Below, piece after piece: positions 1-64,000 of a stretch of 64,000 bases of DNA. A program made the translations under genes and the position numbers. How positions within the stretch are numbered: position 1 is the first letter of the stretch; the number at the start of each line of letters is the position of its first letter. The notes under the pieces were generated by a model. It searched no databases and was not told the origin of the DNA. It worked only from the letters and a program-made list of their open reading frames with translations. The stretch is from Verrucomicrobiales bacterium (lineage in GTDB: Bacteria > Verrucomicrobiota > Verrucomicrobiia > Verrucomicrobiales > DEV007): NCBI GenBank assembly GCA_029213065.1, contig JARGPH010000001.1, positions 124,001 to 188,000 on the forward strand. The letters run 5' to 3'.

Positions 1-503
1 CCCGAAAAGAAGGCGCCGAAGAAAAACCGCCAGGCGACATTGACCATTCCGGCGAACAGGAACCACCGAACCACTTCACCGGGCCGCATTCCATTGGCGG
101 CGACGATCAGAGTCGTGTTGATCGCAAAACCCACGAGAATCAACGGGATCGCGAGACGGAGGATCCGGCCGGTTTCGTTCCCCCAGAAAAAGGCAACCGC
201 AAGTGCCATGGCGACATACCCCCACCAGAACAGCACCATGTAGACGCCGGGCCGGACGAGGAGTCCCTTCGCTCCCAGCACCGTGGCGAGCCCACCCGTG
301 AGCATGGCGAGCCCGAGGAAGCCATACTGAAAAACAGATCCCCCGGTGGCGGCGTCACCGAATCCCAGATCCGGGCTCTTGTAGTCAAAGACAAACGAGA
401 AAAGGAATCCCACAAAGAGAATCCTGAAGAGCATCAGGGAAGGCGAAGCCGGCGCATCCAGCTCCACTTGATCATTCGAGGTCGCTTTCTCGAGCCACTT
501 CAT
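1..503 (-). CDS. Polytopic membrane protein, exopolysaccharide operon (C-terminus outside window)
   Basis: Reading the minus strand from the ATG at 501-503 gives an open frame of 167 codons that runs off the window start. It opens with a short polar segment (MKWLEKATSNDQVELDAP), followed by a series of hydrophobic stretches that fit four or five membrane helices, for example LMLFRILFVGFLFSFVF and VYMVLFWWGYVAMALAV. The start lies 5 bases after the stop of the sugar-transferase gene, so the two are very probably co-transcribed. From position in the operon an O-antigen ligase/polymerase (Wzy/WaaL-like) is the likeliest class, but the diagnostic periplasmic loop is not in the window, so this is inference. 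Confidence 0.7.
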   Translation of the reverse strand, partial: MKWLEKATSNDQVELDAPASPSLMLFRILFVGFLFSFVFDYKSPDLGFGDAATGGSVFQYGFLGLAMLTGGLATVLGAKGLLVRPGVYMVLFWWGYVAMALAVAFFWGNETGRILRLAIPLILVGFAINTTLIVAANGMRPGEVVRWFLFAGMVNVAWRFFFGAFFS

Positions 504-508
504 CGCGA

Positions 509-1981
509 TTAGCAGGCACCCTCCCTCTTCACGAAGGTTAGGAACATGATCTGAAAATCGAGAATTACATTCCAGTTCTCGATGTAGTGAAGGTCAAACT
601 GAACCCGGTCGGAGAGCGAAGTGTCACCGCGAAGCCCGTTCACCTGCGCCCATCCCGTGATTCCGGGTTTGATGTTATGGCGGGCGTTGTAGTGCGGAAT
701 TTCCTCCTTGAACTGGAGGATTAATTCAGGGCGCTCGGGACGTGGACCAACCAGGCTCATGTCCCCTTTCAGCACGTTCCAGAACTGCGGAATCTCATCA
801 ATATTCCACTTTCGCATGAAGGCTCCTACACGAAGGCATCGTGGATCGTCTTTCACGGTCCAGCCGACTCCGTTCGTCTCCGCATCAAGCTTCATGCTGC
901 GGAGTTTGATCATGTCGAAGACTTGACCGTTCGCCCCGAGACGACGCTGACGATAGAAGATCGAACCGGGGCTCTCCCGGTGGATGAGGAACCCGAAAAC
1001 CGCAATAATAGGCCCTGACAAAGCCAGACCAACAAGAGCACCGAAGATGTCGATGCAACGCTTGATATAGCGATTCAGAGTCGAATGCAGAGGCAGTCGC
1101 GAGATTCCGAGAATGGGAATTCCACCGACCGACTCGAGGTGAAGCCCGCTGAGCAAAACCTGAAAGCAGGTCGGCACGAGCTTGAACTCAACCATCTCTT
1201 TTTCGCACACCGCGGCAATGTGCATCAGGTTTCCCGAGCGGAGTGCATCGTCGGCAACGACAACGACCTGACAAACACGCAATTGAAGCAATGCCTCCAG
1301 CGAATCGTAGCTGCCCATCACCGGCATTTGCTCCGGGACCGGCGTTTTGAAATCACCTTCCAGCGGAGGAATCACACCGACGATTTCAAAGGGACGGTCC
1401 GAGGCGTTGGAAAACTTTTCGACCGCGTGGGCAAAATCCTCGTTCCACCCAACCACGAGAGCGCGCTGCCTGAGGCTCTGCGCGTTCGTATCTGAACTGA
1501 TAACCCGCCAGAGGATTCCGCGCCATATCGGGAGAATCGTCAGGATCAAAGCGAGCCCCAATCCACAATAAACCCGTGAGATCGGCGGGTAGAATTTGAA
1601 AATGAGAGTGAGCGCGAGGTAGGAAAGCAGCCAGATAAACGACGCTTTAAAAATGATACGGAGTGAGTTCGTATAGGAGAGAAGGTTCGCCCGGGTATAG
1701 AAACGAAAATTGCCCAGAATCATCATCATGAGGACCGCCCCCACCGCGATGTGCTGGAGGTAGTCAAAGGCGGAGAATTCACCCGAGTAGGCGACACCGA
1801 ATTGCGAGAGTTTCGTCTCAAATCGCAACCAGAGGGCCAGTGTCAAAGCCAGCGTAATCGCGACAAAATCGGCCACGAACGCGCCGGCCACGAGCCTGTG
1901 ATACCGAGCACGGGACGTCTCAGCGGTCTGCCGAATCGGCATCGTGCTCGCTCCCATTTTTCCGGAATCTATACTACTCAT
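509..1981 (-). CDS. Polyprenyl-phosphate sugar-1-phosphate transferase (WcaJ/CpsE type)
   Basis: This 490-residue protein would start an exopolysaccharide repeat unit by moving a hexose-1-phosphate from a UDP-sugar onto undecaprenyl phosphate at the inner membrane. The N-terminal half has four predicted membrane helices (about residues 30-150) and a CoA-binding-like region (RALVVGWNEDF). The C-terminal bacterial sugar transferase domain, about residues 300-490, opens with the hydrophobic segment after KRCIDIFGALVG and holds the family blocks FYRQRRLGANG, KLRSMKLDAE, RKWNIDEIPQFWNVLKGDMS, LVGPRPERPE and KPGITGWAQVNG. Length and architecture match full-length WcaJ-type enzymes. It lies 63 bases after the Wzz/BY-kinase gene. 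The sugar transferred (glucose or galactose) cannot be told from sequence. A second in-frame ATG lies nine codons downstream. Confidence 0.93.
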   Translation of the reverse strand: MSSIDSGKMGASTMPIRQTAETSRARYHRLVAGAFVADFVAITLALTLALWLRFETKLSQFGVAYSGEFSAFDYLQHIAVGAVLMMMILGNFRFYTRANLLSYTNSLRIIFKASFIWLLSYLALTLIFKFYPPISRVYCGLGLALILTILPIWRGILWRVISSDTNAQSLRQRALVVGWNEDFAHAVEKFSNASDRPFEIVGVIPPLEGDFKTPVPEQMPVMGSYDSLEALLQLRVCQVVVVADDALRSGNLMHIAAVCEKEMVEFKLVPTCFQVLLSGLHLESVGGIPILGISRLPLHSTLNRYIKRCIDIFGALVGLALSGPIIAVFGFLIHRESPGSIFYRQRRLGANGQVFDMIKLRSMKLDAETNGVGWTVKDDPRCLRVGAFMRKWNIDEIPQFWNVLKGDMSLVGPRPERPELILQFKEEIPHYNARHNIKPGITGWAQVNGLRGDTSLSDRVQFDLHYIENWNVILDFQIMFLTFVKREGAC

Positions 1982-2044
1982 TGCGGTGCGTATTAAAACT
2001 ATAAGATCGGATGTGTGAATATCCCCTGATTGAATTGGTTTGAA

Positions 2045-4186
2045 TTAGAGTGAAGAAGCCGGGCTGTGCCCCAGCTGAACAGTGGCTTTAGATCTCGATG
2101 TGCCCTCGACGTAGGCAGCCTGGTCGCTGTTGGAGTTCGAGGAACCATTCAGAACGCATCCCGCGAGCGAGGCACGCATTCGTTGCAGCTCTCTCATCGC
2201 GTGCCGGGCTTCATCCGTCTTCGTTTTTCCTGACCTCACCACAAGCACGACGGCATCGGCGTGTCGCGAGTAGGTGAGCGCGTCGCTGACCACATTGATC
2301 GGCGAGGTATCGATGATGACGCAATCGAACGCGTTGTAGGCATCCTGCAACATCTGGGCAAAAATCTCACCGTTCATGGGTTCCCCCGTGTTCGAAGTGA
2401 AGCGTCCACACGAGAGCAGAAACAGATTCGGATAGGAGGTGGGCTGACAAAGATTCTGAGAAGTAAGTGCGCCCTCAGCAGCCGGCCCTCTCATCGGATC
2501 GATGAAAAGTTCGGCCATACGTGGCTTACAGAAATCGGCATCGACGAGCAGGGTCCGGTATCCCATGTTCGCCTGGAGAAGCGCCAGATTTGAAGCGCAG
2601 AAACTTTTTCCCTCACCCGGAGAGGCGCTCGTAACCATGACGCTGCGAGGCGTGTAGGAGGAGAGCGAAGTCCTCAGAGCGCGAAAGCTTTCGCTCACAA
2701 GCGAGTTCGGTTCGCTGGTCACGAGGAGTGAATCCTTCAAGTCCCAGTTTTTATCAAAAGCCTGCGGCACCTCCGCGAGGACGGAAAGACCGAGGGTCGA
2801 TTCGACCTGCTGACGACTGTTCATGGTGCGATCGAGCAAACCGATTCCAAGAACCACCGCCATTCCGCACATTGAGCCGAAAACACCGGCGATCATCACG
2901 GTCAGCTTTTTCTTGGGGGAAATCGGTTTGGCCGGAACGAGCGGCTCGGAAAATACACGAATCACGGTTTCGTCGACGCCATCACTGACGTCGGTATCGT
3001 TGATTCGGTCGAGGAGGCGGTCATAGGTCGCGTAGGCCGCTTCCACTTTTCGTTGCAAGGCGCGATACTGCTGCTTCACGCCGTCAACTTTGATCAACTC
3101 GAGCTTCTGCTCCCGCACCGTTTCGACGAGGCGCTCCTCGCTCTCTACCGCTCTGGCGTAACCTTTTTTGATCGTTTCACCGACTGTTTCCGCGACCACT
3201 TTGACCTGCTCTTCGAGGCCCGCGAGGTCAGTCTTGCACTGCTGGTATTTAGGATGTCCCGGCTCATACTGAGTCTTAATACTCGCGAACTCCGCGCGTT
3301 TTTGGTTCCGGGCGAGAATGAATTTTTGAATGTGATCCTGGCTTCCGTATGTGCCGATGCCGAGAACTCCTTCGATGTCGTCCTCCGGAAGTGCCGCAAA
3401 CTGCTCATACTCGGATTTCCGCATGATGACCTCGTTCTCCGCCGCGCTGAGCAGCTTATCGAGATCGAGCAGCTTCTGAGAACTGTGATTCTTATCCTCA
3501 GCAAATGAGACGTCGGAATTGGCGATGCGAAATGCCTGCAACTGCTCTTCCGCTTCCTGCACCCGGACCAACTGCGCCGCAGCCTCCTCTTCGAGAACTT
3601 TGCGGGACTTCGAAGACGAATCCACATTCTGCTCACGCATCAGGATTTGAAATTCCTCGATGAAAGTCTCGGCCATCAATTTAGCCCTCTCCGGGGACTT
3701 GTCTTTCACCATGACATCGATGAGACGCGTGCCCCGACGCAAATCGGCGTGAACATTCTGTCCTACAAAAGTCACAATCTCCGCGTCGTTGTATCCCCCC
3801 TCTTTCGGCTTCAGGAAAGTGGGGTCGTCTTTGAGCTCCAGTTTATCAACCACCCGCAGAATCATGGTTCCGTTCGTGATCGCTCCGGCCATCGACTTCA
3901 GTGCGTCCAGCGTATCCCAGTTGGAGGAGCTGGCGCCCTTGATCCCTTTGAAGACGGCACCGTCATTCTTCGGATCAACGTAGATAACCGCTGAAGACCG
4001 GTAGATTTTCGGTGCAAGGGTCACATACGTGATCGCAATGCCGACGAAAACGGCCGCAATCAGCATAGCAAGCCAGAGCCGTTGCTTCACCACCTTGATA
4101 AGACGGTTCAGATCCAGCGTCGGGAATCCCGGAAACAACGTCTCTGATGACGAGGGTTGCGTGGGGCCTGCTCCAAATTGATTCAT
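2045..4186 (-). CDS. Wzz-type chain-length regulator fused to a BY-kinase
   Basis: This 713-residue inner-membrane protein controls polymer length and export in exopolysaccharide synthesis. A first membrane helix (about 37-56) is followed by a long periplasmic coiled-coil region, a GNVR/proline-rich block (SEPLVPAKPISPKKKL, about 413-428) and a second helix (about 429-450). The cytoplasmic kinase part has Walker A ASPGEGKS (521-528), Walker A' LLVDADFCKP (about 546-555) and Walker B CVIIDTSP (622-629). The C-terminal tail, where BY-kinases normally carry a tyrosine cluster, has a single tyrosine (Y692). No Wza-like exporter follows it in the window. It is the first gene of the visible minus-strand operon. 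Confidence 0.93.
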   Translation of the reverse strand: MNQFGAGPTQPSSSETLFPGFPTLDLNRLIKVVKQRLWLAMLIAAVFVGIAITYVTLAPKIYRSSAVIYVDPKNDGAVFKGIKGASSSNWDTLDALKSMAGAITNGTMILRVVDKLELKDDPTFLKPKEGGYNDAEIVTFVGQNVHADLRRGTRLIDVMVKDKSPERAKLMAETFIEEFQILMREQNVDSSSKSRKVLEEEAAAQLVRVQEAEEQLQAFRIANSDVSFAEDKNHSSQKLLDLDKLLSAAENEVIMRKSEYEQFAALPEDDIEGVLGIGTYGSQDHIQKFILARNQKRAEFASIKTQYEPGHPKYQQCKTDLAGLEEQVKVVAETVGETIKKGYARAVESEERLVETVREQKLELIKVDGVKQQYRALQRKVEAAYATYDRLLDRINDTDVSDGVDETVIRVFSEPLVPAKPISPKKKLTVMIAGVFGSMCGMAVVLGIGLLDRTMNSRQQVESTLGLSVLAEVPQAFDKNWDLKDSLLVTSEPNSLVSESFRALRTSLSSYTPRSVMVTSASPGEGKSFCASNLALLQANMGYRTLLVDADFCKPRMAELFIDPMRGPAAEGALTSQNLCQPTSYPNLFLLSCGRFTSNTGEPMNGEIFAQMLQDAYNAFDCVIIDTSPINVVSDALTYSRHADAVVLVVRSGKTKTDEARHAMRELQRMRASLAGCVLNGSSNSNSDQAAYVEGTSRSKATVQLGHSPASSL

Positions 4187-4489
4187 TCGTGTAAAAGGAA
4201 AACGAAAACCGGCATTTTCATTACGGTTTTTATGTTTTTTATCAATCTACCCGAATTAATACATCCCTTCAACACAAATACTTAAATTGTGATAATTTTC
4301 ATATTTAACATAACTTTACATTTTAAAGGGGTTAAATAGAGCACTATCGGAGGGAATTTCGTGACCGATCATTTGCAACGCCCCTTGGAGAGAGTAAGCT
4401 CTCGACGCCACGAGTCGTGGTGGGAGAAGGCACTCTAATCAGGAGGGTTTCTCGTTAGTCACATACAGCACCACTCGTTTTCCATCAGG
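4187..4489. promoter_or_regulatory. AT-rich divergent intergenic region
   Basis: This 303-base gap separates the minus-strand exopolysaccharide operon from the plus-strand ExbB-like gene and must hold promoters for both. Bases about 4187-4345 are strikingly AT-rich compared with the GC-rich coding flanks. The ExbB-side leader has two adjacent dyads: GAGAG/CTCTC (4388-4392 and 4399-4403) and the near-perfect palindrome CCACGAGTCGTGG (4408-4420). An AGGAGG at 4441-4446 lies too far (about 43 bases) from the ATG at 4490 to be its ribosome site. No hexamer pair is convincing enough to name, and no open frame of note is present. Confidence 0.5.
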
Positions 4490-5314
4490 ATGAAGACCCG
4501 TTTATTCCTCATATTGCTACTCAGCGTCTCAGCCGTAGTCGTCACCCTCACCGCTCAGGACAACGCGCCGCCCGCCCCACCTGCGTCAGAGTCGGCCGAT
4601 TTAAGTGCCGAAGCCGCGGAGGCCGCCGCCAACACCGCCCAGACCATTCTCGATTCACTGGTGGAGGGCGGCCCCTTCATCATGATTCCGCTGGCGCTGC
4701 TCTCCTTCGTCGCCGTGCTGCTTATCATTTTCTACATTTTCACGATTCGTCAGGGCACCGTGGTGAGTGACAAATTTATGAACGCCGCCGATGCGCTGAT
4801 CCGGAAACAGGACTACCTCGGGCTTATCGCCGTTTGTAACCGTGAAAACGAGTGCATCGCACGCATCGTCTACAAGACGCTCGACTTTGCGACGAAGAAC
4901 CCGACCGCAAGCTTCGATGAAGTTCGCGAAGTGACCGAAGCGGAAGGAACCCGTCAGGCCAGTATTCTCAACAACCGTATCAGTTACCTCAATGATATCG
5001 GGCGAATCGCCCCCATGGTCGGCCTTCTCGGAACCGTCGTGGGAATGATCAAAGCCTTCGAAAGCATCGGAAAATCTTCAGGCGTTCAGCACATGGAGCT
5101 CGCCCCCGGCGTTGCCCAGGCACTCGTGACGACCGCGGCCGGACTCATTATCAGTCTCCCCGCCCTCATCTTTTACTCGATTTTTCGCGGAAAAGTTCAG
5201 AAACTCATCGCCGAGCTCGAAGCTGCGATGACGCACATCATGGCCCTGCTCGCCGCCCAGTATAAGCGCGCCAACTACCGCGCTTCAGCAAGACGCGACA
5301 ACGAAAACGAATAA
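4490..5314 (+). CDS. MotA/TolQ/ExbB proton channel family protein
   Basis: This 274-residue protein is the channel subunit of a proton-driven inner-membrane motor that energises outer-membrane processes. It starts with a signal-peptide-like segment (residues 1-22) and an Ala/Pro-rich stretch, as in the PVC and Bacteroidota versions with an extra N-terminal region. Three family helices follow: one in GPFIMIPLALLSFVAVLLII (about 62-84), one in IAPMVGLLGTVVGMI and one in VAQALVTTAAGLIISLPALI. The GLLGTVVGM block is diagnostic. The ExbD-like gene follows 29 bases downstream, then a TPR protein, giving a three-gene set. TolQ and ExbB cannot be separated by inspection, so no gene symbol is given. 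Confidence 0.92.
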   Translation: MKTRLFLILLLSVSAVVVTLTAQDNAPPAPPASESADLSAEAAEAAANTAQTILDSLVEGGPFIMIPLALLSFVAVLLIIFYIFTIRQGTVVSDKFMNAADALIRKQDYLGLIAVCNRENECIARIVYKTLDFATKNPTASFDEVREVTEAEGTRQASILNNRISYLNDIGRIAPMVGLLGTVVGMIKAFESIGKSSGVQHMELAPGVAQALVTTAAGLIISLPALIFYSIFRGKVQKLIAELEAAMTHIMALLAAQYKRANYRASARRDNENE

Positions 5315-5343
5315 TCCTGCTTCCGGCAAGGTCCTGACACACC

Positions 5344-5760
5344 ATGAAATTTCGCGACACATCTGTTCAGCAAAGCGCCGAGTTGGAACTGGCTCCGATG
5401 ATTGACGTCGTGTTTCAGCTGCTCATCTTTTTCATCGTGACCTGGCAGTTCGCCCGGTTCGAGCGGGACATGGACATTTCCGTCCCCGCCGCCGAGGAGG
5501 CGGAGAACATGGACCGCCAGCAGGGCGAGATCATCGTCAATGTCCGCGCCGACGGCGACATTATCCTCAACGGAAGAAATGTCAGCCGGGAGGAACTGCT
5601 CTCCAAGCTCAAAGCAATTTCGGACGCCTATCCCGATCAGGCCGTCATTCTCCGCGGTGCATCCGAGGCTGACTTTCAAGCGATCATCAACGTTCTCGAC
5701 GAGATCAAAAAAGCGGGGATCTGGAATGTGGCCTTTGCCACGACCAAGCCTGACGCATAA
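5344..5760 (+). CDS. ExbD/TolR family biopolymer transport protein
   Basis: This 138-residue protein is the single-pass partner of the upstream channel protein. A short cytoplasmic N-terminus leads to the family helix LAPMIDVVFQLLIFFIVTW (about 17-36), whose aspartate in MIDVVF is the residue that takes part in proton movement in ExbD/TolR. The periplasmic part (about 40-138) has the usual ExbD fold pattern, ending in ILRGASEADFQAIINVLDEI. It has the normal ExbD length. It is co-oriented and closely spaced with the ExbB-like and TPR genes, which supports one operon. Confidence 0.93.
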   Translation: MKFRDTSVQQSAELELAPMIDVVFQLLIFFIVTWQFARFERDMDISVPAAEEAENMDRQQGEIIVNVRADGDIILNGRNVSREELLSKLKAISDAYPDQAVILRGASEADFQAIINVLDEIKKAGIWNVAFATTKPDA

Positions 5761-5789
5761 TCAGCTCCCCCGCTTCGCCCTTCGGATAT

Positions 5790-8252
5790 ATGACCCTTTT
5801 GAATAACACCTTCGGACGGCAACCCCTCACCAGAGAAGTGGCCGGAGGGCTCGCCGCGATTCTGATTTTTTGCGCCACCCTTCCCCTCTCAGCGCAGCAA
5901 GTGGCTCAACCCGTCGCGCAGCCGGTGCCGGAGAAAGCCAAGATCGAAGACGTCCTCTCCTACGCCGACATGCTTTACGGCCGCGATAAATTCGCCCTCG
6001 CCGCGCAGCAATACCAGATTTTTATTCAGGAGCAGCCACAAAGCCCGAATCTGCAGATTGCCTGGTTCCGACTCGGCGAATGCTACCTCAAAGCCGGTCA
6101 GGAGGACGATGCGGTCACCTCGTTCAACTTCCTCATTAAAACCTACAAAAAAGGAGCCTTTGTCGGTTCCGGCGCCTATCGCCTCGCGGTGCTGCGCTAC
6201 AACGCCGGCGATTTTGAAAACGCACTGACCTATTTCAAAATCGCGCGGGACGAGCTCACCGCGCCCGAAGCGAAACTCCAGGCTCGCTACTACTACGCCC
6301 GTTCCCTTCAGTTGACACGACAGAACAAGGAGGCGCTCGCCGAGTTCAACCTCGTGCTTGAGGCAGCCCCGCAGGAAAAGAATCCTTTCTATGAGCGATG
6401 CCTCCTCGAAACCGCGAGACTCTCCTTCGATCTCGGCGAAACCGAAAAAGCACTCGAAAAATTCATCACTCTTTCCGAAACCGCTTCCACCAGAGAAATC
6501 AAAGAGGAGGCAATCGTTCGCGGAGGTCTCCTCGCCTCGGAAGTGGGCCAGGTCGAACAGAGCGAAAAGCTTCTCAATCAGGCGCTCCGCTTCTCAGACA
6601 CAAGCCCCTGGAAATCACTGGCCCAGGTCGGCGCGATCTTCAACGCCTTCACCGCAGAAGATTACCAGAAAGTGGTCGGACTCTATAACACCGGCGCCTA
6701 CAACACGCCCAACGAATCACGGGCCAAGCTCCTTCTCATCGTCGGTCACTCCTACCGCATCCTCGGCGATCTCGAATCAGCCTTGAGGCTTTACTCCATC
6801 GTTGAGGGCAAATTCTCCGACCAGAAGGAAGGCATCGAGGCCGGTTACCGGAAACTTCAGATTCTCCATCAGACCGGCGACAATCTCCTTCCCGAGTTCG
6901 CCGGACGCTTCGCGGAAAAACAACGCAAAGTCGATCCCGAAAGCTCATTCATCGACATGGCCTACCTCATGAAGGCGGAGTGGCATTTCAATCAGGCCGA
7001 CACCTCCGCGAGCGGCCCCGGATCGGAGTTCGCGATCAAACATTACACCGACGCAGCGAACGCCTACAAGAAAGTGCGAGCCGACAAGATCGACGAGAAA
7101 TACCTCGAAGCCCGCCTCTACAAGCAGGGTTGGTCGGAAATTGAATCCAACAACCGCCAGGACGGAATCCTGACACTGTCCCGTTTCATCCAGCGCTATC
7201 CGAACAGCAAACTGGCATCGTCCGCCCTCGCGAAACGCGCCATGGCCTATCAGGCGCAGGAAGACCACCAGTTCGCGCTCGGCGATTATCAGGATCTCGC
7301 AAAACGTTTCCCCGATGCTCCCGAAGCGGAATTTGCGATGCAGCAGATCGCTCTCATTCTGGCTCATGACCGGAAGATCCCCGAGATGATAGCCGCCTAC
7401 GAAGCGCTCCTCGCGAAGTTTCCCGAAACCGACGGAGCCGGTGAAGCCCACTACTGGATCGGCGTTGGCAAGTTTGATCTCGAAGACTACAAAGCATCCG
7501 TCCCCGAGCTCAAGAAGGCACGGGAGATCGATCCCGACTACGACGACAGAGCGACCCTGCGCATGGTCATCGCACTCTACCAGCTTGAAGACGTCCCCGC
7601 CCTCGCTACGGAAACGAAACGCTACCTCGAGAAACCGGCTCCGGCGAAAGGTGAGAAGCGCTCCGTCCTCCCGCCGCAAATCATCGAATACCTCGGAAGA
7701 AAACTCGCCGCGGAAAAGAACTACAAGGACGCCGAGTATTTTCTCACCGCAATCGCCGACACCGAAAAGCCCAAGCAAACCTCGGCTTCAATCTGGCGCC
7801 TCCTCGCTGAATCCCGAATGGAGCTGAAGAAGCACCGGGAAGCGATCAACGCCTTCGACCAATACCTTCTCCAGACCGAGAAACCCAGCGAACGTGCATC
7901 CGCTTATCTCGAACGCGGCAAAGCCCAATACTGCCTGCGTGATTTCGACGCCTCCCGCCAAAGCGCCCAGGAAAGTCTCCGCTCCCAGAAAGAAGGCCGC
8001 ACCAATGCCGAAGCCCGTCTCCTCCTCGGTGATGTCGCCGCCGCCAAGGGCGATCTTGAGCAGGGCCTGAAGGAATACCTCATCGTCAGCCAGATTTTCA
8101 TGGACCCCGAAGTCACTCCGAAAGCGTTACTGAAAACCGTGAACGCCTACCGCTCGCTCGGTAATCAGGAAAAAGCCGAGCAACTCAATCAGGAGCTCAC
8201 AACCAAGTTCCCGAACTTCAAGGCCCCCAAAAGCCTCGACCCCGAGTGCTGA
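5790..8252 (+). CDS. Exported tetratricopeptide-repeat protein of the ExbB/D set
   Basis: This 820-residue protein has an N-terminal signal segment (GGLAAILIFCATLPLSAQQ, about residues 15-33). The rest is tandem TPR-like helical pairs, seen in repeated blocks such as AWFRLGECYLKAGQEDDAV, ARYYYARSLQLTRQNKEALA and EARLLLGDVAAAKGDLEQG. It lies 29 bases after the ExbD-like gene. By analogy with YbgF/CpoB and other TPR partners of Tol/Exb motors, it probably acts as a periplasmic adaptor; that role is inferred from its position. It has no catalytic motif. Downstream lies a hairpin repeat that may end transcription. Confidence 0.85.
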   Translation: MTLLNNTFGRQPLTREVAGGLAAILIFCATLPLSAQQVAQPVAQPVPEKAKIEDVLSYADMLYGRDKFALAAQQYQIFIQEQPQSPNLQIAWFRLGECYLKAGQEDDAVTSFNFLIKTYKKGAFVGSGAYRLAVLRYNAGDFENALTYFKIARDELTAPEAKLQARYYYARSLQLTRQNKEALAEFNLVLEAAPQEKNPFYERCLLETARLSFDLGETEKALEKFITLSETASTREIKEEAIVRGGLLASEVGQVEQSEKLLNQALRFSDTSPWKSLAQVGAIFNAFTAEDYQKVVGLYNTGAYNTPNESRAKLLLIVGHSYRILGDLESALRLYSIVEGKFSDQKEGIEAGYRKLQILHQTGDNLLPEFAGRFAEKQRKVDPESSFIDMAYLMKAEWHFNQADTSASGPGSEFAIKHYTDAANAYKKVRADKIDEKYLEARLYKQGWSEIESNNRQDGILTLSRFIQRYPNSKLASSALAKRAMAYQAQEDHQFALGDYQDLAKRFPDAPEAEFAMQQIALILAHDRKIPEMIAAYEALLAKFPETDGAGEAHYWIGVGKFDLEDYKASVPELKKAREIDPDYDDRATLRMVIALYQLEDVPALATETKRYLEKPAPAKGEKRSVLPPQIIEYLGRKLAAEKNYKDAEYFLTAIADTEKPKQTSASIWRLLAESRMELKKHREAINAFDQYLLQTEKPSERASAYLERGKAQYCLRDFDASRQSAQESLRSQKEGRTNAEARLLLGDVAAAKGDLEQGLKEYLIVSQIFMDPEVTPKALLKTVNAYRSLGNQEKAEQLNQELTTKFPNFKAPKSLDPEC

Positions 8253-8282
8253 TAGGCGCGGTGGCAGTGAGCGCAATCAAAA

Positions 8283-8396
8283 GAGCCGGAGGCTCAAAAG
8301 AAATTAGCGCGGTGTGAAGCCTGGCGGAATGCCGCCCAGCGAAACGCCGGGAAATAAATTTCACCTTTAAAACCGGTCCTGAAGGGACCGCAGAAC
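8283..8396 (+). repeat. Dispersed three-hairpin repeat, copy A
   Basis: This is the first of four recognisable copies in the window. In order it has stem 1 GAGCC-GGA-GGCTC (8283-8295), the shared block AGAAATTAGCGCGGTGTG, a central region in which a second small hairpin (GGCGG-AATG-CCGCC) appears, and stem 3 CGGTCC-TGAAG-GGACCG (8374-8390) followed by CAGAA. Stem 3 differs from copy C (CGGCCC/GGGCCG) by a compensated pair. It lies between two convergent genes and could act as a transcription end for both. Confidence 0.75.
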
Positions 8397-8412
8397 TCCC
8401 AAAAGACCCTAC

Positions 8413-9273
8413 CTACTCAGCCGGCTCTTCCCCGGCCTCATCGGCCGCGGTTTCCTCATCCTTCTTCTCAGACAGCGAGACAGGCTTCACCTCAACGTCC
8501 TCCTCATCTCTGCTGATCGGCCAACGCTCGGGTTCGATCTGAATATGCTCGGGAGGACTGATTTTAATCACCGCGCCTTCGGCAAATTGATGTTCCATCG
8601 GAACAGGATCTGCACCGGATGTTTTTGAAATCAAAGGAACTGCGGTGAAAATCATCGTCGAATCCTGGAGCCGGTCGACGTTTAAAACCGCGGCGCACAT
8701 CGCCGATTCCTCGACCCTGATAATCTGTCCGGGTGCGAGAACAAACTTCTCCGGAACCTCCTGAGTCGGAAGGGCCAGATCGAGAATCGCATCGGGAAAG
8801 GTCGTTGATTGCCCGCGAATCACGAGGCCCGAAGTGTAGACATCATCCTCACCCATTTTCTGGACCGAGATGACACGAAACTCACCCGAAAGATAGGTCA
8901 CATCGCTTCTCTCCAAATAATTCTTGAGATAGTAACGCTTCAAAATCCCGTTGTAGGCAGCGAGCTGGGTTTTGTTGAAAGGATAGACCTGAGCATAGAG
9001 GTCCTTTGCCGAGTAAAACTTGCCGCGAGGCGCAGAGACCGGCGAAACGCCCGCAATCGGATCCAGCTTTTCCAACTTCGTGAGAAGACGATAATTCATG
9101 GGATGCTCCGGCTGACCGAAGACCCACATGCAAAAAGACCACGACGCAAAATTCAATCCGATCAGAACCGCAATCGCCGCGATCCAGAGAATCACATTGC
9201 CGCCCGAGTAGCGGCCGTCATCCTCCTCCCGTGCCTCCCGCGAAAACGGGGTTCCTTCTGATACGGTGTCCAT
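8413..9273 (-). CDS. Membrane-anchored protein of unknown function
   Basis: This 286-residue protein has an acidic cytoplasmic N-terminus, one clear membrane helix (VILWIAAIAVLIGLNFASWS, about residues 27-46) and a mainly periplasmic remainder. The C-terminal 35 residues are very acidic (EKKDEETAADEAGEEPAE). I do not recognise a family and see no catalytic motif. The gene starts 15 bases after the stop of the Fe-S assembly gene on the same strand, so it is likely in that operon, but nothing in it suggests metal binding. The single helix with a beta-rich periplasmic domain would fit a structural or scaffold role; that is a guess. Confidence 0.75.
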   Translation of the reverse strand: MDTVSEGTPFSREAREEDDGRYSGGNVILWIAAIAVLIGLNFASWSFCMWVFGQPEHPMNYRLLTKLEKLDPIAGVSPVSAPRGKFYSAKDLYAQVYPFNKTQLAAYNGILKRYYLKNYLERSDVTYLSGEFRVISVQKMGEDDVYTSGLVIRGQSTTFPDAILDLALPTQEVPEKFVLAPGQIIRVEESAMCAAVLNVDRLQDSTMIFTAVPLISKTSGADPVPMEHQFAEGAVIKISPPEHIQIEPERWPISRDEEDVEVKPVSLSEKKDEETAADEAGEEPAE

Positions 9274-9288
9274 GTCCTAAAGTGACAG

Positions 9289-9678
9289 CTAGTTGCCGCA
9301 AACTTCACCGTCCATCGTCGCAGGATCGTATTCGGGTTCCGCATCCGCCTTCGCCGGCTCGAATGAAGTCCCGCACCCACAGCTCCGCGCCGCATTGGGA
9401 TTCTCAATCTTGAACCCCGAATCGTTCAACGAATCGACGTAGTCGAGCTGACAATGATCGAGATACTCACGGCTTCCCTGATCGACAAAAACCCGTGCGC
9501 CGTTCTTTTCGACCACCGCATCGCCCGGTTCCCCCTCCCCGACCTTCATCGCATACTGCATTCCGGCACAGCCGCCTTTTTCCACAAAAAGCCGCAAGCC
9601 GGCTTCCTCCGGGGAAAAACCTTTGTCCTGAAGCAGCGAAAGGAGATGTGTCGCGGCGGAGTCTGTCACTTGAATCAT
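9289..9678 (-). CDS. A-type Fe-S cluster assembly protein (IscA/ErpA/SufA family)
   Basis: This 129-residue protein delivers or holds iron-sulfur clusters during their transfer to target proteins. The three conserved family cysteines are visible: C37 in EKGGCAGMQY, and C100 and C102 in SCGCGTSF. The core is normal A-type length, but the protein continues about 20 residues past the CGC motif with an acidic tail ending in EVCGN, longer than ErpA or IscA. The start at 9678 faces mutL across a 109-base gap. An unknown membrane protein follows in the same direction. Which subtype (ErpA, SufA, IscA) is unclear. Confidence 0.92.
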   Translation of the reverse strand: MIQVTDSAATHLLSLLQDKGFSPEEAGLRLFVEKGGCAGMQYAMKVGEGEPGDAVVEKNGARVFVDQGSREYLDHCQLDYVDSLNDSGFKIENPNAARSCGCGTSFEPAKADAEPEYDPATMDGEVCGN

Positions 9679-9787
9679 AATAAATTCTACGTTTCTACTC
9701 CTAATATACGGGCAGGCATCGAGATTCCCAAACGATTTCGAGTTGCTTTTGACGCCCCACCGTCCTCAGTAGTCTCTCCGCATTGTC
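9679..9787. promoter_or_regulatory. Divergent promoter region between the Fe-S assembly gene and mutL
   Basis: The two genes point away from each other, so promoters for both must lie in these 109 bases or inside the genes. The segment next to the Fe-S gene is AT-rich (about 9679-9712). No strong dyad or conventional hexamer pair stands out. Confidence 0.4.
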
Positions 9788-11728
9788 ATGGGAAAAATCA
9801 AACTCCTCCCCGAAGCCCTCGCCAGCCAGGTCGCCGCTGGCGAAGTAGTCGAACGCCCCGCCTCTGTTGTTAAAGAGCTCGTGGAAAACAGTATCGACGC
9901 CGGCGCCTCAAATATCGAAGTCCGCGTCCAGCGGGGCGGCATCGCCCTCATTCGCGTCACCGACGACGGCTGCGGCATGAACCGGGACGACGCGCTTATG
10001 TGCCTCGAACGGAACGCGACCTCCAAAATCCGGACAAAGGAAGATCTCGCCGCGATCTACACCCTCGGCTTTCGCGGCGAAGCAATACCCAGCATCGCGA
10101 GTGTTTCCAAATTTCGTCTCACGACCCGCGAACCCGACACCCTCACCGGAACCGAGATCATCATTCACGGCGGAAAAATCATCAGCGTGAAAGACTGCGG
10201 GGAATCGCCCGGCACACAGATCGAGGCGCGCTCCCTTTTCTACAACCTCCCCGCCCGCCGGAAATTCCTCCGCACCGAGAACACCGAATACTCGCATCTC
10301 GAACAGACCATCAAAACGCAGGCGATCGCGCACGAAAACATCCGTTTTTCGCTTGTCCGCAACGACCGCCTTGCCTTCCAGCTTCCCGCAACGACGAGCC
10401 TGCGCGAACGCATCGGAGGGCTCGTCGGAAACGATCTCGCAGGACGCCTCCTCGAAATCGAACCACACGAGCACAAAGGCGTTCGGGTTAAAGGTTTCAT
10501 CGGGCCTCCCGGAATGGGCCGCAGCGACCGGAAACAGCAGCTCAGCTTTCTCAACGGACGCCCCGTCGAGGCCGCGATCATTACCCGCGCGCTCCGCGAA
10601 GGCTACCATACCGCACTCATGAAGGGGCAGTTTCCGGTAACGTTTCTCTTTATTGAAACCGATCCCACCGCCGTCGATGTCAACGTCCACCCCGCGAAAC
10701 GCGAAGTGCGCTTCCACGATGGATTCGGGGTTCAGGATGCCATTGTCGGTGCGGTCCAAAGCACCCTGCGCGAGCGCATGACCCGTCCCGTTTCCGGCGT
10801 CGGCCTCACCGGGACCGACAAATTCAGGCCGACCGATCCCATCGTTGTTCAGGAAAATCTGATCCCTGAAAACGAGCAGCGTTCCCTCCGATCCGACTGG
10901 GGAGATCTCGGGCGAACCGCTTCCGATCCAGCGCCGGAGGAGCCCAAGCCGGAACTCTTCACGACCGCGGAAAGGAAGCGCTTTGAATCTGAAGCCGCTT
11001 CCGCTGAAGCACCATCCAACAGGGTTGAACCGACGACCCAAGAGGGTCAAGTCGAGAGCGAACCGGACGACCTGACAGGGTCAAGTCCGACACCCAACCC
11101 TGTTGACCGCGACTTTGAAGCGCACGACGCTGACGAAAAGCCAAAAGCTTCGGACTACAAACTGATTGGTGTCATCGGGAAGCTCTACGTCCTTCTCGAA
11201 AGCAAAGAGGGCCTCGTTCTCATGGATCAACACGCCGCTCACGAGCGGGTTCTTTTTGAGGAAATGAAGCGCCGCATGGAGACCGAAGGCGTTCCCAGTC
11301 AGCGACTTCTCACCCCCATCATGGTCGACCTCCCTCCGCGGGATTTTGATCTGATCTGCAAGAATCTCGATACCCTCGACAAGCTCGGACTCTCGGCGGA
11401 GCCTTTCGGAGGCAGCACCCTGAAAATCGACTCGCTTCCCAATTTCCTTAAAAGCGACGACCCGCAGACTTTTCTCGATGACGTCATCAACGAGATCCGC
11501 GCCGCGAGCGACAAGATGTCCGCGCTTCGCCTCGGCGAAGACATGATCGCGACAACCGTGTGTCGTCACGCCGTGAAAGCGAACGACCCGCTTCACAATC
11601 GCGAGCTGCAAAAACTTCTCGAAGACACTCTCGAATGCGACATGCCCTACTGCTGCCCGCACGGGAGGCCGACTCTGATTCAGATTACCTACGCCGAGCT
11701 CGATCGGAAGTTCGGACGGCGGACTTGA
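9788..11728 (+). CDS. mutL: DNA mismatch repair protein MutL
   Basis: This 646-residue protein couples mismatch recognition by MutS to strand removal. The N-terminal GHKL ATPase shows ENSIDAG (motif I, about residues 32-38), the DDGCGM block and GFRGEAIPSI. The C-terminal dimerisation and endonuclease domain carries the metal-binding motif DQHAAHERVLFEE (from residue 480) and CPHGRPT near the end, so this is an endonuclease-type MutL, as in bacteria that lack MutH. The linker between the domains (about residues 340-460) is low-complexity, and its DNA contains repeated AGGGTCAAGTC words described separately. Length is normal. Confidence 0.97.
   Translation: MGKIKLLPEALASQVAAGEVVERPASVVKELVENSIDAGASNIEVRVQRGGIALIRVTDDGCGMNRDDALMCLERNATSKIRTKEDLAAIYTLGFRGEAIPSIASVSKFRLTTREPDTLTGTEIIIHGGKIISVKDCGESPGTQIEARSLFYNLPARRKFLRTENTEYSHLEQTIKTQAIAHENIRFSLVRNDRLAFQLPATTSLRERIGGLVGNDLAGRLLEIEPHEHKGVRVKGFIGPPGMGRSDRKQQLSFLNGRPVEAAIITRALREGYHTALMKGQFPVTFLFIETDPTAVDVNVHPAKREVRFHDGFGVQDAIVGAVQSTLRERMTRPVSGVGLTGTDKFRPTDPIVVQENLIPENEQRSLRSDWGDLGRTASDPAPEEPKPELFTTAERKRFESEAASAEAPSNRVEPTTQEGQVESEPDDLTGSSPTPNPVDRDFEAHDADEKPKASDYKLIGVIGKLYVLLESKEGLVLMDQHAAHERVLFEEMKRRMETEGVPSQRLLTPIMVDLPPRDFDLICKNLDTLDKLGLSAEPFGGSTLKIDSLPNFLKSDDPQTFLDDVINEIRAASDKMSALRLGEDMIATTVCRHAVKANDPLHNRELQKLLEDTLECDMPYCCPHGRPTLIQITYAELDRKFGRRT
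11032..11087. repeat. Near-identical 22-base direct repeat in the mutL linker
   Basis: The segments 11032-11053 and 11066-11087 read GACGACC-NNNN-AGGGTCAAGTC and differ only in the four central bases (CAAG versus TGAC). Their offset is 34 bases, so the copies lie in different reading frames and encode different residues, which points to a DNA-level rather than a protein-level repeat. Flanking them are CCAACAGGGTT (11016-11026) and its inverse AACCCTGTTG (11096-11105). Confidence 0.7.
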
Positions 11729-11812
11729 GTCTCCACTCCGGAATTTTTCGCTAATTCAGCTACGCGCCGATGGGTCGCAGATTCACCCGGGAGAGTTGAC
11801 GGTTTGCCAAGC

Positions 11813-11906
11813 TTTCTGCGCCCCCTTCAGGGGCGATCATTTCACGACATTAATTCCGGTGGTTCCACCACCGGCTAGAGTTCTTACGAACCTCCGGTTC
11901 GGCCTC
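11813..11906 (-). repeat. Dispersed three-hairpin repeat, copy B
   Basis: Read on the minus strand, this copy has stem 1 GAACC-GGA-GGTTC (11888-11900), a perfect stem 2 CCGGTGGT-GGA-ACCACCGG (11856-11874) and stem 3 CGCCCC-TGAAG-GGGGCG (11819-11835), then CAGAA. Compared with copies A and C, stem 1 shows a compensated G-C to A-T change and stem 3 compensated changes as well. The order and spacing of the three stems match the other copies. Confidence 0.78.
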
Positions 11907-12030
11907 AATTTTAAATGTGACACTCACCTTAAACGCAGGAAAAGAGATCATTCCCTGTTTACGGAAGCCACCTCCGGAGATTCTACCTGCGCGTCATGAA
12001 AAACTTCAACCCGTCACCGCATCAAATTCA

Positions 12031-12128
12031 GAGCCGGAGGCTCGAGAGAAATTAGCGCGGTGTGGAGCACAGCGGAACGCCGGGGTCTTGGAACCTCAGA
12101 TAAACACGGCCCTGAAGGGGCCGCAGAA
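12031..12128 (+). repeat. Dispersed three-hairpin repeat, copy C
   Basis: Stem 1 is GAGCC-GGA-GGCTC (12031-12043) and stem 3 is CGGCCC-TGAAG-GGGCCG (12107-12123), followed by CAGAA. The block between them shares GAGAAATTAGCGCGGTGTG with copy A and then reads GCGGAACGCCGGGG. It is about 130 bases from copy B and in opposite orientation. Confidence 0.76.
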
Positions 12129-12276
12129 GACATCCGAACCTCCGCTTCAGGCTCAGCTTAAAATTTGAAAATTCATCTATCCCTCGAAACCCTTCGACAA
12201 ACCCGTCATCGTATCACATTTCACGCATTCCCAGTCTTGACCATGGGCGGGAATATCATCACCTTGGGCGGAGTTT

Positions 12277-13779
12277 ATGAAATCCCTTCTCGCCTTTCTT
12301 TTCGCCGCCTTAACCTTTTCCGTCACCGCTGCGGAAAAGAACGTCATTTTCATCATCGCGGATGATGAATCCCCCACTCTCGGGTGCTATGGGGACCCGA
12401 CCGCAAAGACTCCGGCGATCGATGCCATCGCCGCCGACGGAACGATTTTTCACAATGCCTTCGCGACGACGGCGAGTTGCTCAGCGAGCCGTTCTGTGGT
12501 GATGTCAGGACTTCACAATCACCGCAACGGACAGTACGGGCACCAGCACTCCTATCACAAATTTTCGTCCTACCACTCGGTTGTCAGCCTGGCGCTGCCC
12601 CGCGTCATGGCGAACGCCGGCTACCGCACCGGACACGTCGGTAAGTATCACGTTGCTCCCGAGCAGGTTTACCGCTTCGAAAACTACATGAAGGCGAACG
12701 GCCGCAACGCGGTCGAAATGGCGGAGAAATCAAAAGACTTCATCACCGCTGAATCGGACAAGCCATTCTTTCTCTACTTCGGCACCTCCGATCCTCACCG
12801 CGGTGGCGGCCTCGATCGCACCTCCGAACGGAAACTGAAGCCCAACCTGTTCGGCAATCTTCCTAACAAAGAAGCCTATCCCGGTGTCGAGGAAGTTTTC
12901 TACGATCCTTCGGACATTCCCATTCCCCACTTCCTTCCCGACACAGCCGACACCCGTGAGGAGTTGGTTCAGTATTATCAGAGCATCTCCCGCGTCGATC
13001 AGGGCGTTGCCAGATTGGTGAAGATCCTCAAAGAAGCCGACCTCTACGATAAAACGCTCATCGTCTTCACTGCCGACCACGGGATGGCTTTCGCCGGAGG
13101 AAAAACGACCGTTTACGAAGGCGGTCTCAAAGTGCCTTTCGTTGTCAGGAATCCCTACGAGGAAAATCGAGGTGTCGAAAGTGAAGCTCTCATCAGCCAC
13201 ATCGACATCACCCCGAGCCTGCTCGATTTTGCCGGAGGTCTCGATGCGGAGAAAAATGCGCCGAAAAAATTCGTCGCTTCCAAGAAATTCTGGAAAGACT
13301 TTCCCGAGGTGCAGAGAGACAGCCTCGGGCCGAATCTCACGCAGTATCACGGCAAATCATGGCTCTCGATTCTGGGCAAACCCGGGGCCGAACACTGGGA
13401 CACCGCCTTTGCTTCCCACACCTTCCACGAGATCCAGATGTATTACCCGATGCGTGTCGTGCGGGACAAAGAATACAAGCTGATCTGGAACATTGCTCAC
13501 GAGCTCCCCTACCCGTTTGCTTCAGATCTCTGGGCGGCGAGCAGCTTCCAGGCACAGTTTCAGGAATCACTCGATGCCCCCTACGGCCAGAAGTCCGTCG
13601 GCGAGTATATTCACCGGCCCGAGTTCGAACTCTTCAACATCGCCGAAGATCCCTACGAAGCGAAAAACCTCGCCTCCGATCCCGAATACCGTGACGTGCT
13701 CATCAAGTATCAGGAGAAGATGAAAACATTCCAGAAAGAGATGCAGGATCCCTGGATCATGAAGTGGGAGTATGAGTGA
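12277..13779 (+). CDS. Secreted sulfatase, heparan N-sulfatase-like
   Basis: This 500-residue enzyme would remove sulfate from a glycan in the periplasm. A signal peptide (MKSLLAFLFAALTFSVTAA) precedes the sulfatase fold. The metal-binding IIADDESPTLGCYG block and the active-site motif C68-SASR, with alanine in the usual proline position, are present; C68 would be converted to formylglycine. VFTADHGMAF carries the second metal-site Asp and His. The CSASR form and the DDESPTLGCYGD block resemble N-sulfoglucosamine sulfohydrolases, so N- or O-desulfation of an amino sugar is plausible. No sulfatase-maturing enzyme is encoded in the window. Confidence 0.9.
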   Translation: MKSLLAFLFAALTFSVTAAEKNVIFIIADDESPTLGCYGDPTAKTPAIDAIAADGTIFHNAFATTASCSASRSVVMSGLHNHRNGQYGHQHSYHKFSSYHSVVSLALPRVMANAGYRTGHVGKYHVAPEQVYRFENYMKANGRNAVEMAEKSKDFITAESDKPFFLYFGTSDPHRGGGLDRTSERKLKPNLFGNLPNKEAYPGVEEVFYDPSDIPIPHFLPDTADTREELVQYYQSISRVDQGVARLVKILKEADLYDKTLIVFTADHGMAFAGGKTTVYEGGLKVPFVVRNPYEENRGVESEALISHIDITPSLLDFAGGLDAEKNAPKKFVASKKFWKDFPEVQRDSLGPNLTQYHGKSWLSILGKPGAEHWDTAFASHTFHEIQMYYPMRVVRDKEYKLIWNIAHELPYPFASDLWAASSFQAQFQESLDAPYGQKSVGEYIHRPEFELFNIAEDPYEAKNLASDPEYRDVLIKYQEKMKTFQKEMQDPWIMKWEYE

Positions 13780-13913
13780 GGTGTGGAGAAGCAGAGTAGT
13801 AAAGTAGTAAAGAATCTGGAGAGAGAAGGAAGTAGAGAGTAGAAAGAATAAATTCAGAAGCCCTGATTAGCGTTCGATTAGCGCCCATCAGCGGTTTAGT
13901 CCCGAATCACACA

Positions 13914-15005
13914 ATGACCCGTTTTATCCTTATTTTAATAGCTGCGATTGGCAGCATCACCTCCGCTTCCGCACAAACCATCTGGATTGGAACAGGTGGC
14001 AAAGGCGCTGAAGGGATTTACAAAACGACTCTGAATTCGGAGAACGGAAAGCTGAGTGATCCGGTTCTTGCCGCTGAGATTGCGGGCCCGGGTTTTCTTG
14101 CTCTCAACAAAGACAAAACGCTCCTCTATGCCGCCTGCGGTGTGGACAAGGGAAGCGTTGCGGCTTTTCGGATCAACGATGACGAATCTCTTGAGTTATT
14201 GAATACGGTTCCCACGGGCGACGGCGGAGCGGCGCACCTCTCTCTCGACAACGAGGGAAAAATTCTTTTCTCGGCCCAGTATGGAGGTGGCTCGGTCGCT
14301 GCCTATGCAATCAAGGACGACGGAAGCATCGGCGCGCAGACCGCTCTCATCAAACACACCGGAAGCGGCCCCGACGAATCCCGGCAGAAATCGCCGCACC
14401 CGCACTGGAGCGGCGTCAGCCCGGACAACCGCTTCCTCTTCATTCCTGACCTCGGCGCGGACAAAGTCTTCATTTACAAGATCGACCACGCCGCAAAAAC
14501 AATCACCGCTCACGGTGCCGGTATCGCTGTTCCCGGAGGTGGTCCGCGCCACATGAAATTCGGCAAAGACGGCACGAAGATCTATCTTCTCAATGAAATG
14601 CTGCTCTCTGTGACCGTCTTCGATTACGACGTGGAGGCGGGAACAATGACTGCCTTGCAAACCATTGAAACCCTGCCCGAAGAGTTGAAAGAGATCCCCA
14701 ACAAAGCGGCGGAAATCCGGGTGCACCCTTCGGGCAAATTTGTCTACGCCTCCAACCGCGGTCACGACTCCATCACCGCATTCGCCGTCGATTCTGAGAG
14801 CGGAGAACTTTCCTTCATCGAACGCGAGGCGATTCGCGGAAGCTGGCCGAGAAATTTCAATCTCAGCCCCGATGGGAAATGGCTCATCGCCGCCGGTCGA
14901 TACTCAAACACGCTTTCGGTTTTCTCGGTCGACCAGGAATCGGGCGGCCTTCTCTTCAGCGGAAACATTGCCAATGTTCCCGCTCCGATCTGCCTCGAAT
15001 TCTGA
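13914..15005 (+). CDS. Exported lactonase-family seven-bladed beta-propeller
   Basis: This 363-residue protein has a signal peptide (about residues 1-20, ending SASAQ) and the 6-phosphogluconolactonase (YbhE/Pgl) type propeller. Family blocks include GPGFLALNKDKTLLYAAC, KSPHPHWSGVSPDNRFLFIPDLGADKV, GGGPRHMKFGKDG and EIRVHPSGKFVYASNRGHDSI. Export makes a role on 6-phosphogluconolactone unlikely; it more probably opens a sugar lactone in the periplasm or is a non-enzymatic propeller. It stands between a sulfatase and the DUF1549/1553 gene. Confidence 0.88.
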   Translation: MTRFILILIAAIGSITSASAQTIWIGTGGKGAEGIYKTTLNSENGKLSDPVLAAEIAGPGFLALNKDKTLLYAACGVDKGSVAAFRINDDESLELLNTVPTGDGGAAHLSLDNEGKILFSAQYGGGSVAAYAIKDDGSIGAQTALIKHTGSGPDESRQKSPHPHWSGVSPDNRFLFIPDLGADKVFIYKIDHAAKTITAHGAGIAVPGGGPRHMKFGKDGTKIYLLNEMLLSVTVFDYDVEAGTMTALQTIETLPEELKEIPNKAAEIRVHPSGKFVYASNRGHDSITAFAVDSESGELSFIEREAIRGSWPRNFNLSPDGKWLIAAGRYSNTLSVFSVDQESGGLLFSGNIANVPAPICLEF

Positions 15006-15149
15006 TCAAATTCTTTCAGCCCCCCCCTCAAAGCGGTCGCGCCAATCCGAGCGCGATCTCACTGCCCATGGCTCTCTCGGGCTAAGTGGCTTGGCGTAAT
15101 TGAGGGCACGAATCTACGCAACAAAAAGCAGCGCTCAGGGTATAATCTT

Positions 15150-17585
15150 ATGAACACGCGCTGTTTTATGAAGATTCCCGTTCTTTTCACCGCCCTCATT
15201 TCGCTCTTTGCCCCGGCCCTGCAACTCTCCGCAAAAGACAATATTGAAGAGTCGGTTCACGGTATTTCGATCAAGGATGCCGCCGCCAAAATCGATGAGT
15301 TCGTGGCCGGGAAGTTGAAGGAGAACAAGATCGAGGCGAACGACGCGATCAACGACGAAACCTTCATCCGTCGCGCCTACCTCGATATCGCCGGGAGAAT
15401 CCCGACAATCGAAGAAGCGGAAAATTTTCACGGCTCCACCTACGAGCGGAAACGTCAGCAGCTCATTCGCGATCTTCTCGAGAGCGAAGGCCATGTCAGC
15501 CACGAATATAACTTCTGGGCCGACATTTTGAGAATCAACGCGAGCCTCGGCACCGGTGCTCCTCAGGCGGAAGCAGCCTACCAGCTTTGGATCAAAGAGG
15601 CGATCGCGGAGAACAAGCCCTACGATGAAATGGTGTTTGATCTCGTTTCCGCCCGCGGAAAAGTCTGGGACAACGGAGCCGTCGGTTACTACATCCGCGA
15701 CCGCGGCATGCCGCTCGACAATATGTCGAACACGGTTCGTGTTTTCCTCGGGACACGACTCGAATGCGCCCAGTGCCACAATCACCCTTTTGATGTCTGG
15801 ACGCAGATGGACTACTTCCACATGGCTGCCTTTTCCTACGGAATGGACGCCCGCCGCTACGATTCACCAAACCGGAAAGCGATCGCGGAGTTCCAGAAAG
15901 AAGAGCGGGTTCAATACCACCAGAAGGCAGTGGAAAGAGAAGGGTTCCCCATGATCACGAACATGGCATCACTTGAGCGTTACACTTCGAATCCAAAGAA
16001 ATACGAAAGATATCTGGAGCGCTACAAAATGACCGACAAGCAATTCCGCGCTGCGGCGAAGCGTTCAGTCGAAGCATTTGAATCCTACAATCACGACAGC
16101 CGCCAGATGCGGAATGCACTCAACGATCTCTACAATCCGCTTCGATACGTGCAAACGAATGAGACCACGAAAACACTGAAACTTCCGCACGACTATCAGT
16201 ATGACGATGCGAAGCCCAATGACCCGGTAAAACCGGCAACGATGTTCGGTGCCGAGATTGATCTGGAGAACATCGATGACTCAACGATCGACGCGTATGC
16301 CGCGTGGATGACCTCCCCGGAGAATCCCACTTTCACGAGAGTGATTGCGAACCGCCTCTGGAAGCACGCCTTCGGCCACGGCGTCTTTGAACCGGTCGAC
16401 GAACTGACTGAGCAAACCCCGATCTCAAACCCTGAGCTCCTCACCTATCTCGAAGAACTGATGCGCAACCTCGATTACGACATGCGCGCGTATCTTGAGA
16501 TTCTTTACAACACGAAGACCTATCAGCGGGGTGCCAATTCCGGGGAACTCGTCATGGGAATGCCCTACTACTTTCAGGGACCGGTGCTTCGCCGCATGAC
16601 CGCTGAGCAAATCTGGGACTCCATCGTCGCACTCGCTCTGCCCGAGGCGGATGATTACCGTCCCAGACTTAAGAGCCAGCTGTCCTCCGTCGAGAAGGTG
16701 AAGCGCATCTACTCCGCACTCGAAGAGCGCGATGAAGACAGCTACATCCAAATGGTGAAGGACGTCGCAAAGGCCTACGAAAGCGTGAAGCCGAAAGAGG
16801 AGAAAATCCGAGAGAAAATGTATGCCGCCCGCGAAGCGGAGGAGGAGGACCGCTACCGCGCCCTCAACAAAGAGCTCGGCGAGCTCCGCCGGGAAACCCG
16901 TAACATCATCTCGAATATCGGTTACAAAAATGTCGGTGAAAAAGTGGAGGAAGGAGAGCTCCTCCTCGCCATGGGAATGAGCGAGATGTCGCTCAGCATG
17001 GAGGATGGCGAGATGATGTCAGGAGGTAATGTCGAGAATGCCGTCCTCACGAAACTGCCGAAACCGGAAATGCCGAAATTTGAGAGAGAAGCACCACCCG
17101 AGGGGCTTGACCGCGCCCAGCTGAAAGCCTGGAACCGGCAGCAATCGACCCTCGAGAAAAACTGGCTGAGACAGAAGAAATCCGACTACAACGTCTACAC
17201 CTCACTGGTTTCGCAAATGGCGAGAGCCTCCGAGCTGGAATCTCCCGCCCGACGAGGTCACTTCCTCCGCGAATTCGGTCAATCAGATCGCGAGGTCATC
17301 GAGAATGCCGCTCAGCATGCCTCGGTTCCGCAGGCTCTGAATCTCCTCAATGGAACCATCGTCGAAGCACTCACCAATGAATTCGCCGTCTTCGGAAACA
17401 GGATTCACAAAGCCGGAGATCCCGAAGAGAAGATCAGGATGATCTTCCAGGCGATGCTCACCCGCGAACCCACCGAAAAGGAAATGGCAATCGCGATGAG
17501 CGAACTCGAAGCAAACGGCGAAAGCGCCTACGAAGGAATCGTCTGGGCCTTGCTCAACACCCGTCAGTTCATTTTTGTCCAGTAA
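15150..17585 (+). CDS. DUF1549/DUF1553 (PSCyt2/PSD1) exported protein
   Basis: This 811-residue protein is typical of Planctomycetota and Verrucomicrobiota, where it is usually paired with a DUF1501 protein, as here. After a signal peptide the DUF1549 region starts with IDEFVAGKLKENKI and FIRRAYLDIAGRIPT, and includes the CAQCHNHPFDVW block with a CxxCH at residues 206-210. The DUF1553 region begins near WMTSPENPTFTRVIANRLWKHA-type sequence and includes a MTAEQIWDSIVAL block. The middle (about 530-700) is charged and helix-rich. Molecular function is unknown; links to glycan use are by association. Start could also be the ATG six codons downstream (15168). Confidence 0.92.
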   Translation: MNTRCFMKIPVLFTALISLFAPALQLSAKDNIEESVHGISIKDAAAKIDEFVAGKLKENKIEANDAINDETFIRRAYLDIAGRIPTIEEAENFHGSTYERKRQQLIRDLLESEGHVSHEYNFWADILRINASLGTGAPQAEAAYQLWIKEAIAENKPYDEMVFDLVSARGKVWDNGAVGYYIRDRGMPLDNMSNTVRVFLGTRLECAQCHNHPFDVWTQMDYFHMAAFSYGMDARRYDSPNRKAIAEFQKEERVQYHQKAVEREGFPMITNMASLERYTSNPKKYERYLERYKMTDKQFRAAAKRSVEAFESYNHDSRQMRNALNDLYNPLRYVQTNETTKTLKLPHDYQYDDAKPNDPVKPATMFGAEIDLENIDDSTIDAYAAWMTSPENPTFTRVIANRLWKHAFGHGVFEPVDELTEQTPISNPELLTYLEELMRNLDYDMRAYLEILYNTKTYQRGANSGELVMGMPYYFQGPVLRRMTAEQIWDSIVALALPEADDYRPRLKSQLSSVEKVKRIYSALEERDEDSYIQMVKDVAKAYESVKPKEEKIREKMYAAREAEEEDRYRALNKELGELRRETRNIISNIGYKNVGEKVEEGELLLAMGMSEMSLSMEDGEMMSGGNVENAVLTKLPKPEMPKFEREAPPEGLDRAQLKAWNRQQSTLEKNWLRQKKSDYNVYTSLVSQMARASELESPARRGHFLREFGQSDREVIENAAQHASVPQALNLLNGTIVEALTNEFAVFGNRIHKAGDPEEKIRMIFQAMLTREPTEKEMAIAMSELEANGESAYEGIVWALLNTRQFIFVQ

Positions 17586-17665
17586 CCGAAAATCAACCCC
17601 GTCGCAGAAGCCCTGACCTTTTACCTTTAACATTTAACCCTTCACGGCGCGCAGCGCCCCCGAAT

Positions 17666-18961
17666 ATGAAATCAGCATTCAAATCAGATGAATGGAGCCG
17701 CCGCCGCTTCATGGAAGGAACTGCCAAGTCTTTCCTCGGGGTCGGAGCCCTCGGTCTCACGAGCCGATCCAACGCCGCACTCGGACCGAACCTCGGACTC
17801 CCCGAGCGCGCCGGAGCAGCCAAACACATCATCTACCTCTACATGGCTGGCGGGATGACTCATCTCGATACCTTTGATACCAAGCCGGGGCACGAAAACC
17901 AGGGGCAAACCAAGACGATCAATACCAACGTCGATGGTCTCCAAATCTCCGAATATCTCCCCGCTCTCGCGAAGCATGGTGAGAAACTTACGATCGTCAA
18001 TTCACTGACTTCAACCGCCGGCGCACACGATCAGGGCAACTACCTGATGCACACCAGCTACGATCAGCGCGCCACGATCCGCCACCCCGGAATCGGAGCC
18101 TGGGCATTGAAATATAAAGGCCGCATGAACCCGAATCTCCCCGGTTCCGTTTTTGTGGGGGGCAACAGCCGTATCAATGGTGGAGGTGGTTTCTTCGAAC
18201 CTGAATTCGAGCCGCTCGCGATCAACGATCCCGCTTCCGGCCTGAAGAACTCCAAGCTTCGCGGCGTGAATCAGGAGACCTTCGACCACCGCCTCGAACT
18301 CGCCGGTAAATTCGACACTGACTTTCACGAGCGATACAACGTGAAGGAAGTGCGCGCCTACACTCAGATGTATGACGACGCCGTTCGCATCATGCAGAGC
18401 AAAGATTTACAGGCCTTCGATCTCAAGCAGGAAGACGAGATGACCCGCGAGCGCTACGGTGACAATTCATTCGGTCAGGGCTGTCTTCTCGCCCGCCGAC
18501 TCATCGAACACGACGTTCGCGCCGTGGAAGTGAGCTACGGAGGCTGGGACATGCACAACAACGTCTTTGTCGAAGCCCCTGAAAAGTGCAGCATTCTCGA
18601 CCAGGGAATGGGTGCCTTGCTCGACGATCTCGAGCGTCGAGGAAAGCTGGAAGATACCGTTGTCGTCCTGACCACGGAATTCGGACGGACCCCGCGCATC
18701 AACCAGAATGCCGGTCGCGATCACTTCCCGAAAGCATTCAGTTCGGTCCTCGTAGGAGGCGGCTTCAAAGGGGGAATCAAGTACGGTAAAACCGACGAAG
18801 GCGGTGAGAACGTCATCGAAAACGCCGTCAAGATTCCTGACTTCAATGCCACGATAGCCTACGCGATGGGCCTGCCCTTGGACCAGATTCTCTACAGCCC
18901 CAGCAAGCGTCCCTTCACCGTCGCCCACAAAGGAGCTCCGGTTCTGGATCTCTTTGCGTAA
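17666..18961 (+). CDS. DUF1501 protein with Tat signal
   Basis: This 431-residue protein carries a twin-arginine motif (SRRRFMEGTAKSFLG, residues 10-24) and should be exported folded. The body shows DUF1501 blocks such as HIIYLYMAGGMTHLDTFDTK, GWDMHNN and VVLTTEFGRTPRINQNAGRDH, the last resembling the alkaline phosphatase/sulfatase superfamily metal site. It follows the DUF1549/1553 gene by 80 bases in the same direction; such pairs are a hallmark of PVC genomes, but their joint activity has not been established. A strong intrinsic terminator follows. Confidence 0.93.
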   Translation: MKSAFKSDEWSRRRFMEGTAKSFLGVGALGLTSRSNAALGPNLGLPERAGAAKHIIYLYMAGGMTHLDTFDTKPGHENQGQTKTINTNVDGLQISEYLPALAKHGEKLTIVNSLTSTAGAHDQGNYLMHTSYDQRATIRHPGIGAWALKYKGRMNPNLPGSVFVGGNSRINGGGGFFEPEFEPLAINDPASGLKNSKLRGVNQETFDHRLELAGKFDTDFHERYNVKEVRAYTQMYDDAVRIMQSKDLQAFDLKQEDEMTRERYGDNSFGQGCLLARRLIEHDVRAVEVSYGGWDMHNNVFVEAPEKCSILDQGMGALLDDLERRGKLEDTVVVLTTEFGRTPRINQNAGRDHFPKAFSSVLVGGGFKGGIKYGKTDEGGENVIENAVKIPDFNATIAYAMGLPLDQILYSPSKRPFTVAHKGAPVLDLFA

Positions 18962-18992
18962 GCAGCAACATCAGCAGCATTTCTTATTTCGA

Positions 18993-19023
18993 AAAACCGG
19001 CAGTTTGCACTGCCGGTTTTTTT
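18993..19023 (+). terminator. Intrinsic terminator after the DUF1501 gene
   Basis: An 11-base-pair perfect stem, AAAACCGGCAG and CTGCCGGTTTT, with a six-base TTTGCA loop, runs into seven T residues. It lies 31 bases after the DUF1501 stop and 15 bases before the next ATG. Confidence 0.9.
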
Positions 19024-19037
19024 CGTATCAGTATCCC

Positions 19038-19460
19038 ATGACCACTTCGTGGAAAAAAGAAATCATTGCCCTGACCGAACACCCGGCAGCGAAAGCAGGA
19101 AAAATCGACGCGTCGTTCTTCCCCCCCGTAACCGAGAACTCAATTCAAAGCTGGGAAAAAGAGAATGCCCGTGACATTCCCGGGGAAATACGCTCCTACC
19201 TTTGCCAGTCAGACGGGCTCGAAGCACAGCGCGGGGAGATCTGGCCGGTGCTTCCACTCGAACAATGGACTCTGATTGATGATGCCTGCGCCTGGGCTGA
19301 ACCGGTGATCCGATTCGGCGAAACAGAGGAATACTTTTACCATGTCTCTCTCGGACATTCCCCCAGTATTTACCGCGCGGAGAAGTTCGGTTCAAAACTG
19401 CAATTTTCCGCCGCTACTTTCCGAAAATTTCTCGAGCTGATCTTCAGAGGAGACGGGTGA
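19038..19460 (+). CDS. SMI1/KNR4 (SUKH) family protein
   Basis: The ATG at 19038 is preferred because the longer open frame upstream passes through the terminator. The 140-residue protein has the SUKH pattern: SIQSWEKENARDIPGEIRSY near the N-terminus, then a short segment with GEIWPVLPLEQW, and a C-terminal block with HVSLGHSPSIYR. SUKH proteins often act as immunity partners of secreted nuclease toxins, but many are solitary and of unknown role. No toxin is next to it here, so no immunity role is claimed. Cytosolic; no signal peptide. Confidence 0.75.
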   Translation: MTTSWKKEIIALTEHPAAKAGKIDASFFPPVTENSIQSWEKENARDIPGEIRSYLCQSDGLEAQRGEIWPVLPLEQWTLIDDACAWAEPVIRFGETEEYFYHVSLGHSPSIYRAEKFGSKLQFSAATFRKFLELIFRGDG

Positions 19461-19497
19461 TCCTACGCAATCACGAGAGTTGAGGAAACATCTTGCG

Positions 19498-19507
19498 CAA
19501 ACGTTTG
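19498..19507. promoter_or_regulatory. Possible LacI-family operator upstream of the ABC/nucleosidase operon
   Basis: CAAACGTTTG is a perfect 10-base palindrome with the central CG found in LacI/GalR-family operators. It lies 29 bases before the ATG of the sugar-binding lipoprotein, where a repressor would block transcription of the operon. No LacI-type regulator is encoded in the window. Confidence 0.4.
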
Positions 19508-19535
19508 TTTTCTGACACGCTCACTATTCCAGCCC

Positions 19536-20516
19536 ATGAGTTTTCATTGCCAAAAATACCCTTTCCTCGCCGCTGCCGCCCTGCTTCTGAGTTCCATTTT
19601 CGGGGTCAGCTGCAACCAAAGCACCGTGGAGGAATCCACCGATCCAACCGACGACAAGCCGGAGGTTGCGCTCATCATGAAGTCGCTCGCAAATGAGTTT
19701 TTCAAGACGATGGCGGATGGAGCGAAAAGTTACGAGGAAGAGAATCCTGATCGATTTTCACTGATCTCAAACGGGATCAAAAACGAAACCGACCTTGCTC
19801 AGCAAGTGGCGCTTGTCGAACAGATGGTGGCGAGAGGAGTCGATGCGATCGTAATCGCCCCCGCCGATTCAAAAGCGCTCGTTCCCGCTTTGAAGCGTGC
19901 TCAGGACGCCGGAATCACCGTCATCAATATCGATAACAAGCTCGACAGCGAAGTGCTTGAGAAAGCCGGAGCGACGATCCCATTCGTCGGTCCGGATAAC
20001 CGCGAGGGAGCGAAGGCCGTCGGCGACGAGTTGGCGAAGTCGCTCGATTCCGGAGCCAAGGTCGCGATTATCGAAGGCGTTCCCACCGCTTTCAACGCCC
20101 AACAAAGGCGGGCCGGGTTTGAAGATGCCATGACCGCCGCAGGCGCGGAAGTGGTCGCCGTGCAGAGCGCTCAATGGGAAATGGACAAAGCGAACTCCGT
20201 CTCGTCCGCCATTCTAACTTCTCACCCTGATCTCGCCGCGATCCTTGCAAGTAACGACAGCATGGCGCTCGGAGCCGCCGCCGCAGTGAAAGCAGCGGGC
20301 AAAGTCGATCAGGTGAAAATCGTCGGGTTCGACAACATTTCCGCCGTTCAGACATTGATCAAAGAGGGACGAATCCTCGCAACAGCCGACCAGCACGGCG
20401 GCAAGCTCGCCATTTTCGGAATCGACGCCGCTCTGGAAATCATCAATGAAGGAGCTGCTCCGGCTGACCGGAAGACTCCCGTCGATCTCGTTACCAGGGC
20501 AGCACTCGGAAACTGA
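19536..20516 (+). CDS. Sugar ABC transporter substrate-binding lipoprotein (RbsB type)
   Basis: This 326-residue type-1 periplasmic binding protein has a lipoprotein signal (hydrophobic stretch then FGVSC, with the lipid-bearing Cys at residue 26). Family blocks include LANEFFKTMADGAKSYEEE, QVALVEQMVARGVDAIVIAPADS and LASNDSMALGAAAAVKAAGK, as in ribose/galactose-type receptors. It is the first gene of the operon with the permease, two nucleoside hydrolases and a sulfatase, which suggests that it captures a sugar released from a glycoside or nucleoside. The ligand cannot be read from sequence. Confidence 0.93.
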   Translation: MSFHCQKYPFLAAAALLLSSIFGVSCNQSTVEESTDPTDDKPEVALIMKSLANEFFKTMADGAKSYEEENPDRFSLISNGIKNETDLAQQVALVEQMVARGVDAIVIAPADSKALVPALKRAQDAGITVINIDNKLDSEVLEKAGATIPFVGPDNREGAKAVGDELAKSLDSGAKVAIIEGVPTAFNAQQRRAGFEDAMTAAGAEVVAVQSAQWEMDKANSVSSAILTSHPDLAAILASNDSMALGAAAAVKAAGKVDQVKIVGFDNISAVQTLIKEGRILATADQHGGKLAIFGIDAALEIINEGAAPADRKTPVDLVTRAALGN

Positions 20517-20539
20517 ACACGAAACCGGAGCAGGAAGCG

Positions 20540-21511
20540 ATGAGCAGCCGCACCAAACCAAATCTTCTCTCCCGTTACGGAGAATGGCTGGGGCTTTTTG
20601 CGGTCCTCATCGGCCTCGTCACTGTCTTCAGTCTCTTCAGTGATCGCTTTCTTTCGGCAGCTACTTTCAATCAGATCGCGAATCAGGTTCCGGCACTGGC
20701 GGTGATTGCGGTCGGGATGACCTTTGTCATCATCACTGCGGGAATCGATCTTTCCGTAGGTTCTGTGCTCGCCTTTGCCGGATCAATGTTAGGCCTCGCG
20801 ATGGTTGACTGGTCCTGGCCTCTCCTCGCTGCATTGCCCCTCGCCATTTTGGCCGGAGCACTCTGCGGGTGGGCGAACGGTTGGGTCTCGGTCAGGTTTG
20901 CGGTCCCGAGTTTCATTGTCACGCTGGGTATGATGCAAATCGCCCGCGGCCTCGCCTACCTCGGAACCGATTCCCAAACCAAGTATATCGGCGCCCCCGT
21001 CGAATGGCTCGGCGCTCCCATTTCCGGGCTCGGAATCTCATGGGCTTTCCTCTTCGCCGTCGTTGTCGTCATCGTCGGGCAACTCGTCCTCCGCCGAACC
21101 GTCTTCGGTCGCTACGTTATGGTGATCGGAGCCAACGAAGAGGCCGCGACCTATTCCGGTGTCAATGTCAGGCCAATCAAAATCGCCGTTTTTGCCATTG
21201 CCGGTGCTCTCGCCGGACTCGGGGCCGCCTTTGACAGTTCGAAACTTGCCGCAGTCGATCCCAACGCAGGCACCGGGCTGGAACTCTCAGCGATCGCTGC
21301 CGTCGTCATTGGAGGAACCAGCCTCATGGGAGGTCGGGGTTCGGTCGTGGGGAGTTTCATTGGTGTTCTCATCATCGCCACCCTCAGCGCCGGTCTCGCC
21401 CAGCTCGGAGCAACGGAACCTGTCAAATTTCTCATTACCGGAATCGTCATTGTCGCTGCGGTTATCATCGACGCGTGGCGGGCGGGAAAATCGAAAAAAT
21501 TTACTCCATGA
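20540..21511 (+). CDS. Sugar ABC transporter permease (RbsC type)
   Basis: This 323-residue polytopic inner-membrane protein has the BPD_transp_2 pattern of ribose-type permeases: VIAVGMTFVIITAGIDLSVG near the first third, a FIVTLGMMQIARGLAY segment, and the cytoplasmic coupling block GANEEAATYSGVNV. It follows the binding protein by 23 bases, and its stop overlaps the next start (ATGA). No ATPase (RbsA-like) gene is next to it, although these importers need one; it may use one encoded elsewhere. Confidence 0.93.
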   Translation: MSSRTKPNLLSRYGEWLGLFAVLIGLVTVFSLFSDRFLSAATFNQIANQVPALAVIAVGMTFVIITAGIDLSVGSVLAFAGSMLGLAMVDWSWPLLAALPLAILAGALCGWANGWVSVRFAVPSFIVTLGMMQIARGLAYLGTDSQTKYIGAPVEWLGAPISGLGISWAFLFAVVVVIVGQLVLRRTVFGRYVMVIGANEEAATYSGVNVRPIKIAVFAIAGALAGLGAAFDSSKLAAVDPNAGTGLELSAIAAVVIGGTSLMGGRGSVVGSFIGVLIIATLSAGLAQLGATEPVKFLITGIVIVAAVIIDAWRAGKSKKFTP

Positions 21512-22530
21512 AATACTACCTGATCCTCACTTCCATACTCTTCAGCTTCGGACTTGCCGGGGCGGAACCGGTTCGCATGATTTTCGATACCGACATGGGC
21601 AACGACATCGACGATGCCATGGCCCTCGCGATCATTCATCAGCTCGTGGAACGCGGAAACGTTGACCTCCTTTGTGTCACCTCGACAAAAGATCATCCGA
21701 AATCGGCCTCCTACATCGACGCCGTCAATACCTACTACGGTCACCCCGATATTCCTGTCGGAGCGGTGCGCAACGGAGCGACACCTGAAGAAGGTAGATT
21801 CAACGGAGTCGCTGATCGCACGGACGAGGATGGAAAACCACTCTACCCTCACGATCTTAAATCGGGGGTCGACGCACCGGAAGCCGTCTCTTTGATGCGC
21901 AAAACGCTGGCCTCGCAACCCGACGGTTCCGTCATGCTCGTTCAAGTGGGCTTCTTCACGAACTGCGCGCGCCTCCTCGAATCCAAGCCGGATGAGCATT
22001 CCGACCTCGACGGCAAAGCGCTGATTAAGAAAAAGGTGAAAGAATTTGTGATCATGGCGGGAGCGTTCCAGACGATTCGCTACAACTCGATTCACATCGA
22101 GTATAACGTGCTCAAAGACATTCCCGCCGCTCAGAAGGTCGCGGAAGAATGGCCCACGCCGGTGATTTGGAGCGGTTTCGAAATCGGAATCAACAGCGTC
22201 TACCCATGGAAGAGCATCATGGAGGATTACAATTACAACGCACAACACCTCATCAAAGAGAGCTATCTCGCCTACGTGCCGGAAAAACCGCACGACCGCC
22301 CCACCTGGGATCTGAGCTGCGTGCTTTACTCTGCCTTTCCCGATCGCGGCTACTTCGATCTCTCCCCGGTCGGAAACGTAACCGTCGATGATAAAGGAAT
22401 CACCACCTTCACCACTAAAGGTAAGAACGAAGGCAAAAATGATCGCTACCTCCTCATGAACGATATCCAGGCGGCACGGATTGTTGAAGCCTACACCCAC
22501 CTCTGCTCCCAGCCACCGACGGCCAAATGA
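21508..22530 (+). CDS. Exported nucleoside hydrolase-family protein, first of a pair
   Basis: The start at 21508 is chosen because it overlaps the permease stop as ATGA and opens a signal peptide (MKYYLILTSILFSFGLAGA); an earlier in-frame ATG inside the permease is not needed. The 340-residue protein has the calcium-binding motif of inosine-uridine nucleoside N-ribohydrolases, FDTDMGNDIDDAMA (D27, D29, D33, D35, D36), plus VIMAGAF in the middle. Export is unusual for purine/pyrimidine salvage enzymes and fits hydrolysis of extracellular nucleosides or other N-glycosides in the periplasm. Confidence 0.9.
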   Translation: MKYYLILTSILFSFGLAGAEPVRMIFDTDMGNDIDDAMALAIIHQLVERGNVDLLCVTSTKDHPKSASYIDAVNTYYGHPDIPVGAVRNGATPEEGRFNGVADRTDEDGKPLYPHDLKSGVDAPEAVSLMRKTLASQPDGSVMLVQVGFFTNCARLLESKPDEHSDLDGKALIKKKVKEFVIMAGAFQTIRYNSIHIEYNVLKDIPAAQKVAEEWPTPVIWSGFEIGINSVYPWKSIMEDYNYNAQHLIKESYLAYVPEKPHDRPTWDLSCVLYSAFPDRGYFDLSPVGNVTVDDKGITTFTTKGKNEGKNDRYLLMNDIQAARIVEAYTHLCSQPPTAK

Positions 22531-23504
22531 AGTTTTTCGCCAGGCTCCTCGCAGCAATCACTCTCCTCTCTTCGGCTGGTTTTGCAGCCGAACCGGTAAA
22601 ACTGATTTTCGATACAGACATGGCGAACGACTGCGATGACGCAGGCGCTCTTGCCGTTCTCAATGCCCTCGCCGACAAAGGTGAAGTAGAGATTCTCGCA
22701 ATCACGACGAACCGCAACTGCCCCGGCAATGCCTCAGGCGCTGCCGCCGATGCGATCAACACCTGGTACGGCCGGCCCGACATTCCAATCGGATCTGACA
22801 AGGACGCCGCAAAGGTCAGCTGGAAAGCGCCCAGCAGTTTCACGCCGACGCTTCACAAGGACTTCCCGAACGATTCACCGACTGACGATCAACTCCCCGA
22901 CGCACTCGACGTTTATCGCGAGGCCCTCCGTTCCCAACCTGACAAAAGCGTCGTCATCTGCAGCGTCGGAGCGCTCAGTAATCTCGAAGACCTCTGGCGT
23001 GCCGAGCCCGGTCTCGTAAAAGCGAAGGTCAAAGAACTCTTCATCATGGGCGGAGGTTTTCCCCGCACCATGAAGGGCGAAACCAATATCAAACTCGATC
23101 CCGCAGCAGCCGTCACAATCACCAACGAATGGCCCACTCCGATCGTCTGGCAGGGATTCGAAGTCGGTGCCGCGATGAGCAATGGGGCAGAGCTTCAGTC
23201 CTCACCTGAGGCGAATCCCGTTCGCCGCGCTTACGAACTGCGCCCCTTTCACGAACATCAGGCGATCACATTCGGGAAACCCAATCATGATCTCGCCACC
23301 GTTCTCCTCGCCGTTCGCGGTGTCGAGGATGAATACTGGACCGTTGGGAAACCTGGGCGCGTCGTCGTCGATTCTGATGGGAACACCCGCTGGGAAACGG
23401 ACTACCCGAAAAAACACCGCTACGTCAAAATAAAAGGCCACGTAAACAAATTGGAGAAAATCCTCGGCGATCTCCTCATCGCCCCGCCTCAATCAGCCCA
23501 ATGA
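22527..23504 (+). CDS. Exported nucleoside hydrolase-family protein, second of a pair
   Basis: This 325-residue protein overlaps its predecessor by ATGA and has its own signal peptide (MKFFARLLAAITLLSSAGFA). The calcium-site motif is FDTDMANDCDDAGA (D29, D31, D35, D37, D38), with a cysteine in place of the usual hydrophobic residue, and the family VICSVGALSNL and FIMGGGFPR blocks follow. It is clearly a paralogue of the upstream gene but quite divergent, so the two may have different substrates or work in sequence. Confidence 0.9.
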   Translation: MKFFARLLAAITLLSSAGFAAEPVKLIFDTDMANDCDDAGALAVLNALADKGEVEILAITTNRNCPGNASGAAADAINTWYGRPDIPIGSDKDAAKVSWKAPSSFTPTLHKDFPNDSPTDDQLPDALDVYREALRSQPDKSVVICSVGALSNLEDLWRAEPGLVKAKVKELFIMGGGFPRTMKGETNIKLDPAAAVTITNEWPTPIVWQGFEVGAAMSNGAELQSSPEANPVRRAYELRPFHEHQAITFGKPNHDLATVLLAVRGVEDEYWTVGKPGRVVVDSDGNTRWETDYPKKHRYVKIKGHVNKLEKILGDLLIAPPQSAQ

Positions 23505-25324
23505 ACATTCGCACTGTTTTATCTCTCGCAGCCCTTGCCGGCTTTCATCTCTTCGCGACCGCAGCTGAGAATCCCAATGTCATTATCGTGATGACAGATG
23601 ATCAGGGATACCCGGAACTTTCCGCCCACGGAAATCCCATTCTCGAAACGCCTCACATGGATACACTTCATGCCGGCAGTGTTCGACTCACTGATTTTCA
23701 TGTCGCTCCGATGTGCACGCCGACGCGGGGACAATTGCTCACCGGAATCGATGCCGCGAAAAACGGGGCGATCAATGTCAGCGCCGGTCGCACCCTCCTC
23801 CGCCCCGAGCTCCCCACCATCGCCGACCTCTACAAAGAAGCCGGTTACCGCACCGGCCTCTTCGGAAAATGGCACCTCGGAGACAACTACCCCTTCCGCC
23901 CTGCCGACAGAGGCTTTGAAGAGACCCTCTGGTTCCCGTCATCACACATCAACTCCGTACCCGATGTCTGGAACAACGACTACTTTGACGACAGCTACAC
24001 TCGCAACGGAACCCTGACAGAATACAAGGGCTACTGCACCGACGTCTTTTTCGATGAGGCGATCTCATGGATGAAAGAGAGAAAGGAAGCGAAGGAACCG
24101 TTTCTCACCTACCTGCCTACCAATGCGCCGCACTCCCCCTACTGGGTGCCTAAGGAATATTTCGAAGCGATGGAGAAGAAGGTCGCTGCGGCGGAAGCGG
24201 CGAGAGTGATCAAAGGCCGCCCCCCTCAGAAGCGAAGCGACCTCATCAAATACCTCGCGATGATCAAAAACATCGATGATAACATCGGGAGACTGGATCA
24301 GTTCCTCAAAGACTCCGGTCTATTCGAGAACACCATCCTCGTCTTCCTCACCGACAATGGCAGCACTCTAGCAGAAACCTATTATCCTGCAGGAATGCGG
24401 GGCAGAAAAACCCAACTGTGGGAAGGCGGCCATCGCGTCCCCTGTTTCATCCGCTGGCCTGAAGGTGAGCTGAAACACGGAACCGATCTCGATGGACTCA
24501 CCGAAGTTCAGGATCTTCTCCCCACCCTTCTGGAACTTTCCGGAATTGAGACCGAAACGAATTTCGATGGCATCGACCTGGCTCCCTCCCTGCGCGGGGA
24601 GACTCCCGTTGACCCTGACCGTACCCTCATCATCAACTACAGCCGGATGCCTTTTGGCTACGAGTATCCGGCACCGGACTCCCCCTCCATCATGCGGCGC
24701 GAGATGGCCGGCGTCCTCTGGAAACGCTGGAGACTTCTCGAAGACAAAGAACTATACAACCTCGAAACTGATCCCCTTCAGCAAAAGAATGTTATCAACG
24801 CTCATGCTCTGGTTGCCGCCAAAATGCGCAAGTCCCTCGATCAGTGGTGGGATGAAGTCGGTGAAGAAGCGAACGAACCCCAGCGGGTCATCATCGGTCA
24901 CGACGCGGAGAATCCCACTTTACTCACCGCCTGTGAATGGCTCGATGTTTTCGTTGATCAGCAAAGTCAGATCCGCAGAGCAACCTTGAAAAACAGCTAT
25001 TGGGAACTCGATGTCGCGGAAGCAGGTGAATACGAATTTGAACTGCGCCGCTGGCCGCGGGACTCGGGGCTGGGCCTTCGCGACGGAGCGGAAGCCACTG
25101 AAGTCACCGACGGCCAACTCGAGAAAGGGGCGGCACTGGACATTGCCAAGGTGCGCATGAAAATCGGGCAGTTTCAAGCAAGGCGCCCTGTCCCGCCGGA
25201 AGCCGACCACATCACCTTCACAGGAAAACTGAATCCCGGTCCAAAACGACTCTATACCTGGTTCCTCGATTCGAATAACGAGGCGATCGTCGGAGCCTAC
25301 TACGTTTACATCAAAAGGAAGTGA
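23501..25324 (+). CDS. Secreted arylsulfatase with C-terminal beta domain
   Basis: This 607-residue protein begins with a signal peptide (to about residue 22) and the metal-binding IVMTDDQGYPEL block. The active-site motif is C72-TPTRGQLLTG, the canonical CxPxR. FGKWHLGDNYPF and FLTDNGS complete the site. After the sulfatase core (about 1-450) a C-terminal region of about 150 residues (SYWELDVAEAGEYEFELRRWP) matches the same region in the sulfatase at 47102-48901, so this is a shared accessory domain. It is the last gene of the operon and overlaps the nucleosidase stop (ATGA). Confidence 0.94.
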   Translation: MNIRTVLSLAALAGFHLFATAAENPNVIIVMTDDQGYPELSAHGNPILETPHMDTLHAGSVRLTDFHVAPMCTPTRGQLLTGIDAAKNGAINVSAGRTLLRPELPTIADLYKEAGYRTGLFGKWHLGDNYPFRPADRGFEETLWFPSSHINSVPDVWNNDYFDDSYTRNGTLTEYKGYCTDVFFDEAISWMKERKEAKEPFLTYLPTNAPHSPYWVPKEYFEAMEKKVAAAEAARVIKGRPPQKRSDLIKYLAMIKNIDDNIGRLDQFLKDSGLFENTILVFLTDNGSTLAETYYPAGMRGRKTQLWEGGHRVPCFIRWPEGELKHGTDLDGLTEVQDLLPTLLELSGIETETNFDGIDLAPSLRGETPVDPDRTLIINYSRMPFGYEYPAPDSPSIMRREMAGVLWKRWRLLEDKELYNLETDPLQQKNVINAHALVAAKMRKSLDQWWDEVGEEANEPQRVIIGHDAENPTLLTACEWLDVFVDQQSQIRRATLKNSYWELDVAEAGEYEFELRRWPRDSGLGLRDGAEATEVTDGQLEKGAALDIAKVRMKIGQFQARRPVPPEADHITFTGKLNPGPKRLYTWFLDSNNEAIVGAYYVYIKRK

Positions 25325-25369
25325 GGCGCTCGCATCCGGTTTTTTCCTGCACTCGTAACCCTTTGCGTT

Positions 25370-25714
25370 ATGAGTGCAGAAGAACAACAAGAGGAACTCC
25401 AAAGTAAAGCGGCCGCCCTGCGGGCACGGGTCAACCAACTCCGCTCGACGGTGGAGGAACTCAATACCGCAGCAAAGCTCGATATGATCGGCAAGGTCGA
25501 GCAAATTGAAACGATGGTCTCCGCCCTTCAAAGAGATGCCGGGGAGCTCAGTTCCAACACGGGAGCTGACAGAAAGACGGTTAAGGAACTCTGTGCGGTA
25601 ACCGACTCGAAGCTCACCTCCCTTGAACACGAGATCGAGGCACTTGCCCTCGGCAATCCAACAACGGTCTCCGCTGCTGTCGATGCCATCGTAAATATCG
25701 GTAGCAAAGAGTGA
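25370..25714 (+). CDS. Small coiled-coil protein of unknown function
   Basis: This 114-residue cytosolic protein is almost wholly helical with heptad-like spacing (ELQSKAAALRARVNQLRSTV, then IGKVEQIETMVSALQRDAG) and no signal or membrane segment. I do not recognise it. It starts 45 bases after the sulfatase stop and is followed by a good intrinsic terminator, so it may be read through from the operon or have its own promoter. It is not close enough to the GAF gene to be placed in that operon. Confidence 0.65.
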   Translation: MSAEEQQEELQSKAAALRARVNQLRSTVEELNTAAKLDMIGKVEQIETMVSALQRDAGELSSNTGADRKTVKELCAVTDSKLTSLEHEIEALALGNPTTVSAAVDAIVNIGSKE

Positions 25715-25747
25715 TCTCGAAGCAGGGAGAAACCATTTCCTCTACTC

Positions 25748-25783
25748 AAAAAGCCGGTTCGTTTTCGACGATCCGGTTTTTTT
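25748..25783 (+). terminator. Intrinsic terminator after the coiled-coil gene
   Basis: AAAAAGCCGG and CCGGTTTTTT form a ten-pair stem with one G-T pair, with a 15-base loop that includes a TCG-TTTT-CGA mini-stem. The run of T residues follows directly. It separates the coiled-coil gene from the GAF-subtilase operon. Confidence 0.8.
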
Positions 25784-25831
25784 ATGTAAATCTATTGTTT
25801 TGTTGAATCGTTTTGCCGATAAAACGTCTAT

Positions 25832-26440
25832 TTGCTAGACTCACGTCCCTACAAACCGCTGTTTGCTGTGATTACCACCGACTTAGAACTTTCAGAATTT
25901 GCCCCCATGATCGAGCGAAGGCTCGCGCAGGCAGCAGGATCGGTTACTCCCGATGAATTCAAAACGCTCCTCGGCGATCCGGGACGCGCCATGCTGCGCG
26001 CCACGATGGAGAGTGTCGGCGGCGATTCCACCTCGATATGGCTCGCTGATATAGCGGAAGACAATTTGATCGTGACGCATTCATCACCTGAAGAGTCGTT
26101 TATCGGGTGGAAGCAACCGGTTACCGAAGGCCTCATCAGCCTCGTCTTCGCTTCCGAGCAATCGCTCTGCGAGAACAAAGTCTATCAAAACGCTAATCAT
26201 TCGAAGCGGGTCGACGACGCGATGGATCAGGTCACCTGCGCGCTGATTGCGACGCCCTTCTATTTCGGTGGAGCACTTCAGGGCGTTGTCAGCTGTGTCC
26301 AACTCAAGGACGGTCTCGCCGCCGAGGATCCCTCCGGATTTTCCGCGCGTCACCTCGCCCGGATTCGCAGACTCTCCACTGTCCTTGAACGTCTTGTAAA
26401 CTACCGGCTTTTAACCACTCTGATCGGGCTTGAATTATGA
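25832..26440 (+). CDS. GAF-domain protein
   Basis: The frame has no early ATG: it opens with TTG at 25832, with GTG at 25868 and ATG at 25907 as alternatives, and none has a clear ribosome site, so the start is uncertain. The protein (up to 202 residues) has one GAF domain (about residues 45-185), with SIWLADIAEDNLIVTHSSP, GLISLVFASEQSL and VTCALIATPFYFGGALQGVV. GAF domains bind small ligands or sense redox state. There is no output domain, so it may regulate its neighbour. Its stop overlaps the subtilase start as ATGA. Confidence 0.75.
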   Translation: MLDSRPYKPLFAVITTDLELSEFAPMIERRLAQAAGSVTPDEFKTLLGDPGRAMLRATMESVGGDSTSIWLADIAEDNLIVTHSSPEESFIGWKQPVTEGLISLVFASEQSLCENKVYQNANHSKRVDDAMDQVTCALIATPFYFGGALQGVVSCVQLKDGLAAEDPSGFSARHLARIRRLSTVLERLVNYRLLTTLIGLEL

Positions 26441-27237
26441 GCGACCTCAGTGAATCGGTCATCGATTGGCCCAATCTGCGGCAGACCCGCGAAGCCCTCC
26501 AGGTGGGCGATGGTTCGGGGGTGCGCATCGCTGTCATCGATTCAGGTATCGAGGCCGATCACCCGCGACTGTCCTCGATGAACCTCGTCGAGTCGATCTC
26601 ATTTGCTGAGGACGCCGGTCGCATCGTCATCGACGAGAAAGACCTGACGGATTCCTACGGTCACGGAACCGCGGTCGCGAGTATCATTCATGCAGTCGCT
26701 CCGCAAGCCGAAATCGGAAGCTTCCGGGTTATCGACGGCCGCAGCGTTTCCCGGACTCATTTGATCTGCGCGGGGGTAAACGAAGCAATCAATCGCGGAT
26801 ATCACATTCTCAACTGCAGCTTCGGTTGCAGAGGGCTTGCCAAATTTATTCTTCCCCACAAAGAATGGGCCGACCTGGCATGGCTCTCGGGAGTGCACGT
26901 CGTGGCCGCCTGCAGCAATGTCGACTCCAATGAAGCGGAGTGGCCGTCCCATTTCAGTTCTGTCATTGGCGTCGATCTTGCGGACACCAGTGACGACTCT
27001 ATTTACCACCGCAAAAACCACATGGCCAGCTTCTCAGCACGCGGCGAAAATATCGAAGTGGCCTGGACCGGAGGCGGCGTCCAGACACAGACCGGAACCA
27101 GTTTCGCCGCTCCCCGGGTCACGGGAATGATGGCGCGTATCCTTTCGCGATTTCCTGACACGTCCCCCGCTCTGATGCTTCATCTTCTCGCCGAAGTATC
27201 CGAACCATGGCGCTCCGAACTCGACGCCGACTGGTAA
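26437..27237 (+). CDS. Cytosolic S8 family (subtilisin-like) serine protease
   Basis: This 266-residue protease has no signal peptide or prodomain, so it should act in the cytosol. The catalytic triad is intact: D35 in VRIAVIDSGIEADHP, H76 in DSYGHGTAVAS and S222 in TGTSFAAPRVTG, and the oxyanion-hole Asn is N161 in VAACSN. The length is close to a bare catalytic domain. It is translationally coupled to the GAF gene (ATGA overlap) and followed 71 bases later by the L,D-transpeptidase gene. Intracellular subtilases are usually processing proteases; its substrate could be the N-terminal part of the downstream protein. Confidence 0.92.
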   Translation: MSDLSESVIDWPNLRQTREALQVGDGSGVRIAVIDSGIEADHPRLSSMNLVESISFAEDAGRIVIDEKDLTDSYGHGTAVASIIHAVAPQAEIGSFRVIDGRSVSRTHLICAGVNEAINRGYHILNCSFGCRGLAKFILPHKEWADLAWLSGVHVVAACSNVDSNEAEWPSHFSSVIGVDLADTSDDSIYHRKNHMASFSARGENIEVAWTGGGVQTQTGTSFAAPRVTGMMARILSRFPDTSPALMLHLLAEVSEPWRSELDADW

Positions 27238-27308
27238 ACCGATTCCCCTCCCGAAAACAACAAACGAAAACAACAACCGGAACCGACAAACAAAACCACA
27301 TCTGAACT

Positions 27309-28544
27309 ATGACTACGACCGCTACATTTCTAGGACCTGTAAATGAACTGCCACCCGAGGGCTCTGATTTTGAGATGAATCAGAAATCGCCCATGGACTG
27401 CTGCGCGGCACTGTTCTCAAATTCAGGCATCGCGTTTGATGTGTCACGGGACGGGGTCCTCGTTCAGTCCAATCCGCAGGAGGCTGAGCTGTTTCAACGG
27501 TTCAACATCGAAATGAACGAGGCGAACGAGCCGGAACTGGATTGGAGCGACTCTGCCATTGAGATCCAACTCCAGGGTCTCTTCCCGGACGCTTCAGCGT
27601 TCAAGACACTTTCGGACGCCTCGGAGCCGGAAGATTACGTGAGACGTTTTCTCGAGGTGTTAGGATCTTCTCTCGACGATCCGGCAATGAAGCACGAAGG
27701 GGCAACTGTTCCACTGATTCGCTGGCAGGCAGGTGAAGATCAGGAGTCAGCGCAAATTCAACTCCTCGGTCTCCTTCTCGCCGACGAATCTCAGTTTGAG
27801 TCGTTTTGTCAGGCAAACAAGGATCAGGTCGGCCTGATTTTTGAAGATGCCGAAATCCAGGCACACGGGCTTCGCGAAACCGTCACAGTATTGGCACTCC
27901 TCGCGGTCACCCTCGGCTCCACCACCAGCGCCGAGGCAGGACTCTTCAAAAAGCTGAAAGCGAAAAAGCAGGCTGCGAAGATGCAGCAGATCGCCTATCA
28001 GAACTACATTCAACAGGCCCAGGCTCCGGTGCAGCAAACTCAGCAAACCGGCTGGAAGGACGTTCACAACGACGCCTACTTCAATCACGCTCTCCTCGAA
28101 GCCGGTAAAGACGGCGAGAAAAAAGTCATCGTTGATATCGGCCGCCAGCGTGCCGTTCTTCTGATCGACAATCAGATCGCGATCGACACCGCCGTCTCCA
28201 CCGCCCGGTCAGGAAAAGAGACGCCGCGCGGCACCTTTAAGATCACTCAGCGCGTCGAGTCCGGAAAAACCTCGACGATCTACGGTTGCTCACTCCCGTA
28301 CTGGCAGCGCCTTGACCAATCAGCTATCGGCCTCCACGTGGGAGACCTTCCGGGTTACGCTGCATCGGCCGGTTGTATCCGTTTACCTCACAGCGTTGCT
28401 CCAATCCTCTTTGCCAATACCGCCAGCGGTATCGAGGTGGAAGTGGTCGATCACTGGGACCAGCAGGAACTTCAGCAGGGATTTCAATCTCAGGATGTGC
28501 TCGTCGCTCAAGTCGATTCGACAAGCAGTCAGCAGGCGAACTGA
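27309..28544 (+). CDS. L,D-transpeptidase (YkuD) with a long N-terminal region before its membrane segment
   Basis: The C-terminal domain (about residues 270-397) is a YkuD L,D-transpeptidase with H343 and the nucleophile C356 in ASAGCIRLP; such enzymes cross-link peptidoglycan or attach proteins to it. The first 190 residues have no signal and match nothing I know; they are acidic, with two cysteines at 31-32 and LLGLLLADESQFESF near 152-165. A hydrophobic segment with a signal-like end (VTVLALLAVTLGSTTSAEA, 192-210) follows, so the protein is either a type II membrane protein with a cytosolic domain or is cut there. A Lys/Gln-rich linker connects it to YkuD. Confidence 0.85.
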   Translation: MTTTATFLGPVNELPPEGSDFEMNQKSPMDCCAALFSNSGIAFDVSRDGVLVQSNPQEAELFQRFNIEMNEANEPELDWSDSAIEIQLQGLFPDASAFKTLSDASEPEDYVRRFLEVLGSSLDDPAMKHEGATVPLIRWQAGEDQESAQIQLLGLLLADESQFESFCQANKDQVGLIFEDAEIQAHGLRETVTVLALLAVTLGSTTSAEAGLFKKLKAKKQAAKMQQIAYQNYIQQAQAPVQQTQQTGWKDVHNDAYFNHALLEAGKDGEKKVIVDIGRQRAVLLIDNQIAIDTAVSTARSGKETPRGTFKITQRVESGKTSTIYGCSLPYWQRLDQSAIGLHVGDLPGYAASAGCIRLPHSVAPILFANTASGIEVEVVDHWDQQELQQGFQSQDVLVAQVDSTSSQQAN

Positions 28545-28567
28545 TCGCCTCACATCTTCTGAAACTC

Positions 28568-28598
28568 AACCCTGTCGGGTCACTGACCTGACAGGGTT
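28568..28598. terminator. Bidirectional hairpin between convergent genes
   Basis: AACCCTGTCGGGTCA and TGACCTGACAGGGTT form a stem of 14 pairs with one G-T pair around a three-base loop. It lies between the L,D-transpeptidase gene (plus) and a sulfatase gene (minus). No T-run follows on either side, so it is not a standard intrinsic terminator. Its arms share the AACCCTGTYRGGTC word with the hairpin at 51298-51342. Confidence 0.6.
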
Positions 28599-28628
28599 GG
28601 ATCGATGAAAAAAGCCGGCTCCCTCCCG

Positions 28629-30164
28629 CTACGGCCGCGTGCGACCTGCCTTGATGATCTCAGCGAGCCGGGCTTTCATCTTCCCGGCGACTTCGAGGTT
28701 GGACTCAAGCACATCAGTCTCCTCCCCGGGATCTAACTTGAGATCAAAAAGCTGAAACTGAGGCACCGCAACGTTATCCAGCTTTTGCTCCACAACGGTA
28801 TTACGGGCCTTTTTCTTATCGTGCCTGACGAGCTTCCAATCACCTGAGCGGAAACCGAAATTTCCTTTACCACCGTTGTCCTGCTGAACAAATTCACTGC
28901 GTCCTTTCGCTCCGGCTTTGCCGAACATTGCACCGGAGACATCGAAGGTATCGAGCGCAGCGTCTTTTGGAATTTCCGCTTCGGTGAGAGCGGCGAGGCT
29001 CCCGTAAATATCGATTGTCGAAACAACCTCGTCGGAGACACCGGGTTTGATCGTCCCTTTCCATCGAGTGATAAAAGGTGTCCTCGTGCCCCCCTCGTAA
29101 ACGCTGTATTTACCTCCGGTAAATGGACCTGCCGCACGGTGGTCCTTCAATTTTTCCAACGCTTCATCGGCATAGCCGTCATCCATAACAGGGCCATTGT
29201 CGGAGCAGAAAATGACGAGGGTGTCATCAGCGATTTCAAGGCGATCCAACGTTTTCATCAATTCACCGACACACCAGTCGAGCTGGACAATCGAGTCAGC
29301 ACGAAATCCGAGTGGCGTCGCTCCCTGAAACCGCTCGTGCGGAATACGGGGAACGTGAAGATCATGTGAGGCGAAGAAAAGGAAGAACGGTTCGTCTTTA
29401 TTTTTCTCGATCCAGGCATTGGACTGCTCGACCCATTTGTCAGCGAGGTCCTCGTCGCGGAAGCGGGCAGCATGACCGCCCGTGTAAAACCCGATCCGGC
29501 TGATGCCATTATGAATTGTGGCATTGTGGCCGTGAGTCCAATCCATCTTCAGCGTGTCGCGGTGGGTGATACCGGTAGGGTGATCGTCGTCTGGCTTTTT
29601 CATCCCCACCCAGAGTGGGTCGGCGGGATCGAGATTGAGAACGCGATGATTCTCAACATAGACCTGGGGAACACGGTCATTGGTCGTCGGCAGAAGAAAG
29701 GAATAGTCGAAGCCGATTTCAAGTGGCCCCGGCTTGAGATCAGCATTCCACTGAGGCCCCTCTTCACCACCCAATCCGAGGTGCCATTTCCCCACCACAG
29801 CGGTTTGGTACCCCACCGACTGAAACATGTCTGCGATCGTATGGGTTTCATGCGGAATGATCAGCGGGCTGCTCGGAGGAGCGATCCCGGTCCCCTTTTC
29901 GCGAAACGCGTAAGTACCCGTGAGAAACGAATAGCGCGTCGGCGTGCAGGTTGAGGCCGAGCAATACCCGTTCGTAAATCGCTGCCCCTCTGCGGCGAGC
30001 TGATCAATATTCGGAGTCTCGAACTGGTTCGCCCCGTAGCAGGAAAGGTCACCGTATCCCATGTCGTCCGCCATGATGACGATGACATTGGGCTTCGTCG
30101 TTTCCGCCTCAGCGTGAACAAAAAACGACAGAACGACAAGGGGGAGGAGGCTTCTCATTTTCAT
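28629..30164 (-). CDS. Secreted arylsulfatase
   Basis: This 511-residue protein has a signal peptide (MKMRSLLPLVVLSFFVHAEA) and a complete sulfatase set: IVIMADDMGYGDLSCYGA for the metal site, C73-TPTRYSFLTG for formylglycine, VGKWHLGLGG and IFCSDNGPVMDDGY. The length matches type I arylsulfatases without accessory domains. It is followed on the minus strand by nothing but the hairpin; its upstream neighbour is the exported protein at 30204-31319, 39 bases away in the same direction. The sulfated substrate is unknown. Confidence 0.94.
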   Translation of the reverse strand: MKMRSLLPLVVLSFFVHAEAETTKPNVIVIMADDMGYGDLSCYGANQFETPNIDQLAAEGQRFTNGYCSASTCTPTRYSFLTGTYAFREKGTGIAPPSSPLIIPHETHTIADMFQSVGYQTAVVGKWHLGLGGEEGPQWNADLKPGPLEIGFDYSFLLPTTNDRVPQVYVENHRVLNLDPADPLWVGMKKPDDDHPTGITHRDTLKMDWTHGHNATIHNGISRIGFYTGGHAARFRDEDLADKWVEQSNAWIEKNKDEPFFLFFASHDLHVPRIPHERFQGATPLGFRADSIVQLDWCVGELMKTLDRLEIADDTLVIFCSDNGPVMDDGYADEALEKLKDHRAAGPFTGGKYSVYEGGTRTPFITRWKGTIKPGVSDEVVSTIDIYGSLAALTEAEIPKDAALDTFDVSGAMFGKAGAKGRSEFVQQDNGGKGNFGFRSGDWKLVRHDKKKARNTVVEQKLDNVAVPQFQLFDLKLDPGEETDVLESNLEVAGKMKARLAEIIKAGRTRP

Positions 30165-30203
30165 AGCGGAAATGAGACTAGGATAAGTAGCCGCTAATTA
30201 CAG

Positions 30204-31319
30204 CTATTTTTTCACCCCGAAAAACTGCACCGCATCCGCGTCCGAGTAACGGTAGCCGGTTCCGAACGGAAGTGGTTTCGCGACACCTGATTGATAGATC
30301 TCGCGCAACCGTGGCTGGTCGTATTCAGAAAACATCTCAATTGGACCGGTGTAGTTGCCGTAGTAGGAAACATTGTAGTAAAGCTCGAGGAAATCGGCAG
30401 GAATGCCGGAAGCATCCTCAAGAATATAATCGAGATCGCCCACGAGAAAGTTCCGGATATTGCTGAAATCCTCGGTATGCATCAGAAACGAAGCCGCCTT
30501 CAAATAGCCGACTCCTCCGGGGCGGGAATCGAGAAAATTCTTGAATGAACTTCCAGGCTTGAAGCCGGCATTCGATAAATCGGTTTTGAAGAAATAGAGA
30601 TTCTGTTCCGGTGCTGCAGCGCCACCGGCAGTCGCCCGCAAGCGGAGCCAGAGGCCCGTGCCATCCGCAGCGGAAGCTTTCACGACCCCGCCGTCCGCCC
30701 CGAGAGTGACATACCCTGCTTCAAGAACATCGTGACCGGTCATCGCCGCGAAATAGAGCAGAATGGGAAAGACCCCGTTGACGCCCTCGCCTTCGAAATC
30801 CGTTCTCATGTCTTTGGTGATGAAGAAGCTGCGCCGGGAGATATCCCGCAGCGTAAAATTGAGATGCTTCAAATACTCCCCGACCTGCGCTTCGTTCATC
30901 GTCGAGAAATCGGGAACCGCTCCCAGCGGCTCCATCCCCACGAGAATATACTCTGGAACCCCCGGAAACATCGTCGCGGCATGGACGAAGTCCGGACCAC
31001 CGAACATATACTTCATCACCGTGGGCCGGCCGATTCTCGGACGAATTTCCGTGCGCGACCATTCGTCGATTTGCTTGAGACGGGAATCCCTCCACGTCTT
31101 GGTGAGAGCTCTCGTTTCAGCGTAATGCTGATTCACTGAAGGCAGCGCCATAAGGCCTTCGAGCGGATTCCCCGGTGATAAAGGAAGTCCTGCAAAAAGC
31201 CGTGCGATATCGTTATAAGAGACCTTTTGCTGCGCCGCCCCCTCTTGCGGGGAAAAAGTCAGAAAAACAGCTAACAACAGAGCAATACGCTTCAATTTCA
31301 AAATCTGATAAATCATCAC
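30204..31319 (-). CDS. Exported protein of unknown function
   Basis: This 371-residue protein has a signal peptide (a basic start, then IALLLAVFLTF, ending near EGAAQQ). I recognise no domain. It contains aromatic- and glycine-rich segments (YMFGGPDFVHAATMFPGVPEYILVG) and KPLPFGTGYRYSDADAVQFFG at the end; it has no cysteine pattern or clear active site. The gene is the upstream partner of an arylsulfatase (39-base gap), which hints at a role in the same periplasmic process. A glycan-binding or unknown hydrolase role is possible but cannot be supported from sequence. Confidence 0.75.
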   Translation of the reverse strand: MMIYQILKLKRIALLLAVFLTFSPQEGAAQQKVSYNDIARLFAGLPLSPGNPLEGLMALPSVNQHYAETRALTKTWRDSRLKQIDEWSRTEIRPRIGRPTVMKYMFGGPDFVHAATMFPGVPEYILVGMEPLGAVPDFSTMNEAQVGEYLKHLNFTLRDISRRSFFITKDMRTDFEGEGVNGVFPILLYFAAMTGHDVLEAGYVTLGADGGVVKASAADGTGLWLRLRATAGGAAAPEQNLYFFKTDLSNAGFKPGSSFKNFLDSRPGGVGYLKAASFLMHTEDFSNIRNFLVGDLDYILEDASGIPADFLELYYNVSYYGNYTGPIEMFSEYDQPRLREIYQSGVAKPLPFGTGYRYSDADAVQFFGVKK

Positions 31320-31447
31320 TAACTAATACGATTCGAAACGAAATTCCTTTCTCCCTTTATTCCAAATTTTTTCGGCATCTCGAAGGTTTTTGCCTCGAAA
31401 AGAAAGTCCACCGTGACAACCACGCTCCAGGCGATTTTCCCCGACTC

Positions 31448-34400
31448 TCAGAAATCCCAAAGGCGCACCGTCTTCGCCTCACCCGGCCTCGTCCACTGAA
31501 TCAGGCGAATCGAGTCGATTCTTACTTCGCCTTCAATCTGAGCGGGATCAATCCGAAGCGAAGTAAGCCGGTCATCTCCGGGATTGAAATCGGCCCGCCA
31601 AACACCGAACGAAACCCGGGGAACCACGAGAAGCCGATCGGGACCGAACCCGGGATGCGCCTTCGTTGCCCAATACAGCGCAACCCCCGAGTCATTCTCC
31701 TGCCGCATTGTGATCTCCACCGACAGCTTTCCCTTTGCGGGTCCAAAATCGGCCGTTTTAATAAAAGGATCTTTGGCAATGGCCTTCACGAGGAGAAAGT
31801 CGTCAACTTCTTCCAAGGTGGCATTTTTGTTCACTTCCCACCCATCAGCGGACGGTCGGTATCGAGGATTCGGAACGGGAACGAGCGACGCGGTCTCCTC
31901 GAGATGACGCGAAATCCCTTCGTTCAGTTCCGCCACCAGCTCAGGCTTCTCTTCAGAGAGATCCGTCATCTCGCCTGGATCGTCATTCAAATTGACCAAT
32001 CTCAAACGGTCAGCCTGATTATACCCATCGGCATAAAAGCGGGTCAGCTTCCACGGTCCGCGCCGAACCGAAGTTCCGCCCTCCGTTCCTGTAGCGGGGG
32101 GACTGTGGGGAAAGTGAAAGTACAGTTCGCGATCCGAAGCAATATCCTCCCTGCCAAGAAACGCCGGCAGCAGATTCGTTCCATCCACGACCTGCCCGGG
32201 AGCGCTTGGTGCGGCAGCAGCGGCGAGCGCTGTGGGAAACAGATCGATCGAACTAACCAGTCCGGGATTCACCGCCCCCGCCTGAATCCTCTTCGGCCAG
32301 GCCGCGATGAAAGGAACCCGCTGACCGCCTTCGTTGATATTCCCTTTCCCGTTTCGTAAGGGATGATTGTTAGTCGCGATTTCGTTGGCCGCGTAGTTGT
32401 ATTCGTTGCCCCCGTTATCCGAGGTAAAGACCACGAGCGTGTTTTCGCTGAGGCCGAGCCTGTCGAGCGTTTCCATGACCCGCCCGACATTATCATCGAG
32501 CGTCTCGATCATCGCCGCCATGACCGGATTTTTCCGCGGCGCATTGAAAGGGAGGCCTTTCGCTTTCTCTACAATTTTCACCATCCAGTTTGGCTGTCAT
32601 TCATTTGGTCAACGAACCGGGTCACACCAGATTTTCCATAAACACGGCCCCCCCCTTTTTGCTTTCTCTTCCAGCCATTTGATCGACTCCGTCGTGATGA
32701 CATCGTCGATATGCGAGCCTTCGGGCGATTTCGGAATCGTCTCAATCGGCCATGGCGCAAAGAATCCGCCGGGAGGGCCGGGGTGCTCGCGTCCACCGAT
32801 GACGAGGTCGAATCCCTGCTGATCGGGAAAATAGGGAGCACGACCGAGATGCCACTTCCCGACAAAGGCGGACTGATAACCGACTTTCTTGAGGCGCTCA
32901 GGAATCGTTTCGTAGAAATTGGGAAAGCGGGTTCGCGTTCCCGGCTCGACCGCCACCTGAGTCGGCTTGGCAGTGGCAGCTACCGTTGGATCGAGGACCA
33001 CTGCGGGAACATGGCACGCCGGCGTGGTGAGACGAATCCGCCCCGGATATTGTCCTGTCAGGATACTGGCCCGCGTTGGTGAGCACAGGGGGCTCGCAGC
33101 GTAGGCATTGGTGAATTTCATTCCCCGCTTCGCGAGAGCCGCGATATTCGGGGTCTCGTAAAAATCCTCATTGGGATCCAGATACGGCGTCGTGTCCGAC
33201 CAACCAAGGTCATCCGCGACGAGGTAGACGATGTTTGGCTTTGCGGGAGGTCTTACCTCTCTAACCTCAGTAGCCTCTTTCGAATAGTAGGCGGATGCGA
33301 TCTCGTCATACTCAGATTCGCGATCGGTTCCGATCGCCTTGTAAACATCCCATCCGAGTTTGTGGTTCCCGTGCTCATCAATGATCCCGACGCGAAGCCC
33401 ACCTTCCTGATCGGGCATGTCCTGATACCGGTGAAGGTGATAAGCTTCCACGGTCTTCAAATGCGGGAGCTTCCGGAAGGCGTATAAAAGTCCAGCCGCC
33501 TGGCGTTTCTGATCCTCCTCGCTGAGAGTCGGAGAGTTGAATCCCTGCTCGGAAAAGAGAATCGCTCTCTCCTCTTCACCTCTGAACCGGAAGCGCTCCT
33601 GTGCGAGGAAAGCTGGAAGCACCTCCATATTTTTAGGTGTAATGTAGGGAGTTTCAAAATCCAGCGTAACCTCCTCATCATCCCACGTATCGGGGTCGCG
33701 CAAATTCCTCGGGTAAGGGTGATAAGCGATGCCCCACTCGAAATCCCCTTCCGCTTTTGTGATTTCAGAAAACAGCTCCACCATTTCCCGAACCGTGTAA
33801 GCGCCCTTGCCGAGACTCGGCTTCGTCCAGTGGTGAGTCAGGGAGATGAACGTTCGTGCATGAGGATCAAAGAGCCGCGTCGTCGTGAAAACGGTGCGCA
33901 TCGACCGGACGTAGGTTTCGAGGTAACGCGCGAGCGGCTGGTCGCCCATATTCGTCCAGGTGCCCGCCTGATCGATTTCATTATGGACCACCCAGTTACT
34001 CACTCGCGCCTCCGGTTTCGAAAAAGTCCCGGCGAGGTAGTAGATTCCCGCACGGTAAAGCTGAGCCCCGGCCTCTGTCGCGAGGTTGGGCATCGCAAAG
34101 GTGCCGCGGGTCTCCGCTTCAGGATGCGTCATCGTTTGCCCCTTCTGATTTCCCACCAGAAGTATACAGGTGACGATGACATTCTTTTCACAGAGATTTT
34201 TGATCGTCGCGATTTTCCCCGCCATGAACTGCGGATTGATGAAATAGATTTTCCCTTCAAACGGAAACGGCGTAAAGCCGGGGCGCTTCGTTTCTGAAAT
34301 CATCGCATTGAGAACCACATTCATCGTCGCGTGAGAAATCCCCAGATCGAAAATCTCGTGGTTGGGCCCGCCAATATGCGGAACCCCGCCGAGTCCCTTT

Positions 34401-35281
34401 TGATGAGTCGCTTTCAATTCAGGCAAGTCGCGGGCAATCCCCTCTGCGACCGTATCAGCCCACCGGGAGAGTGAGGCAGGTTTTCCATTCGGCTTGTCCA
34501 GTCGCCAACGCGAGAGGGCACGATCCACTTTTCCGTCAGGGGAAAATCGCTTCACGATTGTTTTGAACTCACCCTTCACTCCCGTGGAAAGCGGTGCCTC
34601 TGAAGCCGCCAGATGCGAAGCCTCGTTTACCCGAAGCTCAACCAGCGAAGCGCCGTCACCGGCGTTTCCGGAAATACGAATTCGCTCCTTCTCAATCACC
34701 ACCGAGGTGATCTCGTTCGGATACCAGTCGCGGAGATACTGCAAATAGGCCTCCGCATCGTCCGCTTTGGCTTGTTCCCGCTCCACTTTCGTCGCTTTCA
34801 AGGTCTTCTCCTCTTCGGTCGGTTGGCGCACCTTCACATTCCTGATCTGAAACGAATCACCAACCTTACCGCTCAACGAAAAATGAAAGCGCATCTTCGG
34901 ATCCCCTTGCGGCGGGGCCGGATTCCCCTCGGAGATATCAAGCGCGAACGGCTGCCACGTCTCCGCGAGAGGAAGCTCTTTTACATCCGACTGCGTCATG
35001 CCGCCATCCGTCTGCCGGTATTTCAGCGAAAGATTCTTCATCCCCGAAGGAGAGAAATACTCGAACGCTAAAACAGTGTGCTTGTTAGGATCAAAGTCAG
35101 TTCGCACCGGCCCGGTCCAGAAATGAGGACCGGGACCATTGATCGTCAGCTCCCGAACACCTTCGGAAACGGGTTTCACCTCAACGCCGCGAAACGGGCC
35201 AAGCACAAGCGGAACCTCGGCATGGGTGATGCAGGAGAAGCAGAACAAAAAGAGGAAAAGGAAGAGTAGTTTTCGCATCAT
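31448..35281 (-). pseudogene. Glycosidase-like (DUF5722-type)-sulfatase fusion, interrupted by two in-frame TGA codons
   Basis: One frame on the minus strand runs from the ATG at 35281 to 31448, broken only by TGA at 32609-32611 and TGA at 32597-32599, with P-N-E between them. The first part (890 residues) has a signal peptide, a jelly-roll-like region, and a TIM-barrel glycosidase-like region with NWVVHNEID and ILFSEQGFNSPT as candidate acid and nucleophile sites, then a sulfatase start at about 681 with C733-SPTRASILTG. The second part (378 residues from 32584) continues the sulfatase with ETLDDNVGRV and VFTSDNGGNEY. The break lies just after the motif GGP-CLWKIWC, beside a run of eight G. 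A conserved His expected near the break reads as Arg. It may be a decaying gene, a sequencing error or a readthrough; it starts 1 base after the esterase gene's stop. Confidence 0.8.
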
Positions 35282-35282
35282 T

Positions 35283-37019
35283 TTAGAGACGGGGTTTAGC
35301 TGGCTTGATCGGCGCGGCCCATGCGTTAGCCCCTTTCAGCTTAATCGTCCGCTTAAAAACTTTCGTCCCGCAGGTCGCATAGAGAGTCTTCCCATCGAAG
35401 GCGAGGTTCGACGGATGCCTTTCGCCGAAGGGTGTCGGAACAATGAGATGAACCCGTCCAGGCTGATCACAAATCTGAATTCCCATCTGAGTGGCGACGA
35501 AGAGCCACCCCTCCTCAGTCACTGCCATTCCATCAGCCTGACTTTTCACATCGACCGAGGCCGGCGGGAGGTGGAGATGATAATACGGCTGTGCGTAGAC
35601 AAGTGTTCCATCCCCCTTGCGCTGAGCCGACCAAACGAACCGGCCCGAAAAATCCGCAGCGTAAACCAACGATTGATCCGTCGAGAGAACTACACCGTTA
35701 ACGCCGGAAAAATCATCGAAGGCGACCTTCGGCTTCTCACCGGGAGCCATCACCCAAATTGTTTTTGATCGTGGCTCCGAAAAGTAGACCGTTCCATCAT
35801 GCGCCACGACAACGTCGTTCGGTTTCACGTTTTCAGCGTGAACCGTCATTTCACCCGAATCGATATTCCACGAAACGAGGCGCCCCGGCTCACGCTGGCA
35901 GCCATAGAGCGTCTTTCCATCAGGAGCAAAGGCGAGACCGTTGGTGCCTCCGGTGTCTTCCTTTAAAAGAGAAACCTCACCATCCGCAGCGACGCGCCAG
36001 ATTTTACTGCTCTGCAGATCAGTAAAAAAGAGATCACCGTGAGGACTCACCGCAGGCCCTTCTGTGAACTCGTGCCCCTCACTAACCAACTCCCAATCTT
36101 CACCTTCAATGAGAAATTCATTCGCTTTGCTTTGTGATTTGTCGGGATGCGTTTTGACCTCCGGGGAATCTTCCCATCCTTCCCAGAGCCAGCGCATCAC
36201 GTCAGGAAAAATCGCATTTCCATGCTTGCGATTGTGCCCGCCTTTTCCCCACTCGTGATTGACCTCGTAACCGGCCCACTGAAACGAGGCGAGCATGTCC
36301 TGATTCGCGACCCACCAACTGCCGCAATAGAGATTGTTATCATTGCTCCCGTCCTGCAAAAAGATCCGCAGGGGTTTCGGCTCCATCTTCCGGACCAGAA
36401 CCGGCAGTTCATTCCCTCCCCGCAAACCCACGTAGGTTCCGACCGTGGTGAAGACGCGGCGAAACTGATCAGGTCGTTCCCACGCCGCCTGGAAGGCAGC
36501 GATTCCACCCGAGCTCGATCCGCAAAGCGCCCGCAAATTGGGATCAGCCGTGACCTTGAGATCCTTCAGCGCCACCGGCATGATTTCCTCCAGCAAAAAC
36601 CGGGCGTAGCGACCATCGGCCGCATCGTATTCGAAGGAACGATTATACCGCGGGAGCGAGTTTTCATTCAACGCCGGAACCACTCCGGGATTGATGAAAA
36701 GCCCAATCGTCACCGGCATTTCTCCTTTGTGAATGAGATTATCGAACGCAACCGGGACCGTCTTCGCATAGCTCATCCCATCCTGGAAAACCATCAGTGC
36801 CGCAGGCGCCTTTCCGTCATACTGGGCAGGCACATATACCGCGTAGTCACGACTCGTTCCGGGATAGATCTCGCTCTGATCAAAGACACCTTTGGTGACA
36901 ACGCCCGCAGGAACCCCATCCTGTTTTTTCATATCCGGGTGAACCGGATAAACCTCCTCCTGCGCTGATAGAACGGTGAGCCACAAAGAGGCCACGAGAC
37001 AAAAGTATTTCATCCCCAA
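35283..37019 (-). CDS. Esterase fused to an SMP-30/gluconolactonase-type propeller
   Basis: This 578-residue exported protein joins two enzyme folds. After a signal peptide (to about residue 20), residues 40-285 are an Fes/esterase-D type alpha/beta hydrolase, with the nucleophile elbow GSSSGG (S169) and candidate His in GKGGHNRKHGN. From about residue 305 a SMP-30-like six-bladed propeller follows: EGPAVSPHGDLFFTDLQSSK, GGTNGLAFAPDGKTLYGC and KPNDVVVAHDGTVYFSEP. Together it could cleave an ester and then open a lactone on a sugar acid. It is coupled (1-base gap) to the glycosidase-sulfatase gene. Confidence 0.88.
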   Translation of the reverse strand: MGMKYFCLVASLWLTVLSAQEEVYPVHPDMKKQDGVPAGVVTKGVFDQSEIYPGTSRDYAVYVPAQYDGKAPAALMVFQDGMSYAKTVPVAFDNLIHKGEMPVTIGLFINPGVVPALNENSLPRYNRSFEYDAADGRYARFLLEEIMPVALKDLKVTADPNLRALCGSSSGGIAAFQAAWERPDQFRRVFTTVGTYVGLRGGNELPVLVRKMEPKPLRIFLQDGSNDNNLYCGSWWVANQDMLASFQWAGYEVNHEWGKGGHNRKHGNAIFPDVMRWLWEGWEDSPEVKTHPDKSQSKANEFLIEGEDWELVSEGHEFTEGPAVSPHGDLFFTDLQSSKIWRVAADGEVSLLKEDTGGTNGLAFAPDGKTLYGCQREPGRLVSWNIDSGEMTVHAENVKPNDVVVAHDGTVYFSEPRSKTIWVMAPGEKPKVAFDDFSGVNGVVLSTDQSLVYAADFSGRFVWSAQRKGDGTLVYAQPYYHLHLPPASVDVKSQADGMAVTEEGWLFVATQMGIQICDQPGRVHLIVPTPFGERHPSNLAFDGKTLYATCGTKVFKRTIKLKGANAWAAPIKPAKPRL

Positions 37020-37200
37020 TTCAAAGCGATCCAGCGATAAAACGAAAGGGGCGCTTACGAGTAATAATGTATCTCCAGCGGCTCAGAACATTCCTTCAAG
37101 AGCGCAAAAAGCTCCGAAAGTATCCATCCCGCTCCGTGCAATCGGAGACTCCCCGCCATCCAGCAGGCTGTCAGGTGCCTCGACACCCGTTGTGAACTTA

Positions 37201-37713
37201 TCACTTCTTATTTCGCAATTCGATATGAACCCGAATCCCCGCTTCATTCTCTTTCAATTGAGAGGGACCACCAACTGACGCCAGCGGATCCCGACTGCCT
37301 TTGATCAAATAATCGATTTCGCTAAATCTGGGCGCTGAATCCGAAGATATCCCCATAATGGTCGAATACTCTTCAAACACGTCTTCAAAGCTTGAAGAAC
37401 TACTATGCTCTCCCGCGAGAACGGTCGTTGTAAGCTTACCGCCCTCTCTCCTGACAAAAAACTTCACAACGCTTCCTCCCTTAACCGCCCCCACCATCCC
37501 TGACTTGATCGGTTTTGAGCCATCACCGAATTCGATAACTGCCCCTGCGTAGTAGATGTCATCTTCCGTTCCTGGAAGAGTCATCGTTGTCCATGAAACA
37601 CCCAGAGCGCGAGCCAACTCCTCCGCCGAAAGCGCTGGCTCATCCGCAGAAACGAGGACAGGCTGAACGACCAGCATGAGCGAGAGCAGAAAACAGCGAA
37701 GAATTACGTTCAT
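37201..37713 (-). CDS. Small exported protein of unknown function
   Basis: The ATG at 37713 is chosen because it opens a signal peptide (MNVILRCFLLSLMLVVQPVLVSADEP); the longer frame upstream has no such feature. The 170-residue product has no recognised domain. It has a serine run (SSSSSFEDVFEEY) and basic-acidic alternation, ending IRVHIELRNKK. It lies alone between an esterase/SMP-30 gene and the prolyl oligopeptidase gene, which diverges from it. Confidence 0.65.
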   Translation of the reverse strand: MNVILRCFLLSLMLVVQPVLVSADEPALSAEELARALGVSWTTMTLPGTEDDIYYAGAVIEFGDGSKPIKSGMVGAVKGGSVVKFFVRREGGKLTTTVLAGEHSSSSSFEDVFEEYSTIMGISSDSAPRFSEIDYLIKGSRDPLASVGGPSQLKENEAGIRVHIELRNKK

Positions 37714-37920
37714 GCCATTTTCTATCGATTTGAGATTATGAATGCAAAGAAAAACAAGGCGCATTGTCTCAGTTAATAATTCATATCTCAACTTTCCAAC
37801 CCGTCTCAGTCTTCCTCTTACAGGTTGCGATATCGGGGTCGAGTGACGAACATTACCACCTTTTATGTTTCGTCTCCCCCCTTCACGATACGAAGAGTTC
37901 CCACCCCCCCCTGTCAACTC

Positions 37921-40077
37921 ATGCGCCTAACCCTGTTGACTCTTGCCGGGCTTATTTTCTATTCATTTACCCACCCTCTCATGGCCCAAACCGATCCACC
38001 CACCTCTCACGCTGACGAAAACGACCACCTCATCTGGATGGAGGAAGTCGAAGGCGAACGCGCCCTCGAGTGGGTTCGCACCCAAAACGAACGAACCCTT
38101 TCCGACCTGCAATCTGATCACCGCTACGAGGATTTTGAGAACGAGGCCAAAGAGGTTCTCACCTCAAAGGAACGCATTCCCTATGGTCGAATCCGCGGCG
38201 GCCAGGTCTACAATTTCTGGCAGGACGAAACCAACGTCCGCGGTCTCTGGCGCCGCACCTCCGAAGCGAGCTACGCGACTGATGAACCCGAATGGGAAAC
38301 CCTCGTCGACTTCGACGAACTCGCTGAAAGGGAAGGAAAGAACTGGGTTTTCAAAGGCTCCTCCACCTTCCACGACAAAACAACGAACCGCTACCACACC
38401 CTCGTTTCACTCTCCGACGGTGGCAAAGACGCCGTCATCAAGCGGGAATTCGACATTGAGAAAAAGCAGTTCCTCGAAGAAGGCTTCACAACCCCCGAGG
38501 CAAAACAGAACGTCGACTGGATTGGGCCTGACACCTTGCTAATCGGAACCGACTGGGGTGAGGGCTCACTGACTGATTCGGGCTACCCCCGCATCCTCAA
38601 AAAATGGAAGCGCGGCACCCCGCTCTCGGAGGCGAAAGCCGTGATCGAAGTCGACAAAAGCAACGTAGCCGTTTCGCCCTTCACACTCGAACTGGAAGAC
38701 GGGACAATTCTCGCACACGCGGACCAATCAGACACCTTTTTCACGACGACTCACTGGTGGCTTCCCGATGACGGCTCCGCGCCCGTGAAATACCCGGTTC
38801 CCCCGAAATCGGAATTCGAAGGGCTTTATCAGGATCAGCTCCTCATATCGCTGCAGGAAGACTGGACACCCGAAGGACAGGAAACAGCTTTCAAAACCGG
38901 CGACCTCGTGTCCTTCGCGATCCAACCTTTTCTCGAATCAAAATCACTTCCCACTGTCGAACTCGTCTTCCGCCCCGACGAAAGGCAGGCCGTGGACCAG
39001 GTCGTGATCGCGAGAGGCTGCGTCCTCCTTGTCATCAACGAGGACGTTGTCGGGAAAAGTTTGCGAGTCGAGCGCAGCGGAGACAGCTGGGTCAGCGAGT
39101 CGATCCCCTTACCCGGAAAAGGACAACCCGGGATTGTCTTCGCCGATGAGGAAGAGACAACCGTATTTTTCAACTACGAAGACTTTCTCACTCCCGGTTC
39201 ACTGCTCCAATACAACAGCACCACGAAGGATCTCACGCCCCTGAAAAGCCTTCCTCCAAAGTTCGACACTACAGGGCTCGTCGTGAAACAGCATTTCACC
39301 GCATCCAAAGACGGAACACAGGTTCCCTATTTTGTGATTCACCGGGATGACATCACCTTTGACGGAACCACTCCCACACTCCTCTACGCCTACGGAGGAT
39401 TCCAAATTTCGCTGCAGCCCGGCTACAGCGGCACGATTGGAAAACTCTGGTTGGAAAATGGTGGCGCCTACGTTCTCGCCAATATTCGCGGCGGCGGCGA
39501 ATACGGTCCGGCGTGGCATCAGGCAGGCCTGAAACTGAACCGTCAGCGAATTTACGACGACTTCATTGCGGTCGGAGAAGCACTCGTTGAATCTAAACTA
39601 ACATCACCGGAACATCTCGGGATCATGGGCGGATCGAATGGAGGTCTCCTCATGGGAGTGATGCTGAATCAGCGCCCCGACCTCTGGAATGCCGTCGTCG
39701 TGCAAGTCCCGCTCCTCGACATGCTGCGTTACCACACTCTTCTCGCCGGGGCTTCATGGGTCGACGAATACGGTTCACCCGAAGTGCCCGAAGAGCGCGC
39801 CTTTCTCGAAACGATATCGCCCTTTCACAACTTCAAGGCGGAGAAAGAATATCCGGTTCCCTTCTTCGTCACCTCAACGAAAGACGATCGCGTTCACCCC
39901 GGTCATGCACGAAAGTTGGCGAAGCTTTTCGAGGAATCAAACAAACCTTTTTTCTACTACGAAAACATCGACGGAGGCCACTCCGCCGCCGCCAACCAAA
40001 CCGAGCGAGCGAAACGCACCGCACTCGAATATGTGTATCTGACACGGCAGCTGATGGGAGAATCGGAGAAGAAGTGA
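37921..40077 (+). CDS. Prolyl oligopeptidase family (S9A) serine peptidase
   Basis: The start at 37921 is preferred since it gives a signal peptide (MRLTLLTLAGLIFYSFTHPLMA); a longer frame begins 96 bases upstream. The 718-residue protein has an N-terminal propeller and a C-terminal alpha/beta hydrolase. The nucleophile is S572 in MGGSNGGLLMG, with an Asp in STKDDRVHPGH (about 655-656) and H687 in DGGHSAAAN. The GGGEYGPAWHQAG block is typical of S9A. It would cut short proline-containing peptides in the periplasm. It is not part of an obvious operon. Confidence 0.93.
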   Translation: MRLTLLTLAGLIFYSFTHPLMAQTDPPTSHADENDHLIWMEEVEGERALEWVRTQNERTLSDLQSDHRYEDFENEAKEVLTSKERIPYGRIRGGQVYNFWQDETNVRGLWRRTSEASYATDEPEWETLVDFDELAEREGKNWVFKGSSTFHDKTTNRYHTLVSLSDGGKDAVIKREFDIEKKQFLEEGFTTPEAKQNVDWIGPDTLLIGTDWGEGSLTDSGYPRILKKWKRGTPLSEAKAVIEVDKSNVAVSPFTLELEDGTILAHADQSDTFFTTTHWWLPDDGSAPVKYPVPPKSEFEGLYQDQLLISLQEDWTPEGQETAFKTGDLVSFAIQPFLESKSLPTVELVFRPDERQAVDQVVIARGCVLLVINEDVVGKSLRVERSGDSWVSESIPLPGKGQPGIVFADEEETTVFFNYEDFLTPGSLLQYNSTTKDLTPLKSLPPKFDTTGLVVKQHFTASKDGTQVPYFVIHRDDITFDGTTPTLLYAYGGFQISLQPGYSGTIGKLWLENGGAYVLANIRGGGEYGPAWHQAGLKLNRQRIYDDFIAVGEALVESKLTSPEHLGIMGGSNGGLLMGVMLNQRPDLWNAVVVQVPLLDMLRYHTLLAGASWVDEYGSPEVPEERAFLETISPFHNFKAEKEYPVPFFVTSTKDDRVHPGHARKLAKLFEESNKPFFYYENIDGGHSAAANQTERAKRTALEYVYLTRQLMGESEKK

Positions 40078-40111
40078 ATTCGAGCGATCTCAACGAAGGG
40101 CCACGCACCAG

Positions 40112-41500
40112 TTAAGGCCCCAATAGCGCCTTCTTCGACTCCAGAACCTTCATCAACTCCACTCGCATCGCTTTCGCCTTCGGATCCTCCGCCAGATTCG
40201 TGAACTGACCGGGATCGGCTTTCATGTCGTAGAGTTCTTCGCCGCCCCTGGTATATTTGAAAAAGGCCCAGTCTGCGGTCCGAACGGCGTGTCCTTTCTT
40301 TTTATCCAAGGAGAAGGCGGCATCGCGAACCTTGGACGATGGATCGGCTAAGACGGGGCGGAGACTTTCGCCTTGAACGGTTTCCGGAATCGGAACACCG
40401 AGGAGATCACAAGCCGTCGGGTAAATATCCATCAACTCGGCGAGCGACATCGTTCTCCCGCTTTCGAATCCCGGCGCAGAGACGATGAAGGGAACGCGGG
40501 TGACGTCCTCGTGGAATTTCGATTTCTGCCAAAAGTGATGCTCTCCGAGGTGATACCCGTGATCGCTTGTGAAAATAATCAAAGTGGAATCACGAAGGCC
40601 TTCCTCGTCGAGCGCTGCGATAACTTTACCGAGCTGCTCATCCATGAAGGTGACCGTTGCGTAGTAGTCGGCCCACATCTTTCGGATATTGTCAGGATAC
40701 TCCGCAATGCCGGAACTCTGAGAAGTCACCCCCGCTTTACCCGCTACTGGAATATCTTCGAGATCGCCTTCAGGAACTGCGGGAATCGGAATTTCGCTGT
40801 AGGGGTATTTTTCAAAATAGGAAGCCGGTGCGACGCTGGGGTAATGGGGCCGCACAAATCCAGTCGCGATGAAGAACGGCTTCTCTGAGTTTTTCTGCTG
40901 CTTCAACAGTTCGACCGTTTTCTCGGCGGCCTTCCAGTCCGGTTGCTCCGATCCGTCCCCGTCCGACTCAACGCTCGCGAACATCCGAAACGGCATTTTC
41001 GTCGATTGACGATTCTCCGGGGCCCGGGTTTCGATGTTCTGATTGAGAAGTCGATACAGACCCGGGGTGTGCGCTTCCTGCCCCTGACAATTGAACCGCT
41101 CGCTCCAGGTTTCCGGAACATCGTTACCATCAGTTCCGTCGATGATGTCGCCGGGGACCCGCATGTGGAAAATCTTTCCGACGCGGGCGCTGTAGAATCC
41201 ATTAGCAATGAGATGCTGTCCCAGCGTCGATCCCTTATCTCCTTCGTATCGACTGTGCATGAACGACTGCCGGGAAGGCTGACACCAGGTTCCCTGACAG
41301 TAGGCGCGATCAAAAACCATCCCGCGTTCGGCGAGGGCATCAATGTGAGGTGTCTCACAGAATTCATCTCCGTAGGCCCCGAGAACCCCTGCTTTCAAAT
41401 CATCAGCAATCAGGAAAAGCACGTTCTTAATTTCAGGTTCGGCATAGGAGGAAGTCGCCGGAAAAACGAACGCAAAAAGAAAGAGCAGGAATCGGTTCAT
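40112..41500 (-). CDS. Secreted sulfatase, iduronate-2-sulfatase-like
   Basis: The start at 41500 gives a signal peptide (MNRFLLFLFAFVFPATSSYA); an earlier ATG 14 codons upstream is less likely. The 462-residue protein has LFLIADDLKAGVLGAYG, the active-site C73-QPSRQSFMHS and IFTSDHGYHLGEHHFW, the last being the signature of the iduronate-2-sulfatase branch. The related RPHYPSVAPASYF block supports this. It is convergent with the oligopeptidase gene and lies downstream of the mannonate dehydratase-like gene on the same strand, consistent with uronic acid use. Confidence 0.93.
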   Translation of the reverse strand: MNRFLLFLFAFVFPATSSYAEPEIKNVLFLIADDLKAGVLGAYGDEFCETPHIDALAERGMVFDRAYCQGTWCQPSRQSFMHSRYEGDKGSTLGQHLIANGFYSARVGKIFHMRVPGDIIDGTDGNDVPETWSERFNCQGQEAHTPGLYRLLNQNIETRAPENRQSTKMPFRMFASVESDGDGSEQPDWKAAEKTVELLKQQKNSEKPFFIATGFVRPHYPSVAPASYFEKYPYSEIPIPAVPEGDLEDIPVAGKAGVTSQSSGIAEYPDNIRKMWADYYATVTFMDEQLGKVIAALDEEGLRDSTLIIFTSDHGYHLGEHHFWQKSKFHEDVTRVPFIVSAPGFESGRTMSLAELMDIYPTACDLLGVPIPETVQGESLRPVLADPSSKVRDAAFSLDKKKGHAVRTADWAFFKYTRGGEELYDMKADPGQFTNLAEDPKAKAMRVELMKVLESKKALLGP

Positions 41501-41561
41501 TCCCTGATATAGAGCGAATTGAATTGAAAGACAACGGCGCAATCAACGTCGCTCTCTGCTC

Positions 41562-42533
41562 CTAAGCCGTGCCGTCGAGGAGCCCCCGTATGTAGCCGAA
41601 CGCAAAGAGACGCCCGAGGATGGTGTAACCGGGCTCGCCGTCGTCTTCTCCGACCAGTTGCGGGACATGATCGGGGCGAATCGGCCCGTCAAATCCAACT
41701 TCGCGATAAAGACGAATCGCTTCCGCCATGTCGGTGGGACCATTGTCATGAAAGGTTTCAACAAAGGACTCCGGGGTCCCCCTGACATCCCGAAAGTGAA
41801 CGTAGGCGATGTGCTTTCCGAGGCGGCGAATCGCATCGGGGATATTGGCTCCCATCGTCGCAAAGGAACCCTGACAAAAACAAATCGCATTGAAGGGGCT
41901 TGGGGCAAGTCCGACCAACCGCTCGAAGTTCTCCACTGAATTCATGATCCTCGCTTTCCCCATGAATTCCGGCAAAGGCGGGTCATCCGGATGCATCGCG
42001 AGAGTCACCCCGGCACGTTCCGCGACGGGCACTAACTCTTTGAGAAACGCCTCTAAATTTTCCCAGAGCACTTCCGCCGTGATCGCCTCATCGCTGATTG
42101 CCTGAGGGGTGATCGAATCTTCCGAATGATTCAGCGAAACCGCTTTCTCCGCCTCGGAGAGATCAAACCTCGTCACCTTGGCCCCGCCGCGTTCGGGCGC
42201 ATCGAGTTGCGTTCGAACCCAGTCAGTTCCGGCCATGAAGTTGTAGCAGAGAATCGGTATCCCGGCCTCTCCCATCTGCCCGATCAAGGTTTTCATTGCC
42301 GCGAGGTCGACACCCTCATGATCAGTTCCGGTTTTAATCCGCTCAATTGGCAACGATCCCTCGATCGCGACGAGCTTCAGCCCGTGCAATTCGATTTTCT
42401 CCTTCACCGCTAGAAGCTGTTCGAGCTTAGGCCCGGGGTATCGGGTCACGACGCCCTCAACCCCGCACTGCGCAGCGAGCTGAAGGTTTTCCGGCGACAT
42501 GGGAGAGAGAACAGTGGCGAGGTTCATCCCCAT
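41562..42533 (-). CDS. uxuA: Mannonate dehydratase-like protein (UxuA family)
   Basis: This 323-residue TIM-barrel protein resembles UxuA, which removes water from D-mannonate in uronate breakdown. Family blocks are visible: MHPDDPP, ICFCQGSFATMGANI, YVHFRDVRGTP and RPDHVPQL, with the metal-site His and Cys residues in these. It is about 70 residues shorter than E. coli UxuA, as in several PVC forms, so another sugar-acid dehydratase or isomerase cannot be ruled out. No signal peptide, so it is cytosolic. It lies upstream of an iduronate-type sulfatase gene (61-base gap), so a glucuronate/iduronate route is plausible. Confidence 0.82.
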   Translation of the reverse strand: MGMNLATVLSPMSPENLQLAAQCGVEGVVTRYPGPKLEQLLAVKEKIELHGLKLVAIEGSLPIERIKTGTDHEGVDLAAMKTLIGQMGEAGIPILCYNFMAGTDWVRTQLDAPERGGAKVTRFDLSEAEKAVSLNHSEDSITPQAISDEAITAEVLWENLEAFLKELVPVAERAGVTLAMHPDDPPLPEFMGKARIMNSVENFERLVGLAPSPFNAICFCQGSFATMGANIPDAIRRLGKHIAYVHFRDVRGTPESFVETFHDNGPTDMAEAIRLYREVGFDGPIRPDHVPQLVGEDDGEPGYTILGRLFAFGYIRGLLDGTA

Positions 42534-42666
42534 GAAATAGCGGGAAGGCCGGGAAAATACAACCGCGCAATCAACGCCTCATACCGGACGGATCATTTGC
42601 CGCAAAAGTTCCCCGTAAACACGGTTGTTGCATTACAGGTGAACGACGTCATTCTCCGAACTTCCT

Positions 42667-45600
42667 ATGAGAACGCTCATCCTCTTACTTCTGGCCCTCT
42701 CCACTTCACTCTCAGCCCAAACCCGGGCCGAAAAAGTTCAGGCGAAACTGGCAGAAAATCCCAAGCTTCACTGGTGGGAGGTCATGGATACAGGCCCGTT
42801 CATCAGCGACACCTTTAAAATTTTCGGTAAAGAGGGCGAAATTGCAGTGCTCAAAGGAATCGCAATCAAGCTGGGCGAGAACGAGGATCACACCATGGTC
42901 TTCGATACCGAGACGATGCGTATGGTGGCAGGCTTTGCCGGGAACGTCGCTCTCGCGGGAACTCCCTGGGACGGCAGACACGCCAACAACTCCCACTTTC
43001 CCGAAGACCCGTCGAAGTATTTTTTCGCATCGAATCGCGGAGCAGGATGCTCAATCGACGGCACCTGGGAAGATCCCCGTGAGCTCGACAACGGCCTCCC
43101 CAACGGACCACTCCCCGACGAGCAGGCCGAATACCTCGGGCTCTATCAGTATGAAGGCCATGTCCTCCTCAGCTACACTCTGGGAGGAACGAACGTGCTC
43201 GAGCTTCCGCAGTTCGTTGGCGGGGCGATGCTCCGATCACTTCGCTTCGAGAAAACAACGAAGCCGATCCAGCTTCTCGTCTCGGACCCCATCGAGATTG
43301 CGGGCAGGGAGGCTGCGCCGAGTGAATACGCGATCACCCTCCGCGCTCCCGAGGGTGTGACCCTGAAAACGCTCGATGCCGGACGACAGGTCGTCGACAT
43401 CCCCGCAGGAACCGAAGGCTACATCGATCTCTTTTTTGCAAAGAAGGATGCGATTCTCCCGAAGATGGAGAAGGTGCATTTCAAAGCCTTCACGACGGGC
43501 GGGGAACGTCTTTTCCCCGAAACGATTCAAGTGTCAGGGCGCAAAGATGAAACGCAGTCCGCCTACTCTGCTGACTCGATCCCGCTCCCTCTCGACAATC
43601 CATGGAAATCGGAAATCCGCTTTGGAGCATTCGACTTTTTCCCTGATGGAAAACGGGCTGCCTGTTCGACCTGGAATGGTGACGTCTGGATTGCTGACGG
43701 TATTGACGGGGACCTCAACGAAATCACCTGGAGCCGCTACGCGAGTGGTTTGTATCAAACCCTCGGGTTGAAGATCGTCGATGGGATCGTGCACACGATG
43801 GGCCGCGACCAGATCACCCGCCTTCACGATATCAACGATGACGGGGAAGCCGACTTCTACGAATGCTTCAACAACGATGTCAATATCACGGAGGGATTTC
43901 ACGAATTCGCCTTCGACTTGCAAACCGACAAAGAGGGCAACTTCTACTTTGCCAAAAGCGCCCCGGTTCTCAGCGGCGGGCGTGGCTTCGCGCCGTGGAC
44001 CGAGCACAACGGGACCGTTCTTAAAGTCAGCCCTGACGGCGAAAAACTGGAGACGGTCGCGTGGGGACTGCGAGCGCCCGGCGGTGTCGGCATCGGCCCG
44101 AACGGGGAACTCACCACCGGTGAGAACGAGGGCAGTTATGTGCCGCGTTGTAAAATCACGTGGTCGAAACGCGACACCGACGAGATCAGTTTTCATGGCG
44201 TCGTTCCCAGTGTCTGGGAGGATAAACAATTCATTCGCACCCTGGAAGGGACTCCGACGGATTACGAACGCCCGCTTTGCTGGCTCCCCTACTTCGTCGA
44301 CAACTCGAGCGGATCCCAGTTCTGGGTGCCCGAAGGCAGTTCGTGGGACGATCACGCGGGAAATATGCTTCACCTTTCCTACGGGAAAAGCTCGGTCTAC
44401 CGCACCCTCATCGACGAAGTCGACGGGCAGGTTCAAGGCGGAGTTTACCGACTCCCGATCGAACTCACCACCGCAGCGATGCGGGGACGCTTTCATCCGA
44501 AGTCGGGTGATCTTTACCTGATTGGCTTTCGCGGTTGGCAGACCAACGGCGGCGGCGGCTTTCAGCGAATTCGCTACAACAGAGCTAACAAACCCACACC
44601 CACCGGACTCAAGGCACACAAAAACGGGCTCACCCTCGAATTCAGCGCACCACTCGATCCGGAAGTGGCCTCCGATCCACGACGCTATTCGATCAGCAAA
44701 TGGGATTATGTCTGGGGGCCGCAGTATGGTTCAGGTCGCTTCTCGATCGACAACTACGACGACGAAGCGAGACAGAAGGCGCTCAGTGAATTTTCCAAGG
44801 GCGCACAGAACCAGGTCGACAGCGTCCCTGTTCGAGCCGCCTCGCTGCTCGACGACGGCAGGACCGTTTTCCTCTACATCCCCGGGATGACGCCGGCGAT
44901 GCAGATGGAAATCAAAATGGATCTCGCCGCTGCCGACGAAACGGAGTTCCGCGAAACGATCTGGAACACGATCCACAACCTCCGTCCCGACTTCGGCGGG
45001 CACGGACTCGATCTCACGAACCTGCCCAAAATCAACACCGCTCCGATCGGCGATCCCGGACTCGTCCTGAGCATGGCACACGGATCGACCGATGACGCCG
45101 TCGTCGTTGATCGCATGGCCCTCTCACTTCGCGAAGGGGAAGCGGTCTCTCCTTTCATCTCACCCAACCGCGGCAATGAAATGGTTTTCGAAGGTTCCCT
45201 CCTCGTGGGGACGCGCGACACCCGCACACTCAAACTCGATGGGGTTGGCTGGGCGAGCTTCAAACTCAACGGCACCACGATCATGGAAGGTGATCTCCCC
45301 CTTGAGTCGGAGTCCATTGAGCTGGAAGCGGATTCCCATCAGCTCTTTTGCAACTACCGCCGCCCTCTCGAAGGTGAGGGAGGAAAAACGAAAGCCCTCG
45401 CCGGACGAATCCAACTGCTTTGGAGTGGAAAGGATTTCGTCTACGAACCGGTCCGCCCCGACAATTTTCGACACCTGCGAACCGACCACCTCGAAGCAAA
45501 AACAAAGCCACGCTACGGTCGCACCCTCTTCGCCTCGAAGAACTGCGTGACCTGCCACAAGGCGGATACGAGAACGGTCGATCCCAACATTGCGATGCCC

Positions 45601-46875
45601 GAACTTCTCGAGCGCGCTCCCGATTTTGCCAATGCGGGGAATCGGTACGCTCCCGCCTGGATCGAGGCATGGACCCGCAAACCGCAGGGAGATTGCCCCA
45701 ACGTCGCCCCCGACGAAGCGGCCGACATCGCCGCCTATCTCGCAACAGTGAAAACAGAGGAACTGGCTGCTCCCGGAGGTAACGCGGCGGCCGGGGAAGC
45801 ACTCGCAACGAAACTGCACTTTACCCCGTGGGCGGAAACCTTGAAAGGATCGGGCAAATTCACCGACGGAGGACTCGCTGCTTTTTTGCAGACTCCGGCG
45901 AAACACCACCCCGCGACGACCTTTCCCGACCTTCACCTCAATGAAGAGGAAGCGAACGATCTCGCGGCATGGCTGCAGGCGGGAACAACTCCACCCCCGG
46001 CTTCAACCGGTGACGTGCAAAAGGGAAAAGCGACCTTCACGAAGCGCTGCATGGTTTGTCATGGCGAGGACCCGAACTTGGAATACGAATTTCCGGCGAA
46101 GCCGCTCAAAGAAATGTGGGAAGCCGACTGGATGAGCAAAGGCTGCCTTTCCACCGAAGAGGCGAACCAGCCGGAGCTTCGCCTCACACTCGAAGAAAAG
46201 CAGGCTCTCATCGCCTTCCGAAACGTCGACGCGGGATACGGAATGCGCTCCCTGAATCGCTTCGTCCTTCACGAATACGCGACCCGGACGATGGAGAAAC
46301 TGAGCTGCGTGGAATGTCACTCGGGTGAAAACGAACTGCCTGACATCAGCCTCGCGGGAGAGAAGCTGCGCGACGAATGGCTCACGGGATTGTTCCACGG
46401 TGACGTCTTGAAAATCCGCCCGTATCAGGAAGCCCGGATGCCGGCCTTCGCGAGCCGCTCAAAGAACCTCGCTCTCGGCCTCGCCCACCGGGCCGGTGTT
46501 TCCACCGGCGACAAACTGACAGAGCCTGACAAAGAGCTATCCAACGAGGGAGCCGGGATCGCGGGCCTGACCGGCTACGCCTGCATCACCTGCCATGCCG
46601 CCGGGGAGAAGGGCGCGATGCAGGCCTTCGAGGGACAGGGACCCAATCTCCAGCTCGCAGGCGAGCGCTTGAGAAAGGAGTATTTCCACTCGTGGATGCA
46701 CTGGCCGCAGCGATTTGTGCCCATCACGATCATGCCGAAATACACCGCAGACAAAGAGACCGCTTTGAATCCCTCGTTCTACGATGGAAATGCGAACCAA
46801 CAGTTCGACGCTCTCTGGGAATGGATGAAGACGCTCGAAGGCGCCGAAAAAGCGCCCGTTGGCGAGGTGCATTAG
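42667..46875 (+). CDS. Giant PVC-type cytochrome c protein with DUF6797-like N-terminus
   Basis: This 1402-residue exported protein begins with a signal peptide (to about residue 18) and a DUF6797-like region (VFDTETMRMVAGFAGNVALAG, then GPLPDEQAEYLGLYQYEG). A propeller-like middle (about 300-640) follows, including PGGVGIGPNGELTTGENEGSYVP. The C-terminal third carries four CxxCH heme sites: C960 (CVTCH), C1128 (CMVCH), C1214 (CVECH) and C1306 (CITCH). Such proteins are found in Planctomycetota and Verrucomicrobiota and are thought to couple oxidation of a sugar to electron transfer; that role is inferred. The heme groups need Ccm/Ccs maturation. Confidence 0.9.
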   Translation: MRTLILLLLALSTSLSAQTRAEKVQAKLAENPKLHWWEVMDTGPFISDTFKIFGKEGEIAVLKGIAIKLGENEDHTMVFDTETMRMVAGFAGNVALAGTPWDGRHANNSHFPEDPSKYFFASNRGAGCSIDGTWEDPRELDNGLPNGPLPDEQAEYLGLYQYEGHVLLSYTLGGTNVLELPQFVGGAMLRSLRFEKTTKPIQLLVSDPIEIAGREAAPSEYAITLRAPEGVTLKTLDAGRQVVDIPAGTEGYIDLFFAKKDAILPKMEKVHFKAFTTGGERLFPETIQVSGRKDETQSAYSADSIPLPLDNPWKSEIRFGAFDFFPDGKRAACSTWNGDVWIADGIDGDLNEITWSRYASGLYQTLGLKIVDGIVHTMGRDQITRLHDINDDGEADFYECFNNDVNITEGFHEFAFDLQTDKEGNFYFAKSAPVLSGGRGFAPWTEHNGTVLKVSPDGEKLETVAWGLRAPGGVGIGPNGELTTGENEGSYVPRCKITWSKRDTDEISFHGVVPSVWEDKQFIRTLEGTPTDYERPLCWLPYFVDNSSGSQFWVPEGSSWDDHAGNMLHLSYGKSSVYRTLIDEVDGQVQGGVYRLPIELTTAAMRGRFHPKSGDLYLIGFRGWQTNGGGGFQRIRYNRANKPTPTGLKAHKNGLTLEFSAPLDPEVASDPRRYSISKWDYVWGPQYGSGRFSIDNYDDEARQKALSEFSKGAQNQVDSVPVRAASLLDDGRTVFLYIPGMTPAMQMEIKMDLAAADETEFRETIWNTIHNLRPDFGGHGLDLTNLPKINTAPIGDPGLVLSMAHGSTDDAVVVDRMALSLREGEAVSPFISPNRGNEMVFEGSLLVGTRDTRTLKLDGVGWASFKLNGTTIMEGDLPLESESIELEADSHQLFCNYRRPLEGEGGKTKALAGRIQLLWSGKDFVYEPVRPDNFRHLRTDHLEAKTKPRYGRTLFASKNCVTCHKADTRTVDPNIAMPELLERAPDFANAGNRYAPAWIEAWTRKPQGDCPNVAPDEAADIAAYLATVKTEELAAPGGNAAAGEALATKLHFTPWAETLKGSGKFTDGGLAAFLQTPAKHHPATTFPDLHLNEEEANDLAAWLQAGTTPPPASTGDVQKGKATFTKRCMVCHGEDPNLEYEFPAKPLKEMWEADWMSKGCLSTEEANQPELRLTLEEKQALIAFRNVDAGYGMRSLNRFVLHEYATRTMEKLSCVECHSGENELPDISLAGEKLRDEWLTGLFHGDVLKIRPYQEARMPAFASRSKNLALGLAHRAGVSTGDKLTEPDKELSNEGAGIAGLTGYACITCHAAGEKGAMQAFEGQGPNLQLAGERLRKEYFHSWMHWPQRFVPITIMPKYTADKETALNPSFYDGNANQQFDALWEWMKTLEGAEKAPVGEVH

Positions 46876-47042
46876 GTTCGCCGCACATGAGTTGATCCTG
46901 CGAGCAGGCAGCGCATTCCACTCGCTGGGCGCTCGCCGCCACATGGCACTGCCTCGGCCCGGAGTCTTCGCAGGCAGCAGGATGCAGCCTCTCCATGGCT
47001 CCTTTATGATCTGAAAAGACGAAATCTCACAGTACGGATTTA

Positions 47043-47079
47043 CGATTTTAACAACTGGAAATCCCATTGTTAAAAATCG
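47043..47079. promoter_or_regulatory. Long dyad upstream of a sulfatase gene
   Basis: CGATTTTAACAA and TTGTTAAAAATCG are inverse complements apart from one extra base, with a 12-base centre. The dyad ends 22 bases before the sulfatase ATG. It could be an operator for a repressor or a leader hairpin. It is unlikely to be an intrinsic terminator since no T-run follows. Confidence 0.45.
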
Positions 47080-47101
47080 GTCAGTGCAGTAAAAAGGAGG
47101 G

Positions 47102-48901
47102 ATGAAGTCATTTCTCGTTTTATTATTCGCCCTTTTCACGCTGGGAGTCACTGCGGCAGACAAGCCCAACGTCGTCATTGTGATCACGGACGATCAGGGA
47201 TACGGAGACCTTTCCTGCCACGGGAACCCTATCCTGAAAACACCCCACATCGATTCTCTCGCGAGTGAATCTGTTCGCCTCGACGATTACCACGTAGCCC
47301 CGACCTGCTCACCGACGCGCTGCGCTTTTCTCACCGGCCACTGGACGAACCGCACCGGGGTTTGGCACACCATCATGGGACGTTCCATGCTGAGGGAGAA
47401 CGAAGTCACGATCGGACAGATTTTCAAAGAGAGCGGCTATGCCACCGGCATGTTTGGGAAATGGCACCTCGGTGACAACTACCCCTTCCGCCCCGAAGAC
47501 CGAGGTTTCACTGAAGTGCTTCGTCATGGCGGCGGCGGTGTCGGGCAGACTCCGGATTACTGGGACAACGCCTACTTCGACGGGTCTTACTTCCACAATT
47601 CCAAGCCGGTTCCCGTGAAAGGATTCTGCACCGACGTCTTCTTCGACTACGCGAAAAAATTCATCGAGCAGCAGGTCGAAGAGGAGAAGCCGTTCCTCGC
47701 TTACATCTCCACGAACGCACCCCACGGCCCGATGCACGCGCCTGAGGACTACGCCGATCCCTACCTGAAACAAACCAATCTGAAAACGGCTCACTTTTTC
47801 GGCATGATCGCCAACATCGACGACAACGTCGGTGCGATGCGCGAGTGGCTCGAAGAAAAAGGGCTCGCCGAAAATACGATCTTCATTTTCACGACCGACA
47901 ACGGCAGCTCAGCGGGAACGAAAGTGCACCCGGCGGGAATGCGCGGCGGCAAAGGAAGCCCCTACGACGGCGGACACCGCGTTCCCTTTTTCATGCACTG
48001 GCCCAAAGGCGGTTTCGACAAGGAGCAGTATATCAAACCGATCACCGCACACGTCGACATCGTGCCTACGCTGATCGATCTCTGCGGAGTGGAAGCACCC
48101 GAGGGAGTCAAATTCGACGGTGTGACGATTCGTCCGCTACTCGAGAGCAAAGATACTTCGAACTGGCCCGACCGAATCCTCGTGACCGACAGCCAGCGGG
48201 TCAAAGATCCTATCAAGTGGAGACAATCCTCAGTCATGACGAGTGATTGGCGACTTGTTTCAGGGAATGATAAAAAAGGAACGCCCTACCATGAACTCTA
48301 CTCCATCAAAAGCGACCCCGGCCAAAAGACAAACGTGATCAAAGACTACCCCGAAGTGGCGGGCCGCCTCAAAGAATTCTACGAAAACTGGTGGGACGAG
48401 ATCGAGCCGACATTCGGCGACCCTGCCCGAATCAAAATTGGTCATCCTCAGGAAAATCCGAGCCGGCTCACGAGCCACGACTGGATCGCCGAGACGATGG
48501 TTCCCTGGAATCAGTCACATATCCGCCAGGGGGTTGATCAACCCGGCCACACCGGATTCTGGTATCTCGATATTGTCGAGGGCGGCGACTACACGATTGA
48601 GCTTCGCCGCTGGCCGAACGAAGGGCCCGTTTCGGAGAAAGCGATCACAGACGGCATTCCTCCCGGCGATCTTGTTCCCGGAGAGAAGCCCTTCCGCGCC
48701 ACTCCCGGTCGAGCCATTGAAGCTGACGTTGCCACAATCGACATCGGTGGTAAAGAGATGGAAATGCCGATCCCCGAAGGAGCCGGCAGCGTGACATTCA
48801 AGCTTGCGCTCGACGCCGGCCCGACCAAATTGACAGCCCGCTTCAATGGCAGCGACGGTGCCGTCACAGGAGCGTTTTACGCCTACGTGACACGCCTCTG
48901 A
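47102..48901 (+). CDS. Secreted arylsulfatase with C-terminal beta domain
   Basis: This 599-residue protein has a signal peptide (MKSFLVLLFALFTLGVTAA), VIVITDDQGYGDLSCHGN, the active site C69-SPTRCAFLTG, FGKWHLGDNYPF and FTTDNGSSAG. Its C-terminal 150 residues (FWYLDIVEGGDYTIELRRWP) match the accessory domain of the sulfatase at 23501-25324. A strong AGGAGG lies at 47095-47100, but only one base separates it from the ATG at 47102, an unusually short spacing. The signal peptide fixes this ATG as the real start. A 37-base dyad is found just upstream. Confidence 0.93.
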   Translation: MKSFLVLLFALFTLGVTAADKPNVVIVITDDQGYGDLSCHGNPILKTPHIDSLASESVRLDDYHVAPTCSPTRCAFLTGHWTNRTGVWHTIMGRSMLRENEVTIGQIFKESGYATGMFGKWHLGDNYPFRPEDRGFTEVLRHGGGGVGQTPDYWDNAYFDGSYFHNSKPVPVKGFCTDVFFDYAKKFIEQQVEEEKPFLAYISTNAPHGPMHAPEDYADPYLKQTNLKTAHFFGMIANIDDNVGAMREWLEEKGLAENTIFIFTTDNGSSAGTKVHPAGMRGGKGSPYDGGHRVPFFMHWPKGGFDKEQYIKPITAHVDIVPTLIDLCGVEAPEGVKFDGVTIRPLLESKDTSNWPDRILVTDSQRVKDPIKWRQSSVMTSDWRLVSGNDKKGTPYHELYSIKSDPGQKTNVIKDYPEVAGRLKEFYENWWDEIEPTFGDPARIKIGHPQENPSRLTSHDWIAETMVPWNQSHIRQGVDQPGHTGFWYLDIVEGGDYTIELRRWPNEGPVSEKAITDGIPPGDLVPGEKPFRATPGRAIEADVATIDIGGKEMEMPIPEGAGSVTFKLALDAGPTKLTARFNGSDGAVTGAFYAYVTRL

Positions 48902-48929
48902 CTGGCATTCACGGTTCCTGTTCCCATCG

Positions 48930-49394
48930 ATGGATAAATCACAGCTTGTTGATTCACTCAAAAAAGAAATTCGCTCACAGTACGAACGCGCTCTCAGCGC
49001 GCTCGCGGGAGCTGAAGAAGCGGCCACCGGTGAGGATACCAAGGCCGAAGGGAAATACGACACCCGCGGGCTCGAAGCTTCCTACCTCGCAGCAGGCCAG
49101 GCCGAGCAAGCCGACGAACTGGCCCGCGCCGTCGCCGCGATTGATGCGTTTACCTTCAAAGATTTCGAGATCGATGATCCCATCGCCCAGGGAGCCCTCG
49201 TCGAAGGCGATGTCGACGGCGAGCTCGTCTACTACCTCCTCGCCCCCGCAGGCGGCGGACTCCAGCTCACCACCGAGGAAGGTGAGTTGGCAACCGTGTT
49301 AGGCCCCGCATCGCCATTGCGAAATCAGATCATCGGGAAAACGACCGGCTTCATTCTCGATGAACCGTCACTGATGATTTTAGAGGTGATGTAG
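48930..49394 (+). CDS. GreA/GreB-like protein
   Basis: This 154-residue protein resembles the GreA/GreB-type small proteins often annotated as transcription elongation factors in PVC genomes. The N-terminal half is helical (LVDSLKKEIRSQYERALSAL), followed by the GEDTKAEGKYDTRGLEASYLA block and a beta-rich C-terminus (QGALVEGDVDGELVYYLL). It lacks a full GreA coiled-coil length, so direct action on RNA polymerase is unproven. It follows a sulfatase gene by 28 bases, which may be chance. Confidence 0.6.
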   Translation: MDKSQLVDSLKKEIRSQYERALSALAGAEEAATGEDTKAEGKYDTRGLEASYLAAGQAEQADELARAVAAIDAFTFKDFEIDDPIAQGALVEGDVDGELVYYLLAPAGGGLQLTTEEGELATVLGPASPLRNQIIGKTTGFILDEPSLMILEVM

Positions 49395-49442
49395 AAGTTC
49401 AGCACCTTACTCTCCACTTCGATTTCCGGCACTGAGGCGGGG

Positions 49443-49709
49443 TTACTCGTCGTCCAAATCCTCAGCTTCACGAGTAACGCGCTTGCGTTGAAATACTCGC
49501 AAGGTCGTCAATCCGACAACGAAAATTACAAACCCGGCAAGAGCGAAATTGCCGGACCTCTCGTCATCAAATCCGGGGCAAACATAGAAGAGAACAATCG
49601 CCCCAAACGTTGCGAAAATCCACACATCCAGCGCTATCCTGAATAAATTTAGAATCATCGGTATTTTGAGATTGGCTTCGACTTTAAAAACGATTTCTGA
49701 TTGAAACAT
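49443..49709 (-). CDS. Small two-helix membrane protein
   Basis: This 88-residue protein has two likely membrane helices (LDVWIFATFGAIVLFYVC and FALAGFVIFVVGLTTL) and a basic-to-acidic C-terminal tail (RKRVTREAEDLDDE). An alternative start at 49658 (MILNLF) would keep both helices. I recognise no family. It lies between two plus-strand genes and has no partner on its strand. Confidence 0.55.
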   Translation of the reverse strand: MFQSEIVFKVEANLKIPMILNLFRIALDVWIFATFGAIVLFYVCPGFDDERSGNFALAGFVIFVVGLTTLRVFQRKRVTREAEDLDDE

Positions 49710-49770
49710 AAATGAGATGCGTTGAACGGCCTAAGCCACGCATCCCTCCTCCAAACCACCCGGGCCATCA

Positions 49771-50613
49771 ATGAAGTCGACCTGCCACCTTGAAGCTCCG
49801 ACGGAAAGATGTCAGCAGGTCTGGTTGGTGCCTGATCTGCTGAACCAATGGCTCTCCACGTCTGCAGCATGGGAAAACGAGGATCTCGCACTGACCTCAC
49901 GGCTGCCCAATATCTCCGGTCGCCACAGGCTCGTCGAACGGTCCGGTGAACGGCTTGTATTCGATTGGTATATCGATGGCTTTCGAACCCGGCTGGAACT
50001 CGATTTCGAGCCGGATAAGGAAGGGACTCTACTCACTTTGACCCACACTGCGCTTGAGCCGATTCCCGAGGGACTGCTCTTTCCTCCGGGGAAATACTAT
50101 GCCGATCAAGTGTGGAATTTCGCGCTTAACAATCTCCAACACTTTCTCACGACTGGAAAGAAGGCGATGGAAATGCAGTGGCCGCACAATCTCCATCGGA
50201 TTGATTTGGAGATTGTGATAGATGCAAAACCGGAAGGTGTTTGGGATTTCCTCACCACCGTTGAAAACCTCAAGGCCTCCAGTCTCGTTGAAGACACGGC
50301 CACAATTGAACCTCGTGTCGGCGGGCGCTACTCGTTCGGCTGGGTCGAAATGGAGGACGACAAAATCGACGGGCCGGGATTTATCACCGACTGGATCGAG
50401 GGAGAAAAACTGAGCGTGAGTTGGTATGGCGGTCGCGATTCCATCGTAAGCTGGCAACTCTCTGGTGAAGGCAAAAATGCGACGCGAGTCAAGTTCAGTC
50501 ACACCGGCATGATCTTCGCACTCGCTGACACGCTTTCCTATCAATTCGGGTGGTCTGAGTTCCTTCTCGAAATGAAACAATTTCTGGAAGAAGCCGATTC
50601 AACGGGGAAATAG
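49771..50613 (+). CDS. Tandem SRPBCC (AHSA1-type) domain protein
   Basis: This 280-residue cytosolic protein has two START/SRPBCC-like domains. The second (about residues 145-278) is clear: DLEIVIDAKPEGVWDFLTTV, RVGGRYSFGWVEM, FITDWIEGEKLSVSW and the C-terminal helix FGWSEFLLEMKQFLEEA. The first (about 1-130) is more divergent, with LTLTHTALEPIPEG. AHSA1-type domains bind hydrophobic ligands or partner proteins; no specific substrate can be named. There is no signal peptide or neighbour in the same operon. Confidence 0.85.
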   Translation: MKSTCHLEAPTERCQQVWLVPDLLNQWLSTSAAWENEDLALTSRLPNISGRHRLVERSGERLVFDWYIDGFRTRLELDFEPDKEGTLLTLTHTALEPIPEGLLFPPGKYYADQVWNFALNNLQHFLTTGKKAMEMQWPHNLHRIDLEIVIDAKPEGVWDFLTTVENLKASSLVEDTATIEPRVGGRYSFGWVEMEDDKIDGPGFITDWIEGEKLSVSWYGGRDSIVSWQLSGEGKNATRVKFSHTGMIFALADTLSYQFGWSEFLLEMKQFLEEADSTGK

Positions 50614-50660
50614 CTGCGAAATGAATCGCAGCCGTCCCGCTGTTTCAGGATGGAGAGGCC

Positions 50661-51065
50661 TCACTTCTCCTTCTCGAATTTCTCCTCCAGCTCAAAAGCC
50701 TTCCGACCCGAATCGTCGGTGTATTTCGTGGCCATCTCCATGGCTGCTCTGCTCCCCTTCATTTTGACGGTGAAGACCATTTCTGAAAATTTGGTGATGT
50801 GCTCGGCGGTCCCCGTTTTGCCGTCTTCAGAGAGAGCCATAGGAAAAGGTCCGTAACGGGAATCCTTCGGACTGGTTTTCCCCCACCAGATGAATGAAGC
50901 AGTTCCTTCATCAGTCAGAGAAATTTCAAATTTCGGACAGGCTCTCGTGTCTTCGTTCGTATTGATCCAGGTTCCCACGAGCGGTGAATCCTCGGCATGA
51001 ACACGGGAAAACGCTGCCGCGAAAAGAAAAGTAACAATTAAAAGAGTGATCGATAGGTTGCTCAT
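50661..51065 (-). CDS. Small exported protein, unknown
   Basis: The ATG at 51065 opens a signal peptide (MSNLSITLLIVTFLFAAAFSRVHAED); the longer frame upstream runs through repeat DNA and is rejected. The 134-residue product has a lipocalin-like opening (SPLVGTWINTNEDTRACPKFEISL) and beta-strand pattern, with a charged C-terminus (FELEEKFEKEK). No family is clear. It lies downstream of the YqgE gene on the same strand, but the hairpin and a repeat copy separate them. Confidence 0.65.
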   Translation of the reverse strand: MSNLSITLLIVTFLFAAAFSRVHAEDSPLVGTWINTNEDTRACPKFEISLTDEGTASFIWWGKTSPKDSRYGPFPMALSEDGKTGTAEHITKFSEMVFTVKMKGSRAAMEMATKYTDDSGRKAFELEEKFEKEK

Positions 51066-51165
51066 AGGCCAACACTCTAACGGAAACGCAGGGAGAGTGT
51101 GTGAACGAAGTGTCCCCGGCCTGTAAAAGTTCTGTAAAAGCACAGCAAGCGACGGGAAGGCGTCA

Positions 51166-51257
51166 GAACTGGAAGCTCGAAAGAGACTATCCCGGTGTGA
51201 AGCGAAGCGTAACACCGGGATAGGAATCTTAACTCAATTACCGGCCCTGTAAGGGTC
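51166..51257 (+). repeat. Dispersed three-hairpin repeat, copy D (diverged)
   Basis: Stem 1 is GAACT-GGA-AGCTC (51166-51178), with one mismatch. Stem 2 is a perfect 12-pair stem, CTATCCCGGTGT and ACACCGGGATAG (51187-51198 and 51212-51223), around a 13-base loop. Stem 3 is GGCCC-TGTAA-GGGTC (51243-51257), with a G-T pair. Sequence identity to copies A to C is low outside these stems, but stem order and spacing match. Confidence 0.65.
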
Positions 51258-51297
51258 AAAGAAAGCTTTGATGACGAGAGGCATGGCCATCATCACA

Positions 51298-51342
51298 TCG
51301 ACCTAACAGGGTTACCTCGACGACCTTACCCTGTTGGGTCGA
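51298..51342. terminator. Hairpin just after the YqgE gene
   Basis: TCGACCTAACAGGGT and ACCCTGTTGGGTCGA form 15 pairs (one G-T) around a 15-base loop. On the minus strand it starts three bases after the YqgE stop, a place for transcription end. No T-run follows. The arms carry the same AACCCTGTYRGGTC word as the hairpin at 28568-28598. Confidence 0.6.
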
Positions 51343-51345
51343 TCC

Positions 51346-51918
51346 TCAATTCAAACCCAAATCATCCGGCTCGTCGGCGATGAGTTTGTAGTAGGGGCTC
51401 AGGTCGCGAAGAAGCGATTTCCAGAGATCGTCGACGTCTTCCAGCTCGATAATAGTGCGTTCGGGCTTGTGCGAAATCCACGATTTCCGCTCCATTTCGT
51501 CTTCGAGTTGCCCTTCCGACCAACCTGAATACCCGACAAAAGCGCGGATATGGAAGCCCTCCATTTCGTATAAAACGGCTTCAGCAGCCGATAAATGGGT
51601 CGAAAATTGCAATTCTCCCTCCGCTTCGGACCATCCGAGGGCCGCAAAAGTGAGGTGTTCGGTGCTGACCGGGCCACCCAGGAAGACGGGGACGTCGAGA
51701 AGGCGGTTGCGCTGCTTCGCAGGGAGTGAATCTTCGGTCAGCAATTCGCCCACGCCCTTACCCAGTGGGCGATTGAGGATATAGCCGAGCGCTCCGGCTT
51801 CTTCGCTGTGCTCGGTAATTAAGAGCACACTTTGGAAAAATGTCGGCTCTTTCAGGGCCGGATCGGCAAGGATCAGGTCGCCTTTGAAGGAATCTTGAAC
51901 TGGCTTTTGAGAAGACAT
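51346..51918 (-). CDS. YqgE/AlgH family protein
   Basis: This 190-residue cytosolic protein has the YqgE blocks GDLILADPALKEPTFFQSVL, EEAGALGYILNRPLG and PVFLGGPVS, with GYSGWSEGQLEDEM further on. It has the usual family length. Function is not established; AlgH was linked to regulation in Pseudomonas. It diverges from trpD across 78 bases, so the two share a promoter region. Confidence 0.93.
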   Translation of the reverse strand: MSSQKPVQDSFKGDLILADPALKEPTFFQSVLLITEHSEEAGALGYILNRPLGKGVGELLTEDSLPAKQRNRLLDVPVFLGGPVSTEHLTFAALGWSEAEGELQFSTHLSAAEAVLYEMEGFHIRAFVGYSGWSEGQLEDEMERKSWISHKPERTIIELEDVDDLWKSLLRDLSPYYKLIADEPDDLGLN

Positions 51919-51996
51919 TCAGAGAGGGAATCAAAAAAGACTCTCAGATATAATTTCCTCATTGGCAACTGCGAAGCGCCGGTGTTCATTCCCCCC

Positions 51997-53034
51997 ATGA
52001 AGGAACTGACGGGAAAACTGAAAGAAAATAACTCGCTAACGAAAGAGGACATCGCCGAAGCGGCAAAGAGTCTTCTCGATGAGTCAGCCCCGGTGAAGCA
52101 GAAAGTCGACTTCCTTTCAGCCCTCTCAGAGAAGGGCGAAACAGCGGAGGAAATTGCAGGATTCGCCTCGGAGTTCCTCGATCGTGCCGTCGATCCCCAG
52201 CTGAATCGCAAGAAAATCAGAAAACCGTTCATCGATGTCTGCGGAACCGGCGGGGACAAACTGGACCTCTTCAACATCTCGACCACGAGCGTTTTCGTTC
52301 TCGCCGGAGCCGGAGCCGCAGTGCTCAAACACGGCAACCGCGGTATCACCTCCAAAAGCGGCGGTGCGGATGTGCTGGAAGCGCTGGGGATCCGAATCGA
52401 CCTTCCGCCTGAAGATTTCAGCCGCTGCGTTGAGAAAGTCGGAGCCGGATTTCTTTTTGCTCAGGACTACCACCCCGCTTTCAAAGTGGTCGCGCCGGTT
52501 CGCAAGTCGCTCGCCAAGAAAGGCCAGCGGTCGATCTTCAACCTGCTTGGGCCGCTCTTGAACCCGGCCCGCCCGACTTATCAGCTCATCGGGGTATTCG
52601 ATCCCAAGGTCGGCGAAACCTTCGCTGAGATTTTGAAGCAACTCGGTCGCAAGCGCGCCTGGGCGGTTCACGGGAAAACCGATACAGGCGAGGGAATGGA
52701 TGAATTTTCAACTCTCGGGGAAACCCAGGTCTGGTCGACTCAGGAGAATGAGTCAGTCCCCTCTTTCGTAACGCCTGATGTATTCGGCTTCCGAACCGGT
52801 GGAATCGAAGATTTGCGAGGTGGAACCGCCAAAGAAAACGCCGAAATCCTGACGGGAATTCTCGATGGCTCAGTGACCGGTCCGAAGCGGGATGTGGTGA
52901 CGCTCAACGCCGCGGCAGGTCTCGTCATCTGCGGCCTCGCTGACAATTTGCGTGAGGGAATCGAGATCGCCAACATCGTCCTCGATGAAGGTCGCGCCCT
53001 CGATGTCCTGAAGCGTTGGCAGGAGTTCTCTTGA
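51997..53034 (+). CDS. trpD: Anthranilate phosphoribosyltransferase
   Basis: The start at 51997 is preferred: a longer frame runs upstream through the YqgE gene region. The 345-residue enzyme joins anthranilate and PRPP, the second step of tryptophan synthesis from chorismate. It shows the PRPP and metal block DVCGTGGDKLDLFNIST and HGNRGITSKSGGADVLEALG, and KKGQRSIFNLLGPLLNPARP. Length is normal. No other trp gene is near, so the pathway must be dispersed in this genome. Confidence 0.95.
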   Translation: MKELTGKLKENNSLTKEDIAEAAKSLLDESAPVKQKVDFLSALSEKGETAEEIAGFASEFLDRAVDPQLNRKKIRKPFIDVCGTGGDKLDLFNISTTSVFVLAGAGAAVLKHGNRGITSKSGGADVLEALGIRIDLPPEDFSRCVEKVGAGFLFAQDYHPAFKVVAPVRKSLAKKGQRSIFNLLGPLLNPARPTYQLIGVFDPKVGETFAEILKQLGRKRAWAVHGKTDTGEGMDEFSTLGETQVWSTQENESVPSFVTPDVFGFRTGGIEDLRGGTAKENAEILTGILDGSVTGPKRDVVTLNAAAGLVICGLADNLREGIEIANIVLDEGRALDVLKRWQEFS

Positions 53035-53094
53035 GTTGCCGGAAAACACACAGGCAGAAACTCAGGAGCGGTTTATAGTAAGGTTTCTCAACCC

Positions 53095-54963
53095 ATGTCG
53101 AAACGAACCTTCACCCTGATTCTCGTAGGAATCTTCCTCGTTGCTCTCGGAGCCATTGCGGTGATGAGGTGGCCGACGATTGCCGGCTGGCTCGAGTTGA
53201 GTCCTCCTGAATTCACCGCGGAGATTCCCGGAGACCGTCCCCGCCGTATCGATAAAAAACTCCTGAACCGCTTTGAAGGTCAGTCGATCGAGGCCATCCT
53301 CGAAACGCTGACGGCTGAAAAGGTGGTCATTCCCCCACCCCAGAAAAGCCGCAATGCGATTCTCCTCGCAAAACTCCCCGACGCTCCGCTCCCCTATGGT
53401 GAAGAGGCCGAGGCCAGAGACGGGGAAGGATTGAAATCATTTATTCTCGGCGTCCAGCAGGATACCGAAAACAAACCCACCGAGGAGGATCTCTTCCGAT
53501 TCAATCTCGCTCTCGCGGCGATGAAGATCCCCTCATCTCAGGTGCCGGCCCCGCTGCGAATCAAAACCCAGCCGGCGCTCGAATCCGAGACCTTTCCCGT
53601 GAGGCTGAACCCGACAGCTCTGGATCAGTCGGGGCCGATAGCGGTAGGCAACTTTGATGGAAAACCGGGACTCGAACTCGTTTCCGACGGGGGCAGCAAA
53701 ATCAGTTCGATCAGCAACGACGGCACACTCGTCCCCGGCAACGCCTGGCCTCTGACAACACCGGCCGACAAAATAGTCGAAGCCGATTTTGACGGAGACG
53801 GGGACCTCGACGCCTTTTTAATCAGAGGAGGAGGCCTCCCCAATTCCCTGCTTGAGAACGTTGGTAGCGGCGGGATGAAAGACGTCACGATCGAGAAAGG
53901 TCTCCTCGCATTCAGCGATACCAGTGCCGCCGCGTGGCTGGACTATGATGGCGACGGGCTTCTTGATTTACTGGTCGGAAATCACGATCACCCCCTTGAA
54001 CTCTATCATCAAACCAGCGGCGGCGCGTTCCAACCCGTGGCTTGGGATTTAAAGTGGTGGGTTCACAAGGGAATCAAAACCATCGAAACAGCGGACTTCA
54101 CCGGTGACGGATTACCCGATGTTTATCTGGGCCTCGAAGGCCGCGCCGACCAACTCTGCGTGACAAAACCGGGAGAGACCTGGGAAGACTGGCGATTTGA
54201 AGACGTTTCCGTCGAATCCGATCTCGAGACCGGCAAGTCGGCCGGAATACCTCTTTTCATCGATTTTGACAACGACGGCGCGCTCGATCTCGTCATAGCT
54301 AAAGGCGAAGCAGGGCCGGACAAACACAGGGTCGCCGTATTCCGGAATATCGGAAACGCACGCTTCAGAAATGTCACCGAAGATTCCGGAGTCAGCGTTA
54401 CCGTTCCGGTAACATCGATGACGAATGCGGATATCGATGGCGACGGATTCGAAGATCTCATCGTGGGCACCGAAACGCTGCAAACGAATCGCCTTTTCTG
54501 GAATCAGGTCGGAAGTGGATTCCGCGAAGTCAGTGCGGTGAGCGGAGGGGCCTTTCTCGACTCACCGGAGAAAATGGTAAGCACCGATCTCGACGACAAC
54601 GGCATGATCGATCTCCTCGTTGCCAACGAAGACGGCACGATTCGACGTCTTGAGGCCACTGATGCTGCCCCGGCCTGGATCAGCCTCCACTTGTCGCGCC
54701 CGGCTCCGGGTGCGCGTGTCGAGCTTCAGGTGCGCGACAGAGACTGGATCGTACATCCCATCACCCGGCAGCTCGATTCACACAGCCGGATCACCATTGG
54801 CGTCGGCAACGCTGATGTCATCGAGTCGATCGAATTCTTCGCCCCCGGCGAAAAGGAATCCTTTCAGAAACTCGAAAAAGTGGCACCCAATCAGCACCTC
54901 GAAGTGGAGATCAAAGAGCAGCCGAGAAAACGTCCCGTCGTTCCTCTCAGCAGTGGCGAATAA
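53095..54963 (+). CDS. FG-GAP/VCBS propeller with ASPIC/UnbV C-terminus
   Basis: This 622-residue protein has an N-terminal membrane helix (LILVGIFLVALGAIAVM, about 6-22) and seven calcium-type FG-GAP repeats, marked by ADFDGDGDLDAFL, LDYDGDGLLDLLV, ADFTGDGLPDVYL, IDFDNDGALDLVI and ADIDGDGFEDLIV. The C-terminal ASPIC/UnbV region has APGARVELQVRDRDW and VIESIEFFAPGEKE. Such proteins lie outside the inner membrane, anchored by the helix, and often bind glycans or proteins; function here is unknown. It lies 61 bases after trpD but probably has no link with it. Confidence 0.92.
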   Translation: MSKRTFTLILVGIFLVALGAIAVMRWPTIAGWLELSPPEFTAEIPGDRPRRIDKKLLNRFEGQSIEAILETLTAEKVVIPPPQKSRNAILLAKLPDAPLPYGEEAEARDGEGLKSFILGVQQDTENKPTEEDLFRFNLALAAMKIPSSQVPAPLRIKTQPALESETFPVRLNPTALDQSGPIAVGNFDGKPGLELVSDGGSKISSISNDGTLVPGNAWPLTTPADKIVEADFDGDGDLDAFLIRGGGLPNSLLENVGSGGMKDVTIEKGLLAFSDTSAAAWLDYDGDGLLDLLVGNHDHPLELYHQTSGGAFQPVAWDLKWWVHKGIKTIETADFTGDGLPDVYLGLEGRADQLCVTKPGETWEDWRFEDVSVESDLETGKSAGIPLFIDFDNDGALDLVIAKGEAGPDKHRVAVFRNIGNARFRNVTEDSGVSVTVPVTSMTNADIDGDGFEDLIVGTETLQTNRLFWNQVGSGFREVSAVSGGAFLDSPEKMVSTDLDDNGMIDLLVANEDGTIRRLEATDAAPAWISLHLSRPAPGARVELQVRDRDWIVHPITRQLDSHSRITIGVGNADVIESIEFFAPGEKESFQKLEKVAPNQHLEVEIKEQPRKRPVVPLSSGE

Positions 54964-55173
54964 GTTCGGGAGCCCCATCAAGAGGGTCTGAATCGGCTTC
55001 GCGTCCGGTTTTTGCACCAAAACGGGACCTTCCGAGCCGGTTTATGATTTGAGGAACGACAAAAAGGTGTGAGAATATTGTGCAAAGTATGCTTTATCTG
55101 GAATCTAGGATAAGCTAATAAAGTATACCGCACACCGCATTCAGTGTTTATTTCGGATGTGGTTTGAAAAACG

Positions 55174-56085
55174 ATGATAGTTCCCGTTCAACAAGACGAA
55201 GATTTTCTCGCCGATTTCGAGGAGGCTGACGGAGTCACCGGGGCGATTCATATCTGGTGGCTTGGCCAGAGCGGCTTCCTCTTAAAGTGGGACAGATTCG
55301 GTTTACTTATCGATCCCTATCTTTCCGATTCCATCACTCGCGATCATTCCGGAACCGACGAGCCGTTGAATCGCGTTTCCGAGCGCGTCATCGACCCGCT
55401 GAAATTGACCGGGATCGATCTCGTCGTCGCCACGAACAATGATCCCGACCGTCTCGATCCTGAGACGATCCTCCCTCTCCGGGCGGCGAATCCGAATTTA
55501 AAAATGATCATACCCGCAGGGAACATCGCGGAAGCCGACGAGATATTGGGTAAAGATGCCCCTCCCCTTCTCGGCGTGAATGCCGGCACCTACATCCGAA
55601 GCGGGCAGTTTGATTTTCACGGCATCAACTCCGCCAATCCCAAGATCCGCCGTGATCCCGAGGGCAACTCGAAAGACCTTGGCTTCGTCATCGTCTTCGG
55701 GCCCTTCGCGATTTATCACAGTGGTGAAACCGTATGGCACACCAACCTCGTCAAAGAGGTGCGACGCTGGTCCGTCAATGTCGCCTTTCTCCCCATCAAC
55801 GGCGATGCGGGAAATATCGGAGGCGGAAAGAGCATGAACGGTTTTGAAGCCGCCGCACTCGCGAAAGCGATCAGCGCGAGTCTTGTCATTCCCGGGCATT
55901 TTGATCTTTTCGACAAAGGCAATCCGAGCACTGAGGAATTCACAACCTGCTGCGACCGACTCGGACAACGTCACCGTCAGCTCAAACTGGGGCAACGAAT
56001 GACGATGGGGCCACTCACCGCACCCAGCGGCGGCAAGGCGCTTCCCAGCGAACCTTACTCGGGTGACTGGGGCCTCGGTTACTGA
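55174..56085 (+). CDS. MBL-fold protein (UlaG-like) with its metal motif lost
   Basis: This 303-residue protein has the metallo-beta-lactamase fold of the UlaG/L-ascorbate-6-phosphate lactonase group: WWLGQSGFLLKWDRFGLLIDPY, GFVIVFGPFAIYHSGETVW and LVIPGHFDLF. The family motif HxHxDH, seen as THDHPDHLD in relatives, here reads TNNDPDRLD (residues 87-95), so all three His are replaced. The later GDT is GET. The fold is intact, so it may be a pseudo-enzyme or use another metal-free chemistry. No signal peptide is present. Confidence 0.87.
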   Translation: MIVPVQQDEDFLADFEEADGVTGAIHIWWLGQSGFLLKWDRFGLLIDPYLSDSITRDHSGTDEPLNRVSERVIDPLKLTGIDLVVATNNDPDRLDPETILPLRAANPNLKMIIPAGNIAEADEILGKDAPPLLGVNAGTYIRSGQFDFHGINSANPKIRRDPEGNSKDLGFVIVFGPFAIYHSGETVWHTNLVKEVRRWSVNVAFLPINGDAGNIGGGKSMNGFEAAALAKAISASLVIPGHFDLFDKGNPSTEEFTTCCDRLGQRHRQLKLGQRMTMGPLTAPSGGKALPSEPYSGDWGLGY

Positions 56086-56175
56086 GGGCTCCCCCCGAGC
56101 TTGGAAGCGCATTTTCGTGACCCGCAGGTAGAAAATGCCGTTTGCATCGTCGATCCTTTTTCGACATGCTGAAGC

Positions 56176-58071
56176 ATGATTCGATTTCTCCTCATCATCG
56201 CAGCAATCGTTACCTTTCTTGGTAATCTGAATGCCGCTGATCGTCCGAATATTGTCTGGATCGTCTCCGAAGATAATTCCAAGCACTATCTCAAATTGTT
56301 TGATGAGGCCGGAGTGGAAGCTCCGCACATCGAAGCACTCGCCAGGGACGGCCTCGTTTTTGAACACGCTTTTTCCAACGGGGCAGTGTGTTCCGTCGCG
56401 AGAACAACCCTGGCGACTGGGTGCTACGCGCCGCGAATTGGAACGGCGTTTCACCGGAAATCAAAACTCGCCCACCTGCCCGAAAACTTTGAACTGTTCC
56501 CCCACTACCTGAAGGAGGCCGGCTACTACACGACCAACAATTCAAAGAAGGACTACAACGCGATCGAAGGAGACGGCACCTGGGACGACTCATCCGGCAA
56601 AGCTGACTGGCGCAACCGCGAAGATAAAACGCAGCCCTTCTTTCACATGCAGAGCCATTCGGAGTCGCATGAGGGAAAACTCCATTTCAGCGGGGAATCA
56701 TTCGCCACTGAAAAGACGCTCAACGATCCTGACAAGGTAACCCTTCCCGACTATTTCCCCGACACGGAACTGTTCCGATACACCTACGCCAGCTATCTCG
56801 ATAAAATGCTGACGATTGATGAGATCGTCGGCAAAACGATTGCGAAGCTTGAAGAGGATGGTGTTCTCGAAGACACTTTTGTTTTCTACTTCGGCGATCA
56901 CGGCGGAGTCCTCCCGAGGAGCAAAGGCTACATCTACGAGTCGGGTCTTCATGTTCCGCTCGTGATTCGCGTTCCGGAAAAATGGAAGCACCTCGTCGAC
57001 GCGGAACGGGGCACAAGGCAGAAAGGCTTCGTGAGCTTCGTCGATTTCGCACCGACTGCCCTGAAGCTCGCAGGCGTGCCGATTCCTCAGCAAATGGACG
57101 GACGCCCTTTCCTCGGCGAGGGCGTTTCGATGGAGGAGGTCAATAAGCAGGACTCCACCTTCGGCCACGCGGACCGCTTCGACGAGAAATACGACCTCTG
57201 CCGCTCACTTCGTGTCGGAGACTGGAAATACATCCGGAACTACCAGCCCTACCTGCCCGATGGGCTTCAGAACAACTACCGCTACTTCATGCTCGCCTAT
57301 CGCGAATGGCGCGATCTCTACAACGAGGGGAAACTCGGTTCAGATCAGCGCCAATTCTTCGAGCCGAAGGCACCGGAAATGCTCTTCGACCTTTCGACCG
57401 ACCCGCACGAAGTCAACAACCTCGCCGGCGATCCGGCTCATCAGGCGAGGCTCTCACAGATGCGCGAGCAGCTCCGGAAGAAGCTCGTGGCGATGCCCGA
57501 TCTCGGATTCTATCCCGAGGACAAGCTTTACGCCGAAGCGATGGAGGATCCCGTCGCCTACGGAAGATCGAGAAAAGAGGAAATTGGAGTGATGATCCGC
57601 ACCGCTGATCTCATGCTGCGCCCCTACTCAGACGTCTACGAAGATATTCAAGCCGCTTTGACATCGGAGAATGCGGGAGAGCGCTACTGGGCGGCAACGG
57701 TTTGCGCGGCCTTCGGTGAGGAAGCGAGCGATCTTGCGAGGCTTGCGAAACCACTTTTGGAAGATGAAAGCACTGCCGTGCGTGTCCGCGCCGCCGAATT
57801 TCTGGGGCTCACCGGGGAAATTGATCCGAGAGCGACCCTCATCGATGTCGTCAATCACGCCGACAACGAAGTCACCCAGCTGATCGCGCTGAACGCGGCC
57901 GCTCTCTTCCACGATCACTCGAGGCTCTCCTACCCCTTCGATGCTTCCAATTTTGAGAACGTCAAAGGCGAAGCGCAGCGCCGTATTGACTACTTCACCG
58001 GAGACTGGTTGAAACCCAAACCGGCAGGCAAGAAGAAAGGGCAAAAAGGGCAGAAGGCGAAAAAAGAGTAA
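56176..58071 (+). CDS. Secreted sulfatase with HEAT-type C-terminus
   Basis: This 631-residue protein has a signal peptide (to about residue 20), IVWIVSEDNSKHYLKLF in place of the usual DD block, and the active site C72-SVARTTLATG, where V replaces the usual P or A after the first position. The metal-site block VFYFGDHGGVLPRSKGYIYE is intact. The last 120 residues are helical repeats (RYWAATVCAAFGEEASDLA, AVRVRAAEFLGLTG), like HEAT repeats, followed by a Lys-rich tail. Such sulfatases are common in Planctomycetota. Substrate unknown. Confidence 0.92.
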   Translation: MIRFLLIIAAIVTFLGNLNAADRPNIVWIVSEDNSKHYLKLFDEAGVEAPHIEALARDGLVFEHAFSNGAVCSVARTTLATGCYAPRIGTAFHRKSKLAHLPENFELFPHYLKEAGYYTTNNSKKDYNAIEGDGTWDDSSGKADWRNREDKTQPFFHMQSHSESHEGKLHFSGESFATEKTLNDPDKVTLPDYFPDTELFRYTYASYLDKMLTIDEIVGKTIAKLEEDGVLEDTFVFYFGDHGGVLPRSKGYIYESGLHVPLVIRVPEKWKHLVDAERGTRQKGFVSFVDFAPTALKLAGVPIPQQMDGRPFLGEGVSMEEVNKQDSTFGHADRFDEKYDLCRSLRVGDWKYIRNYQPYLPDGLQNNYRYFMLAYREWRDLYNEGKLGSDQRQFFEPKAPEMLFDLSTDPHEVNNLAGDPAHQARLSQMREQLRKKLVAMPDLGFYPEDKLYAEAMEDPVAYGRSRKEEIGVMIRTADLMLRPYSDVYEDIQAALTSENAGERYWAATVCAAFGEEASDLARLAKPLLEDESTAVRVRAAEFLGLTGEIDPRATLIDVVNHADNEVTQLIALNAAALFHDHSRLSYPFDASNFENVKGEAQRRIDYFTGDWLKPKPAGKKKGQKGQKAKKE

Positions 58072-58110
58072 CCCGGCCGACTCGCGCTTGCATTCTCGTC
58101 GGCCAACTTT

Positions 58111-60570
58111 TCAAGTGCCTGACGAATCGCCAACCTCGCTTCGCTGCGTCGCTGCAAATTCATGACAACGCACCGAGGTATCGGTTTCACCGATCGATCT
58201 GCTAAGCTCTCCGTAGCTCGTGAAAACCTCTCCCAGCTGAAGCTTCAGATTCGAGCGAATCGGATTCTCCACCGCTGAGTCAGCCTGCAGCAGTTTTCCG
58301 GCTTCTTCGGCCGCCTCGATGCCGCTCAACAAAATCCTGACACGAGCCTCTTTCTCGTTTTCCAGAAACTTGAGATGCTCAAGCCGCGACTCCGATAAAA
58401 GAATCAGCCCTTCGGCATTCCCGGGAGTGATTTCGAGAGACTCCTTGAGCGCTTCGATGCCCTGCACGGAAAGGCGATAGCCGGAGGACCAATGATCCTG
58501 AGTTCGTTCCAGTTCCCCCAGATGAACGAGGCTGCGACACAGGAGCATCGCCACTTCAACATCACCGGGGTTCTCGGTGTTCAAAGGGGTGAGGAGACGC
58601 AGTGATTCGTTATACAACTGATCGAGTTCTTCTTCGTTTGCCTCGCGTGCGGCGAAAAGTTCTCCCAGCTCGATGAAACTGGAGGCCATTTGAATCGACT
58701 GCAGGGGGGAGAATCCATTAACGCTGCGCAGAGACTCGAGGGTTTCCATCGAAGCGACATGGGCATTGATGGACTCGTCGATCCGGCCATCCAACCGCAA
58801 CGAACGCGCCACCTGAAATTGAAGTTTCCCCACCAGATCGGTGAGCTGAGGGGAATCGTGTTCCGTATCCTTCAGGACAATCGCCAGATCCGCCGACCGG
58901 GAATAGGCCTTGATCGACTCCTTATACCGCTGGTGCGCATCATAGGCATAACCGAGACGGAAACAGGTACCCGCCTGTCTCATGATCACAGATTCATCGT
59001 CCGGCTTGAGCTCGATAACCTTGTCGAAGTGACCCACTGCCTTCTCCAGTGAGAGAAGGGCCTCATCACCGACGGGATTCTCGAGCAGGGCACTGATACT
59101 TTCATGAGAGTCGGCGAGCCTCATGTGAATATCAATGGCATCCCCGGAAGCGGCCCCTTCCTTCAGAAACGAATCGAAAGCGGTGATGGCATCCTCAAAA
59201 TGCTGAATCGCACGATCTGATAAGTCCATTTTCCGCTCGATGTGAGCGAGACTGTGCAGAGCCCGGGCCTCCTCGATGGGGGCGCTGTCTCCCGTCCCGG
59301 AATCGGCGAGAATCTTCAGGTAATACTCGCGCGATTTCTCCAAATCCTCGGTTCGCAGCGAAGCGACTCCACTACCGCCCGCATTATCCCCCTGGGCCAT
59401 TTTCTGGAAAAAAGTATCAGCCGCTTCCCGTGATTTTTTCAGGTCAGTGACTGTCTCGGCCCAGCGCTCATCGAGATGGTTGATGTGCGCTTTCTGGGTG
59501 AAAACCATCTGATCGAGTTCCGTCACCTTGTTCTGAAAGAAGGATGTTTTTCGCAAGTACTCGATCAGGAAATAGGTCGCACCGAGAAATGAGATACCGA
59601 GGCAGCAGGCGACGGCTCTTGCCCCGAACAATTTTGCTTTCTGCTTCCGTTTCTCTTTGAGAACACGTTCCTCCGCATCCTCGAGGGCGAAGCGATGCTG
59701 CAAACTCCGAAACTGATTGCGCACTTCGCGCAAATCCACAGGTCTCCTGGCGGGATCGAGTTGGAGACAACCATCGATGATCTCCCTGTACAGTTTGAAC
59801 TCCTGACTGACCCCGAAGGATTTTCCCCAGGCAGGCTCACCATCCTCAAAGACCTGTTGCAGAAAAGCCTGAATATTCACCTGAACGGGGCGTCCGCCAC
59901 TCGCAGCGACCTCCCGTTCGTGCGTCTTCAAATAAGCGCCACCTCTGGGAAACCGGGCATTCAAGAGTCGGTAGGCGATCACTCCGAAGCTGTAAACATC
60001 CCATCGCTGCACCTCGCCGTTATCCCACTCACCACCATCGCTGATGAGTTGTTCAGGGGCTGCGTAGTAGACCGAATCGCCGAGATCGAGATGGTAAACC
60101 TCACCGACAAGACCGGTTCCAAAGTCCGTCACAAAGTAACTCGTATCGGTCTCTTTTTTAGAAATGACCGTTTTCTTCTCCAGAATATTTCCACTGTGGA
60201 GATGCCCGTGAAACACCCCCTGCTTGTGGGCCTGCCCCAAAATCTCCACGAGTCGGCGAATAATCTCCCATGCCTCGCTTTCCTTTCGGGAAACCAGATC
60301 ATTGAGAGGCCCGCCATCGATTCTCTCGGTCACAGCCAGATAGGGAGCACTGTCAAAGCGTGAAGCGAACACTTCAGGAATCCCTTCAATTCGGGGCGAA
60401 GCGGTGAGGCGCTGATGCGTTCGAGTGAGAATTTTGCGATCAATCGCCATCGCTGAAAATTGCTTCACCACTCGTTTTGACGATTGACCACCCAACGCAA
60501 AGACTTCTCCGCATGAGCCTTTGCCCAGCGACTCTGCAAAAGAAAGTGAGTCGAGATTTAATTCACTCAT
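58111..60570 (-). CDS. Kinase-like membrane protein with TPR tail; catalytic Asp replaced
   Basis: This 819-residue protein has an Ser/Thr kinase-type domain (about residues 10-290) with the glycine loop GKGSCGEV (16-23), a Lys at 36, DFG (149-151) and an APE motif (AAPEQL, 170-175). The catalytic loop reads HGHLHSGN (121-128), where the usual HRDLKPxN Asp is replaced by His, so catalysis is doubtful. A membrane helix lies at about 316-340, and the periplasmic part (about 360-819) is TPR-like (ARALHSLAHIERKMDLSDRAI and similar). It may be a pseudokinase sensor with a periplasmic scaffold. Confidence 0.87.
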   Translation of the reverse strand: MSELNLDSLSFAESLGKGSCGEVFALGGQSSKRVVKQFSAMAIDRKILTRTHQRLTASPRIEGIPEVFASRFDSAPYLAVTERIDGGPLNDLVSRKESEAWEIIRRLVEILGQAHKQGVFHGHLHSGNILEKKTVISKKETDTSYFVTDFGTGLVGEVYHLDLGDSVYYAAPEQLISDGGEWDNGEVQRWDVYSFGVIAYRLLNARFPRGGAYLKTHEREVAASGGRPVQVNIQAFLQQVFEDGEPAWGKSFGVSQEFKLYREIIDGCLQLDPARRPVDLREVRNQFRSLQHRFALEDAEERVLKEKRKQKAKLFGARAVACCLGISFLGATYFLIEYLRKTSFFQNKVTELDQMVFTQKAHINHLDERWAETVTDLKKSREAADTFFQKMAQGDNAGGSGVASLRTEDLEKSREYYLKILADSGTGDSAPIEEARALHSLAHIERKMDLSDRAIQHFEDAITAFDSFLKEGAASGDAIDIHMRLADSHESISALLENPVGDEALLSLEKAVGHFDKVIELKPDDESVIMRQAGTCFRLGYAYDAHQRYKESIKAYSRSADLAIVLKDTEHDSPQLTDLVGKLQFQVARSLRLDGRIDESINAHVASMETLESLRSVNGFSPLQSIQMASSFIELGELFAAREANEEELDQLYNESLRLLTPLNTENPGDVEVAMLLCRSLVHLGELERTQDHWSSGYRLSVQGIEALKESLEITPGNAEGLILLSESRLEHLKFLENEKEARVRILLSGIEAAEEAGKLLQADSAVENPIRSNLKLQLGEVFTSYGELSRSIGETDTSVRCHEFAATQRSEVGDSSGT

Positions 60571-60583
60571 TCAGGGGAGAAGA

Positions 60584-60603
60584 GAAGACTCTTTACGAAG
60601 AGT
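60584..60603. promoter_or_regulatory. Perfect hairpin in the kinase-gene leader
   Basis: AGACTCTT and AAGAGTCT form eight pairs around a four-base loop. It is 14 bases upstream of the kinase ATG (minus strand), so it can form in the mRNA leader or be an operator. Confidence 0.45.
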
Positions 60604-60768
60604 CTACGAATTTTGGAAAATATAACCGTTAACAATACTATCTACAAGTTATTGAATAAACGACAATCAAACAAGCGATTTCTGTCATTTTTGAGCCGCA
60701 ATTTGGAAAAACGCCCCGGTTACGGTCACTTTTGAAGAAATTTCTTAAACAATGGAACTGAGCATGTC

Positions 60769-61662
60769 TCAGGCCATTTTCTGCAATTCTTTGGTGCGCC
60801 ACTCCGTCGGGGAGGAACCCAGCACCTGCTGAAAACTGCGATTGAACTGCGAAAGCGAACCGAAACCAACGTCGTAAGCAACCTCGGTGACGCGGGCATC
60901 CGGTTTACGGAGACGACACTTCGCCCACTCGACGCGACGCCGCGTAAGGTATTGCTTAAAGGTCAGGCCCGAGGCCTGCTTGAACACCTTGCAGAAGTGA
61001 TATTGGCTCATCCCGACGTGACGGGAAACATCCGCCAGATCAATACGGTCAGCGAGATGGGCACTGACATACTGTCGCGCTTTGACCACGACCTCGGGAT
61101 CAGAACTCTGCTGCTGCAGAATCAGTTTTCCGGCGAGATCTGAGAGTTGGCCGCAAAAGACAGCGAGAAGAGTAATCATTCCCTCGTACTGATCCGGATT
61201 GAGGCGCTTGGTCGCTTTCCACTTTTCCTCTAAATCAAAAATCTCAGCTTCGCCGAAACCGGACGAAGCGAGGCGCTCCACGATCACCTCCCATTTTACC
61301 GGAGGGGCTCCCTCTGCAAACACCTGGCCGGTGGTCAAATAGGCGATCGGAATCTGCCCCGCCAGAATGGGAACCGCCGATTCACTCAACCCGGCAAAAC
61401 AGTCGAAAGATTTAGGTGAATGGCTCGCTTCTGCCACAATGCAATTCGCCGCCGAAACACAATCAGGACAACGATTGGACTTGTTAATCGTCATACAAAA
61501 CGGGTTCGCTTTCCCCGATGCCGAAGGGTCCATCTTCATGTTAGCATCGTGAATTTGAAGAGTCATCCCCGTAGCCGCCTCAAAAGCGCTGCAGAACTGC
61601 GCATACAGTTCCGATCTTGCGACACGCCTGAATAGTTCATCTGACTCTGTATAGTCTCCCAT
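60769..61662 (-). CDS. AraC-family regulator with PocR sensory domain
   Basis: The start at 61662 is chosen because the longer frame begins inside the leader of the divergent CcoS-like gene. The 297-residue protein has a PocR ligand domain (about 10-160), with FEAATGMTLQIHDANM, a Cys-rich segment NRCPDCVSAANC and IAYLTTGQVF, then two AraC helix-turn-helix motifs (DLADVSRHVGMSQYHFCKVF and RVTEVAYDVGFGSLSQFNRS). A perfect palindrome ATCTTAAGAT (61661-61670) overlaps its start codon and could be an autoregulatory site. Effector unknown. Confidence 0.92.
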   Translation of the reverse strand: MGDYTESDELFRRVARSELYAQFCSAFEAATGMTLQIHDANMKMDPSASGKANPFCMTINKSNRCPDCVSAANCIVAEASHSPKSFDCFAGLSESAVPILAGQIPIAYLTTGQVFAEGAPPVKWEVIVERLASSGFGEAEIFDLEEKWKATKRLNPDQYEGMITLLAVFCGQLSDLAGKLILQQQSSDPEVVVKARQYVSAHLADRIDLADVSRHVGMSQYHFCKVFKQASGLTFKQYLTRRRVEWAKCRLRKPDARVTEVAYDVGFGSLSQFNRSFQQVLGSSPTEWRTKELQKMA

Positions 61663-61794
61663 CTTAAGATCACTTACGCTCGCAATCGTAAAAGAAACGC
61701 AAATTTTGCGCAAGCCTTCACTAAAAATGCGGAGCTTTGTTTCATGCCTGAGATGACGGTCTGGCAAATCTCCTCCTCCGGGAGAATGCCTCGA

Positions 61795-62010
61795 ATGGAA
61801 GTCATCGTTCTCACCACACTTTTCAGTGTTCTTTTTGCCATCTTTTTTCTGCTGCTCTTCGTAAGAATGCGTCAGAACCCGGATTCGTGCGCAGATCAGG
61901 ACTCATTGATTCCGTTTCGGGGGGATGAACTGACCCGCCCACCGCTCAGTCCAACGCCAGGCGAACTGACAGCAGAGAAAAACCTTTCAGAAAAAAGTAC
62001 TGATGAGTAG
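61795..62010 (+). CDS. CcoS-like cbb3 oxidase accessory protein
   Basis: The ATG at 61795 is chosen over an upstream ATG (61744) because GGAGA is spaced well before it and the hydrophobic segment follows at once. The 71-residue product has one N-terminal helix (VIVLTTLFSVLFAIFFLLLF) and a polar tail with QDSLIPF, as in the small CcoS-type proteins encoded beside cbb3 oxidases. Its stop overlaps the ccoNO start by eight bases, which argues for coupled translation. Family assignment is from position and topology. Confidence 0.65.
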   Translation: MEVIVLTTLFSVLFAIFFLLLFVRMRQNPDSCADQDSLIPFRGDELTRPPLSPTPGELTAEKNLSEKSTDE

Positions 62011-64000
62011 CGATACCACCACAAAAAACAAAATAACAATCGAGTTCGACGACCAGACACCGAGATGGTTCATGATCGCCTCCATCACCTGGGGCGTCGT
62101 CGCGATGTTAGTGGGCGTGATTTGCGCCTTTCAGCTGAACTTCTGGCAGGTCAACGGTCATATTTTTGAAATGATGACGAGCTGGCTTCCTGAGAGATTT
62201 CAGTTCAAATCCGACGGTATCGAATACCTCACCTTCGGGCGTCTCCGCCCCCTGCATACCAATGCAGCCATTTTCGCCTTCGTCGGCAACATGATGTTCT
62301 GCGGTATATACTACTCCACGCAGCGTCTCTGTAACGCCCGCACCTTTTCGGATGTGCTTTCCAAAGTCCACTTCTGGGGTTGGCAGCTCATCATTGTCGG
62401 CGCAGCTCTGACCCTCCCTGCAGGACTGACTCGCGGTAAAGAATACGCCGAGCTGATTTGGCCGCTCAACATCGCAGTAACCGTCATTTGGGTCATCTTC
62501 GCCCTCAACTTCTTCCTGACACTTAAGGTCAGACGCGAGAAATCACTCTACGTGGCGCTCTGGTTCTATATCGCGACGATCGTGACCGTGGCGATGCTCT
62601 ATATCGTGAACCACCTCCAGATTCCCACGAGCCTCGTTCATGCCTATCCGGTCTTCGGCGGCGTTCAGGATGCCCTCGTTCAGTGGTGGTATGGTCACAA
62701 CGCGGTCGCCTTCTTCCTCACCACGCCCATCCTCGGGATCATGTATTACTATTTGCCGAAGGCGGCGAATCGTCCGGTTTATTCCTACCGGCTTTCGATT
62801 GTTCACTTCTGGTCGCTTGTGTTTATTTACATCTGGGCGGGACCTCACCACCTGTTGCACACCGCCCTTCCCAAGTGGCTTCAGCTTCTCGGCGTGTTTT
62901 TCAGTCTCATGCTCTGGGCTCCTTCCTGGGGTGGCATGATCAACGGTCTCCTTACCCTCCGCGGAGCGTGGGATAAGCTGCGAACCGATCCCGTCATCAA
63001 GTTCTTTGTCGCGGCGATCACCTTTTACGGAATGTCGACCTTCGAAGGCCCTCTTCTCTCGATTCGTTCGGTCAGCGCCCTCGCTCACTACACCGATTGG
63101 ATCGTCGGACACGTTCACAGCGGAACGCTCGGTTGGAACGGCTTCATGGCTGCAGGGATGTTCTACTGGCTCGCACCGAGATTGTGGGGTAAACCGCTCT
63201 ACTCAAAGACCCTTGCCAACTTCCACTTCTGGATCGGGCTGGTCGGCATTCTCCTCTACGTCGCCTCACTTTGGTTCGCCGGTGTTATTCAGGGCCTCAT
63301 GCTCAACGAAACCGACGCGACCGGAACCCGCCTCGTAAACGAGTTCGTTCAAACAGTGGACAAAATCCAATGGCTCATGCTCTTCCGCGCCATCGGGGGA
63401 ACGCTCTACCTCACAGGTTTCCTTCTTCTTGTCGTGAATATCTACAAGACCGCAAAATCGGGAAGCCCAGTCAACGAAACTCGCGAAGTGTTTGATGATC
63501 CGGACATGAAGAAGGATCAAATGACCTGGGGCGCTGCATTCAGAAACGACCCTGTCACCTACACCTTCTGGGGAATCTTCTTTGCGATCCTCTGGATCTT
63601 CCTTCCCCCGGGAGCGAGCCACATGGCTCTCGTCGTCACGCTCGTTTTCGCCTACCTCGCGGTGAAGCGATTCAGAGCCAATACCGCGACCTGGTCAAAA
63701 TGGTATGACGATGTCTCGGAGAACTACCTCCCCTTCACCGTTCTCGTCATTATTGCGGTGGCACTCGGTGGCGTCATTCAAATCATGCCTACGATCACGG
63801 TGAACCGCGCCGCCAATGTCGAAGACCGGTTGCAGACACTCTACACCCCGCTCGAATTGGCGGGACGGGATTTATACGTCAGTGAGGGTTGCTACAACTG
63901 CCACTCCCAGATGATCAGGATGCTCGTTCCCGACGTGCTCCGCTATGGAGAATACTCAAGACTCGGCGAGTCAATCTACGATCATCCCTTCCAGTGGGGG
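62003..64000 (+). CDS. ccoNO: Fused cbb3-type cytochrome c oxidase subunits I and II (CcoNO), truncated by the window
   Basis: The frame is open from the ATG at 62003 to the window edge (666 codons). The N-terminal part is CcoN, with the heme and copper His set in RLRPLHTNAAIFAF, AGPHHLLHTALPKW, DWIVGHVHSGTLGW and other helices. After the last CcoN helix the same frame runs into CcoO: a single anchor (YLPFTVLVIIAVALGGVIQI) and a heme c site CYNCH at residues 630-634, with SQMIRMLVPDVLRYGEYS. So the two subunits are one polypeptide, as known in some Verrucomicrobiota and Bacteroidota. It reduces oxygen at low tension. The CcoO part is incomplete here. Confidence 0.95.
   Translation, partial: MSSDTTTKNKITIEFDDQTPRWFMIASITWGVVAMLVGVICAFQLNFWQVNGHIFEMMTSWLPERFQFKSDGIEYLTFGRLRPLHTNAAIFAFVGNMMFCGIYYSTQRLCNARTFSDVLSKVHFWGWQLIIVGAALTLPAGLTRGKEYAELIWPLNIAVTVIWVIFALNFFLTLKVRREKSLYVALWFYIATIVTVAMLYIVNHLQIPTSLVHAYPVFGGVQDALVQWWYGHNAVAFFLTTPILGIMYYYLPKAANRPVYSYRLSIVHFWSLVFIYIWAGPHHLLHTALPKWLQLLGVFFSLMLWAPSWGGMINGLLTLRGAWDKLRTDPVIKFFVAAITFYGMSTFEGPLLSIRSVSALAHYTDWIVGHVHSGTLGWNGFMAAGMFYWLAPRLWGKPLYSKTLANFHFWIGLVGILLYVASLWFAGVIQGLMLNETDATGTRLVNEFVQTVDKIQWLMLFRAIGGTLYLTGFLLLVVNIYKTAKSGSPVNETREVFDDPDMKKDQMTWGAAFRNDPVTYTFWGIFFAILWIFLPPGASHMALVVTLVFAYLAVKRFRANTATWSKWYDDVSENYLPFTVLVIIAVALGGVIQIMPTITVNRAANVEDRLQTLYTPLELAGRDLYVSEGCYNCHSQMIRMLVPDVLRYGEYSRLGESIYDHPFQWG

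Follow-up and report, generated by a model that had tools for sequence, protein, structure and literature searches.

Within the 64,000-nt window, the whole stretch of Verrucomicrobiales DNA analysed here, three genes follow one another closely on the forward strand, on which all features described below lie. They code for a GAF-domain protein of 190 aa (25868..26440), a cytosolic S8 subtilase of 266 aa (26437..27237), and an L,D-transpeptidase pro-protein of 411 aa (27309..28544). The stop codon of the GAF gene and the start codon of the subtilase gene overlap as ATGA at 26437-26440, and the 71-base gap that had been reported between the subtilase and transpeptidase genes was correct on recheck. 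A scan of the window for promoters and terminators gave no more than shuffled sequences did. Upstream of the operon lies a gene for a 114-aa coiled-coil-like protein (25370-25714), and a shorter open reading frame whose end resembles that of this gene occupies the same relative place at another locus (L059, 5297-5536). The operon is flanked by two nucleoside-hydrolase-like and several sulfatase-like genes (21475-35281), and elsewhere in the genus it has similar neighbours.

The first gene had been described as coding for a GAF-only protein starting at TTG 25832; the GAF fold held up, and the start had to be moved. Translation very probably begins at GTG 25868, because the orthologues inspected within the genus have 190 aa and a GTG start, and the TTG start would add 12 unconserved residues. 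The Pfam GAF_2 profile gave 21.6 bits, below its curated cut-off of 28.6. The AlphaFold2 model (pLDDT 94) matched solved GAF domains in a Foldseek search (E about 1e-9), and mostly GAF-domain structures were found among the best 50 Foldseek rows, which supports the fold. No NKFDE-type motif was seen by eye in the protein. In one module elsewhere, a gene for a nucleotide-cyclase catalytic domain overlaps the GAF gene (L056, 5542-6710), a hint that the ligand could be a cyclic nucleotide.

The second gene product belongs to the peptidase S8 family by its match to Pfam PF00082 (100.7 bits against a cut-off of 21.8; E 1.2e-28). Residues D35, H76, N161, and S222 are conserved in the alignment, which bears out the original prediction of a signal-less S8 protease with D35, H76, and S222 intact and adds N161 to the set. 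The enzyme has neither a signal nor a propeptide, the catalytic domain beginning at its very start. Exactly three S8 proteases are encoded in the genome, and each is GAF-coupled. An anti-phage role was considered and rejected, as PADLOC matched the protease to no more than generic subtilase and IetS profiles and gave no match for the GAF and transpeptidase proteins.

The third protein carries a YkuD catalytic domain at about residues 263-385 (28095..28463; Pfam match 271-378, 48.2 bits against a cut-off of 23.4, E 2.2e-12). Residues H343 and C356 are invariant in all 25 sequences aligned, C356 standing in SAGCIRLP; in the family of the window transpeptidase this box is SAGC, in others the usual SHGC. 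Comparison of the domain with solved L,D-transpeptidases yielded a VIA-align Z of about 16. By its domain and its conserved His and Cys, the protein is a YkuD L,D-transpeptidase, with the corresponding activity predicted. Its start at ATG 27309 is backed by orthologues sharing M-x3-ATFLGPV..LPAEG. An alternative start just before residue 192 was rejected, the sole candidate (TTG195) sitting inside the hydrophobic core; with no usable in-frame start there, the start far upstream of residue 192 stands as first proposed.

What precedes the catalytic domain is unusual in its order of parts. Residues 1-172 (27309..27824) form an acidic, mixed alpha/beta region of no known family, here called the N-domain. 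The net charge over residues 1-190 is -26. AlphaFold2 predicted a folded block with pLDDT mostly between 76 and 90 up to residue 160, which supplies the fold prediction proposed earlier for the pro-region, and dN/dS values of 0.03-0.18 in four pairs indicated purifying selection. No relatives of the N-domain were found in Pfam or, by sequence, among PDB structures, and a structure search with the full-length transpeptidase was filled by YkuD matches. In the predicted model, the order of strands and helices may recall type III secretion chaperone-like folds. The N-domain is followed by a low-confidence linker containing EDAEIQAHGLRE, then by a hydrophobic stretch, and then by an A-x-A box. The last two make up an apparent internal Sec-type signal peptide (residues 191-210; 27879..27938), with the A-x-A box before G211. 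Both alanines of the box, A208 and A210, are invariant in the 25 aligned transpeptidases, and the stretch aligns, AGLF region included, with the signal peptide at the N-terminus of an unlinked paralogue from this genome. Given the invariant box and this resemblance, the best reading of the hydrophobic stretch is that of a cleavable Sec signal peptide pushed inwards by the N-domain. Thus, the roughly 190 acidic residues noticed at the outset are part of a real protein, but the segment behind them, then taken for a membrane segment, appears to be a signal peptide. A second N-domain transpeptidase copy in genome G472 (contig C12; L258, 5093-6328) keeps EVEGRG and lacks the A-x-A box, and it may therefore stay membrane-anchored.

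The linker sequence EDAEIQAHGLRE (residues 179-190; 27843..27878) is a candidate cleavage or recognition site of the kind that had been proposed for the pro-region. Its consensus is E-[VI]-x-[AG]-[HR]-G-x-[RK]-E, with E182 and G187 invariant in 25/25 sequences. Unlinked homologues of the transpeptidase keep the motif as well, two of them with D at the position of E182. When 13 genomes were searched for the motif together with a following signal, the element was convincing at the transpeptidase gene only. The shorter pattern [ED][VI]x[GA][HR] was present in 30 of 31 transpeptidases, of which a few matches may fall elsewhere in the protein.

The gene order expected in related genomes was found: the trio is shared by different genera and by three families of the Verrucomicrobiales. 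Synteny within the genus says little, because the wider neighbourhood is conserved there too; outside the genus, including two other families, the trio recurs and its flanks differ. The N-domain transpeptidase was detected in 35 of the 289 genomes of the order (34 by an N-domain profile, plus G477 by a full-length profile). All 35 carry the subtilase family, versus 84/289 overall (p 3e-22, kinship ignored). The genes are adjacent in 30 of these genomes, cut by contig ends in two (G018 and G507), and unlinked in three (G422, G472, and G477). In a subtilase tree built without 13 long or distant rows, in which the row of G477 is a fragment, the rows from genomes with the N-domain transpeptidase formed two pure groups with the unlinked subtilases inside them, which argues for a partnership that outlasts the separation of the genes. 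These data provide strong evidence that the trio is coupled as a functional unit.

As a module, the GAF-subtilase pair is reused with other partners, which carry a similar motif. A GAF gene stands beside 72 of the 76 subtilase loci, the spacing lies within -11..+60 bases in 66 of the 71 measurable ones, and no GAF-subtilase fusion protein was present among the loci scanned. An N-domain transpeptidase accompanies 19 of the 76 loci and a protein of about 73 aa accompanies 39, never both at one locus. This small protein (FLxxLGPEVSGH...NExAL) is found beside modules that have no transpeptidase (e.g., L049, L055, L096, L100, L142, and L144); it had no Pfam or NCBIfam match, and an ECF sigma factor gene is located near it in several loci. 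A third group of modules occurs alongside MNIO or radical-SAM enzymes and RiPP-like precursors. One of these is in the window genome itself (G000, contig C52; L051, 5280-8705), where an MNIO-type RiPP-like cluster encodes an MbnB_TglH_ChrH enzyme, a GAF protein, and a subtilase. Its precursor begins with MAILRSSDGKFYEV and has a Cys/His/Trp-rich tail, the junction reading DVEAHG followed by WCW. Related RiPP-like clusters are present in other genomes (L130, L132, L133, and L269-L281), and their precursors have a common leader, MAI[LV]R..DG[KR], and a V-x-[GAP]-H junction; a radical SAM/SPASM protein is encoded in L133, with a similar gene in L132.

The pattern [ED][VI]x[GA][HR] was found in 28 of the 39 small proteins, versus 1.2 expected, and after thinning to 15 representatives it remained in 7, versus 0.5 expected (p 2e-7). 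In the RiPP-like precursors collected, V-x-[GAP]-H-[GND] lies at the leader/core junction in 13/13, of which 8 were fetched after the motif had been noticed; the 13 are homologous and therefore do not count as 13 independent cases. With a matrix derived from the transpeptidases only, the precursor of the same genome ranked first of 805 genes by a narrow lead, and individual precursors had weak position-specific scores relative to shuffles. The active-site box in several of these subtilases, D-V-[YF]-G-H-G-T, itself resembles the junction motif. Taken as a whole, these comparisons are suggestive of a motif common to the transpeptidases, the precursors, and the small proteins.

We rate at somewhat better than even the reading that the operon is a regulated-export cassette, in which the cytosolic subtilase, perhaps gated by the GAF protein, cuts the junction motif and thereby exposes the signal peptide of the transpeptidase. 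The transpeptidase would be made as a cytosolic pro-protein, its folded acidic N-domain lying ahead of an otherwise normal Sec signal. The subtilase would recognise E-[VI]-x-[AG]-[HR]-G and cut at or beside the motif, which would leave a short signal peptide, about LRETVTVLALLAVTLGSTTSAEA, so that the transpeptidase could be exported and signal peptidase I could trim it. The GAF protein, whose synthesis is coupled to that of the protease, would probably regulate the subtilase according to a small-molecule cue. Judged from the sequences, cleavage is plausible, and we infer from them the cut site and the effect on export; control by the GAF protein is possible, to judge from the translational coupling and the near-constant pairing. 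The original prediction held that the subtilase cuts the pro-region and so controls peptidoglycan modification. The coupling (gene order and 35/35 co-occurrence) and the presence of a motif at the needed place speak for it, but the cut would probably control export rather than directly activate an enzyme anchored in the membrane. The uncut pro-protein might still be exported, since signal sequences can function internally. The shortness of the motif and the G472 copy (L258) without the A-x-A box also weigh against the export reading.

Internal hydrophobic segments can also act as signal anchors. The N-domain might accordingly stay in the cytosol as a tether or regulator while signal peptidase I frees the enzyme, with the subtilase merely turning over the remaining N-domain or membrane form. 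The conserved A-x-A box and the predicted fold of the N-domain agree with this arrangement. However, a cut at the A-x-A box loses the tether, so that an N-domain kept before a cleavable signal is hard to explain, and of the few residues invariant in the pro-region, two fall in the short junction motif; we therefore regard such an anchor as unlikely. The operon-linked subtilase with its intact active site could instead degrade the pro-protein or its N-domain under GAF control and so lower the transpeptidase level, turnover being the role of many cytosolic proteases. We think this improbable, since the single-site-like motif beside an intact signal peptide and the likeness to RiPP leader/core junctions fit precise processing better. 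That the genes are merely inherited as neighbours, without mutual action and with an unrelated role for the N-domain, would agree with the wider neighbourhood conserved in the genus but is very improbable, given that the trio recurs elsewhere with different flanks and that a subtilase of the matching type persists in the three genomes where the genes are unlinked.

Processing of the pro-protein ahead of export, as we favour, has relatives among described systems. The best named NCBIfam matches of the window subtilase were QhpE together with mycosin, and its score with the QhpE profile (NF049966) was 95.9 bits, under the cut-off of 165. In the cytosol, QhpE takes the N-terminal leader off a substrate encoded in its own operon, ahead of transfer to the periplasm (PMC7876137). 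Like QhpE, the window enzyme is a signal-less cytosolic S8 protease encoded with its presumed substrate, and the motif and the coupling suggest leader cutting here too. In contrast, the substrate of QhpE is a small subunit that undergoes radical-SAM modification and is exported through an ABC transporter, whereas the candidate target in the window is a Sec-type pro-enzyme, and the window operon has a coupled GAF protein. Nor does the subtilase lie in a qhp operon, its neighbours being the GAF, transpeptidase, and sulfatase- or nucleoside-hydrolase-like genes. The system thus appears QhpE-like in its working, as a cytosolic leader-removing subtilase, yet it is not a QhpE member by score or operon. 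Leader cutting at short recognition motifs is also described for the S8 leader peptidases of RiPPs, PatA/PatG of the cyanobactin pathway among them (PMC10885120). The window subtilase matches PatA/PatG weakly (43 bits against a 421-bit cut-off); its candidate substrate is an enzyme of 411 aa, and a GAF partner is unmentioned in PMC10885120. Ordinary YkuD L,D-transpeptidases, whose signal is N-terminal, share the catalytic domain, but none has an N-domain before the signal. In Providencia, the rhomboid AarA removes an N-terminal extension that blocks the export-related TatA; that protease is intramembrane, the extension is very short, and there is no sensor gene. In the open-access literature, we found no report of the GAF-subtilase pair and no description of a leader-removing subtilase with such a target and sensor partner.

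If the export reading is right, bacteria can hold a wall-modifying enzyme in the cytosol with its export signal masked and release it on cue. This would be a layer of cell-wall control unmentioned in a review of L,D-transpeptidases from December 2025, in whose main text "protease" and "proteoly" are absent (PMC12729407). The candidate cleavage motif would also tie an uncharacterised protease family, present in 84/289 genomes, to three kinds of partner. We offer more tentatively, as a possibility on which we would not rely, that GAF-coupled cytosolic subtilases form a general regulatory module of the Verrucomicrobiales that cuts [ED]-V-x-[GA]-[HR] in unrelated partners. It would unmask the Sec signal of the transpeptidase pro-protein, remove the leaders of RiPP-like precursors, and cut the small protein whose gene lies near that of an ECF sigma factor. 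If true, secretion, peptide maturation, and transcription would all come under post-translational, signal-gated control by one protease family.

Downstream of some modules lies a membrane protein, for which a PqqD-like reading was dropped when the Pfam and NCBIfam searches gave no match. The protein is about 275-287 aa long (L049, 7170-7997; L142, 4190-5053; L144, 4410-5246); it has a membrane segment and an N-terminal part on the cytosolic side, and its C-terminal end (RRDEFYLQN...) is conserved.

Follow-up and report, generated by a model that had tools for sequence, protein, structure and literature searches.

To our knowledge, most known pseudoenzymes of the MBL superfamily form the silent half of a pair whose other member is an active homologue. 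Flv1 and Flv2 pair with Flv3 and Flv4, which keep their ligands. These class-C type-2 flavodiiron proteins (Flv1 and Flv2) are reported to be unable to bind metal because of mutations in MBL motifs 2, 3 and 4 (PMC7785958, PMC4390876), and their pairing with Flv3 and Flv4 is discussed in one of these sources (PMC4390876). The MBL pseudo-nucleases INTS9 and CPSF100 are described as non-catalytic proteins that have lost HxHxDH and kept the fold (PMC7980224, PMC4819959); in INTS9 the motif is given as NYHC (PMC7980224). The PHP domain of Escherichia coli DNA polymerase III, of a different fold, is presented as a bacterial case of metal-site loss in which the fold was kept in a structural role (PMC3666897). 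UlaG-like proteins, the branch of the MBL fold considered here, are described as acting on phosphorylated sugars and nucleotides (PMC3219644). Here we describe a UlaG-like protein that has lost most of its metal ligands throughout a verrucomicrobial genus and is nevertheless retained; in open-licence papers we recognised no bacterial MBL pseudoenzyme of this kind. We think it rather likely that an orphaned UlaG-like MBL enzyme has become a metal-free pseudoenzyme that acts by binding a partner through a newer face of the protein.

The gene lies in the window, by which we mean the whole stretch of 64,000 nucleotides that was analysed.

55174..56085, plus strand: UlaG-like MBL-fold pseudoenzyme of 303 amino acids (open reading frame, Pfam, AF2 model)

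The frame opens with an ATG at 55174 and its stop codon closes at 56085. Membership of the MBL superfamily fold is supported by Pfam PF13483 Lactamase_B_3 (44.5 bits, curated cut-off 24), with the related PF12706 slightly below its cut-off (24.8 bits against 27). Two equivalog models score far lower than they require: NF008688, the UlaG L-ascorbate-6-phosphate lactonase (32.6 bits against 306), and NF001911, the PRK00685 metal-dependent hydrolase (45.4 bits against 144). An AF2 model built with 12 sequences has a mean pLDDT of 80.1, with low confidence in the last 21 residues (283–303) and at residues 211–218 (pLDDT <50). The best solved structure found by Foldseek is E. coli UlaG (E 8.8e-19), and VIA-align superposes the model on UlaG 2wyl_A with a Z of 27.2 over 264 residues (rmsd 2.8, 16% identity). 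The aligned range, residues 6–283, covers most of the chain and places the protein among UlaG-like folds. UlaG-like entries and NAPE-PLD head the fold search, and no unexpected folds appeared in either search with the window model. The protein shares with UlaG (PDB 2wyl, 2wym) the fold, a WWLG start and an HSG(D/E) motif, and differs from it in its low identity, its lost metal ligands and its lactonase score. For a complete relative, a model with a mean pLDDT of 83.2 served for secondary structure and confidence only. An antisense frame of 318 amino acids (55498–56454, minus strand) overlaps the gene and exceeds it in length, which is probably an effect of codon usage; length-based gene calling missed the MBL gene in 7 of 35 loci, including the window.

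Seven positions are invariant in complete relatives (H88, H90, D92, H93, H155, D185 and H242, in window numbering), each of them in all 35 nearer and all 20 farther complete rows (55 in total; 6 + 29 + 20). By analogy with the MBL superfamily, we take these positions to be the metal ligands. In the alignment with ligand-complete rows, five of the seven are changed in the window protein, which places it outside the MBL metallo-hydrolases.

55435..55452, plus strand: residues 88–93, degenerate HxHxDH (N-N-D-P-D-R), with D92 and R93 in every row of the 28-row clade
55636..55638, plus strand: N155 in place of the motif-3 histidine; His in 55 of 55 ligand-complete rows
55726..55728, plus strand: E185 in place of the motif-4 aspartate; Asp in 55 of 55 complete rows, and E22 Q4 A2 in the clade
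55897..55899, plus strand: H242, the motif-5 histidine, retained here and in 23 of 28 clade rows

The first-pass annotation had reported that all three histidines of HxHxDH are lost while PGHFDLF is kept, and both observations hold: H88 has become Asn, H90 Asp and H93 Arg, with D92 kept, within TNNDPDRLD (residues 87–95), and PGHFDLF (residues 240–246) is kept in kind across the clade. Two further losses had escaped it, namely H155 to Asn (motif 3) and D185 to Glu (motif 4, HSGD to HSGE). The same three motifs (2, 3 and 4) are hit in Flv1 and Flv2, which differ as multi-domain flavoproteins of another MBL subfamily.

A degenerate copy occurs in 32 of the 33 genomes of the genus, 28 of them with R93 and 4 partly stripped. 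The fragments of G014, which read PDR and E185, are counted here by genome and lie outside the 28 aligned R93 rows; these rows include L068, whose genome is a named one that does not belong to the numbered set. Some rows (L018, L032, L037, L041) are cut by contig ends. In the 28 R93 rows, positions 92 and 93 are uniformly Asp and Arg, and the other ligand positions vary: S13 N9 G6 at 88, N17 T11 at 155, E22 Q4 A2 at 185 and H23 Q2 S2 D1 at 242, with position 90 drifting (the eight commonest residues are D8 Q4 A3 S3 R3 N2 E2 F2). The N-D-D-R pattern that the first-pass annotation had wanted checked for conservation thus dissolves, with N88 in 9 rows and D90 in 8, and leaves D92 and R93. Position 93 is His in all 4 partial-loss rows and in all 55 ligand-complete rows; because R93 is present in every clade row and His93 in every other, chance or sequencing error is excluded. 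The four intermediates (L026, L027, L030 and L034) all lack H88 and H155 and all keep H93, D185 and H242; three retain H90 and two retain D92.

D95 and H189 are also invariant in the 28 R93 rows, and T186 is present in 27. The conservation of D92, R93, T186 and H242 speaks against the explanation that we favour, as the old site may still be important. The suggestion of the first-pass annotation that the family has different chemistry could take the form of a mononuclear metal on D92, E185 and H242, or of metal-free acid–base chemistry with R93, D92 and H189. It draws on the invariance of D92, R93, D95 and H189, the last of which is also found in 33 of the 35 nearer complete relatives. E185 or H242 is missing in 11 of the 28 rows, so no alternative metal set of D92, E185 and H242 is conserved, and we reject that triad. 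With two once-conserved regions also drifting (see below), different catalysis seems to us improbable.

Outside the genus, HxHxDH is kept at all loci read, in 27 genomes of the family and at L076–L105. The copy was to be regarded as simply decayed, in the first-pass annotation, if all homologues had HxHxDH; this describes the relatives that we read outside the genus and does not describe those within it. Matches at E 1e-8 were found in 59 of the 74 genomes of the family to which the window belongs. Of 387 genomes spread over the phylum, 31 have a match at E 1e-20, the genome of the window included; one further phylum match, G265, lay outside the loci read for HxHxDH. In a collection of named genomes there were 11 loci, from Verrucomicrobiota (several labelled Verrucomicrobiales or Akkermansiaceae) and one Bryobacterales.

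In a tree of 87 rows, all degenerate sequences (32 rows, from 31 genomes of the genus and L068) fall into one clade (100/100), which is nested inside ligand-complete sequences. Two proteins of a sister genus, L029 and L031, adjoin this clade (99/95), and within it the R93 rows, 28 in number, form a subclade (100/98). Dropped from this tree were distant paralogues (L002 and L060–L062), fragments of G014 and G044 (L063–L065), over-long frames (L101 and L102), L001 (entered as ‘window’) and nine duplicates. In a second tree, made with the trait columns removed, the 32-row clade has an SH-aLRT of 99, and 95 with L029 and L031 added. One intermediate falls among the 28 R93 rows there, so that these rows are not quite a clade, and R93 may have arisen once or have been gained and then lost. 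The changes needed on the second tree are one each at H88, D92 and H155, two each at H93 and D185, three at H90 and four at H242.

The degenerate copies are under purifying selection. Nine of 11 pairs of R93 sequences gave dN/dS values of 0.030–0.118 and seven of eight pairs of complete relatives gave 0.070–0.196, the other pairs being saturated, as was the single pair of intermediates tried. The gene is retained in 32 of 33 genomes of the genus, in which the sole miss is a genome that is 53% complete, compared with 27 of 41 family genomes outside the genus (Fisher p 0.0009, with genomes counted as independent and uncorrected for kinship or completeness). The listed matches from the genus contain no in-frame stops. 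Drift at ligand position 90 and in two once-conserved regions is what a gene decaying towards loss might show, but dN/dS and retention lead us to reject decay, to which we give almost no chance. The protein is homologous to enzymes, has lost their catalytic residues and remains under selection, as expected of a pseudoenzyme, with the enzyme status of the relatives judged from their ligands. The earlier proposal of a pseudo-enzyme is thereby borne out, by lineage-wide loss, by the existence of intermediates and by purifying selection; a ‘metallo-hydrolase’ annotation would mislead for the whole genus. Near-universal retention and strong preservation after ligand loss suggest a new, non-enzymatic job.

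Loss of the ligands coincides with loss of a second gene. A MetE-like gene (Pfam PF01717, with NCBIfam methionine-synthase scores below cut-off) is present in 28 of the 74 family genomes, which are exactly the 28 that hold a complete MBL copy (27 outside the genus, and G017), and in none of the other 46. It adjoins the complete MBL copy in 23 of the 28. The 31 genomes of the genus that have a degenerate copy only lack it, and three of the four genomes that carry intermediates are among these. In the phylum sample, the gene is found in six of seven genomes with a close complete relative (E <1e-50), G151 being the exception, and in 0 of 380 others. The co-occurrence in the family (p 5e-21) does not count independent events, as it mostly reflects one or few co-losses; a co-loss on the stem of the genus covers most of both the retention and the co-occurrence counts, and the two genes are mostly neighbours, so that these counts are non-independent. 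In G017, a complete MBL copy (L059, G017:C345) lies beside a MetE-like gene on the same contig and an intermediate (L034) is at G017:C273; transfer, retention and binning error are possible origins of the complete copy. The copy in G044 is a fragment that covers the first motif only. We recognised no MetE–MBL pair in open-licence papers. The PHP domain resembles the window protein in being bacterial and in having lost its metal site and retained its fold, and differs in its fold and in being part of a polymerase; as far as it is described, loss there goes with having a partner enzyme, whereas here it goes with losing one (PMC3666897). MetE-like genes clustered with complete UlaG-like MBL genes lie at L128:4837–5868 and its neighbours, at L130 and at L131, and in three loci a transporter resembling nucleoside symporters joins the cluster.

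The precedents among eukaryotic pseudo-nucleases raise the alternative that the protein plays the structural part in a pair with an active MBL protein, like INTS9 with INTS11, the active member being a distant paralogue that keeps its ligands. In 28 of the 33 genomes of the genus there is indeed another PF13483 match, a stronger one, and the four of these paralogues that were read, including L002 of the window genome, have HAHFDH. Their identity to the window protein is only 23–28%, so that they are no recent duplicates, and a close complete copy occurs in G017 alone among the 32 genomes that hold the gene. The window protein thus differs from INTS9 and CPSF100, which are eukaryotic, carry a beta-CASP domain and are paired with an active homologue, in that 31 of these 32 genomes yielded no close complete homologue. 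Pairing with a close active paralogue of the INTS9/INTS11 or Flv1/Flv3 type does not apply, and we assign the structural-partner explanation a small probability.

The pattern of conservation has shifted between the complete relatives and the R93 rows, measured here as mean column entropy (complete relatives, then R93 rows).

55333..55371, plus strand: residues 54–66, conserved in complete relatives and drifting here (0.80 to 1.84)
55795..55836, plus strand: residues 208–221, conserved in complete relatives and drifting here (0.39 to 1.87); pLDDT <50 at 211–218
55741..55773, plus strand: residues 190–200, TNLVKEVRRWS, with a model helix at 190–197, newly conserved (2.25 to 0.61)
55945..56019, plus strand: residues 258–282, including DRLGQRHR and GQRMTMGP, newly conserved (1.91 to 0.50)
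56020..56082, plus strand: residues 283–303, a C-terminal tail ending GLGY, of low model confidence and conserved

Entropy rises from 0.45 to 1.05 at residues 86–97 and from 0.76 to 1.19 at residues 240–252, and over all 280 positions it falls from 1.36 to 0.88. The R93 clade is younger and less varied overall, which can explain part of the gained conservation but cannot explain the drifting regions. Among 65 positions near-invariant in complete relatives, 16 drift and 34 are still invariant in the R93 rows (positions 91 and 93, which belong to the 34, with a new residue); 43 positions that vary in complete relatives are fixed. The R93 rows carry a mean net charge of −7.9, against −15.3 for the nearest complete group and −11.2 for the remaining complete rows.

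These shifts bear on whether the old pocket still binds a ligand. The first-pass annotation had offered a sugar-phosphate sensor, and a more general form of the idea has R93 replacing the metal, binding an anionic ligand (phosphate or carboxylate) in the old pocket and signalling to a partner. It is encouraged by the presence of R93 and D92 in all 28 rows and of H242 in 23, and by the phosphorylated sugars and nucleotides described as substrates of UlaG-like proteins (PMC3219644). Residues that vary little or not at all in complete relatives and would line the pocket nevertheless drift in the clade (K57, Y58, H65, R124, R215, G219 and F248, together with P213 and V217), the opposite of what a kept ligand pocket would show. 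The sugar-phosphate proposal finds no footing here, and we regard a ligand sensor of any kind as unlikely.

The newly conserved regions may instead form an interaction surface. GY closes the protein in all 26 R93 rows whose end is intact, 22 of which have GLGY, all four intermediates end in LGY, and the RRW of the helix is found in all six nearest complete relatives. L029 and L031, which have all seven ligands, both end in GLGY, and one has GQRMTMGP and the other GQCMTMGP. As the tail, RRW and GQxMTMGP are already present in ligand-complete sisters, much of the new face was in place before the metal was lost. For the same reason, a binding role was probably acquired when the protein still worked as an enzyme, and outlasted catalysis.

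Under the partner-binding explanation that we favour, the ancestor would have been a complete UlaG-like MBL protein with seven ligands, accompanied by a MetE-like enzyme. The genus lacks the MetE-like gene (one genome excepted), and on its stem H88 and H155 disappeared, the changes of H93 to Arg and of D185 to Glu, Gln or Ala following later. The protein would now hold no metal; the side chain of R93, near D92 and usually E185, may occupy the vacant metal site and stabilise the fold. It would perform no chemistry and would bind a partner through residues 190–200 and 258–282 and the tail. In a fuller and more doubtful version, which we hold only tentatively, a bifunctional metabolic enzyme would have lost its catalytic half with its pathway partner, its binding half would now be a core gene of the genus, and an invariant Arg would replace the metal cluster. 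This is a bacterial MBL pseudoenzyme without a close active paralogue, present across a genus, with complete and intermediate relatives adjoining it in the tree. Since complete, intermediate and ligand-poor forms are all extant, the order in which a pseudoenzyme is born can be tested: a second function, then loss of the pathway partner and the first ligands, then Arg for the last histidine of the motif.

The neighbourhood was compared by tblastn with one query per cluster at 35 loci (23 in the genus and 12 in other genera); several loci end a few kb from the gene, where the absence of a neighbour is weak evidence.

53095..54963, plus strand: FG-GAP repeat protein, the immediate upstream neighbour in 25 of the 30 genomes of the genus that hold both genes; an association only

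At E 1e-40 the FG-GAP protein also has relatives in two other genera, in three genomes altogether, and at G017:C273:4513–6429 the neighbour is matched in two pieces, which may mean a broken copy or an insertion. Of the 23 genus loci examined, 17 have a gene for a sigma-70 factor close downstream, in most cases some 400 bases away; in the fuller version given above, the presumed binding partner could accordingly be a regulator. In the window, its place is taken by a sulfatase with C-terminal HEAT repeats (56176–58071). The order AlgH-like, TrpD-like, FG-GAP, MBL, sigma-70, FabF-like is shared by 10 of the 23 loci (the TrpD and FabF names were assigned from Pfam hits). Given this shared block, the usual gap and a window that lacks the sigma-70 gene, its proximity may be plain synteny. 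A scan for promoters and terminators gave counts barely above those of shuffled sequences (1 against 0.8 and 3 against 1.9). Further downstream in the window, on the minus strand (58111–60570), a large protein read by eye resembles a serine/threonine kinase followed by repeat-like segments.
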